Source of the DNA: Lysobacterales bacterium
GTDB lineage: Bacteria; Pseudomonadota; Gammaproteobacteria; Xanthomonadales; S139-57
Reading direction: 5' to 3'
DNA length: 32,749 nucleotides
Assembly: GCA_015485125.1 (NCBI GenBank)
Contig: WFUE01000053.1
Location: forward strand, 1-32,749
Shown here: in pieces, positions 1 to 32,749 of the stretch
Layout: each line of letters opens with the position of its first letter
Position numbering within the stretch: the first letter of the stretch is position 1
Position numbers and translations under genes: made by a program
The notes under the pieces: model-generated
The model's database searches: none
What the model was told of the DNA's origin: nothing
Seen by the model: the letters and a program-made list of their open reading frames with translations, nothing else

Positions 1-129
1 CACCGGGTTGGCCGACTGCTGACCGGATACCGTGTTGCCCAGCGTTTCCGCTACCTGCTGACCACTGGCCACCGGCGCTTGCTGCTGCTGGCTCAACTGT
101 GAACCCACACTGGCGATGATGTCACTCAT
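1..129 (-). CDS. Unknown protein, N-terminal fragment, flagellar sigma-28 controlled
   Basis: The reading frame runs off the left edge, so only the first 43 codons are visible. It starts at ATG (129-127) after a clear GAGGTAAA ribosome binding site. The fragment begins MSDIIASVGSQL and is rich in Gln, Ser and Ala, with a QQQQ run. It has no signal peptide and no recognised domain, and it does not start like flagellin. A perfect sigma-28 promoter lies 43 bp upstream of the start codon, which suggests a late flagellar or chemotaxis-class gene. The Q/S/A-rich start would suit a small accessory protein of the FlaG kind, but that is a guess. The gene is too short for the ORF track; the reading frame and RBS are seen, the function is not. 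Confidence 0.7.
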   Translation of the reverse strand, partial: MSDIIASVGSQLSQQQQAPVASGQQVAETLGNTVSGQQSANPV

Positions 130-171
130 GGCGTTTACCTCGATCAATGGCTGCACTTTGCCTTATTCCCC

Positions 172-198
172 TTATCGGCAGCCATGAGGAAAACTTTA
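172..198 (-). promoter_or_regulatory. Sigma-28 (FliA) promoter
   Basis: On the minus strand the sequence reads TAAAGTTT, 11 bases, GCCGATAA. This is an exact match to the enterobacterial FliA consensus in both boxes and in spacer length. Transcription would begin near 165 and enter the gene starting at 129, with a leader of about 35 nt. Confidence 0.88.
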
Positions 199-262
199 GC
201 ATTTTTTTCAATGGCGGCAAAAATTTTCCACCTAGCCTATTTTAACCTTTGTATTCAATAAC

Positions 263-988
263 TTATTCCGGTTCATGAATGCGAAGCCGGCTGAGGTAAC
301 GTGTTTTTTTCTCGCGGTGGAAGATTTGTACCGGCAAATCCGACTGTGCGGGCAGCAACCAGAACCAGGTTTCCCGCTTGGGGTTGTCATCCACGCGACG
401 ATAGGCCTGTGCGTCCGTGAATGCATCCGGCGGCGGGTAAGGTGCCTGCCCGGTTTCAAAGACCCAATCGCGCTGATGATGACGATCCTGCACCCGGTAA
501 TGCAGTTTTCTGCCCGCCTTGAGGTCGGAGGCCAGCAGCAACTGAATACCCAGCCGGTCCACCAGCCCGGCCAACAGGGGCATGTCCACGATCTTGCCCT
601 TGTGCGTGCCGCTCACCCGGCCCCGCTGCCAATCATAGATCAGGTGCGTTTTCTGTTTGCGAAACAGCACCTTGCGCTGATACAGGCTTTCCAGCGGCTG
701 ATAACCTGCCGGCCCGCAGCGAAAACGTACCCACTCACGCACTTCCGCGCCCAGCAGGCTGACCACGCCCCGGTTGGCGCGGGTGACGGAATCCAGCCGC
801 CAGCTTGCCCCCTCGGACCGCAGGGTCAGGCGCACTTCACCCACAGGCTTGTCGTCGCGATACAGGTCGTAGACCTGCTCAAAGGCCTGCATGGGTTCCG
901 GACAGGGTACGGCCCATACTGGCGGCACCTGCAACAGGGCAAGGATCAGGAAGATCGACCTAGCCAGCCAGGGCAAGAGGGTGTTCAA
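263..988 (-). CDS. DUF3108 exported protein
   Basis: A 241-residue protein with an N-terminal signal peptide (hydrophobic IFLILALLQV, likely cleaved after VWA) and a body rich in beta strands typical of DUF3108, a periplasmic family commonly found beside purN in gammaproteobacteria. Its molecular role is not established. The start is TTG at 988, with GGAGAA four bases upstream; no better ATG preserves the signal peptide. The gene overlaps the 3' end of purN by 29 bp, which suggests translational coupling in a purM-purN-DUF3108 operon. Family assignment rests on sequence character and neighbourhood. Confidence 0.82.
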   Translation of the reverse strand: MNTLLPWLARSIFLILALLQVPPVWAVPCPEPMQAFEQVYDLYRDDKPVGEVRLTLRSEGASWRLDSVTRANRGVVSLLGAEVREWVRFRCGPAGYQPLESLYQRKVLFRKQKTHLIYDWQRGRVSGTHKGKIVDMPLLAGLVDRLGIQLLLASDLKAGRKLHYRVQDRHHQRDWVFETGQAPYPPPDAFTDAQAYRRVDDNPKRETWFWLLPAQSDLPVQIFHREKKTRYLSRLRIHEPE

Positions 989-1589
989 GCCGTTCTCCGT
1001 TCAAGAATACCTGGTCATCACGACATTGGATTTCACCCCGCGCCATCCGTTCCACCACTTGCAACAGCATCTGGTGTTCCAGCGGCAGGATGCGGGCCGC
1101 CAGCCTGTCGGCATCGTCATCCGGCTGCACCGCTACCCGCGCCTGCATGATGACCGGGCCACCATCCAGTTCTTCCGTGACCAGATGAATGCTGGCGCCA
1201 GCTTCCCGATCCCCGGCGTCCAGCGCGCGCTGATGGGTGTGCAGCCCGGGATATTTGGGCAGCAGGCTGGGATGCAGGTTGATCATGCGGCCCCGAAACC
1301 GGCGAACAAAGGCCGGAGTGAGAATGCGCATGAATCCCGCCAGCACGATCAGGTCCGGCTGAAGCGCCTCCAGATGATCGCCCAATGCCTGATCGAAGGC
1401 TTCGCGGCTGGAGTAACCCGTGTGATCAAGCACGGTCGCCGGCACACCGGCCTGCTCCGCTCTGTGCAAGGCCTGCACGCCGGGGCGATTGCTGATCACT
1501 TCCAGCAGTTCGATGGGCAGGCGCTCACGGGCATCCAGCAAGGCCTGCAGGTTGCTGCCCCGGCCGGAGACCAGCACCACCACGCGCAT
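960..1589 (-). CDS. purN: Phosphoribosylglycinamide formyltransferase PurN
   Basis: PurN transfers a formyl group from 10-formyltetrahydrofolate to GAR, the third step of purine synthesis, in the cytoplasm. The protein begins MRVVVLVSGRGSNLQ, the typical PurN start with its phosphate-binding loop. It carries the catalytic Asn and His in INLHPSLLP and the catalytic Asp in ELDGGP. The ORF track extends 42 codons further upstream into purM, but the ATG at 1589 gives 209 residues, close to the usual length of about 212. It lies 13 bp after the purM stop codon. No strong RBS is visible, so translation may be coupled to purM. Confidence 0.96.
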   Translation of the reverse strand: MRVVVLVSGRGSNLQALLDARERLPIELLEVISNRPGVQALHRAEQAGVPATVLDHTGYSSREAFDQALGDHLEALQPDLIVLAGFMRILTPAFVRRFRGRMINLHPSLLPKYPGLHTHQRALDAGDREAGASIHLVTEELDGGPVIMQARVAVQPDDDADRLAARILPLEHQMLLQVVERMARGEIQCRDDQVFLNGERLEHPLALAG

Positions 1590-1602
1590 GGGAGGACGGG
1601 AT

Positions 1603-2643
1603 TCAGTCGAAGTGGACACGCGTCTCTCCCGCCTGCGCGACCACTTCACCGATGGGCCGGCAACCCAGGCCGGCAGCCTCGAAATGGGCGCAAGCAGCTT
1701 GCTGATCTGCCGCATCCACGATCAGCGCCAGGCCAATGCCACAATTGAAGGTACGCAGCATCTCCATGGTGTCTACGCCACCGGCTGACTGCAACCACTG
1801 AAACACGGGCGGCCAGGCCCAGCTGTCCAGATGGAAGCGCAGCCCCAGACCTGCCGGCACCACGCGAATCACATTCTCCACCAGCCCGCCTCCGGTCACA
1901 TGCGCCATACCCGCCACCGGCATTTTCTCCAGCAGGGCCAATACCTCCCGCACATAAATGCGGGTAGGTGCCATCAAGGCATCACCCAGGGTGGTTTCGC
2001 CACAGGGTTGATTCAGATCCGCATGACTGTGTTCAATGATCCGGCGGATCAGGGAATAACCGTTGGAGTGCGGCCCGGAACTGTCTACGCCCAGCACCAC
2101 CTGCCCGGCCTGTATGGCCGAACCGTCCACCTGTTTTTCCCGTTCCACGGCACCGACGACAAAACCGGCGAGATCATATTCACCGGCCGCGTACATATCC
2201 GGCATCTCCGCTGTCTCCCCACCGATCAGGGCACAGCCGGCCTGTTGGCACCCCTCGGCAATGCCGGCAATCACCGTGGCGGCCTGCCCGGTATCCAGCT
2301 TGCCGGTGGCGAAATAATCGAGAAAGAACAGCGGCTCCGCACCCACGGTGAGAATATCGTTGACGCACATGGCCACCAGATCGATCCCGATGCTGTCGTG
2401 CCGGTTCAGCTGCCCGGCCAGTTTGAGCTTGGTGCCCACGCCATCGGTGCCGGAAACCAGTACCGGCTCTTTCCAGCGTGCCGTATCCAGACGAAACAAG
2501 CCACCAAAACCACCCAGCCCGGTCATGACCTCCGGACGGAAAGTGCGCTTGACATGCGGCTTGATTTTTTCCACCAGGGCGTTGCCCGCATCGATATCCA
2601 CCCCGGCGTCCCGGTAGGTCAGGCCTTCAGATTCACCCGTCAC
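1603..2643 (-). CDS. purM: Phosphoribosylformylglycinamidine cyclo-ligase PurM
   Basis: PurM (AIR synthetase) closes the imidazole ring of FGAM using ATP. The family motifs [25 protein letters not shown] and [11 protein letters not shown] are all present. The track starts at TTG 2670, and there is also an ATG at 2658, but neither has a ribosome binding site. The GTG at 2643 is preceded by GGAGAA with a four-base gap. It gives 346 residues, against 345 in E. coli, with a similarly short lead before the YRDAG motif, so it is preferred here. It is the first gene of the purM-purN-DUF3108 operon and is divergent from the DUF2066 gene. Confidence 0.95.
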
Positions 2644-2697
2644 GCTGTTCTCCGGCATCCAATTCGACAAGAGCGGTATGGTATCTTATGCACCACC

Positions 2698-3753
2698 ATG
2701 TATAAACGCCTGCTCACGACCATTTTTCTCCTGATCCTGTGCGCCACCGGCCAGGCGCGTACGCGGGTGGATCTCTTTCGCGCCGATATTCCCGTCCAGG
2801 CGGAAGGCAAAAAACTGCAAGCGGGAGATGCCCGCCGGGCTCTGGCACAGGTACTGGTACGCATCACCGGGCAAAGCGCGCTCATGGCCCGTCCCGATAT
2901 TCAGCAGGCGCTCGGGCAGGCCGGGCGGCTGGTGTTCCGTTTCCGTTTTTATCAAAAGCAAGGCGGGACTGCGGCACCACCTGAAACACGGGTGGAAGTG
3001 GGCTTCGAGCCGGAAGGCGTTCGCGCGCTGGTCCGCCGTCTGTCCCTGCCCTGGTGGGGCGCGGAACGACCGGAACTGCTGTGGACCATTGTGCTGGAGC
3101 AGGATAACCGCCGATCACTGGTCAATGCAGAGAACTTCCCGGCATTGCAGGCGGGCATGCAGACCGCGCGGGAACGGGGCCTGCCCCTGACCTTGCCCCT
3201 GCTGGATCTGGCCGACCAGCGCACGCTCTCCCCCGTGGAGCTTTGGGGTGGTTTTACCGACGGCCTGTCCAGGAGCCGCCAGCGCTACGGCAGTGATGGC
3301 TGGCTGTTGCTGCGGCTGGAAAGCCATGGCTCCGTCTGGAAGGCACGCTGGCAGCTTTCCCTGCCGGATGAGCATCCGCCCCTGCTGACCCGGTGGGAGG
3401 ATATTGGCACCGACCCCGAAATCCTGCTGGCCCAGGGCGTGGACCATGCCAGCACATGGCTGGCGCAACGGCTGGCCTTTACCCTGAGTGAACAGGCACA
3501 GGGGCTGATCGATATCGACGTTGAGCAACTCACCGCCTTGTCGGACTGGCTGCAACTGGAACAATGGCTGCAACAACAGCCATGGACCGAACATGTGGAA
3601 CTGCTACAAATGCATCAGGGTCAGGCTCGCATTCGCTTGCAGATCACCACGCCGTGGCCCATGGTTCGCCAGGCGCTACTCCGCAGCGGCCTGCTGCAAC
3701 ACGAAGCTGCCGATACCCGCGACGGGGAACGCTGGCTGTGGGCCGCGCCATGA
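2698..3753 (+). CDS. DUF2066 exported protein
   Basis: A 351-residue protein with a signal peptide (RLLTTIFLLILCATGQA, then RTRVDLF) and the layout of DUF2066 proteins: an N-terminal part resembling VLVRITGQ, and a long Trp/Leu-rich middle. Function is unknown in the family. The ATG at 2698 is chosen because it gives the signal peptide; the track start at 1831 is read-through antisense to purM. It is divergent from purM with only 54 bp between the two start codons. Its stop codon overlaps the next start codon (ATGA). The same order, purM / DUF2066 / hda, is common in gammaproteobacteria. Confidence 0.85.
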   Translation: MYKRLLTTIFLLILCATGQARTRVDLFRADIPVQAEGKKLQAGDARRALAQVLVRITGQSALMARPDIQQALGQAGRLVFRFRFYQKQGGTAAPPETRVEVGFEPEGVRALVRRLSLPWWGAERPELLWTIVLEQDNRRSLVNAENFPALQAGMQTARERGLPLTLPLLDLADQRTLSPVELWGGFTDGLSRSRQRYGSDGWLLLRLESHGSVWKARWQLSLPDEHPPLLTRWEDIGTDPEILLAQGVDHASTWLAQRLAFTLSEQAQGLIDIDVEQLTALSDWLQLEQWLQQQPWTEHVELLQMHQGQARIRLQITTPWPMVRQALLRSGLLQHEAADTRDGERWLWAAP

Positions 3754-4304
3754 GCTTCGCATGGATTCCCAACGCCATCACCCTGGCGCGGATCTTCAGC
3801 GCCATCCCCCTGGCCTGGCTATTGCAGACCGGCGCGATCCGCACGGCGCTTGTCCTGTTCCTGCTTGCCGGCCTTTCCGACGCGCTGGATGGCTGGCTGG
3901 CACGCCGGTTCCACTGGCAAAGCCAGTTGGGTGGCTACCTCGACCCCATTGCCGACAAAGCGCTGATGCTGGCTGCCTATGTGCCCATGGCCCTCCAGCA
4001 ATGGCTGCCCATCTGGCTGGCAGCCCTGATCGTCCTGCGTGACCTGCTCATTGTGGCGGGAGCCTTTGCCTGGCATTATCTGCGTGGGCCGCTGCAAGCC
4101 GAACCCCTGTTGTCAGGCAGGATCAATACCGTACTGCAGATTCTGCTGGCCCTGCTGGTTTTGCTGAATCAGGCGGGCCCACACCTGCCGCCGTTGCTGA
4201 TTCAAGCCGGCATCGCGCTGGTAGCATTCAGCACCCTGGCCACCGGCGTGCTCTATGTCGTGCACTGGTCCGGCAAACGCCCTGAACCGGAGGCCCGTTC
4301 ATGA
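3750..4304 (+). CDS. CDP-alcohol phosphatidyltransferase family membrane protein
   Basis: A 184-residue inner-membrane enzyme that swaps CMP of a CDP-diacylglycerol-type donor for an alcohol acceptor. The signature DG-x2-AR-x8-G-x3-D-x3-D is complete, running from DGWLAR through the Gly to LDPIAD. The opening WIPNAITLARI is typical of PgsA and related synthases, and about five or six hydrophobic segments are visible. The acceptor (glycerol phosphate, phosphatidylglycerol or other) cannot be told from sequence alone. The start is ATG at 3750, overlapping the DUF2066 stop codon; the track start at 3564 lies inside that gene. Its own stop overlaps the perM start codon. Confidence 0.88.
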   Translation: MSFAWIPNAITLARIFSAIPLAWLLQTGAIRTALVLFLLAGLSDALDGWLARRFHWQSQLGGYLDPIADKALMLAAYVPMALQQWLPIWLAALIVLRDLLIVAGAFAWHYLRGPLQAEPLLSGRINTVLQILLALLVLLNQAGPHLPPLLIQAGIALVAFSTLATGVLYVVHWSGKRPEPEARS

Positions 4305-5380
4305 CCGAATCACAAAAGTGGTTTTATCTCACCTTTCTGCTGATTTCAGCCGGGCTGATCTGGCTGCTCTCTCCCATCCTCACACCTTTTGTCATCTCGG
4401 CAGTACTGGCCTATCTGGGGGATCCGCTGGCGGACTGGCTGGAAGCACACCGCTTCAACCGTACCCTGGCCGTGGTCACGGTCTTCAGTGTCATGACCTT
4501 GCTGCTGCTGGCCATACTGCTGCTGCTCATTCCCGTGCTCGAACACCAGATCAGCACACTGATCGAACGCATGCCGGCCATCCTGGGCTGGCTGCAAACC
4601 CAGCTGGATGCGCTGCTGGCCCGTTTCGGCATGAACAGCAAGGATGAAGGGCTCAACCTCACTGCCCTGGTGGAACTCCTGCGCCAGCATTGGCAACAGG
4701 CCGGTGGTCTGGCCAAGGGTGTACTGCAGTATTTCGGCAAGTCCGGGCAATTCATGGTGGAGCTGGCACTGAATCTGACGCTGATCCCGGTGGTGACCTT
4801 CTACTTGCTGCGTGACTGGGACATCCTGGTGGCGCGTATCCACGAACTCCTGCCGCGGCATATCGAACCCACGATACGCCGGCTCATGCTGGAATCCGAT
4901 GCCGTACTCGGTGCCTTTATGCGCGGCCAGCTCAGCGTCATGGTGTTGCTGGGGCTGTTCTACACCGCCGGCCTGTGGTTGCTGGGCGTGGAATTCGCCT
5001 TTCTCATCGGCATGGGTGCCGGACTGATCAGTTTCATCCCCTATCTGGGCACCATCGTGGGCATTGCCGCCGCCTGTATCGCGGCCTGGTTCCAGTTCCA
5101 CAGCCTGCAACAGGTCTTGCTGGTGGCCGGCGTATTCGGCATCGGTCAGCTGCTGCAAGATATGGTGTTGATCCCGCGTCTGGTGGGCCAGTCCATCGGC
5201 CTGCATCCCGTGGCCGTCATCTTCGCAATCATGGCCGGCGGTCAGCTATTCGGCTTTGTCGGCATCCTGATCGCCCTGCCCGTGGCCTCGGTGGTGGTTA
5301 TCATCCTGCGCCACATGCATCAGGCCTATCAGCAAAGCGCCCTTTACCGTGACGATGACCGTACCGATGTCTCCACCTGA
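4301..5380 (+). CDS. perM: PerM/AI-2E family transporter
   Basis: A 359-residue integral membrane protein of the AI-2E exporter (PerM/YdgG) superfamily, with about eight hydrophobic segments: two or three at the N-terminus, a soluble stretch around residues 85-150, and a C-terminal block. The family signature region FIPYLGTIVG followed by LLQDMVLIPRLVGQSIGLHP is clear. The transported substrate is unknown. It overlaps the previous gene by ATGA and the start of hda, which implies one transcript from DUF2066 through hda. The symbol follows the common name for the family next to hda. Confidence 0.9.
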   Translation: MTESQKWFYLTFLLISAGLIWLLSPILTPFVISAVLAYLGDPLADWLEAHRFNRTLAVVTVFSVMTLLLLAILLLLIPVLEHQISTLIERMPAILGWLQTQLDALLARFGMNSKDEGLNLTALVELLRQHWQQAGGLAKGVLQYFGKSGQFMVELALNLTLIPVVTFYLLRDWDILVARIHELLPRHIEPTIRRLMLESDAVLGAFMRGQLSVMVLLGLFYTAGLWLLGVEFAFLIGMGAGLISFIPYLGTIVGIAAACIAAWFQFHSLQQVLLVAGVFGIGQLLQDMVLIPRLVGQSIGLHPVAVIFAIMAGGQLFGFVGILIALPVASVVVIILRHMHQAYQQSALYRDDDRTDVST

Positions 5381-6056
5381 GCAACTGGTCCTGCCCATTC
5401 ACCCTGCCCGTTATCAGACCTTTGCCAGTTTTGTCGATACAGGCAATGAACTGGCCAGGGAAAGCGTATGGCAGCTGGCAGACGGCATCAGCCTGAGTCA
5501 GCAACTATGGCTAACGGGTCCGACTGCCTGCGGGAAAACCCATCTGCTGCAGGCCGCCTGCCAGCATATTCGCCAGCAGGGCACACGCGCCATTTATGTG
5601 GACATGAACCGGCAACCCTGCCTGGAAGGGCTGGAAAGCCTGGACCTCATCGCGCTGGACAACCTGGATGCGCTTCAATCCCGGCCAAGCTTGCAGGAAA
5701 GTCTGTTTCACCTGCTCAACCGCTGTCAGACCCGCCCCTGCCGTCTGCTGGCGGCTTCCCGCCTGCCACCGGGACAGCTGGGCACGCTCTTGCCTGACCT
5801 GCAATCCCGGCTGCTGGCCTTTCAGCAGGTTCGCCTGCACGCCATCACGGATACCGGCCTGCAAGCAGTAACCCACAACCTGTGCCGCCAATTGCAAATG
5901 GATTGCCCGCCAGCAGTACAACGACATTTGCAGTTGCATGGCCCCCGGGAACTGCACGGCCTGACGGCCCTGCTGTTCCGTCTGGCCGAAACCAGCCTGC
6001 GCCTGAAACGCCGGCCTACCCTGCCTCTGCTGCGTGAATTGATGCAAGCCAAATAG
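5367..6056 (+). CDS. hda: DnaA regulatory inactivator Hda
   Basis: Hda binds the DNA-loaded beta clamp and promotes hydrolysis of DnaA-bound ATP, limiting re-initiation of replication. The N-terminus carries a clamp-binding hexapeptide, QLVLPI, matching QL[SP]LPL-type motifs. Then follow a full Walker A (GPTACGKT), a Walker B-like LIALDN, and the LPDLQSRLL segment that holds the arginine of AAA+ DnaA relatives. The track starts at GTG 5349. The ATG at 5367 is preferred because it places five residues before the hexapeptide, as in E. coli Hda, and gives 229 residues against 233. No strong RBS precedes any candidate, and the start lies inside perM, so translation is probably coupled. Confidence 0.9.
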   Translation: MSPPEQLVLPIHPARYQTFASFVDTGNELARESVWQLADGISLSQQLWLTGPTACGKTHLLQAACQHIRQQGTRAIYVDMNRQPCLEGLESLDLIALDNLDALQSRPSLQESLFHLLNRCQTRPCRLLAASRLPPGQLGTLLPDLQSRLLAFQQVRLHAITDTGLQAVTHNLCRQLQMDCPPAVQRHLQLHGPRELHGLTALLFRLAETSLRLKRRPTLPLLRELMQAK

Positions 6057-6067
6057 CATGAGGCCCC

Positions 6068-6598
6068 TTACCGGCAGCGAATACGCACACCACGGTCCGC
6101 ACGCTCCTGCCGTACGCGCCCGGTATTGGCCAGCACCAGTGCCCGTGCGCTGGCTGGACCGCGATCATCACACAAACTGATACGGGCATTACTGCCGGGG
6201 CTGGTGCCATTGGGGAGAAATCGCAGGGTTTTTCTGCCACTGGAGGTATGAACCTGCAAGCCGGCATCATCCATGTGCCAGTAGTGCAACACGCGTTCAT
6301 CCAGCTGATGTTGCCGGTCATGATTCCGGTCGAGGAACACCATCACGCCCCGGTTCCATTCCACACCCGCATCACAGCGATCTCCTGTGGTGCTGGCACA
6401 CACGACCACGGCATGTTGATGAATCACCGCCTGTTGCCGCGCATGGTTCAACACCGTGTGCAACCCGCCCAGCCAGGCATCCATCCGCCGGTTGCGCAGA
6501 AAATCCTGCATGGCCGGCACGCCCAGTGACAGCGTCAGCACCGCCACCGCCATTGCCATCAAACTATCCAGTAGTGTCATGCCCTGATTGCCTTTCAT
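6068..6598 (-). CDS. FimT/GspH-type minor pseudopilin
   Basis: A 176-residue type IV pilin-like protein with a short leader ending in Gly (MKGNQG), then MTLLDSLMAMAVAVLTLSL, the N-terminal hydrophobic helix. The globular part has the cysteine pair and WNRGVMVFLDRNHD segment usual in FimT/GspH, and a C-terminal arginine- and cysteine-containing tail. Such proteins help prime type IV pili or type II secretion pseudopili in the inner membrane. Mature residue 5 is Asp rather than the usual Glu. It stands alone here, convergent with hda, with no other pilus genes in the window. Confidence 0.85.
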   Translation of the reverse strand: MKGNQGMTLLDSLMAMAVAVLTLSLGVPAMQDFLRNRRMDAWLGGLHTVLNHARQQAVIHQHAVVVCASTTGDRCDAGVEWNRGVMVFLDRNHDRQHQLDERVLHYWHMDDAGLQVHTSSGRKTLRFLPNGTSPGSNARISLCDDRGPASARALVLANTGRVRQERADRGVRIRCR

Positions 6599-6705
6599 GG
6601 CCTGCTCCCTGCGTTCCTTGTCCGGTACAGACTAGCTTTTCAGCAGAAGCAAAACTTGCGGCATGGAGACTACGGCATGTAAGAATTATTGCCATCAGGC
6701 ATCAA

Positions 6706-6732
6706 AAAAGCCCGGTCACTGACCGGGCTTTT
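6706..6732 (-). terminator. Rho-independent terminator after the DUF302-like gene
   Basis: A perfect inverted repeat, AAAAGCCCGGTCA and TGACCGGGCTTTT, is separated by one base. On the minus strand the stem is followed by six T residues, so it ends the transcript of the gene at 6755-7687. Confidence 0.9.
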
Positions 6733-6754
6733 CCTACAAGCCTTTACAGGTGTC

Positions 6755-7687
6755 TCAGTCGCCGCCAGCAGCGGTTTCCAGGGCCTTGCCGATGGCCTTG
6801 GGGCTGGACATGATATTCATGAAACTGTTCTTGCCCATCATCTTCAGGTCCGGTCGGTGCATGGCCATGCGGAAACGCATGTGCAAAGCCACCACTTCCT
6901 TGCCATCCACCAGGATCTCAATAGGCAGATAGGCCGTGGTCTTCAATGATTCGAAGTCCACATTGCTCATGACCCAGGCATCATCCATGTGCTCATCCCC
7001 TCCCTCGGGCATCTTCAACGACACGCCAAAGATGGTTTGTTCATTGGGCAGATCCAGTCGATAAACCTTGTGCACACCGCCCTTGCCGGCAGTCAGATTT
7101 TTCTCCAGTGTTTCCACTGCCTCCTTGTGGCTGTCGTACTCCGCCAGCTCATAGGGATCGTCGAAATACTCCATGCCGAAGGTATAGTGGTATTTTCTCA
7201 ACTTCTTGGCCGTCATCCCCTTCTTGGAACCAAAGGTTTCTGCAGCGCCAATGGCATTGGCCAAGGCCTTGGAAAGAAAAGCAAGATCGGAATTCAGGCG
7301 ATAGGCATTGGCCACGTAGGCCGGGTTGGGATAGGCAACCTGAATTTCATCGCCTACCTGGGTGATAGCCACCCGCCAGGGTGCCGCGAAAGCCCCGCGC
7401 TCACTGGCCGTGGCGGCCTTGATCAGATCATCACGGGTGACAATCAGCACATGGGCCTTGTCCACATGGGTGCCTTCATAGGGCGTGTATTCCCCCACCA
7501 GTTGAAAACCGGCCTGGGTCAGTTTGTCCTTGACCTCCGCTACCTTGGCGTCGAAATCACCACCTGTGGTTTTTTCGGCCAGCACAAAAGGCTTGAGCCG
7601 TTCGGCAGCCTGCACGGAGGCGGACCAGGATACCAGCAACAACATGGTCAGCAGGGCAAAGCCCATATATTGTTTCAATTTTTTCAT
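6755..7687 (-). CDS. Exported DUF302-like protein
   Basis: A 310-residue protein with a signal peptide (MKKLKQY, hydrophobic FALLTMLLLVSW, likely cleavage after VQA). Residues about 35-140 show the DUF302 pattern: a helix VAEVKDKLTQAGFQLVGEY, a strand, and a conserved-looking PNPAYVANAY segment. The remainder ends in a Met-rich tail and is not assigned. The start is ATG 7687, after a GGGGGGAAT purine stretch; the track's 32 extra N-terminal codons would bury the signal peptide. It is flanked by terminators on both sides, so it is transcribed alone. It is probably periplasmic, and no enzymatic role can be proposed. The DUF302 label is tentative. Confidence 0.72.
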   Translation of the reverse strand: MKKLKQYMGFALLTMLLLVSWSASVQAAERLKPFVLAEKTTGGDFDAKVAEVKDKLTQAGFQLVGEYTPYEGTHVDKAHVLIVTRDDLIKAATASERGAFAAPWRVAITQVGDEIQVAYPNPAYVANAYRLNSDLAFLSKALANAIGAAETFGSKKGMTAKKLRKYHYTFGMEYFDDPYELAEYDSHKEAVETLEKNLTAGKGGVHKVYRLDLPNEQTIFGVSLKMPEGGDEHMDDAWVMSNVDFESLKTTAYLPIEILVDGKEVVALHMRFRMAMHRPDLKMMGKNSFMNIMSSPKAIGKALETAAGGD

Positions 7688-7820
7688 ATTCCCCCCAGAT
7701 CGTGGTTGATCAAAACAGGTCGATACAGACCAGCAAAGAGGATAGGTTCGCAAAGCCACTTTGCCTATACCACCATATGGCAAGAAATCAGCATTATCTA
7801 ATGCAGAAAAAACGCATAAA

Positions 7821-7847
7821 AAAACCCCGGCCGATAGCCGGGGTTTT
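7821..7847 (-). terminator. Rho-independent terminator after the TonB-dependent receptor
   Basis: A perfect 11-bp stem, AAAACCCCGGC and GCCGGGGTTTT, with a five-base loop. A run of seven A on the plus strand gives the T-tract for minus-strand transcripts. It lies 22 bp after the stop codon of the receptor. Confidence 0.92.
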
Positions 7848-7868
7848 GAGTTTCAGGCAGTGTCGCGC

Positions 7869-10800
7869 TTAGAAATCGTAGCGAATGCCGATTTGCGCGC
7901 CCCAGCGGGACTGGCCCGCACGGTCACTGCGACTGAAGGGCTGTGTACGGCCGTTCCAGTCGTAGATATAACGACCAGTGGCTTCATCGATGCCCTCGAA
8001 GTCCGCCACAGCGAAGGTCTGGAAGCTGGCCTGCTCGATATGACCCCAATCACTGTTGATCATGTTGAGCACATTGGTCAGGTTCAGGTAGACCACGCCC
8101 TTGCCAGGACCGAAGAACGGAATTTCCTGGGTGATCTTCATATCCAGCTGGGTCACCCAGGGAGAGCGGTCGCTGTTGCGCGGCACCACCTGCCCCATGT
8201 ATTCACGCAGACCCGGCGTGTTGTTGACAAAGTCGAAGAACGCAGCTTCTTCGGACGGATCCGTGAAGATCACGTCACCCGGGCCAGACGGCACATAGAA
8301 CAGGTCGTTGCTGGAACGACGGTCACCGTTGGCGTCATTGCCAAAGATGTAGCTGAACGGCCGGCCGGACCGGTTCTCGTAGAACAGGGTCACGGTAGTG
8401 GCATGGCCTTCGAAGAAATACTTCTTCCAGGTGGCCGTTGCAATAATCCGGTCACGAATTTCGTAATCGGAGGCTGCAAGCTGCGGCTCGTTGGGGTTGA
8501 CATTGGGCAGGTAGCCCCAGTTGGAAATGGCACGGGAAGAACCGCCATCGTTGATTTCACGGGTATCCATGCCGGTGTAACCCACCATCCAGGACAAGCC
8601 TTCGTTCCCTTCCATGGCCTTCTTCAGGGACAGGGTCCAGGAAGTGGTCGCGCCCTGGGTGGTATTCTCCAGCAACACGACATCATTGAAGTCACGGTTG
8701 TTGTTGCAACGCTGTGAACGGTCATTGTTGGGGTCACACCAGTAGGACAGGCGGCCGTCCGGCATGGTGCCTGTGGGATCTCCCAGGTTCAGGTGACGAT
8801 ACTTGATGCCGTACTTGGTTTCTGTGTGCAGCACTTCGGCGCTGGCGACGATACCGTTCCAGGGCAATTCGTGGTCGATGGCCAGGTTGGACTTCCACAC
8901 GGAAGGTTGCTTGAAGTCCGGGTCCACCACATCCACGTCCATGCGCGCGGCACCACCGGGGCGCGGCAGGTTGTCCGGGTCGGCGGTGATGGGCACCAGT
9001 GAACCGGAGTAGTCGGAGTACGTGGTCACATTGCCACCGGGATTGGTGAAGGGGTTGGACAACCAGACGCCAGCGGTGGAACCCATGAACAGACCAAAAC
9101 CACCACGGATCTGCGTGGGACGATCCAGACCGAGGTCATAGTTGAAGCCCACGCGCGGCTGCAGCACACCATTGCCGTCTACAGTCGTGTTGTTGGGGAA
9201 ACCGTAGAACTGTTCGAAAGCCGGATTGTACAACGGCTTGTCATCCGTGGTCGGCAGGTCATAACGCAGGCCGGCCACCACCGTCAGCTGATAGTTCACG
9301 TCCCAGGTATCCTGCAGGAACAGCCCCCAGTTGGCCAGTGCCCAGTCGGCGGTGGGCAGCGGGTCATTCGGATCGGTGCCGATGCGATAGGAATAGGAAC
9401 GGTAATTACCGTTGGCAAAATCGTCGATGGAACGGAAACGGTAGTACCCCAGGCTGTCAAAGACAAACAGGTTGTTGATGTCGTTCAGCTTGTAGTCGAA
9501 ACCACCACGCAAGGTATGTGCACCCTTGCGCAAGTCGGCGGCAAAGAACACCGTGGTGGTGTCCACCTGCAGGTCATTGGCCTGGCGGAAACGCTCGGTA
9601 CCGAAATGCACTTCTCCGGTCACGCTCTCACCGGCACCGGAAGTTCCCGGCACGCCATCCACGCGGAAGTAGGGCATGCGGGCGTTGTTGTCCGGATACT
9701 TGTGGAACTTCATCCGGGCGATGTTCAATTCGGTGGACAGGTTGGGCGTCCAGTCAGAGTAGAGCTGAAGGGCATAGTTCTCGGTATCAAAGGTATTGGT
9801 GTACCAGTGCGAGCTCAGGGAAACATCATAGTTGCCCCGGTTACGGATGTTGATTTCCTTGCCCAGCGTGCTGTTGTAGCGGGCGGTCAGGCGATGGTTC
9901 TCATTGATGTTCCAGTCGATTTTCACCAGCGTCTTCTTGTCACTGTTGACCAGTTCGCTGGCGTTGAAATCTCCAATGTTGGCTGCACCATAGCCGGCAG
10001 CAATGTCACGGATCTGCTGCAAGGCGGCAGCATCCGGGGTAAAAGCCGGATCCAGCGCGTTGGTGTTTTCAAACTCCTCATAGTTGAGGAAGAAGAACAG
10101 TTTGTTCTGGATGATGGGGCCACCAAAGGTCACGCCACGGGTCCATTCCTCGAAGGTATCAAAGGCATTGCCGTTTTCATCATCTCCGACCATGGAGTCA
10201 TCACGGTAGACATAATACAGACTGCCATGGAACTCGTTGGTACCACTCTTGGTCACGGCATTGAGGTCACCGCCCACGAAATTGGACTTGGAAACATCAT
10301 AGGGAGAAATGCCAATGTTCAACTGGTCGATGGTTTCCAGCGAGAAAGGCTGGCCACGGGCCATGGAAGGCAGACCACCACCTTCAAGACCAAACTCGTC
10401 ATTGGTGGGCACACCATCGATGGCGATATTGTTGTAGCGGTTGTTCTGACCGGCCACGGAAATGGTGTTCTCTTCCTTGTCCAGCACAGTGATGCGTGGA
10501 TCCATGCGGGCAAAATCGGCCAGGCCACGAGAGATGGACGGGGATGCCTCGATCTGATCACGCGTAATGGTGGTACCGGCACCCATGTTGGAAGGATCGA
10601 AGATGCCGGATGAAGCCATGCCCACCACTTCGACCTTGTCCAGGGCGGCTGTATCCGGACTCAGCACTACGTCCAGATTCTTGTCCTTGCCCAGTTCCAG
10701 ATACAGGTCAGTGGCGGATTCGGTTTTGAAACCATCCTTGCTGACCGTCACCTTGTAGGGACCTCCCACACGCAGACCCTTGGCCAGAAAGTGGCCGGTC

Positions 10801-10997
10801 GCATTGCTGGTCACGGATTTCGTGGTACCGGATGGCGTGTGCACAATGGAAATGGTCGCGCCATCCAGCGCAGCGCCATTGGCATCACGAACGGTTCCAC
10901 TGACGGAAGAGGAGGTGGTTTGTGCCATGGCATTCGACGCCAAGAAACCAACCACAACCAAAGAGGCGAGCATGCCTTTCAGTTTATTCCACATCAT
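7869..10997 (-). CDS. Oar-like TonB-dependent outer-membrane receptor
   Basis: A 1042-residue receptor. The signal peptide ends AMA, before QTTSSS. An N-terminal carboxypeptidase-regulatory-like beta domain (VSGTVRDANGAALDGATISI) spans roughly residues 30-115. A plug domain follows at roughly 130-270, with FARMDPRITV and AIDGVPTNDEFGLEGGG. The rest is a large 22-stranded-type barrel ending in aromatic IGIRYDF, as outer-membrane proteins do. This is the Oar/carboxypeptidase-like subgroup; the cargo is not predictable from sequence. No TonB box is obvious. The start is ATG 10997 (ATGATG); the track's extra 26 codons lie in the leader. A Pho box and a -10 element sit about 80 bp upstream, implying expression under phosphate limitation. 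A terminator follows the gene. Confidence 0.92.
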   Translation of the reverse strand: MMWNKLKGMLASLVVVGFLASNAMAQTTSSSVSGTVRDANGAALDGATISIVHTPSGTTKSVTSNATGHFLAKGLRVGGPYKVTVSKDGFKTESATDLYLELGKDKNLDVVLSPDTAALDKVEVVGMASSGIFDPSNMGAGTTITRDQIEASPSISRGLADFARMDPRITVLDKEENTISVAGQNNRYNNIAIDGVPTNDEFGLEGGGLPSMARGQPFSLETIDQLNIGISPYDVSKSNFVGGDLNAVTKSGTNEFHGSLYYVYRDDSMVGDDENGNAFDTFEEWTRGVTFGGPIIQNKLFFFLNYEEFENTNALDPAFTPDAAALQQIRDIAAGYGAANIGDFNASELVNSDKKTLVKIDWNINENHRLTARYNSTLGKEINIRNRGNYDVSLSSHWYTNTFDTENYALQLYSDWTPNLSTELNIARMKFHKYPDNNARMPYFRVDGVPGTSGAGESVTGEVHFGTERFRQANDLQVDTTTVFFAADLRKGAHTLRGGFDYKLNDINNLFVFDSLGYYRFRSIDDFANGNYRSYSYRIGTDPNDPLPTADWALANWGLFLQDTWDVNYQLTVVAGLRYDLPTTDDKPLYNPAFEQFYGFPNNTTVDGNGVLQPRVGFNYDLGLDRPTQIRGGFGLFMGSTAGVWLSNPFTNPGGNVTTYSDYSGSLVPITADPDNLPRPGGAARMDVDVVDPDFKQPSVWKSNLAIDHELPWNGIVASAEVLHTETKYGIKYRHLNLGDPTGTMPDGRLSYWCDPNNDRSQRCNNNRDFNDVVLLENTTQGATTSWTLSLKKAMEGNEGLSWMVGYTGMDTREINDGGSSRAISNWGYLPNVNPNEPQLAASDYEIRDRIIATATWKKYFFEGHATTVTLFYENRSGRPFSYIFGNDANGDRRSSNDLFYVPSGPGDVIFTDPSEEAAFFDFVNNTPGLREYMGQVVPRNSDRSPWVTQLDMKITQEIPFFGPGKGVVYLNLTNVLNMINSDWGHIEQASFQTFAVADFEGIDEATGRYIYDWNGRTQPFSRSDRAGQSRWGAQIGIRYDF

Positions 10998-11073
10998 GTT
11001 TACCCTTGATTTTATTGACAAAATTACAATGAAACTCAGCCACACACCCATACGGAAGCGAATGGTCGAATGC

Positions 11074-11107
11074 ATTGTAGTGCGTAATTATGACAGTTTT
11101 GCTACCG
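11074..11107 (-). promoter_or_regulatory. Predicted PhoB-activated promoter of the TonB-dependent receptor
   Basis: On the minus strand, CGGTAGC-AAAA-CTGTCAT matches 14 of 18 positions of the Pho box CTGTCAT-AWAW-CTGTCAY, with the second half exact. Ten bases later lies TACAAT, a good -10 box at the canonical distance. No -35 is needed at PhoB-dependent promoters. The transcript would start near 11067 and have a leader of about 70 nt. Confidence 0.62.
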
Positions 11108-11137
11108 CGAGTTAACAAAAAATTGAGCCATGAGCCG

Positions 11138-12586
11138 TCAATGCTGGCGAAACTTTTCAACCCGGATCAGGTTGGTGGTTCCTTTCACCCCGAAAGGCAC
11201 GCCCGCGGTGATGACATAACGGTCGCCATCACGGGCAAAATGGGAAGTGGCCAGACAATCATTGGCCCGTTCCACCATATCAGCGGAATCGGTGATTTCA
11301 TCGGAAAGGAAGGGCGCCACTCCCCAGACCAGACTCAACTGCCGGTAGGAAATTTCGGAAGTGGTAATGGCCAGCACCGGTGTTTCGTTACGGAAACGGG
11401 AAACCCGGTAGGCCGTGGCGCCGGAGGCACTGAAACAGACGATGACCTGCACATCCAGTTCCTCGGCCACCTGGCAGGCGGCATGGGAGACGGAATCGGC
11501 CACCGTACCCGCCATCTCCAGCGTAAGATTGTCCTGCAGTCGACGGTATTCGGTATCGGTCTCCACCGTGCGGGCGATACTGTCCATCATGCGCACGGCC
11601 TCAATGGGGTATTCTCCCACGGCGGTTTCCGCCGACAACATCACCGCATCGGTACCGTCATAGATGGCATTGGCCACATCGGAGGCTTCAGCGCGGGTGG
11701 GTGCCGGCGCGTGAATCATGGATTCCAGCATCTGCGTGGCGGTCACCACCGGCTTGCCGGCATTGCGGCACTGGCGGATCAGGTTCTTCTGTACCGCCGG
11801 CACCAGCTCGGGTGACAGTTCCACACCCAGATCGCCCCGGGCCACCATGATGCCATCCACCTCCGCCAGAATATCCTGAAAATTCTCCACTGCGCTGGGT
11901 TTTTCGATCTTGGCCATCAGGCGGGCCGTGGAGCCGGCCTCGTTCAACAAGCGGCGCGCCTCGCGCACGTCCTCGGCGGAACGGACGAAACTGATGGCCA
12001 CCCAGTCCACACCCAGCCGGGCACCCAGCTTCAAATCGGCGATATCCTTTTCCGTCAGGGCCGGAAGACTGAGGTCGGAACCGGGTATGTTCAACCCCTT
12101 GTTGTTGGAAAGCACGCCGCCCAGGGTCACTTCGGTCTCCACCCTGCCCTGGGTGACCGAGACCACTTTCAAACGCAGGCGGCCATCATCCAGCAGCAGG
12201 TCATCGCCGGGGCGTACATCCTGGCACAGCCCGGTATAGGTCACGCCCACCCGCTGCCGGTCGCCAGGGCTGTCGTCATCACAGGTGATGGTGAAACGGG
12301 CACCACGCTCCAGCAGGACTTCACCCTCCTTGAACGTGGTCACGCGAATCTTCGGCCCCTGCAAGTCCTGCAGGATGCCGATGGACTGGTTCATTTCCGC
12401 CGCGGCATCCCGAACCGTTTGCAGATTCCGGCGGTGAAACTCGGCATCGCCATGGGAGAAGTTCATCCGGAAAACATTGACGCCCGCCTGAATCAATGCC
12501 CGCACACGCTCCGGCGAACTGGAGGCCGGGCCCATGGTGGCGACGATCTTGGTACGACGAAAATCTCTGCGGGCGTGATGATTCAT
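11138..12586 (-). CDS. pykA: Pyruvate kinase
   Basis: Converts phosphoenolpyruvate and ADP to pyruvate and ATP in the cytoplasm. It has the N-terminal TKIVATMGPAS and VNVFRMNFSHG motifs, the active-site IMVARGDLGVE, the PVVTATQMLESM signature and DGTDAVMLSAETAVG. The C-terminal allosteric domain follows (about residues 350-482). ATG 12586 gives 482 residues, close to E. coli PykA (480); the track start is an upstream GTG. It lies 93 bp after the HisC-like gene on the same strand, so it may be transcribed with it or alone. PykA rather than PykF is inferred from length only. Confidence 0.95.
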   Translation of the reverse strand: MNHHARRDFRRTKIVATMGPASSSPERVRALIQAGVNVFRMNFSHGDAEFHRRNLQTVRDAAAEMNQSIGILQDLQGPKIRVTTFKEGEVLLERGARFTITCDDDSPGDRQRVGVTYTGLCQDVRPGDDLLLDDGRLRLKVVSVTQGRVETEVTLGGVLSNNKGLNIPGSDLSLPALTEKDIADLKLGARLGVDWVAISFVRSAEDVREARRLLNEAGSTARLMAKIEKPSAVENFQDILAEVDGIMVARGDLGVELSPELVPAVQKNLIRQCRNAGKPVVTATQMLESMIHAPAPTRAEASDVANAIYDGTDAVMLSAETAVGEYPIEAVRMMDSIARTVETDTEYRRLQDNLTLEMAGTVADSVSHAACQVAEELDVQVIVCFSASGATAYRVSRFRNETPVLAITTSEISYRQLSLVWGVAPFLSDEITDSADMVERANDCLATSHFARDGDRYVITAGVPFGVKGTTNLIRVEKFRQH

Positions 12587-12679
12587 GCGCGTGGCGGATC
12601 CTTGGCTGTCAGTTGCCAGCGATGGTATGCCCACAGGTGAAAAATGAATATTCCACCGAGGTGATAGCCCGCGCCTACT

Positions 12680-13729
12680 TCAGCCCTGTACGATCCTTTC
12701 CGCATGATCCCGCAACCATGCATCCACCCGCTCACAAAGCCCCTCATCGGCCAGTGGCAGCCTGAACCAACCTGCCTCGCCAACACACTCTGACGACAGT
12801 AGCCAACTTTCCCCGGCCTGTCGCTGCAATGCCGATTGCAAGGCCGCTGGTTGCCGCACTTGCAAAAACAGCAGGGGTGCATCCGCCAGCCTGAGCTGCC
12901 GCACCTGCGGGTTTTCCGCCCAACGCTGGCACAAGGCTTTTCCCCGTGCCATCTGCTGCCGGCGCAGTTCTCCGGCCTTGCGCTGGTTTTCATGGGTCAA
13001 AAGATCCAGCGCGGCCCGCTCCACGGCGCGGGACGGTTGCTGTTCCGGCCAGAGCTTCTGCAACGCCTCCACCCAGGGTTCGGCGGCCTGGAGCGCTGCC
13101 AGTTGCAAGCCCGGCAGGCTCCAGCCATGATCGAATTCACGCAGCAGCATCAGGTTTTCATGCTGGTCCATGACGCGCTGCCAACGGTTGTGATGGTCAG
13201 GATTGTCCAGGGAAAGATCCAGCACCACCAGGCTGAAATCCCGCAGATGCGCGCACAAGTCGGCAACGGCTTCCATGGGCCAGGCCTGCCCTGTCAGCGG
13301 CGAAGGGGATTGCACCCACACCAGAGCCGTCTGGTGCTGCCAGTGTTCCAGCAATCCGTCCACATCGCCCGGTTGCAAGTCGGGCGGCACGGTATCCACC
13401 CGCATGCCCAGCCCCTGCAGGCGTTGTATGTAAAAAGGGGCTTCCGGCTGGACCAGCAACAGGCGAGCGTCCGGCCGCGACAATTCCATGAGTTGTTGCC
13501 GCATCTGCGTGGCCCGCTGCCCCAGCCAGTACTGCCGGGGGTCGCCACCCAGTACAGCAGCCAGACGACTGCGCAAGGCACAGGCACCGTCACTTACGGG
13601 CCGGTGCAGTTCATCGAAATCCTCTTCCCAGACTGGTCCCCCGTACAAGGGCATGGCCGGTGGTGGCGGCAATTCCAGCAGGGCCTGCCAGTCCACGCGC
13701 AACCATCGATCCCGTAGTGATGCCGACAT
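12680..13729 (-). CDS. HisC/CobC-like aminotransferase-fold protein lacking the PLP lysine
   Basis: A 349-residue protein whose segments line up with fold-type I HisC/CobC enzymes: LLLVQPEAPFYIQRLQGLGM matches the region after the cofactor-binding GNGS segment, and VQSPSPLTGQ matches the NPNNPTG loop. VLDLSLDN (Asp171) matches VVDEAY, and ENLMLLREFDHGWSLPGLQL matches the ENLxVLRTxSKAxGLAGLR box. In that last box the Schiff-base lysine is replaced by His201, and the tyrosine of DEAY is lost. It is therefore probably a non-catalytic paralogue, or a protein that does not use PLP conventionally. ATG 13729 has a good AGGAGTG site. It follows ybeY by 63 bp on the same strand. Confidence 0.75.
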   Translation of the reverse strand: MSASLRDRWLRVDWQALLELPPPPAMPLYGGPVWEEDFDELHRPVSDGACALRSRLAAVLGGDPRQYWLGQRATQMRQQLMELSRPDARLLLVQPEAPFYIQRLQGLGMRVDTVPPDLQPGDVDGLLEHWQHQTALVWVQSPSPLTGQAWPMEAVADLCAHLRDFSLVVLDLSLDNPDHHNRWQRVMDQHENLMLLREFDHGWSLPGLQLAALQAAEPWVEALQKLWPEQQPSRAVERAALDLLTHENQRKAGELRRQQMARGKALCQRWAENPQVRQLRLADAPLLFLQVRQPAALQSALQRQAGESWLLSSECVGEAGWFRLPLADEGLCERVDAWLRDHAERIVQG

Positions 13730-13792
13730 GGATACACTCCTTTTGCAACGGCGAGCGGCTTGTTTCAGCAGACCGCATGAGCGGCAACCGGA

Positions 13793-14257
13793 TTACAGGC
13801 AACCATCCGATTCGTACGGGTCCGGGATGCCCAGCCGGGCCAGCGCTTGTACTTCCAGGGCTTCCATCGCCGCCGCCTCGTCTTCTTGCAGATGGTCATG
13901 GCCCAGCAAGTGCAATACGCCATGAATGGTCAGATGCGCCCAGTGATGCAGCAATGGCTTGCCCTGCTCCGCCGCCTCGCGCTCCACCACCGGCACACAG
14001 AGCACCAGATCACCCAGCAGGGGCAGCTCCACCCCATCCGGCAATTCAGCAGGGAAGGAAAGCACGTTGGTGGGGTAGTCCTTGTGCCGGTATTGGGCGT
14101 TCAAGGCCTGGCCTTCTTCCGCGCCCACCAGACGAATGCTCAGGTTCCAGCGGCCCGGTGGAAGCACGGTTGCCGCCCAACGGGTAAAGTCGTCTTCCGT
14201 GGGCAGTCCCTCGGCCTCCAGCCCCAGGCTGAGATCCACCTCAAGCCGGGTCGTCAT
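13793..14257 (-). CDS. ybeY: Endoribonuclease YbeY
   Basis: A 154-residue metal-dependent single-strand RNase that matures the 3' end of 16S rRNA and takes part in ribosome quality control. The zinc signature H-x3-H-x5-H is seen as [11 protein letters not shown], preceded by NVLSFPAE and the LGDLVLC strand, as in all YbeY proteins. The start is ATG 14257, which overlaps the end of ybeZ by 17 bp; the track extends 17 codons upstream into that gene. It is transcribed with miaB and ybeZ. Confidence 0.95.
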
Positions 14258-15200
14258 GCCGCTCGTAGGCCTCAATGATGGTTTGTACCAGCCGGTGGCG
14301 CACCACATCCCGGGCGGTGAAATGGGTAAAACTGACGCCTTCCACGCCCTGCAATACCTTCATGGCGTGCTTGAGGCCGGAGGGCGTGTTACGTGGCAGA
14401 TCCACCTGGGTGACATCTCCGGTCACCACGGCGGTGGAGCCGAAACCGATGCGGGTGAGGAACATTTTCATCTGTTCCACGGTGGTGTTCTGCGCTTCGT
14501 CAAGAATGATGAAAGCATCATTGAGGGTGCGGCCGCGCATGAAAGCCAGGGGGGCCACCTCGATCACATTGCGGTCGATGAGCCGCCCCACCCGGTCGAA
14601 GCCGAGCATTTCGTAGAGCGCGTCATAGAGTGGGCGCAGGTAAGGGTCGACCTTCTGCACCAGATCACCAGGCAGAAAACCCAGCCGCTCACCCGCTTCC
14701 ACCGCCGGACGCACCAGGATCAGCCGCTGCACCCGGTCGGTCTGCAATGCTTCCACCGCGCAGGCCACCGCCAGCCAGGTCTTGCCGGTGCCGGCCGGGC
14801 CGATTCCGAAGTTCACATCATGACGCTGGATGTTTTCCAGATAGCGGTTCTGGTTGTCACCCCGACCGCGTATGGTGCCCCGTCGGGTTCGGATCGCAAT
14901 ACCACTGCGCTCGTTATCGATGCCGGGTTCTTCCGCGCCCTTTTCCCGCAGGCTGAGATGAACCTGATCCGGCCCCACCACGATCTGGTCGGTCTGCGCA
15001 TAGAGATCCCGCAGTATGCCCATGGCCAGCTTGACCGGCTTCTCCTGCCCGCGAACCTGAAAAATGCCGCCGCGACCGAAAATTTCCACACCCAGGCCAT
15101 CCTCGATCTGCTTCAGATGCTGGTCGAACTGGCCGCAAAGGTTGGCCAGCCGTTCGTTGTCCACCGGTTCCAGTACCAGTTGCCGCTTGCATTCGGCCAT
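14241..15200 (-). CDS. ybeZ: PhoH-family ATPase YbeZ
   Basis: A 319-residue PhoH-like P-loop protein that partners YbeY in rRNA handling. Walker A is GPAGTGKT, and Walker B is FIILDEAQN. The conserved [18 protein letters not shown] and [12 protein letters not shown] segments are present, and a KH-like N-terminal region occupies the first 100 residues or so. Its ATG is fused to the miaB stop codon (TGATG), a clear sign of translational coupling. Confidence 0.95.
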
Positions 15201-16540
15201 CAGGCGGCATCTCCTGCCTGCAGGGCCAGCCGACCACGCAGGGAATGGGCCAGGGCACCGGTGATTTCCACCTCCACCATCTGGCCAATCAGGGCCGGCG
15301 GGCCGGCAAAATTCACCACCCGGTTGTTTTCCGTGCGCCCGGCCAGTTCATTGGCGTTCTTTTTCGAACGGCCTTCCACCAGAATCCGCTGGCGGCTGCC
15401 CACCATGGCCTCGCTGATGGACTGGGCCATTTCGTTGATGCGCGCCTGCAAGCGGTGCAGCCGGGCTTTCTTGATTTCCATGGGCGTGTCATCCGGCAGG
15501 CTGGCCGCCGGCGTGCCGGGGCGGGCGCTGTAGATGAAACTGAAGCTCTGGTCGAAGCCGATTTCCTCGATCAGCTGCATGGTCTGTTCAAAGTCTTCCG
15601 CCGTCTCGCCAGGAAAGCCGACGATAAAATCGGAAGACAGGCAAAGATTGGGGCGTACTTCACGCAAACGGCGGATTTTCTGCTTGTACTCCAGCACCGT
15701 GTGCCCGCGCTTCATCATTGCCAGCACCCGGTCGGAACCGGCCTGCACCGGCAGGTGGAGAAAATCCACCAGCTTGGGTTCGTCGGCAAAGGCCTGAATC
15801 AGGCTGTCCGAGAACTCCACCGGATGGGAGGTGGTGAAGCGAATGCGCTCCACCCCATCCACGGCGGCCACATAGTGGATCAGCTCGGCCAGGTCGGCAA
15901 TACCACCATCATGGGTCGCGCCACGGTAGGCGTTGACATTCTGCCCCAGCAGGTGGATCTCCTTCACGCCCTGCTCGGCCAGCTCCACCACTTCGGCCAC
16001 CACATCATCCAGGGGCCGGCTGACTTCCTCGCCACGGGTGTAGGGCACCACGCAGAAAGAACAGTACTTGGAACAGCCTTCCATGATGGAGACGAAGGCC
16101 GTGGCCCCTTCCGCCCGGGGTTCCGGCAGGTTGTCGAACTTTTCAATTTCCGGAAAGCTGATATCCACCACCGGCTGACCGCTTTCACGCCGCTGGCGGA
16201 TCATCTCCGGCAGCCGGTGCAGGGTTTGCGGCCCGAAGACCAGATCCACGAATGGCGCGCGCTCGACGATGGCTTCCCCTTCCTGCGAGGCCACGCAACC
16301 GGCCACGCCAATGATCAGTTCCGGCTTGTCCGCCTTCAGTGGCCGCCAGCGGCCCAGCTGGGAAAACACCTTTTCCTGCGCCTTTTCACGAATGGAACAG
16401 GTGTTGACCAGAATGACATCGGCCTCGCGCTCGTCCGTGGTTTCTTCCAGCCCCTCGGCCAGCAGCACGTCGCGCATGCGCGCCGAATCGTATTCGTTCA
16501 TCTGGCAGCCGTGGGTTTTGATATAGACTTTTCCGTGCAT
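15200..16540 (-). CDS. miaB: tRNA-2-methylthio-N6-dimethylallyladenosine synthase MiaB
   Basis: A radical-SAM methylthiotransferase that converts i6A37 to ms2i6A37 in tRNAs reading UNN codons. The N-terminal UPF0004 domain carries three cysteines for the auxiliary cluster ([30 protein letters not shown]). The radical-SAM motif [15 protein letters not shown] holds the SAM-binding cluster. A TRAM domain fills the last 70 residues or so. At 446 residues it has the usual length. It is the first gene of miaB-ybeZ-ybeY and is divergent from the SDR gene. A GATAAT -10-like box at 16573-16578 on the minus strand could be its promoter, though no good -35 is seen. Confidence 0.97.
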
Positions 16541-16608
16541 GGAAGGCTCACACTTGCCGGTGAAAACCGCTTATTATCCCGCTTGTTTCCATCGACTTCC
16601 ATAGTGAC

Positions 16609-17397
16609 ATGCACAAAAACCGCCCCGTGGTCTGGATTACCGGCGCATCCTCCGGCATTGGCGAGGCGCTGGCCGAACAATACGCACGCCAGCAAGCGCG
16701 CCTGGTACTCTCCGCCCGTTCCGTCGACAAGCTGGAAGCCCTGGCCACGCGTCTGGACTGCGAAAGCCTGGTGCTTCCCATGGATGTCACCGATTTCGGC
16801 AGTTTCGCCGGCAAGGTGGAAGCCGTGCTGGCGCATTTCGGCCAGATCGACATCCTGATCAACAACGCTGGCGTCTCCCAGCGTGGCTGGGCCGAAGCCT
16901 GCGGCTTCGCCGTGGACCAGCGGCTGATGGATGTGAACTTTTTCGGCCCGGTAGCCCTGAGCCGGGCGGTACTGCCGCACATGCGCGCGCGCAAGCAGGG
17001 CGTGATCGCGGTCACCTCCTCGGTGATGGGCAAGGTACAGACGCCACGCCGCACCGCCTACGCCGCCAGCAAGCATGCCATTCAGGGCTGGTTCGACTGC
17101 CTGCGCTGTGAAGTGTGGAAGGACGGCATTCAGGTCACCCTGCTGCTGCCCGGCTATGTGCATACCCATCTTTCCTATCACGCACTGGACGCCGACGGCC
17201 AACCCCACGGCAAGATGGATCGCATTCAGGCCAACGGCATGCCGGCGGAACGCTGCGCGCGCAAGATGATACGCGCCATCGAAAAGGGCAAGGAAGAAGT
17301 CATCATCGCCGGTCTGCAGGAAAGGCTGGCCGCCTGGCTGAAACGCTTCACTCCACGCCTGTATTCAGCCATCGCCAAGCGCATACCGGTAGAGTAA
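16609..17397 (+). CDS. Short-chain dehydrogenase/reductase
   Basis: A 262-residue classical SDR. It has the NAD(P)-binding GASSGIG, the NNAG motif after LIN, a catalytic Ser in VTSSVMG and the YAASK active-site pair. The [15 protein letters not shown] segment resembles DHRS7-like enzymes. The tail is basic and amphipathic ([16 protein letters not shown]), which may lead to membrane association. The Ala and Arg residues around position 36 (SARS) favour NADPH. The substrate is unknown. The upstream RBS is weak. It is 106 bp ahead of pstS on the same strand but has no evident functional link to it. Confidence 0.9.
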
Positions 17398-17424
17398 CGC
17401 ATTGATTCCAAAGCACTCATCAAA

Positions 17425-17442
17425 TTGTAATCTGTTCGTAAC
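17425..17442 (+). promoter_or_regulatory. Possible weak Pho box before pstS
   Basis: TTGTAAT-CTGT-TCGTAAC has the 7+4+7 layout of a Pho box, and its two heptamers share T-GTAA, but only about 11 of 18 positions match consensus. A poor -10 (CACTAT) ends at 17460. It is supported mainly by the identity of the gene 62 bp downstream. Confidence 0.35.
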
Positions 17443-17503
17443 ATTATCTGCGCACACTATGCGCCAGTTGAAAACCACCCTGATCCAGACGACGAGGACA
17501 AGC

Positions 17504-18463
17504 ATGAAACTTTCAGCGCTGATCGCATCTTCCCTGCTGCTGGCCACCACGGCCCAGGCACAGGTTCAAGTGGACCCCAAACTGCCGGAATACCAGCCAA
17601 CCGAAGGTGTGGCCGGCAACATCTCATCCGTGGGTTCGGACACCCTGGCCAACCTGATGACCCTGTGGGCCGAGGAGTACAAGCGCCTCTATCCCAATGT
17701 GAACATCCAGATTCAGGCCGCCGGTTCTTCCACCGCGCCGCCGGCGTTGACCAAGGGCACTTCCAACCTCGGCCCCATGAGCCGCAAGATGAAGCACAAG
17801 GAAATCGAGGCTTTCGAAAAGCGCTTCGGCTACAAGCCCACCGCCATTCCCGTGGCCATCGATGCCCTGGCCGTCTTCGCCCACAAGGACAACCCCATCG
17901 AAGGCATGACCATTCCGCAGGTGGATGCCATCTTTTCCTCCACCCGCCGCTGTGGCCATCCAGAGCCCATCAACACCTGGGGCCAACTCGGCCTGAAAGG
18001 TGACTGGGCCAGTCGCAGCATCCAGCTCTATGGCCGCAATTCCGCCTCCGGCACCTACGGCTACTTCAAGAAGCATGCACTGTGCAAGGGTGATTTCCGA
18101 AACGAGGTGAACGAGCAACCCGGTTCCGCATCCGTGGTGCAGGCCGTCTCTGCCAGCCTCAACGGCATCGGCTACTCCGGCATCGGCTACAAGACTGCCA
18201 GCGTCAAGGCGGTGCCATTAGCCAAGAAAACCGGCCAGCCCTTTGTGGAAGCCACGCCCGAGAATGCCGTGCGGGGCAAATATCCATTATCCCGTTTCCT
18301 CTACATCTATGTGAACAAGGCGCCCAACAAGCCCCTGCCGCCGCTGACGCGCGAGTTCCTCAAGATGGTGCTGTCCAAATCCGGTCAGGAAGTGGTGGTC
18401 AAGGACGGCTATATTCCCCTGCCGGCCAAGGTAGCGGAGAAGCAGCTGAAGAAACTGCTGTAA
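17504..18463 (+). CDS. pstS: Phosphate ABC transporter substrate-binding protein, PstS family (orphan)
   Basis: A 319-residue periplasmic binding protein. The signal peptide ends TAQA, before QVQVDPKL. The phosphate-contacting loops are visible: [11 protein letters not shown] near the N-terminus, [13 protein letters not shown], and the [11 protein letters not shown] segment. ATG 17504 follows GAGGA at good spacing; the track's 34 extra codons are leader. No pstC, pstA, pstB or phoU lies nearby, so this is a stand-alone PstS-like protein that may serve a distant transporter or act in scavenging. A weak Pho box lies upstream and a strong terminator downstream. Confidence 0.88.
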
Positions 18464-18485
18464 GCCACAAAACTTGCGACCACAA

Positions 18486-18513
18486 AAAACGCCCGGTCAA
18501 GACCGGGCGTTTT
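18486..18513. terminator. Bidirectional terminator between pstS and hppD
   Basis: A perfect 13-bp inverted repeat, AAAACGCCCGGTC and GACCGGGCGTTTT, around AA. T-tracts in both directions serve convergent pstS and hppD. Confidence 0.92.
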
Positions 18514-18535
18514 CTTTTGTATCAGAAGGCGAAGA

Positions 18536-19579
18536 TCAGATAACACCACGCCGTTCCTGCTCGCGTTCGATGGACTCGAACAGCGCCTTGAAATTACCTT
18601 CGCCGAAGCCCAGATCGTTGTTTCTCTGGATGATTTCAAAGAAGATCGGCCCAAACAGGTTCTTGGTAAAAATCTGCAGCAGATAGCCATTCTCCGTGCC
18701 ATCCACCAGCACCTGGTGACGCTGAATGTGTGCCGGATCTTCCTTCACACCGGGTACGCGCTGGAATACGGTTTCGTAGTAGCTGGGGTGAATGTCCAGG
18801 GTTTCTATACTGCTTCCTTCCATGGCATCCAGCGACGCGAGGATATTGTCGGTATACAGCGCCAGATGCTGCACGCCCGGGCCGTTGTACTCGCGCAGGT
18901 ATTCATCGATCTGGTTATTGTCGTTGTTGTCCTTGCCCTCGTTGATGGGAATGCAGAAGCTGCCGTCCGGCGAACGCAGGGCGTAGGAAGTCAGGCCGGT
19001 CTTCTGGCCATCGATATCGAAATAGCGTACCTCGGTAAAGCCGAAAACTTGCTTGTAGAAGTCCGACCACTCCTGCATGGTGCCCTTGTAGACGTTGTTG
19101 GTCAGGTGATCCACATAGAGAAAGCCCTTGTCCGGGCCGGTGACCGGCTCGGCATGGGGCACGAAATCCGTATCGAAAATGCTGCCCTTGTCCCCGAAAC
19201 GGTCGATAAAGTAGATCAGGCTGTCGCCAATGCCGTAGATGGCCGGATAGGGCAGATCCTTGTCGCTATCGTTGGCGGAACGCGCTCCCCGGCGCACGGC
19301 CTCGTCATGGGCGAATTGCGCGTCATCCACCCGCCAGCCCATGGAGCAGATGCTGGCCCCGTGGGCCTTGTGAAAGGCTTCCGCATGGCCGCCCGGATTG
19401 CGGTTGATGAGAAAATGCACATCATTCTGGGTGTAGTAGTCGATGGGCAGATCCTTGTGCTGGCGGGTGCGGCTGAAGCCAAAATCCCGGAACACCCGGT
19501 GCATGTAATCCACATCAGGCGTGGCAAACTCGGTAAAGTCGATCCCGCGCAGTTTCAGCGGGTTGTGGGTGTCGTTCAT
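18536..19579 (-). CDS. hppD: 4-hydroxyphenylpyruvate dioxygenase
   Basis: Converts 4-hydroxyphenylpyruvate to homogentisate in tyrosine breakdown. The 347-residue protein has two vicinal-oxygen-chelate domains. The 2-His-1-Glu iron ligands are visible in YVDHLTNNV, VQHLALYT and the C-terminal FFEIIQR. ATG 19579 follows a strong GAGGAGAA site; the track's ten extra codons are leader. It is downstream of hmgA on the same strand, separated by 147 bp that hold two strong inverted repeats. It ends at a shared bidirectional terminator. Confidence 0.96.
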   Translation of the reverse strand: MNDTHNPLKLRGIDFTEFATPDVDYMHRVFRDFGFSRTRQHKDLPIDYYTQNDVHFLINRNPGGHAEAFHKAHGASICSMGWRVDDAQFAHDEAVRRGARSANDSDKDLPYPAIYGIGDSLIYFIDRFGDKGSIFDTDFVPHAEPVTGPDKGFLYVDHLTNNVYKGTMQEWSDFYKQVFGFTEVRYFDIDGQKTGLTSYALRSPDGSFCIPINEGKDNNDNNQIDEYLREYNGPGVQHLALYTDNILASLDAMEGSSIETLDIHPSYYETVFQRVPGVKEDPAHIQRHQVLVDGTENGYLLQIFTKNLFGPIFFEIIQRNNDLGFGEGNFKALFESIEREQERRGVI

Positions 19580-19608
19580 CTTGTTCTCCTCTCGATCATT
19601 CTGTGGCA

Positions 19609-19632
19609 AGACAGGTCATGGCATACCTGTCT
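19609..19632. promoter_or_regulatory. Inverted repeat just upstream of hppD, possible operator or leader hairpin
   Basis: AGACAGGT and ACCTGTCT form a perfect 8-bp dyad with an 8-base centre, 30 to 53 bp before the hppD start codon. Two major-groove faces spaced about 16 bp apart would suit a dimeric repressor. As RNA it could also fold. Confidence 0.5.
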
Positions 19633-19645
19633 GAAACCGGACTCA

Positions 19646-19676
19646 GGGATGGACCTTTTTCGTTTCGGTCCATCCC
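19646..19676. repeat. Strong intercistronic hairpin between hmgA and hppD
   Basis: GGGATGGACC and GGTCCATCCC form a perfect 10-bp stem with an 11-base loop. No T-tract follows on the minus strand, so it is not a standard terminator. It could stabilise or process the hmgA mRNA or attenuate read-through into hppD. Confidence 0.6.
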
Positions 19677-19726
19677 CGGCAAGCAGGGTTGTGCCTTTAT
19701 TCGGCGGCACCCATGCCGTTTCCAGG

Positions 19727-20821
19727 CTACCCCTGCCAGGATTTCCAATACTCGGGCCAGCGGATATCCCGCGCCGCTTCAGTCAGCAATAACGGGTTTC
19801 TGGTATCCACCATCACCGCCTTCTCTTCAGTACGGCGTATCTTTGCCGCCGCCTCGATGGCCTTGGGGTGAGGCCCGTGGTGAATGCCCTGGGGGTGGAA
19901 GGTCACCATGCCCGGCTCGATACCCGCGCGGCTGAAGAAATTGCCTTCGTGGTAGAACAGCACTTCATCGAAGTCGATATTGCTGTGGTAGAAGGGCACC
20001 CGCAGCGCACCGGGGTCACCGGTCTCCAGTCCTCGCGGCAGGAAGGAACAGATCACCGCATTGCGCATGATGAAAGTGGTATGCGCAGACGGCGGCAGGT
20101 GATAGCGCTCGCTCATTACCGGCCGGATGTCACGGATGTTCAGCTGCCAGACGGTCACTTCACCCTTCCAGCCGGCGGCATTGATGGGATAGAACGGATA
20201 GGTGATGGTGGTAATCTGCCCCAGCCGCTGCACCTTGACCTGCCAGTTGCCCGGCTGGCGCAGGGACAAATCCGGCTCCGGCACGCGAATCACCGCCGGG
20301 TCGAACAAGGCGTGATGACCCAGCATGCCCCGCTCCGGCAGCGTGATCTCGCTGGCCGCCTCGATCACCAGCAGCGCCGTCTCCTCCTCGGGGCTGAAAC
20401 GGTACACCGTACCCCGCGGAATCACCAGATAATCCCCCTTCTCGTATTGCAGCGGGCCGAAATCCGTCTCCAGCAAACCACGACCCCGGTGCACGAACAG
20501 GCATTCATCGGCATCGGCGTTGCGGAAAAACCAGGGCATGGCCGTTTTCAGCACGCACATGGAAAGGCGCACATCGGCATTTTCGAGAAAGGCCACCCGC
20601 CCGGCGATATAGTCTTCTCCGCCCAGACCGTTCATCTGCAACACCGGCAGGGCCTCCGGGCGCAGCTCGCCTTCGATGTTCACCCAGTTCACCGGGGGCT
20701 CGGTGCGATAGAGATGCGTGGCACGGCCAAAGAAACCGTTGCGGCCATATTCTTCTTCCACCGTGCCTTCAGGGATGTCCACATGGGCCTGACGGGTAAA
20801 CACGCCTTTTTCGTGGTACAT
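19727..20821 (-). CDS. hmgA: Homogentisate 1,2-dioxygenase (short bacterial form)
   Basis: Opens the homogentisate ring to maleylacetoacetate. The 364-residue protein is a double-cupin; its C-terminal part carries the iron ligands seen in the family: His in YHSNIDF, Glu in FDEVLFY and His in GIHHGPHP. It is shorter than the roughly 430-residue Pseudomonas and human enzymes, with a reduced N-terminal portion. ATG 20821 follows AGGAG. It lies upstream of hppD and divergent from a LysR regulator. The later enzymes, maleylacetoacetate isomerase and fumarylacetoacetase, are not in the window. Confidence 0.9.
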   Translation of the reverse strand: MYHEKGVFTRQAHVDIPEGTVEEEYGRNGFFGRATHLYRTEPPVNWVNIEGELRPEALPVLQMNGLGGEDYIAGRVAFLENADVRLSMCVLKTAMPWFFRNADADECLFVHRGRGLLETDFGPLQYEKGDYLVIPRGTVYRFSPEEETALLVIEAASEITLPERGMLGHHALFDPAVIRVPEPDLSLRQPGNWQVKVQRLGQITTITYPFYPINAAGWKGEVTVWQLNIRDIRPVMSERYHLPPSAHTTFIMRNAVICSFLPRGLETGDPGALRVPFYHSNIDFDEVLFYHEGNFFSRAGIEPGMVTFHPQGIHHGPHPKAIEAAAKIRRTEEKAVMVDTRNPLLLTEAARDIRWPEYWKSWQG

Positions 20822-20929
20822 GCAGCGCTCCTTTCAATGAGAAAAGTTTATTTTGCGGCTTGAGGGATGCATGTTCAACAAAAACAGGGTATTTTATGAT
20901 TACTCATTCGAATAGTTTGAAGGTGTGCC
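20822..20929. promoter_or_regulatory. Divergent hmgA / lysR control region
   Basis: This 108-bp AT-rich region separates the two divergent start codons. It holds a palindrome, ATTCGAAT (20906-20913), beside the regulator start, and a TATGAT -10-like box (20895-20900) facing lysR. The arrangement is typical of LysR-controlled operons with a shared promoter region; the exact operator is not resolved. Confidence 0.45.
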
Positions 20930-21841
20930 ATGAGCTACCCGGATCTCGAGTCGCTGGAAATTCTCAATGTCATCGTGCAGGAAGGCAGCTTTGCCAAGGC
21001 CTCTGAACGCGTGCACAAGACCCAATCGGCGCTGAGCTATCAGGTCAAGAAACTGGAACAGCAACTGGGCTGCACCCTCATCGACCGCAGCCAGTACCGC
21101 ACCACCCTCACCCCGGCCGGGCGCACGCTGCTGGAAGAAGGGCGCAAACTGCTGCGCCAGGCCCGTCATCTCGATGCCCTGGCCAGCCAGCTGGCCAAGG
21201 GCTGGGAGCCGCGCCTGCTGTTGCTGCTGGACGGCATCATCCCCCAGCACCCGGTGCTGGACGCGCTGGCCAGCCTCAGCCGCGAGAACATCCCCACCCG
21301 TGTGCAACTGAAAACCGAGTTTCTCGGCGGGGTGGAATACCGCTTTCACGAGGACAAGGCCGACCTGATGGTGGTCAAGGACTACACCCCCTCGCAAAGG
21401 CTGGGGGAAATTCCACTGGGCGAGATGGAGATCCTGCTCTGCGCGGCGCCGGATCACCCCCTGAGCAAGCAACGCCAGCTGGAACTGTGGCAATTGCAGG
21501 AGCATGTGGAACTGTCGGTGCATGACTCCAGCCCGGCACCCTGCCCCACCCGCGACCAGCGTATCTTCGGCTGTGAACGGGTGTTTTTTCTCAGTGACTT
21601 CCGCGCCAAGGAAGAAGCCCTGCTCATGGGCCTGGGCTTTGGCTGGCTGCCGGCTTATCTGGCCGAGCCCCACCTGCGCGGTGGACGACTCAAGGTACTG
21701 GACTACCGCCATGGCAGCCGCTACAGTTTCCGCCCCAAACTGGTCTACCGGCTGGATACACCGCTGGGCCCGGCGGCGGAACGCCTGCTACGTGCCCTGC
21801 GCCAGACCCTGAGCCCGCAAACCGAGGAAAGTGCCGCGTGA
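20930..21841 (+). CDS. LysR-family transcriptional regulator
   Basis: A 303-residue regulator. Its N-terminal winged helix-turn-helix (about residues 5-65: LEILNVIVQEGSFAKASERV, then QSALSYQVKKLEQQLG) is typical of LysR, followed by a periplasmic-binding-protein-like effector domain. It is divergent from hmgA-hppD, so it most likely controls tyrosine/homogentisate catabolism, with an aromatic intermediate as effector; this is inference from position. ATG 20930 has an AGGTG site. Its stop overlaps the GTG start of yciO (GTGA). Confidence 0.92.
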   Translation: MSYPDLESLEILNVIVQEGSFAKASERVHKTQSALSYQVKKLEQQLGCTLIDRSQYRTTLTPAGRTLLEEGRKLLRQARHLDALASQLAKGWEPRLLLLLDGIIPQHPVLDALASLSRENIPTRVQLKTEFLGGVEYRFHEDKADLMVVKDYTPSQRLGEIPLGEMEILLCAAPDHPLSKQRQLELWQLQEHVELSVHDSSPAPCPTRDQRIFGCERVFFLSDFRAKEEALLMGLGFGWLPAYLAEPHLRGGRLKVLDYRHGSRYSFRPKLVYRLDTPLGPAAERLLRALRQTLSPQTEESAA

Positions 21842-22455
21842 GCGAAATACTCTATGTTCATCCGCAAGACCCGCAGCCGCGGGTAATCCGCCAGGCCGTT
21901 CGCCTGCTGCAAAACCACGGGCTGCTGGCCTACCCCACCGACTCTGGCTACGCCCTGGGCTGGACTTTGGGCAACAAGGAAGCACAGGAACGAGTCAGCC
22001 GACTGCGACAAACCGACAAGCAGCACAACTACACCGTCATCTGCCGTGACCTCAGCGAAATCAGCCGCTACGCGCAGGTGGACAACGTGGCCTATCGCCT
22101 GATCAAATCCCATACGCCCGGCCCCTATACCTTCATCCTGCCCGGCACCCGCGAACTGCCCCGGCGGCTGCTGAACGAAAAACGCAAATCCGTCGGCATC
22201 CGCATCCCCGACCATGCCGTGGCCCTGGCCCTGCTGGATGAACTGGGCGAGGCAATGATGAGCTCCAGCCTGCTGCTGCCGGGGCGGGAACTGCGTCACA
22301 AGGAGCCCTGGGAACTGGCCGAGCTGCTGGACAAGCATGTGGATGGCTTCCTCGACGCCGGTCCCTGCGAAATGGAACCCACCACCGTGATCGACCTGCT
22401 GGAAGACCCGCCGGTGGTCATCCGCACCGGCAAGGGCCCGGTGGATTTTCTCTAG
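21838..22455 (+). CDS. yciO: YciO-type Sua5/YrdC family protein
   Basis: A 205-residue member of the threonylcarbamoyl-AMP synthase (YrdC/Sua5) superfamily, of the YciO subgroup. It is close to E. coli YciO in length and motifs: YVHPQDPQPR, AYPTDSGYALG, RDLSEIS, PGPYTFILPGT and KRKSVGIRIPDH. YrdC proteins make the t6A tRNA precursor; the physiological role of YciO is less certain. The GTG start overlaps the lysR stop codon, so translation is coupled although no functional link is evident. Confidence 0.93.
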   Translation: MSEILYVHPQDPQPRVIRQAVRLLQNHGLLAYPTDSGYALGWTLGNKEAQERVSRLRQTDKQHNYTVICRDLSEISRYAQVDNVAYRLIKSHTPGPYTFILPGTRELPRRLLNEKRKSVGIRIPDHAVALALLDELGEAMMSSSLLLPGRELRHKEPWELAELLDKHVDGFLDAGPCEMEPTTVIDLLEDPPVVIRTGKGPVDFL

Positions 22456-22514
22456 CCGTTCACAGGCGAATCCACACGGCGCGTATGGAATCCGGCAAAC
22501 GACCCTTGCGAATC

Positions 22515-22538
22515 ATTTTATTGCAGCTACATTAAAAT
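22515..22538. promoter_or_regulatory. Palindromic operator of the brnTA operon
   Basis: A 24-bp imperfect palindrome (20 of 24 positions symmetric), ATTTTA at one end, TAAAAT at the other and AGCT at the centre. It ends two bases before the brnT ATG and overlaps the probable -10 region (TACATT, with TTGCGA 16 bp upstream). Position and symmetry fit autorepression by the BrnA ribbon-helix-helix dimer. Confidence 0.65.
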
Positions 22539-22539
22539 C

Positions 22540-22803
22540 ATGGAGTATGAGTGGGATGCGCGCAAGGCTGCCCGGAACTTCCTCAATCATGGCGTCTCTT
22601 TTCAGTCAGTTGTGCATTTTGCCTGGGAAGAGGCCACGATTATCGAGGACACACGCAAAGCCTATGGAGAGCCACACTGGATTGCATACGACCCTATTGG
22701 CAAACATTTACATTGTCTGGTTTTTACGCTGCGTGATAACCACATCCGGGTGATCAGCTTGCGCAAGGCAAACAGTAGAGAGGTCAAACGTTATGATCCG
22801 TAA
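22540..22803 (+). CDS. brnT: BrnT-family toxin
   Basis: An 87-residue RelE-fold ribonuclease toxin of type II system BrnTA. The family pattern is complete: YEWDARKAARNFLNHGVSF at the N-terminus, and HIRVISLRKANSREVKRY at the C-terminus, which carries the basic residues. ATG 22540 has no Shine-Dalgarno and sits very close to the predicted promoter, so the mRNA leader may be extremely short. The gene is visibly more AT-rich than its surroundings, as expected for a mobile module. It overlaps brnA by 11 bp. Confidence 0.92.
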   Translation: MEYEWDARKAARNFLNHGVSFQSVVHFAWEEATIIEDTRKAYGEPHWIAYDPIGKHLHCLVFTLRDNHIRVISLRKANSREVKRYDP

Positions 22804-23125
22804 ACTCCACATGCCCTCTCCAGAGGAAGATGCAGAAATCCGCCGCGGCATCGAAGCGGATGACGAAGCACGCGAACTAACCGACGAGGAAATAGCCCGC
22901 ATGCGACCGGCTGCCGAAATATTGCCGGAAGTGGTAGCCGCCTATCAGGCCGGCAAGCTCAAGATGCGTGGCCGCCCTCCCAAGGCCAAGCGCAAGATTC
23001 AGGTCTCCATCCGCTACAGCCCGGAGGTCATCCAGCATTTCAGGGCCACCGGCCCCGGCTGGCAAACCCGCATGGACGAGGTGTTGAAAGCCTGGGTGGC
23101 CAAACACGGCAACAAGCCCGAATGA
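22793..23125 (+). CDS. brnA: BrnA-family antitoxin
   Basis: A 110-residue antitoxin. The N-terminal part is acidic (EEDAEIRRGIEADDEA) and the C-terminal part is a ribbon-helix-helix DNA-binding domain (IQVSIRYSPEVIQHFRATGPGWQTRMDEVLKAWV), the GPGWQTRM segment being the BrnA signature. It neutralises BrnT and with it represses the operon, probably at the palindrome before brnT. It overlaps the toxin gene by 11 bp, with toxin first, as usual for BrnTA. It is convergent with fliK. Confidence 0.92.
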   Translation: MIRKLHMPSPEEDAEIRRGIEADDEARELTDEEIARMRPAAEILPEVVAAYQAGKLKMRGRPPKAKRKIQVSIRYSPEVIQHFRATGPGWQTRMDEVLKAWVAKHGNKPE

Positions 23126-23232
23126 CCGGGCATGTCAGTCCAACCTCCGACTACTGCTTCACTCCCTGAGCAAACCCGCCAAACCTAGACAAAGGTATCC
23201 ACCAGACCCTGACCACCCGGCATGTCTGTCCA
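23125..23232. repeat. Pair of 18-bp near-identical direct repeats 90 bp apart
   Basis: ACCGGGCATGTCAGTCCA at 23125-23142, just after brnA, and ACCCGGCATGTCTGTCCA at 23215-23232, inside the 3' end of fliK, match at 16 of 18 positions. On the minus strand both copies can encode WTDMPG, the sequence near the FliK C-terminus. Confidence 0.5.
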
Positions 23233-24330
23233 GCGTTGAACCGGGGTTTCAACCACCGATTCCGCCTCGGCTGCTGGCCCGTCACTGCCAGAGCCCGGCT
23301 GGCCGGCGGCCTGCCCCTCGGCCTGCATGCCGAACTGACCACCAGCATGCTGGCGGATATCCAGTTGCAACTGCCCCTGTGCCACCGGCAGGGCTTCGCG
23401 GATATGTGCCTGACTGGCATGGAGCAGGTCACGCGCTTCCGCCGTGGCGGTGATGATCTGCACATGGGTCAGGCCATTGTCCAGCTTGAGGTGGATTTTC
23501 ATCGCACCCAGTTCCGGCGGGTCCAGGCGTACATCCATCTGTTTCATGTCCTGACGCAGCATGAACTGAACCTGTTGTTGCATTTGCTGCGCGAAGGCCG
23601 GGGAATGGGGCTGCAGGACCGGAGTCGGTGGCGTGGCAGGCGTGGACGGGTTGGCGGGAGTGGCCATGCGTGTCTGCAGGGCCTGGGTCAGACCGGCTGC
23701 ATCCAGATCGTGATCCTGCACCTGCAAGGCAAGCTGTGGCGTGTCGGCAATCGGTGGAGTCATACTGGCCATCAGCCCCAGAGCCGGGCCCAAAGAGGAA
23801 GAAGGCAGAGAATACGCCGGTTGCGATGGAGGATGATCCGGCTTGGTTGCAGCTTGTGCCCGGGCTTGCATACTGGCAAGGGTAGTTTGTGTGCCCGGTG
23901 TAATACTGGCAACAGGGGCATCATCAACCGTTCGGGTGCGCATGGCCCAGACAGCGGTCTGGGTCTGCTGTTCAGCAGCACCGGCGACTGGAGTGGCTTC
24001 CACTTCCGGCTGATAGAGCAGCGCAGCCAGCATGGCCATGGCGGAATCAGGTGTATCTGCCGCATCCTCGGCAGTGGCATCCAGCTCAAGAAAATGCATG
24101 CCCTGCACGGCCTGGCGGTCGATGTCGCTTTCCGGCAACAGGAGAAAATCCGCCGGCAGAGCGGCAAGATCCTGCCCCTCGGCATCCAGCTGTTGCAGCT
24201 TTTCCAGCCACTGACTCCAGTCGGCCTCGCTGTATTGCAGCAACTGGGCAAACCCCGGCGCGGCTTGCATTTCCGGCGGGGGCGCCTGCAAGGTGGTCAG
24301 AATATCCTGCAGGGTGACATTGGCAAACAT
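23185..24330 (-). CDS. fliK: Flagellar hook-length control protein FliK
   Basis: A 381-residue protein with a low-complexity Pro/Thr/Gln-rich middle and a C-terminal Flg_hook domain (about residues 250-335), with VRLDPPELGAMKIHLKLDNG followed by VQIITATAEARDLLHASQ. FliK measures the hook and switches the export gate, through FlhB, to filament substrates. ATG 24330 follows GGAGAG; the track's 16 extra codons are leader. A perfect sigma-54 promoter lies 44 bp upstream of the start codon. No other flagellar gene adjoins it, so it is an isolated member of the flagellar regulon. Confidence 0.92.
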   Translation of the reverse strand: MFANVTLQDILTTLQAPPPEMQAAPGFAQLLQYSEADWSQWLEKLQQLDAEGQDLAALPADFLLLPESDIDRQAVQGMHFLELDATAEDAADTPDSAMAMLAALLYQPEVEATPVAGAAEQQTQTAVWAMRTRTVDDAPVASITPGTQTTLASMQARAQAATKPDHPPSQPAYSLPSSSLGPALGLMASMTPPIADTPQLALQVQDHDLDAAGLTQALQTRMATPANPSTPATPPTPVLQPHSPAFAQQMQQQVQFMLRQDMKQMDVRLDPPELGAMKIHLKLDNGLTHVQIITATAEARDLLHASQAHIREALPVAQGQLQLDIRQHAGGQFGMQAEGQAAGQPGSGSDGPAAEAESVVETPVQRWTDMPGGQGLVDTFV

Positions 24331-24373
24331 GGGCAACTCTCCACGGCAATCATCCAGTGTTGCCCGAACACGC

Positions 24374-24389
24374 TGCAAGGCCCGTGCCA
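24374..24389 (-). promoter_or_regulatory. Sigma-54 (RpoN) promoter of fliK
   Basis: On the minus strand, TGGCACG-GGCC-TTGCA matches the RpoN consensus TGGCACG-N4-TTGCW exactly, with correct -24/-12 spacing. It begins two bases after the stop codon of the DUF71 gene. Activation by FleQ/FlrC-type proteins would be expected. Confidence 0.85.
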
Positions 24390-24390
24390 G

Positions 24391-25065
24391 TCAGCCTTTC
24401 ACTGGCAGCACATCACAGAATACGAAGCCGTCACGCTCCACTACTTCACCGGTTTCCACCGCCAGCGGCTGGCGGAACATAGGCCCGGCATGAACGAAGG
24501 TGTGGAATTCGCCATGCTCGCCGCAGGGGTCGACACCCGCAGGCAAGTCAGCCAGCAGACCGCGGTCGAAGCGCCGGCCGGCAAAGCGGGCGGGCAGCTT
24601 GCGCGGGTCGACACAGGTCAGGGTGGCTTGCAGACCACCAGCGATCATGGCCTCGGCCAGCGCATCCGTGGGCAGGCCCCAGAGCGGGAAGCGCAATTCC
24701 AGACCACTGCCGGCCATTTGCTGTTCACGGTAGGCCCGTACATCTTCCAGAAACAGATCGCCGAAGGCCACCGCTTCTGCCTGCTGTTCATGGAGAAAGG
24801 TCAGCAGACCCCGCATGGCCTGTTCGTACCGGTGGTTGCTGCAGGGCCAGGGCAACTCGATGATCTTCAACGGCAAGCCGCAGGCACGGGCCTGTGCCTG
24901 CAACAGCGCCACCCGTACCGCGTGCATGGCCGTTCTCTGGAACTGCCCGTTCACCGTGGTAAACAGGCCGGCCACTTCCACCGCCGGGTCCTGCTGCAAC
25001 TGGTACAGGGTCCAGGCGCTGTCCTTGCCCGTACTCCAGGACAGCCAGACACGCCGGGCCGTCAC
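24391..25065 (-). CDS. DUF71 ATP-pyrophosphatase (diphthine-ammonia-ligase-like)
   Basis: A 224-residue adenine-nucleotide alpha-hydrolase. The PP-loop is SWSTGKDSAW at the N-terminus, and the family's second signature is seen as DPCGEHGEFHTFV near residue 190. Homologues in eukaryotes amidate diphthine; in bacteria, which lack diphthamide, the substrate is unknown. The start is GTG at 25065, three bases after the fur stop codon, so it is the second gene of a fur operon. fliK follows from its own promoter. Confidence 0.88.
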   Translation of the reverse strand: MTARRVWLSWSTGKDSAWTLYQLQQDPAVEVAGLFTTVNGQFQRTAMHAVRVALLQAQARACGLPLKIIELPWPCSNHRYEQAMRGLLTFLHEQQAEAVAFGDLFLEDVRAYREQQMAGSGLELRFPLWGLPTDALAEAMIAGGLQATLTCVDPRKLPARFAGRRFDRGLLADLPAGVDPCGEHGEFHTFVHAGPMFRQPLAVETGEVVERDGFVFCDVLPVKG

Positions 25066-25068
25066 CGC

Positions 25069-25497
25069 CTAGCGCCCTTCTCCATCGCGGTTGGGGCAGC
25101 GGGTGCAGCGGGCGTAGAGCGTCAGGCTATGTTCTTCCAGCTCAAAGCCATTCTGCTCGGCAATCGCCTGTTGCCTGCGCTCGATTTCATCATCGACAAA
25201 CTCGATGATCTTGCCACAGTCCAGGCAGAGGATATGATCATGGTGCTGGCCGGTGTCCAGCTCATAGACCGACTGCCCACCCTCGAAGTTGTGCTTGCGG
25301 ACCAGGCCCACGCCCTCGAACTGGGTCAATACCCGGTAGACCGTGGCCAGGCCAATGTCTTCCTGCGCTTCCAGCAGGCAGCGGTAGATGTCTTCGGCCG
25401 TAAGGTGTGCATCGTGGTTCTGTTCGAGAATTTCCAGAATCTTTACACGCGGCAGGGTAACCTTCAGCCCGGCTTTCTTGATGTCAGCGGATTCCAA
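25069..25497 (-). CDS. fur: Ferric uptake regulator Fur
   Basis: A 142-residue iron-responsive repressor. The DNA-binding part contains GLKVTLPRVKILEIL and GLATVYRVLTQFEG, the metal-binding part GQHHDHILCLDCGKIIEF, with a second cysteine pair, ARCTRC, near the end, as in E. coli but unlike P. aeruginosa Fur. The start codon is TTG at 25497, supported by GGGAGAG four bases upstream. It is divergent from bamE, and its promoter is described separately. Confidence 0.96.
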   Translation of the reverse strand: MESADIKKAGLKVTLPRVKILEILEQNHDAHLTAEDIYRCLLEAQEDIGLATVYRVLTQFEGVGLVRKHNFEGGQSVYELDTGQHHDHILCLDCGKIIEFVDDEIERRQQAIAEQNGFELEEHSLTLYARCTRCPNRDGEGR

Positions 25498-25540
25498 CGC
25501 GCTCTCCCGTCAGTGGCTTTCACTTATAGTACAATGGTGC

Positions 25541-25569
25541 ATTATCTTTCATGGCCAAGCGGCTTACAA
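25541..25569 (-). promoter_or_regulatory. Sigma-70 promoter of fur
   Basis: On the minus strand, TTGTAA, 17 bases, GATAAT gives four or five matches in each box at ideal spacing. Transcription would start near 25534, with a leader of about 37 nt to the TTG start codon. It lies in the 85-bp region between fur and bamE. Confidence 0.65.
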
Positions 25570-25582
25570 TCAGGCATTCTTC

Positions 25583-25930
25583 ATGAAACAGTTTCTTAGC
25601 CTTCTCGCCTTCTGCGGCATGGTTTTTCTCTCTGGCTGCGGCGTGATCTACAAGGTCAATGTCGCCCAGGGCAACAAGTTCGAGCAAAAGGACCTGAAAG
25701 ACCTGCGCCCGGGCCTGACCCGACAACAGGTGATGAGCATACTGGGCACACCCGCCGTGCAAGACCCTTTCCACAAGGACCGCTGGGATTACGTCTACTA
25801 CTACAAGAACTACCGCAGCGGCACCACCGATACCCGGGAGCTTACCCTGTTTTTCGAGAATGGCCGACTGGCCAGAATGGAAGGGGACACCCTGCCGGAA
25901 GATGTGGAAAGCGTGGACGAGGCCCCCTGA
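25583..25930 (+). CDS. bamE: Outer-membrane assembly lipoprotein BamE
   Basis: A 115-residue lipoprotein of the BAM complex that inserts beta-barrel proteins. The lipobox is LSGC, with the acylated Cys near residue 19. The SmpA/OmlA domain follows, with the family segments LRPGLTRQQVMSILGTP and DRWDYVYYY. ATG 25583 begins the signal peptide; the track start at 25388 lies antisense to fur. It is divergent from fur and convergent with rnfH, the usual gammaproteobacterial arrangement. Confidence 0.95.
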   Translation: MKQFLSLLAFCGMVFLSGCGVIYKVNVAQGNKFEQKDLKDLRPGLTRQQVMSILGTPAVQDPFHKDRWDYVYYYKNYRSGTTDTRELTLFFENGRLARMEGDTLPEDVESVDEAP

Positions 25931-25945
25931 ACCGTTACACTGACG

Positions 25946-25961
25946 GCAGGCTCAGGCCTGC
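25946..25961. terminator. Short hairpin between convergent bamE and rnfH
   Basis: GCAGGC and GCCTGC pair around TCAG, which contains the rnfH stop codon. There is no T-tract on either strand, so it is at best a weak, two-way terminator or an mRNA-end stabiliser. Confidence 0.4.
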
Positions 25962-26236
25962 GCTTTCCGCTGTGCCACCTTCTTGCGCCGGGCGGTTTTC
26001 GGGTCGGCAATCAAGGGGCGGTAGATTTCGATGCGCTCGCCGGCCTCGACCACGTCCTCCAGCTTGCGCCGCTTGCTGAACACACCTACATCGCCCACTT
26101 CCATGTCTGGAAATTCCTCACGGATGCCCGAGCGCTCGATGGCCTCGGCAATGGTCGTGCCCACCGGCACCTGCAGGGCAATGATGCGCTGCTTCTCTGG
26201 CGTGGCATAGGCTACTTCAATGTCAATGATGTCCAT
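25952..26236 (-). CDS. rnfH: RnfH family protein (UPF0125)
   Basis: A 94-residue beta-grasp (ubiquitin-like) protein of the RnfH/UPF0125 family. The pattern [13 protein letters not shown], then VPVGTTIAEAIERSG, VGVFSKRRKLEDVV and GERIEIYRPLIADPK is diagnostic. Its function is not firmly established; it is consistently linked to ratA. The start is ATG 26236, overlapping ratA by 14 bp; the track's 19 extra codons are inside ratA. Confidence 0.94.
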   Translation of the reverse strand: MDIIDIEVAYATPEKQRIIALQVPVGTTIAEAIERSGIREEFPDMEVGDVGVFSKRRKLEDVVEAGERIEIYRPLIADPKTARRKKVAQRKAQA

Positions 26237-26660
26237 GCACGGCCTCCGCGCGTTGTACAAAATCGTTGACCATGCGATCGGCGATGCCGGCAAAGCCCCT
26301 GGAAAAGGCCAGGTTCACCAGCCCGGAAGCAAAGGCAAAACGCAGTTCTAGCGCCACCTTGCTGCCCAGATCCCCCAGGGGAGTGAAGGTCCAGCGGCCT
26401 GACAGGCTGGTGAAGGGGCCTTCCTCCAGTTCGATAACGATCTCCCGCCCTGGCACATGGGTATTGCGGGTGGTGAAATGCTGGCGGATGCCGGCCACCT
26501 GCAAATGGATGCGCCCGCGCATGCCTTCCGGCCATTCTTCCAGCACTTCTCCGCCAGTGCACCAGCTGAGAAATTCCGGATAGCGGGCCACATCCTTCAC
26601 CAGCCCGTACATGGCTTCCGCGGAATAGGGCACCAGCGCTTCACGCTCAACGGTTTGCAT
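26223..26660 (-). CDS. ratA: RatA / Coq10-like START-domain protein
   Basis: A 145-residue polyketide-cyclase/START-fold protein. It opens [33 protein letters not shown], the hallmark of RatA and the Coq10 family. E. coli RatA has been described as a toxin blocking 70S ribosome assembly, while the family also binds ubiquinone-like lipids; which applies here is open. ATG 26660 is chosen over the 337-codon track ORF, whose upstream half is antisense to smpB. It is divergent from smpB and cotranscribed with rnfH. Confidence 0.93.
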
Positions 26661-26762
26661 TGGGTCAAAAGTCTGTGGAAAGCGGCACATCCTGCCATTA
26701 CCGGCCGCTGGCCGCAAGCAATCAGGATCAGTGCTAGAATACGCGCCCCCGGAGGAATCACC

Positions 26763-27242
26763 ATGGCCAAGCACAAGAAAAAACCCAAGGAAAGCGGCAG
26801 TACCATCGCCACCAACCGCAAGGCCCGCTTCGAGTTTCATCTGCACGAACGGCTGGAAGCGGGGCTGGCGCTGGAAGGCTGGGAAGTCAAGAGCCTGCGT
26901 GCCGGCCGGATCAACTTCGATGAAAGCTTCGTCCAGATCGACAAGGGCGAGGCCTGGCTGCATGGTGCCCGCATCACTCCCCTGCCTTCGGCTTCCACCC
27001 ACAACCCGGCTGACCCGGTACGCAAGCGCAAGCTGTTGCTGCACAAGCACGAAATCAACCGCTTGATCGGCGTGGTGGAACGCAAGGGCATGACCCTCGT
27101 GCCCACCGCCCTCTACTGGAAGAAGGGCAAGATCAAGCTGGAAATCGCCGTGGCCGAAGGCAAGAAACTGCACGACAAGCGAGAAACCGCCAAGAACCGC
27201 GACTGGCAGCGGGAAAAGGCCCGTGTACTGAAACACGGCTGA
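26763..27242 (+). CDS. smpB: SsrA-binding protein SmpB
   Basis: A 159-residue tmRNA partner for rescue of stalled ribosomes. Motifs include [11 protein letters not shown] near the N-terminus, [14 protein letters not shown], the LLLHKHEI segment and the basic tail [21 protein letters not shown], which enters the decoding centre. ATG 26763 follows a perfect GGAGGA site. An extended -10 element, TGCTAGAAT (26732-26740), is a likely promoter. No tmRNA gene was found next to it. Confidence 0.97.
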
Positions 27243-27252
27243 CCGCCAGCAC

Positions 27253-27283
27253 TTGACCTGGAGCCAACTCCAGCTGTTATGCT
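27253..27283 (+). promoter_or_regulatory. MerR-type metal-responsive promoter P1
   Basis: TTGACC and TATGCT are separated by 19 bp, the overlong spacer typical of MerR-family activation. Centred in it is the dyad CTGGAG-CCAA-CTCCAG, the kind bound by CueR/ZntR-like regulators. The predicted transcription start falls at about 27290, on the ATG of the next gene. Confidence 0.87.
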
Positions 27284-27289
27284 CTCCAT

Positions 27290-27547
27290 ATGAAAGTGGA
27301 ACTGTTCTCCTCTGGCCATTGCCCTGCTTGCCAGCAAGCCGAACACCGCCTGGACGAAGTATTGCAACTCACCGGGCTGACGGGACGTGTAGCGTTGTAC
27401 AAACGACGACTGCCCGATGATCTGGATCGTGCGGTGACACTGGGTGTCAAGGCCCTCCCGGCCCTGGCCATCGACGACCAGCTGGTGATCACTGGCCTGC
27501 CCAGCAGACAGCAACTGCACCAGTTGCTGAAGGCGGAAACGTCATGA
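27290..27547 (+). CDS. Small thioredoxin/glutaredoxin-fold protein with CPAC motif
   Basis: An 85-residue protein with a minimal thioredoxin fold. It begins with strand MKVELFSSG, then the redox CPAC (Cys11, Cys14), and has a cis-proline in KALPALAID (Pro57). No signal peptide is present, so it is cytoplasmic. It could reduce metal-bound thiols, pass a metal ion or buffer the regulator. There is no Shine-Dalgarno, and the start codon coincides with the predicted transcription start of P1, so it is probably translated from a leaderless mRNA. It overlaps the merR start by ATGA. Confidence 0.85.
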   Translation: MKVELFSSGHCPACQQAEHRLDEVLQLTGLTGRVALYKRRLPDDLDRAVTLGVKALPALAIDDQLVITGLPSRQQLHQLLKAETS

Positions 27548-27957
27548 ACGGCCTGAGCATTCGTCAAGCGAGTGAACATACCGGCTTCAGCAGCGACACT
27601 TTGCGCTATTACGAAAAACTGGGCCTGATCGGGCCTGTACCTCGCAGTCCTTCCGGCCAGCGCCGCTATGGTGAAAAGGAACTGTCACAACTGCGTTTCA
27701 TCCAGCGTGCCCGCAAGATGCACTTCAGTCTGGAGGAAATCGCTCTGTTGATGACACTGCGGCAACAGCCACTGCAAGTGCAGCAGGAAGTACGTACCCT
27801 GACCGCCACCAAACTGAAACAGATCGAGGAAACCCTGCAAGCCCTGGAACATCTGCGAGATGAGCTGCATCTGCTGCTTAACCTGTGTCCCGGTGACGAG
27901 CAGGGCCATTGCCCCATCATCGAACAGCTGGAAAAAAAAGATACAAGCAGCGCTTGA
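27544..27957 (+). CDS. MerR-family heavy-metal regulator, CueR-like
   Basis: A 137-residue regulator. Its winged helix is SIRQASEHTGFSSDTLRYYEKLGLI with the RSPSGQRRY wing, followed by a long dimerisation helix and a C-terminal metal loop. The loop is Cys115-PGDEQGH-Cys123-PII, with the C-x7-C spacing of CueR (Cys112, Cys120). At the place of CueR Ser77, which is Cys in divalent-metal sensors such as ZntR, it has Gln80. This suggests an unusual specificity. It most likely acts on the two dyad promoters flanking this gene pair, so it is autoregulated. Confidence 0.92.
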   Translation: MNGLSIRQASEHTGFSSDTLRYYEKLGLIGPVPRSPSGQRRYGEKELSQLRFIQRARKMHFSLEEIALLMTLRQQPLQVQQEVRTLTATKLKQIEETLQALEHLRDELHLLLNLCPGDEQGHCPIIEQLEKKDTSSA

Positions 27958-27984
27958 CCTGGAGTTGGCTCCAGGGAATAAACT
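27954..27984 (+). promoter_or_regulatory. MerR-type metal-responsive promoter P2
   Basis: TTGACC, 19 bp, TAAACT, with the dyad CTGGAG-TTGG-CTCCAG. The dyad arms are identical to P1, and the central four bases are their reverse complement. The -35 box overlaps the stop codon of the merR gene. Transcription would begin near 27991 and reads into the outer-membrane protein, MerP-like and MerT-like genes. Confidence 0.88.
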
Positions 27985-28015
27985 GACCTCGTGTTCATTG
28001 AAAAAACGGTCTGTT

Positions 28016-28765
28016 ATGTACAAAAAATGGTTCCTGCTGTTATTGATCACACCAACCAGCATCTGGGCCCACGACCCAATCTTTGGTCTGGGACCGCATG
28101 TGCTCTACAAGAACGGCGTGGAAGCCGCGCTGGACTGGAAAGGCATTGAAAACGACGGATTGAAAAACCAGACCGGGCTGGAACTCACCTATGGCATCAC
28201 CGGTGACTGGGCCGCCGGGCTGGAACTGCCCGTGGACGAAAACGCCAACCTGGGTGAAAGCGCATGGTTCAGCAAATATCGCTTCTGGCGCAAGGACAGC
28301 CTGGGCCAGCAACAAAGCGCCTCCATTCTTCTGCGCTACGAAGGCAGCGAGGCACAACCAGGGTGGATTGCCGGCCTGGCCTGGGGTCACGAAAGCCGGC
28401 GGTCCTATCGATGGGCCAGCCTGCGCTATCGCAAGGCCAAGGAAAACGACCAGGGTCTGCGCGCGGGTGACGGCTGGAAACTGGACCTGGTGGCTGGATA
28501 CCGGCCCTGGCTGACAGGCTATCTGCAACCGGACACCGTCTTCATGGTCGAATTGAACGGGGAGCGGCAAGACCGGGCACAGATCAATGGCCAGGTTCTG
28601 CAAGACAGCGGCGGACAGCGGCTGTTTCTCTCGCCCGGCATCTTCTGGACCCTGCGCAACTTTGCAGTCAAGGCCGGTGTGCAACTGCCGCTGATCCAGG
28701 ACATGAACAATCCGGCATTGGAAATCGACTATCGGACACGCTTGACCCTTGAATGGCACTACTGA
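28016..28765 (+). CDS. Putative outer-membrane beta-barrel protein of the metal operon
   Basis: A 249-residue exported protein: signal peptide WFLLLLITPTSIWA, then a mature start HDPIFGLGPHVLYKNG. The body alternates aromatic and small residues in strand-sized blocks (TGDWAAGLELPV, SILLRYEG, WASLRYRKA, FAVKAGVQLPLI) and ends in LTLEWHY, an aromatic end expected for an outer-membrane barrel. About ten to twelve strands could be drawn. No specific family was recognised with confidence; it resembles proteins loosely annotated as transporters of the MetA-pathway type. It is the first gene after P2. The initiation region is weak, and ATG 28016 is chosen for the signal peptide. Confidence 0.75.
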   Translation: MYKKWFLLLLITPTSIWAHDPIFGLGPHVLYKNGVEAALDWKGIENDGLKNQTGLELTYGITGDWAAGLELPVDENANLGESAWFSKYRFWRKDSLGQQQSASILLRYEGSEAQPGWIAGLAWGHESRRSYRWASLRYRKAKENDQGLRAGDGWKLDLVAGYRPWLTGYLQPDTVFMVELNGERQDRAQINGQVLQDSGGQRLFLSPGIFWTLRNFAVKAGVQLPLIQDMNNPALEIDYRTRLTLEWHY

Positions 28766-28775
28766 GGAGGAAATC

Positions 28776-29090
28776 ATGAAAACGAACGCACCCCTGATAA
28801 AAACCTTGCTGGCAGCAATACTCATCTGGATGGCTGGGGCAGCCTGGGCTGGTGGCAAGCAGGCCTGGGAAATGCGCGTGGACGGCCTGGCCTGTCCTTA
28901 CTGCGCCTATGGTGTCGAGAAAAAACTCAAGGCTATCGACGGCGTGGAACAGGTACAGGTGGATCTGGAACAGGGTCTGGTCAAGGTACAGGCCAAGGAC
29001 AGCGTACAACTGACCGAACCGCAAATGGAAACCTTGTTCCGTGACGCCGGCTTCACCTTTCGCAGCATGAAAAAGCTCGACTTGCCATGA
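28776..29090 (+). CDS. Periplasmic MerP-like heavy-metal-associated protein
   Basis: A 104-residue protein with a cleavable signal peptide (cut likely after AWA, residue 25) and one HMA domain. The metal site is GLACPYC (Cys40, Cys43), followed by [24 protein letters not shown], the classic ferredoxin-like fold pattern. Such proteins bind Cu(I), Hg(II) or related soft metals in the periplasm and pass them to a membrane partner. It starts after a strong GAGGAGGAA site and overlaps the MerT-like gene by ATGA, like merT-merP pairs but in reverse order. Confidence 0.9.
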
Positions 29091-29479
29091 AAGCGCAGAA
29101 ACCGGAGCAGGGCCTGACCTGGCTGGCCCTGTTTGCCAGTTCCGGCACCCTGGTCTGCTGTGCCCTGCCCATTACCCTGGTCACATTGGGCATGGGCGCG
29201 ACAGTAGCCTCGCTGACCAGCAGCCTGCCCATACTCATCACTCTGAGCCAGCACAAGATCTGGGTTTTCGCCTTTTCGGCAATCATGCTGCTGTTCTCGG
29301 GCTGGTTACTGTACCGTCCCGGGCGCAGCTGTCCCACGGATCCGGCACTGGCCGCACAATGCCAGCGCATGCACCGGTGGAATCTCCGGGTCTGGTGGGT
29401 TTCGGTGGCCATCTGGCTAACCGGATTCACCGCCGCCTTCCTCGCCCTGCCCCTGATGCGCTGGCTGGATGGCGCGTAA
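29087..29479 (+). CDS. MerT-like inner-membrane metal transporter
   Basis: A 130-residue protein with three predicted membrane helices (about residues 10-40, 57-77 and 100-126). The first helix holds vicinal Cys24-Cys25, as in MerT, in [15 protein letters not shown] second pair, Cys82 and Cys92, sits in the loop after helix 2, where MerT has Cys76 and Cys82. MerT accepts a metal from MerP and moves it across the inner membrane. No mercuric reductase is present here, so import of Hg(II) would make little sense and another metal or direction is likely. It is the last gene of the operon. Confidence 0.85.
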
Positions 29480-29491
29480 CAGCCCTGGCGC

Positions 29492-29520
29492 TTTCCACTC
29501 CGTGGCTTTTCTGGCACAAT
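29492..29520 (+). promoter_or_regulatory. Possible infA promoter
   Basis: TTTCCA, 17 bp, CACAAT gives four of six matches in each box at ideal spacing, 36 bp before the infA start codon. A moderate prediction. Confidence 0.4.
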
Positions 29521-29556
29521 AGCGCGCCTGTTCAACACTGCGGAGCCTGCAACTGC

Positions 29557-29775
29557 ATGGCAAAAGAAGATCAGATCGAAATGGAAGGCACGGTACTGGA
29601 AACCCTGCCCAACACCATGTTTCGAGTCGAACTGGACAACGGCCACATCATCACCGCCCATATTTCCGGCCGCATGCGCAAGCACTATATCCGCATCCTG
29701 ACCGGTGACCGGGTCAAAGTGGAAATGACCCCCTACGATCTTACCAAGGGCCGCATCACCTACCGCGGCAAATAA
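29557..29775 (+). CDS. infA: Translation initiation factor IF-1
   Basis: A 72-residue OB-fold protein that occupies the 30S A site during initiation. The sequence is diagnostic: [36 protein letters not shown] and [11 protein letters not shown]. The ATG at 29557 is chosen; the track start lies within the MerT-like gene. The RBS (GGAG) is somewhat far away. A separate promoter is likely, since this housekeeping gene follows a metal-inducible operon. Confidence 0.97.
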
Positions 29776-29789
29776 TCCACAGCCGCCCT

Positions 29790-29835
29790 CCAAACCGCTA
29801 CAATGCCTGTAACCCAACACAGGCCGGCGGTTTGG
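29790..29835 (+). promoter_or_regulatory. Two-tier stem-loop leader before the antiporter gene
   Basis: CCAAACCGC pairs with GCGGTTTGG (9 bp), and inside it GCCTGT pairs with ACAGGC (6 bp) around an 8-base loop. The right arm ends four bases before the start codon of the antiporter gene, so folding would hide the initiation region on read-through mRNA. The interior TACAAT (29799-29804), with TCCACA 17 bp upstream, may be a promoter whose transcripts would lack the left arm. Confidence 0.55.
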
Positions 29836-29839
29836 AACC

Positions 29840-31519
29840 ATGACTGAAATCCTCGCCTTTACCAGCGCCTACCTCTGTGGCCTGGCCGCCCGGCAACTGG
29901 GCTTGCCTCCGTTGGTAGGCTATCTGCTAGCCGGTTTCGTGCTGCATTTTGCTGGCCTGGGCAATACCGATACCCTGCACCTGTTTGCCGAACTGGGCAT
30001 TACCCTGCTGTTATTCACCATCGGCCTGAAACTGGATCTGCGCAGCCTGCTCAAGCCTCAAATCTGGGCTGTCGGTGGTCTGCACCTGCTGCTTTCCATG
30101 CTGCTGGGCATGGGACTGATCTGGCTATTGGCAAGCATGGCGCTGGGGCCGTTTGCCAGCCTGAACCCTACTGCCATGGCGGTCATTGCCTTTGGCCTGA
30201 GCTTTTCCAGCACCGTCTTCGTGGTCAAGGTATTGGAAGAGCACGGCGACATGAATGCCTTTTACGGCCGCATTGCCATCGGCGTACTCATTATCCAGGA
30301 TATCGCCGCCGTGATCTTTCTCGCCTTCTCAGCCAACAAACTACCCTCGGTATGGGCATTGGGGCTGATTCTGCTGATTCCATTCAGAAAAGTCTTGCAC
30401 CGCATGCTGGAAGCTTCCGGTCACGGTGAGCTGCAAATCCTGTTCGGCCTGAGCCTTGCACTGGGCGGCGCGATGTTGTTTGAAAGCGTCGGCGTCAAGG
30501 GGGATCTGGGCGCGCTGATTCTGGGGCTGTTGCTGGCCGGCAGCAGCCGCAGCACCGAGTTGGTCAAGCACCTGCTGGCTTTCAAGGATCTCTTCCTGGT
30601 GAGTTTCTTTCTCACCATCGGTCTGCAAGGCGGTCTGGACATGCAAACCCTGCTGGCTGCTGTGGTGCTGGGCATCGTGTTGCTACCCATCAAATCGGTA
30701 TTGTTCTTTCTCCTGTTTTCCCGTTCAGGCATGCGGGCACGTAGCGCCTTTCTCAGTGCCCTGAGCCTGCTCAATTTCAGTGAATTCGGTCTGATCGTCG
30801 CCGTAATTGCCGTCCAGAACATGCAATTATTGCAACCAGAATGGACCACCATCCTGGCCATTGCCCTGGCACTGTCCTTCATACTGGCCGCACCACTGAA
30901 CCACGCCTCCCACCAACTCTACCGCCGCTGGCGTACCTTGCTGCTTCGCTTCCAGGGCACCAACCGTCTGCCAGAAGAAATGTCCATTCGACCCGGTTCT
31001 GCCCAGGTGCTGGTATTCGGCATGGGACGGCTGGGCTCCAACGCCTATGAACAGATGAAACGCAAGGTAGGAGACGCTGTACTGGGTATCGACCAGAACG
31101 AAGCCGTGGTGGAAAGACACCAGCAAGCGGGCCGCAGGGTGGAATTAGGCAGTTCCTCCGACCCGGAATTCTGGGAGCGCATGCACGGCAATCTGGACCA
31201 GGTCTGCCTGGCCATGCTGACCCTGCCCACTCAACGGGAAAACCTGGAAACCGCGCGCAGCCTGAAACGGGAAGGTTATCAGGGGTTCATTGCCGCCATT
31301 GCCCGCTATCCGGATGAAGTGCCACAACTGCTGCAGGAAGGGGTGGACATGGCCATGAACCTGTACGACGAGGCCGGCAGTGGATTCGCCGATGATGTCT
31401 GGCAGAAGGTGGAGCCCTGCATCCGTGCGCATCAAGAAAAACCGGCCTCCGACCCTGGCGACTACATCAGCGCGGATACCCGCTTCCATCCACAAGAAAA
31501 ACCATCTGCTGGCAAATAA
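29840..31519 (+). CDS. Kef-type monovalent cation:proton antiporter (CPA2)
   Basis: A 559-residue inner-membrane protein. About twelve hydrophobic helices in residues 1-360 form the CPA2 exchanger, including GLPPLVGYLLAGFVL, the FAELGITLLLFTIGL segment, FSSTVFVVKVLEE and IQDIAAV. A TrkA-N (RCK) domain begins near residue 390, with the nucleotide-binding VLVFGMGRLGS. The full TrkA-C domain is absent. It is similar in architecture to YbaL/KefB-like K+ or Na+ efflux systems; no glutathione-gating partner (KefF/G) is present. Expression may depend on the hairpin just upstream. Confidence 0.92.
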   Translation: MTEILAFTSAYLCGLAARQLGLPPLVGYLLAGFVLHFAGLGNTDTLHLFAELGITLLLFTIGLKLDLRSLLKPQIWAVGGLHLLLSMLLGMGLIWLLASMALGPFASLNPTAMAVIAFGLSFSSTVFVVKVLEEHGDMNAFYGRIAIGVLIIQDIAAVIFLAFSANKLPSVWALGLILLIPFRKVLHRMLEASGHGELQILFGLSLALGGAMLFESVGVKGDLGALILGLLLAGSSRSTELVKHLLAFKDLFLVSFFLTIGLQGGLDMQTLLAAVVLGIVLLPIKSVLFFLLFSRSGMRARSAFLSALSLLNFSEFGLIVAVIAVQNMQLLQPEWTTILAIALALSFILAAPLNHASHQLYRRWRTLLLRFQGTNRLPEEMSIRPGSAQVLVFGMGRLGSNAYEQMKRKVGDAVLGIDQNEAVVERHQQAGRRVELGSSSDPEFWERMHGNLDQVCLAMLTLPTQRENLETARSLKREGYQGFIAAIARYPDEVPQLLQEGVDMAMNLYDEAGSGFADDVWQKVEPCIRAHQEKPASDPGDYISADTRFHPQEKPSAGK

Positions 31520-31523
31520 AGTG

Positions 31524-32426
31524 ATGTCTGCATGGTTCATGCAATACGCGCGGCTGCACGGGTTGCCCGATACCTGGGCTGCAGATATCACACGATGGAT
31601 TCTGCCATGGGTCAAACAGCAATTACCGTCTGCCGATGGGCCGGCACGGGTGCTGGGCCTGCATGGCTGTCAGGGTTCGGGCAAGACCACCCTGGCCCGC
31701 GCGTTGAAGCGGTGGGCGGAAGAGAGCATCGGCCTGACCGCTGTTCACATCTCCCTGGACGACTACTACCTCGGTCATGAAGCGCGCAAGCAACTGGCCG
31801 ACGCCCTCCACCCCTTGCTGGCCACCCGTGGCGTACCCGGGACCCACGCCATCTGCCAGCTGCTGCATGATCTGGCCGCCCTGAAAACCGGTCAACACGG
31901 CCTGAAACTGCCCCGCTTTCTCAAGGAACAGGATGACCCCGCACCGTCGAAGCAATGGCAGCACATCAAACAGCCGGTGCAGTGGATCATTCTCGAAGGC
32001 TGGTGCCTGGGCCTGCCACCGCAAACCGAAGAACAGCTGCAATCCCCCGTCAACACACTGGAAGCCGAACAGGATACCCAGGGTCACTGGCGCCGCTATG
32101 TCAACGACCAGCTGGCCGGCCCCTACCGCAAGCTCTGGCAACAGGTGGATCACTGGCTGATGCTGGCCGCACCGGGCTTTCACTGCGTGGAACCCTGGCG
32201 CTGGCAACAGGAGGAAGCCCTGCGCCGGAAAACGGCCGGTGATGCGGGAGAACATCTGCTGAACCGGCAGCAGCTACGGCAGTTTCTGCAACACTATCAG
32301 CGCTGGACCGAACACGCGCTGGCCACCTTGCCCCGGCATGTTGATTACTGCGTCTGGCTGGACGAGCAGCGACGCATGGTTCGGCATGGAAGGGGGGATG
32401 GCCGGTTTGGAAGTAAAAATTTGTAA
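31524..32426 (+). CDS. P-loop kinase, D-glycerate 3-kinase-like
   Basis: A 300-residue soluble protein with a Walker A motif GCQGSGKTTLARAL (residues 48-55 form the loop), then SLDDYYLGHEARKQLADALHPL. This is the pattern of the plant-type glycerate kinase / uridine-kinase-like family: Asp-Asp after strand 2, a TRGVPGTHAI segment, and ILEGWCLGL. Such enzymes phosphorylate D-glycerate with ATP; specificity here is inferred from the family. ATG 31524 is five bases after the antiporter stop codon, implying cotranscription; the track start is inside the antiporter gene. Confidence 0.82.
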   Translation: MSAWFMQYARLHGLPDTWAADITRWILPWVKQQLPSADGPARVLGLHGCQGSGKTTLARALKRWAEESIGLTAVHISLDDYYLGHEARKQLADALHPLLATRGVPGTHAICQLLHDLAALKTGQHGLKLPRFLKEQDDPAPSKQWQHIKQPVQWIILEGWCLGLPPQTEEQLQSPVNTLEAEQDTQGHWRRYVNDQLAGPYRKLWQQVDHWLMLAAPGFHCVEPWRWQQEEALRRKTAGDAGEHLLNRQQLRQFLQHYQRWTEHALATLPRHVDYCVWLDEQRRMVRHGRGDGRFGSKNL

Positions 32427-32494
32427 TATTGCTTGCCCATGTGCGGTCATCAGCAGTATTTTTGAAGCCTCATTGCTGAAAAATTCACTGCCGC

Positions 32495-32689
32495 ATGAGA
32501 AAACTTCTGCGAGAACCGCTGATTCACTTTCTACTGGCCGGTGCGGCACTTTACGGGCTGAATCATCTGATCCACCCCTCTCAGGCCACGCAAGATCCAG
32601 CCACCGTAATCTGCAATGCCAATGACGACGGTCGACTATTGCAGATCCATGCAGCAGGCCAACCCCGGCATCACCGCCAGTACCGATGA
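32495..32689 (+). pseudogene. Short PpiC-like N-terminal fragment, possibly frameshifted
   Basis: The frame begins MRKLLREPLIHFLLAGAALYGL, which is typical of membrane-anchored PpiC-type peptidyl-prolyl isomerases found next to HupE-like genes. The coding character fades after about residue 40, and it stops at 64 residues instead of the usual 250 or more. A second frame is open from 32616 to the window end. It may be a truncated gene, a frameshift or a genuinely short protein. There is no clear RBS. The edge of the window prevents a decision. Confidence 0.45.
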
Positions 32690-32749
32690 AACCGCCGGCC
32701 TGGACCCGTGCGATACGCCTGCGGTAACGGCCTCCGCCCTGACCCAGAC
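32622..32749 (+). CDS. Unknown partial reading frame at the right edge
   Basis: An open frame with a plausible protein-like composition (MTTVDYC, SMQQANPGIT, GLDPCDTPAV, with two cysteines) runs off the window. It overlaps the PpiC-like fragment in another frame and has no visible RBS, so it could be the continuation of that gene after a frameshift or a separate coding sequence. No family was recognised. Confidence 0.3.
   Translation, partial: MTTVDYCRSMQQANPGITASTDETAGLDPCDTPAVTASALTQ

Follow-up and report, generated by a model that had tools for sequence, protein, structure and literature searches.

A conserved Pho box before the gene of an Oar-like TonB-dependent receptor suggests PhoB control and a probable role in nucleotide import

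Many Xanthomonadales possess numerous TonB receptors that lack an assigned cargo. The gene for one such receptor, of the Oar-like type, lies in the 32,749-nucleotide stretch of DNA analysed here (the window), which is part of a 2.4-Mb draft genome of the Xanthomonadales (G000). Its locus raises two questions: which regulator controls the gene, and what does the receptor carry? A sequence-only reading had proposed a Pho box, followed after 10 nt by TACAAT, upstream of a large Oar-like receptor. The box, which agrees with the E. coli consensus CTGTCATAAAACTGTCAT at 14 of 18 positions, the gap, the -10 element and the receptor gene downstream were all confirmed in position on the minus strand, where the order upstream of oar is TTGTTAA ctcg CGGTAGC aaaa CTGTCAT aattacgcac TACAAT. 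The features are:

11118-11112, minus strand: TTGTTAA, candidate third half-site, set 11 bp 5' of the first half-site
11107-11090, minus strand: Pho box CGGTAGCAAAACTGTCAT (CGGTAGC-aaaa-CTGTCAT), two half-sites with an 11-bp period
11079-11074, minus strand: -10 element TACAAT, 10 nt (aattacgcac) past the Pho box
7869..10997, minus strand: gene of the oar-like TonB-dependent receptor, 1042 aa from the likely start
7818..7847, minus strand: intrinsic terminator, hairpin CCCCGGCTATCGGCCGGGG plus a T run, directly 3' of oar

The longest oar open reading frame begins at ATG 11075, within the TACAAT element, and the true start must therefore lie further downstream. Judged from the sequence, it is almost certainly ATG 10997, which is preceded by AGGG and opens the predicted signal peptide MMWNKLKGMLASLVVVGFLASNAMAQ. 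Automatic annotation may thus place the oar start 26 codons too early. The terminator past the stop codon indicates that oar is transcribed alone, and a similar hairpin is found 3' of oar in relatives. Downstream of oar (6755-7783, minus strand), the window also holds a 342-aa open reading frame with a signal peptide and no Pfam or NCBIfam match; its relatives were found in families f1, f7 and f8 only, and G000 and its genus-mate G001 have a second copy.

The oar product has the Pfam domains CarboxypepD_reg, Plug and OMP_b-brl_4. The carboxypeptidase-regulatory-like domain (PF13620) occupies residues 57-139, ahead of the plug, PF07715 and PF25183 were matched, and PF00593 remained slightly under its cut-off. 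An AF2 model built with 41 sequences reached a pLDDT of 85.5 and a pTM of 0.83, with a low-confidence N-terminus. By sequence, no near relative of the product was found in the PDB, where matches to the plug domain of Cir were weak; a fold search of the PDB with the model returned TonB-dependent receptors, FusA being the best match, followed by YddB, Cir and many others. Since these receptors carry differing cargoes, the fold leaves the cargo of the Oar-like receptor unnamed.

When both strands of the window were scanned, no second match of at least 14 of 18 positions to the Pho box consensus was found; random sequence of the same composition yielded 0.12 such matches per window on average, and a box with a -10 element at 9-11 nt occurred in none of 150 random windows. 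With a matrix derived from phoB and pstS promoters of relatives, the oar box scores 9.0 bits and ranks 7th of 65,464 window positions. The layout of the PhoB regulon, 11-bp direct half-sites and a -10 element at 10 nt, is present. The second half-site (CTGTCAT) is perfect and the first (CGGTAGC) is weak; in G001, the sole genus-mate, the first half-site is weaker still (CGCTAGT) and the third, TTGTTAA, is unchanged. Because of its weak first half-site the oar site taken singly is not convincing, but the comparative evidence is. A genome-wide search with the consensus was not decisive, as its 134 near-matches with at most 3 mismatches of 14 were about twice as many as those of a reversed-pattern control.

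The host genome encodes PhoB (TIGR02154, 326.8 bits; cut-off 296.2) and contains pstCAB-phoU. The Pho box of a pstS-family gene, 6.3 kb from the oar promoter, provides a positive control inside the window:

17425..17442, plus strand: Pho box TTGTAATCTGTTCGTAAC before pstS, the window's top score (16.5 bits)
17504..18463, plus strand: gene of a pstS-family phosphate-binding protein (PF12849; open reading frame listed from 17402)

The pstS-family product scores 284.8 bits against TIGR02136 (cut-off 206.6), and ATG 17504 is its probable, predicted start. The arrangement of a box, 10 nt and a -10 element is common to oar and to the host promoters of phoB (CTGTCATAAGGCGGTAAC-N10-TTCAAT), pstC (TTGTAACAAAATCGTAAC-N10-TAATAT) and pstS (TTGTAATCTGTTCGTAAC-N10-CACACT). 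A strong Pho-box-like site was also seen at G000:C124:8013-8030 (L003 1501-1534), 10 nt from TACCAT and right before an NADH dehydrogenase-like gene. As this locus came from a pattern search, the site may be there by chance.

Relatives of the receptor were found in Marinicella, Lysobacter, Xanthomonas, Dokdonella and others, and conservation of the box was surveyed with a half-site matrix trained on the phoB and pstS promoters of Xanthomonadales genomes, with zero oar sequences among them. The matrix was applied to 99 distinct oar loci, mostly of about 12,000-46,000 positions each, and three stretches inside genes per locus served as control (n = 297); best-site labels on the quick tree omit deduplicated loci and were left out of the counts. 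The stretch upstream of oar contained the best site of its locus in 45 of the 99 loci, as against 2 of the 297 control stretches, so that the proposed Pho box also held up before orthologues. Among the 67 orthologue sites of at least 8 bits, TAnnnT lies exactly 10 nt past the box in 51 and was never seen in more than 4 at any other spacing from 4 to 16. Orthologues with the box include those of Xanthomonas, Stenotrophomonas, Lysobacter, Luteimonas, Rhodanobacter, Dokdonella and Massilia; box and 10-nt spacing are kept across the Xanthomonadales and into the Burkholderiales. Thalassotalea and Paraglaciecola have rank-1 boxes without TAnnnT at 10 nt, and no good box was found upstream of oar in family f5, which comprises the nearest orthologues beyond the genus (49-50% identity). 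In family f8 (Marinicella; L014, L016, L021, L022, L026, L027) the oar promoters show a diverged box with the spacing kept, TTTTAACggaaTCTTCAC-N10-TACCAT, and in five f8 genomes PhoB falls slightly under the family cut-off, which may reflect co-variation of regulator and site.

The scan of the window also gave a promoter-like match in the same place:

11087..11115, minus strand: TTAACT-17-CATAAT with extended -10 TGtCATAAT, overlapping the Pho box

Here CTGTCATAAT would be the extended -10 of an ordinary sigma-70 promoter, with TTAACT at 17 nt; CTGTCAT would be part of the -10, and PhoB would not be involved. Both hexamers are unchanged in G001, but they are not conserved in orthologues outside it. 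The bases past CTGTCAT vary freely among the orthologues while the -10 element at 10 nt is kept, and the extended -10 is therefore not the element that selection maintains. Given also that the host pst and phoB promoters show the PhoB layout, we regard a sigma-70 promoter of this kind as improbable.

At a spacing of 18, TAnnnT was found in 22 of the 67 sites because of a second 11-bp direct repeat, GTTAA-N6-GTTAAC, which spans the -10 element and start of many oar promoters. It lies about 30-55 nt past the start of the box in L036, L037, L049, L052, L055 and others (for example at G030:C1:1590167, G012:C2:247407, G002:C35:118664 and G060:C1:882871), and in the genomes searched, with 0-1 mismatch, it occurred nowhere but before oar. 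Another OmpR-family regulator that recognizes similar 11-bp repeats could therefore bind the oar promoter, alone or together with PhoB. The second repeat is, however, absent from the window's genus, and a matrix built solely from phoB and pstS promoters picks out the upstream box, so that we consider such a regulator very unlikely. Taken together, these results make it highly probable that oar is regulated by PhoB, with predicted PhoB binding at the box and induction of the gene.

As regards the cargo, the sequence-only reading had suggested a phosphorus-containing compound, or a peptide or nucleotide carrying phosphate. In ten loci of Burkholderiales and Nitrosomonadaceae, oar is adjoined by a gene for an UshA-like lipoprotein 5'-nucleotidase (PF02872), which is located either downstream of oar or, on one strand or the other, upstream of it; this gene was found nowhere else among the fetched oar loci. 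Massilia and Undibacterium have an S1/P1 nuclease gene after oar and an adenosine deaminase gene nearby, and the Undibacterium locus additionally contains a nucleoside hydrolase and two permeases. NupC is encoded close to oar in Paraglaciecola, in Emcibacter and in one Burkholderiales genome. Genes for uridine kinase and an Exo_endo_phos nuclease adjoin oar in Paraglaciecola, while in Thalassotalea it has in its vicinity those for cytidine deaminase, pyrimidine phosphorylase, thymidine kinase, a nuclease and alkaline phosphatase. In Marinicella, a PhoD-like phosphatase gene lies upstream of oar and is divergent from it. Among the cargoes proposed, these neighbourhoods suggest nucleotides and single out no other.

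In most Xanthomonadales loci, ppnN, which encodes a nucleotide 5'-monophosphate nucleosidase (NF038390), is located immediately 3' of oar. An oar-ppnN operon was ruled out: almost every locus has a strong terminator between the two genes, which are therefore neighbours and not an operon, and the position of ppnN beside oar could be accidental synteny. Unlike most relatives, the window has no nucleotide gene adjoining oar, and such neighbours of oar are absent from its genus as well. In the window's genus ppnN lies away from oar and overlaps an alkaline phosphatase gene (ATGA), in G000 at C157 (L223 1411-2880) and in G001 at C189 (L222). In front of the G000 unit, a candidate Pho box stands 10 nt from its -10 element (CTGTAACGCAATCGGCAC-aaaagagagc-TAGGTT); G001 retains the box, with CAGGCT as the -10 element. 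From these promoter sequences, the ppnN-alkaline phosphatase unit is a probable further member of the Pho regulon. NupC is encoded in the host genome, and no convincing Pho box was found before nupC in G000 or G001. The sole PF02872 match of G000 resembles SoxB by sequence and was rejected as an UshA-like 5'-nucleotidase.

It is also conceivable that PhoB controls oar but that the nucleotide genes beside it are incidental. The receptor would then carry some other phosphorus compound (a phosphate ester, a phosphopeptide or a metal-phosphate complex, for example) or a helper molecule, for instance a cofactor. Conservation of Pho control extends further than that of any single neighbouring gene, the terminator sets ppnN apart from oar, and the PhoD-like phosphatase of Marinicella would suit any phosphate ester. 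Furthermore, the example of E. coli PqqU shows that the cargo of a TonB receptor of use at low phosphate may be a cofactor (PMC11658791). Against this, nucleotide and nuclease genes occur next to oar independently in Beta-, Alpha- and Gammaproteobacteria and in varied arrangements. We therefore judge a different cargo to be rather unlikely, though a serious contender, and a cargo derived from nucleic acids, to which the gene context points, to be fairly probable.

The Oar protein of Myxococcus xanthus, which our receptor resembles by name and class as a large TonB-dependent protein, is a TonB-dependent transporter needed for secretion of the protease PopC (PMC6434023). By analogy, the window's receptor might export an enzyme of phosphate starvation, secreted phosphatases and nucleases being typical Pho products. 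In contrast to the protease secretion served by M. xanthus Oar, the control and the neighbours of the window's oar point to import: inner-membrane nucleoside importers and salvage enzymes among the neighbours fit uptake, and no export substrate is visible. Of all the alternatives weighed here we give export the least credence, and we infer that the receptor is an importer.

Our preferred reading, which we hold to be reasonably likely, is that the receptor depends on TonB, is controlled by PhoB and imports nucleotides or fragments of nucleic acids. Upon phosphate shortage, PhoR would phosphorylate PhoB, which would occupy the repeats of 11-bp period at 11118-11090. Standing in for a -35 element, the bound PhoB would recruit RNA polymerase to TACAAT, yielding a short-leader mRNA of oar alone. 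The plugged beta-barrel, driven by TonB, would then import nucleotides, oligonucleotides or related breakdown products of nucleic acids into the periplasm, where phosphatases or nucleotidases would free the phosphate and nucleoside carriers would absorb the remainder. The evidence leans, if by a little less, towards an ancient family of such importers, shared by Xanthomonadales, Burkholderiales and some Alteromonadales, through which cells would obtain phosphorus from nucleotides or pieces of nucleic acid.

No TonB receptor known to us carries nucleotides or fragments of nucleic acids. Like oar, E. coli-type PhoB promoters have two CTGTCAT-like half-sites with an 11-bp period, which replace the -35 element, and a -10 element 10 nt on; in contrast to them, the first half-site of the window is degenerate and many orthologues add the oar-specific repeat at the start site. 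In Caulobacter crescentus, the PhoB regulon includes, alongside nucleases and phosphatases, TonB receptors for which uptake of phosphorus compounds has been proposed; the likeness to oar is one of regulation, in a different lineage, and the available part of that account assigns no cargo to any single receptor (PMC11208175). Tsx of E. coli is described in a 2024 review as a nucleoside-specific outer-membrane porin, and a term search of the same review, which treats TonB substrates, gave no TonB-dependent nucleotide carrier (PMC11658791). Tsx and the oar product both concern the outer membrane, but Tsx is a passive channel whereas the oar product is a plugged, TonB-dependent barrel. A literature search that covered few subscription papers returned nothing linking Oar to phosphate in Xanthomonadales. 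Hence, this type of control is already known, while the clade, its conservation and the assignment of a cargo appear to be new.

With this reading, a whole clade of receptors gains a regulator, PhoB, and a class of cargo, nucleic-acid-derived phosphorus. If it is true, dissolved DNA or nucleotides would enter the cell through a dedicated, energised receptor and not solely through porins after extracellular digestion, a matter of relevance to the phosphorus cycle of soils and waters.

Follow-up and report, generated by a model that had tools for sequence, protein, structure and literature searches.

Thiol relays of the DsbD/CcdA type are exemplified by ScsB and SoxV. Among metal sensors of the MerR family, position 77 is occupied by Ser in all monovalent sensors and by Cys in divalent ones (PMC11591864). 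In COG4313 channels, an N-terminal segment sits inside the lumen, and hydrophobic molecules are the presumed cargo (PMC4493636). Together with the mer operon and with CueR and its regulon, these are the described systems closest to a set of five neighboring genes in the window, that is, the whole 32,749-nucleotide stretch of DNA analyzed.

The five genes are codirectional on the forward strand, are flanked by smpB (ending at 27242) and infA (starting at 29557), and belong to a 2.41-Mb assembly of 214 contigs. They encode a cytoplasmic thioredoxin (Trx)-fold protein of 85 amino acids (aa) with the motif C11-P-A-C14 (CPAC; 27290 to 27547), a MerR-family regulator of 137 aa (27544 to 27957), an outer membrane beta-barrel with a signal peptide (28016 to 28765), an HMA-fold protein with a signal peptide and the motif C40-P-Y-C43 (28776 to 29090), and an inner membrane MerT-like protein of 130 aa (29087 to 29479). 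A sequence-only reading had proposed the same five genes at the same positions, and all of them were found. They constitute a genuine unit for metal handling that regulates itself through a MerR of an unclassified subgroup, and no earlier description of the five-gene set was found in open-access papers. Computational support covers the gene set, its promoters, its exclusive regulon, its conservation, and its link to MerA.

The set resembles the mer operon in its MerT homology, with vicinal cysteines in the first transmembrane segment (TM1) and a cysteine pair in the loop, in its periplasmic HMA protein, and in its MerR-type promoter, and MerA is usually encoded in genomes carrying the set. However, the set proteins fall below the MerT and MerP cutoffs. 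The MerT-like protein scores 24.6 bits against Pfam MerT (PF02411; gathering cutoff, 32.9), and the HMA protein, which passes the Pfam HMA cutoff with 37.1 bits, scores 32.9 bits against MerP (TIGR02052; cutoff, 92.55). The regulator scores 90 bits against mercury MerR (TIGR02051; cutoff, 150.85) and lacks the third metal-binding Cys of the dimerization helix, with Gln80 at that site. In addition, the set contains barrel and Trx genes and no merA, its promoter spacer is 19 bp, whereas that of mer is mostly 20 bp, and its operator is TGGAG-N4-CTCCA, whereas that of mer is CCGTAC-N4-GTACGG. All 60 relatives aligned with the MerT-like protein retain its Cys24 and Cys25 in TM1 and its Cys82 and Cys92 in the loop. 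The AlphaFold model of the window protein is all-helical, and a Foldseek search with this model returned no significant match. The MerT and HMA homology, and the mer genes lying close by in several relatives, would fit an ordinary divergent mer transport cassette with shuffled neighbors and nothing mechanistically new. This explanation is very improbable, given that a classical merT-merP-merA-merR group is also present in the genome, that the regulator clade and the operator are separate, and that the extra barrel and Trx genes are conserved.

CueR (TIGR02044) is the best-scoring named model for the regulator, with 118 bits, below the curated cutoff of 147.4. Like CueR, the regulator has a two-Cys loop ending in CPII, in which C115-x7-C123 aligns with the metal loop C112-x7-C120 of CueR, and it is associated with a 19-bp promoter spacer. 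Unlike CueR, it carries Gln80 (Arg or Lys in relatives) at the position aligned with Ser77 and has no C-terminal CCHH, and unlike the cue regulon, the unit contains neither copA nor cueO, and its operator is not CCTTCC-GGAAGG. The label CueR-like, used in the sequence-only reading, is misleading, since the regulator is below the CueR cutoff, lacks Ser77, and has a different clade and a different operator. The same reading held that the gene set departs from the standard mer, cue, and cop operons, and the membership tests agree in ruling out all three. Sensing of Zn, Cd, or Pb was rejected because the third Cys is missing.

The clade of the regulator comprises 53 sequences, with Arg (39), Lys (12), or Gln (2) at position 77. 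This R/K/Q77 clade is set apart by a branch with support of 100/99 and was recovered in all bootstrap trees checked; the tree includes four reference sequences, of which the CueR one agrees with the PDB alignment. Having neither Ser nor Cys at position 77, the clade lies outside both selectivity types of the published rule (PMC11591864).

Both MerR-type promoters predicted from the sequence are present on the forward strand. P1 (TTGACC-N19-TATGCT; 27253 to 27283) lies 6 nt upstream of the Trx start codon, and P2 (TTGACC-N19-TAAACT; 27954 to 27984) precedes the barrel gene, with the merR stop codon inside its −35 box. Since the −10 box of P1 ends 6 nt before the start codon (window positions 27278 to 27290), the trx transcript may be leaderless. 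The two promoters share the dyad CTGGAG-N4-CTCCAG, which resembles that of Escherichia coli zntA. The pattern TTGACNTGGAGNNNNCTCCANNNNNTANNNT has exactly two matches in the 2.41-Mb genome, both of them within the cluster (27253 and 27954), where about 7e-5 matches are expected for a genome of such size; the control, the same pattern reversed, is absent from all 251 genomes scanned, namely, the source genome and another 250 from its order. Only 3 of these 250 genomes contain the pattern, 2 of which have the set, and the third (G104) has barrel, Trx, and MerR genes, the MerR being of the same clade, beside merA. In a sample of 40 genomes chosen for holding the set or its core, the pattern is present in 28. 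Secondary or outlying operator sites were read in 14 loci, and 13 of them lie upstream of barrel, HMA, MerT-like, or Trx genes of the set; the fourteenth (L199, genome G026) lies upstream of an apparent broken barrel gene. One of the 13 loci has a second site, upstream of a gene for a metallo-beta-lactamase-fold protein, after which comes a gene for an MMPL-family transporter (L204:1948-5345); the regulon may thus be wider there. A chance cluster is ruled out by the conservation of the set and by the operator.

Operators differ with the regulator: TGGAG-N4-CTCCA accompanies the R/K/Q77 clade, CCGTAC-N4-GTACGG the mer operons in the same loci, and a CCTTCC-type sequence the Ser77 regulator of locus L136. 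In loci L037 and L039 (MerR-barrel-HMA-MerT), the core stands under a Cys77-type MerR with the operator ACCATGAAG-N4-CTTCATGGT and a 20-bp spacer; regulators have been swapped on this core.

A gene neighborhood search, as proposed in the sequence-only reading, revealed that the set recurs across vent and deep-sea Gammaproteobacteria. Matches to the MerT-like protein, many of them distant, occur in 41 of 250 genomes of the order, and a scan of named genomes yielded 80 loci, chiefly from vent or deep-sea gammaproteobacterial metagenome-assembled genomes (MAGs) and tubeworm symbionts. Hidden Markov model (HMM) labeling of the loci showed that barrel, HMA, MerT-like, Trx, and MerR genes co-occur in varying order, although individual labels can be wrong because mechanical ORFs and homemade HMMs were used. 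In 30 of the 42 loci with an R/K/Q77 MerR, genes of all four other kinds (MerT-like, HMA, barrel, and Trx) are present, and nine loci add an NHL-propeller gene. The analysis supports the proposal of a conserved, coherent unit that reaches from the cytoplasm through the inner membrane and periplasm to the outer membrane and is governed by a MerR and two promoters of its own.

Two further gene arrangements were observed. Other families of the order have a more distantly related cluster (L042 to L058, e.g., L058:3816-5222), with genes for a signal peptide protein starting with ARPI[TA][YF], an HMA protein, and a MerT-like protein, in some cases after a small Cys-rich protein, and no match to the barrel was seen in it. 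Vibrio plasmids (L151:5284-7419 and L152:5255-7125) carry genes for a MerR, a GDCCVxC protein, a MerT-like protein, and a small barrel, and a search for relatives of the window barrel on plasmids gave none at an E value of 1e-3.

The assignment of the third protein as barrel-like and outer membrane was borne out by its AlphaFold model, which has 12 strands (pLDDT, 86.4) and whose closest PDB folds in Foldseek are FapF (5o68) and the COG4313 channel 4rl8 (TM score, 0.65 for 4rl8). The window barrel has no Pfam match, and three of the first eight relatives of its alignment scanned match PF13557. In this fold, the protein is like COG4313 channels (Pput2725 and SphA; PF13557) and FapF, but its genomic context is metal genes and not hydrophobic-compound uptake or amyloid export, and its N-terminal segment bears invariant His. 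The mature N terminus is HDPIFGLGPH, and H19, H28, and H248 are invariant in an alignment of 42 relatives, forming an HDP...H segment at the N terminus and a C-terminal His. Judged from the alignment, these residues hint at metal binding.

The Trx-fold protein exceeds the cutoff of Pfam Thioredoxin_3 with 44.3 bits, and most relatives with an R/K/Q77 MerR have a Trx-family gene with CxxC, most commonly in the form C-x-[KR]-C. In about 25 relatives, a double CcdA/DsbD_TM-like membrane protein (FFEPCTIATHTLF ... CPFCTPALL), absent from the window set, adjoins the Trx gene (e.g., L080:7010-8311, L099:6644-7960, and L078:6788-8089). Many relatives resemble DsbD/CcdA-type relays in pairing a cytoplasmic Trx and a CcdA-like protein with a periplasmic CxxC protein. 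However, the periplasmic partner has an HMA fold, and a search of the source genome, run without a positive control, found no CcdA-like gene. The motif of most HMA relatives, CP[YF]C and not MTCxxC, recalls glutaredoxin. These features fit a redox system without metal import, in which Trx, with the CcdA/DsbD-like protein (Pfam DsbD_TM) where present, would feed electrons to the glutaredoxin-like HMA protein and so repair or reduce metal-damaged periplasmic thiols. We consider it improbable, since a CxxC motif in an HMA fold normally binds metal, the MerT-like and barrel proteins are left unexplained, and the membrane partner was not found in the source genome.

The sequence-only reading took the lack of MerA as a sign of a separate route. 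The absence of merA holds for the window but not for the genome, in which merT-merP-merA and a mercury-type merR are located on contig C89. In the order sample, MerA exceeds the cutoff in 24 of 250 genomes overall and in 5 of the 6 set-bearing ones, and the sixth (G006, of the same genus; locus L143) has a MerA truncated by the contig end a few kilobases from the set on a 4.9-kb contig; Fisher P is 3e-5 without G006 and 5e-7 with it. Among 38 set-bearing genomes beyond the order, 27 have a MerA above the cutoff and 10, many of the latter being incomplete MAGs, have no match. Genuine MerA lies within about 6 kb in several loci, and MerB, a sign of organomercury handling, was found in only 7 of 37 set-bearing genomes. 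The argument that neither MerA nor CopA is nearby likewise fails, since P-type ATPase and multicopper oxidase genes adjoin the barrel-HMA-MerT core in relatives; merA or copA beside the set in relatives was the very finding that the reading had named as speaking against itself.

The favored explanation, to which we give nearly an even chance, is an accessory relay for a soft metal, most likely Hg(II), that is found beside a mer system in most relatives and would serve a MerA encoded elsewhere in the genome. The link to MerA may reflect habitat, since mercury and copper genes are both common in vent genomes. The missing third Cys, which known Hg(II) sensors use, and the different operator of mer operons in the same loci speak against Hg(II), and the invariant His residues of the barrel fit copper better than mercury. 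Copper genes also lie near: CusA-type pumps occur within 6 kb in 14 of 42 loci, more often than MerA, and in L136 the order is multicopper oxidase-barrel-HMA-MerT-MerR(Ser77)-P-ATPase, with CueR-type operators beside the barrel-HMA-MerT core. A Cu(I)/Ag(I) relay is quite possible and a close alternative. The two-Cys regulator would sense a monovalent ion, the His-bearing barrel would exchange copper with the exterior, the HMA and MerT-like proteins would shuttle Cu(I), and MerA would be linked only through vent genomes that collect metal resistance genes. Besides the neighbors and the His residues, the closeness of the regulator to the CueR model, its two-Cys loop without the third Cys, and the plasmid L152, in which the core lies between a P-type ATPase gene and cupredoxin-copB-multicopper oxidase genes, fit this alternative. 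However, MerA is enriched, the copper-linked examples carry Ser77 or Cys-type regulators and not those of the R/K/Q77 clade, the Ser77 said to be universal in monovalent sensors is missing (PMC11591864), and bringing in copper when it is already in excess would do harm, unless the MerT-like protein works as an exporter. Hg(II) is placed slightly ahead of copper because a metal-induced importer would need a cytoplasmic sink such as MerA.

For the favored mercury relay, we infer the metal, the direction of transport, and each hand-over step. The regulator would bind a linear two-thiolate metal ion and remodel the two 19-bp-spacer promoters, with P1 driving trx-merR and P2 driving omp-hma-merT. 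At the outer membrane, a neutral metal complex would enter or leave through the barrel; in the periplasm, the metal would be bound by the CPYC HMA protein, and the MerT-like protein would pass it via Cys24-Cys25 to the loop pair Cys82/Cys92. The cytoplasmic CPAC protein may keep thiols reduced or take the metal, and Hg(II) would end up at the MerA whose gene lies on another contig.

A broader proposal, possible though somewhat doubtful, is that the R/K/Q77 clade represents a third MerR selectivity class. It would govern a dedicated relay working alongside mer and made up of the outer membrane channel, the MerT-like protein, the glutaredoxin-like CPYC HMA protein, and the cytoplasmic thioredoxin, joined in many relatives by a CcdA-like electron carrier. 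Both a soft metal and electrons would travel through the two membranes by this relay. The metal choice of MerR proteins is said to hinge on one position, a rule that can be tested directly on a large natural clade such as this one, which has R/K/Q77 and goes with a single operator and a single gene set. In organisms that encounter natural metal from vents, the mer transport scheme would gain two steps from the set, one at the outer membrane and one of thiol-redox chemistry.
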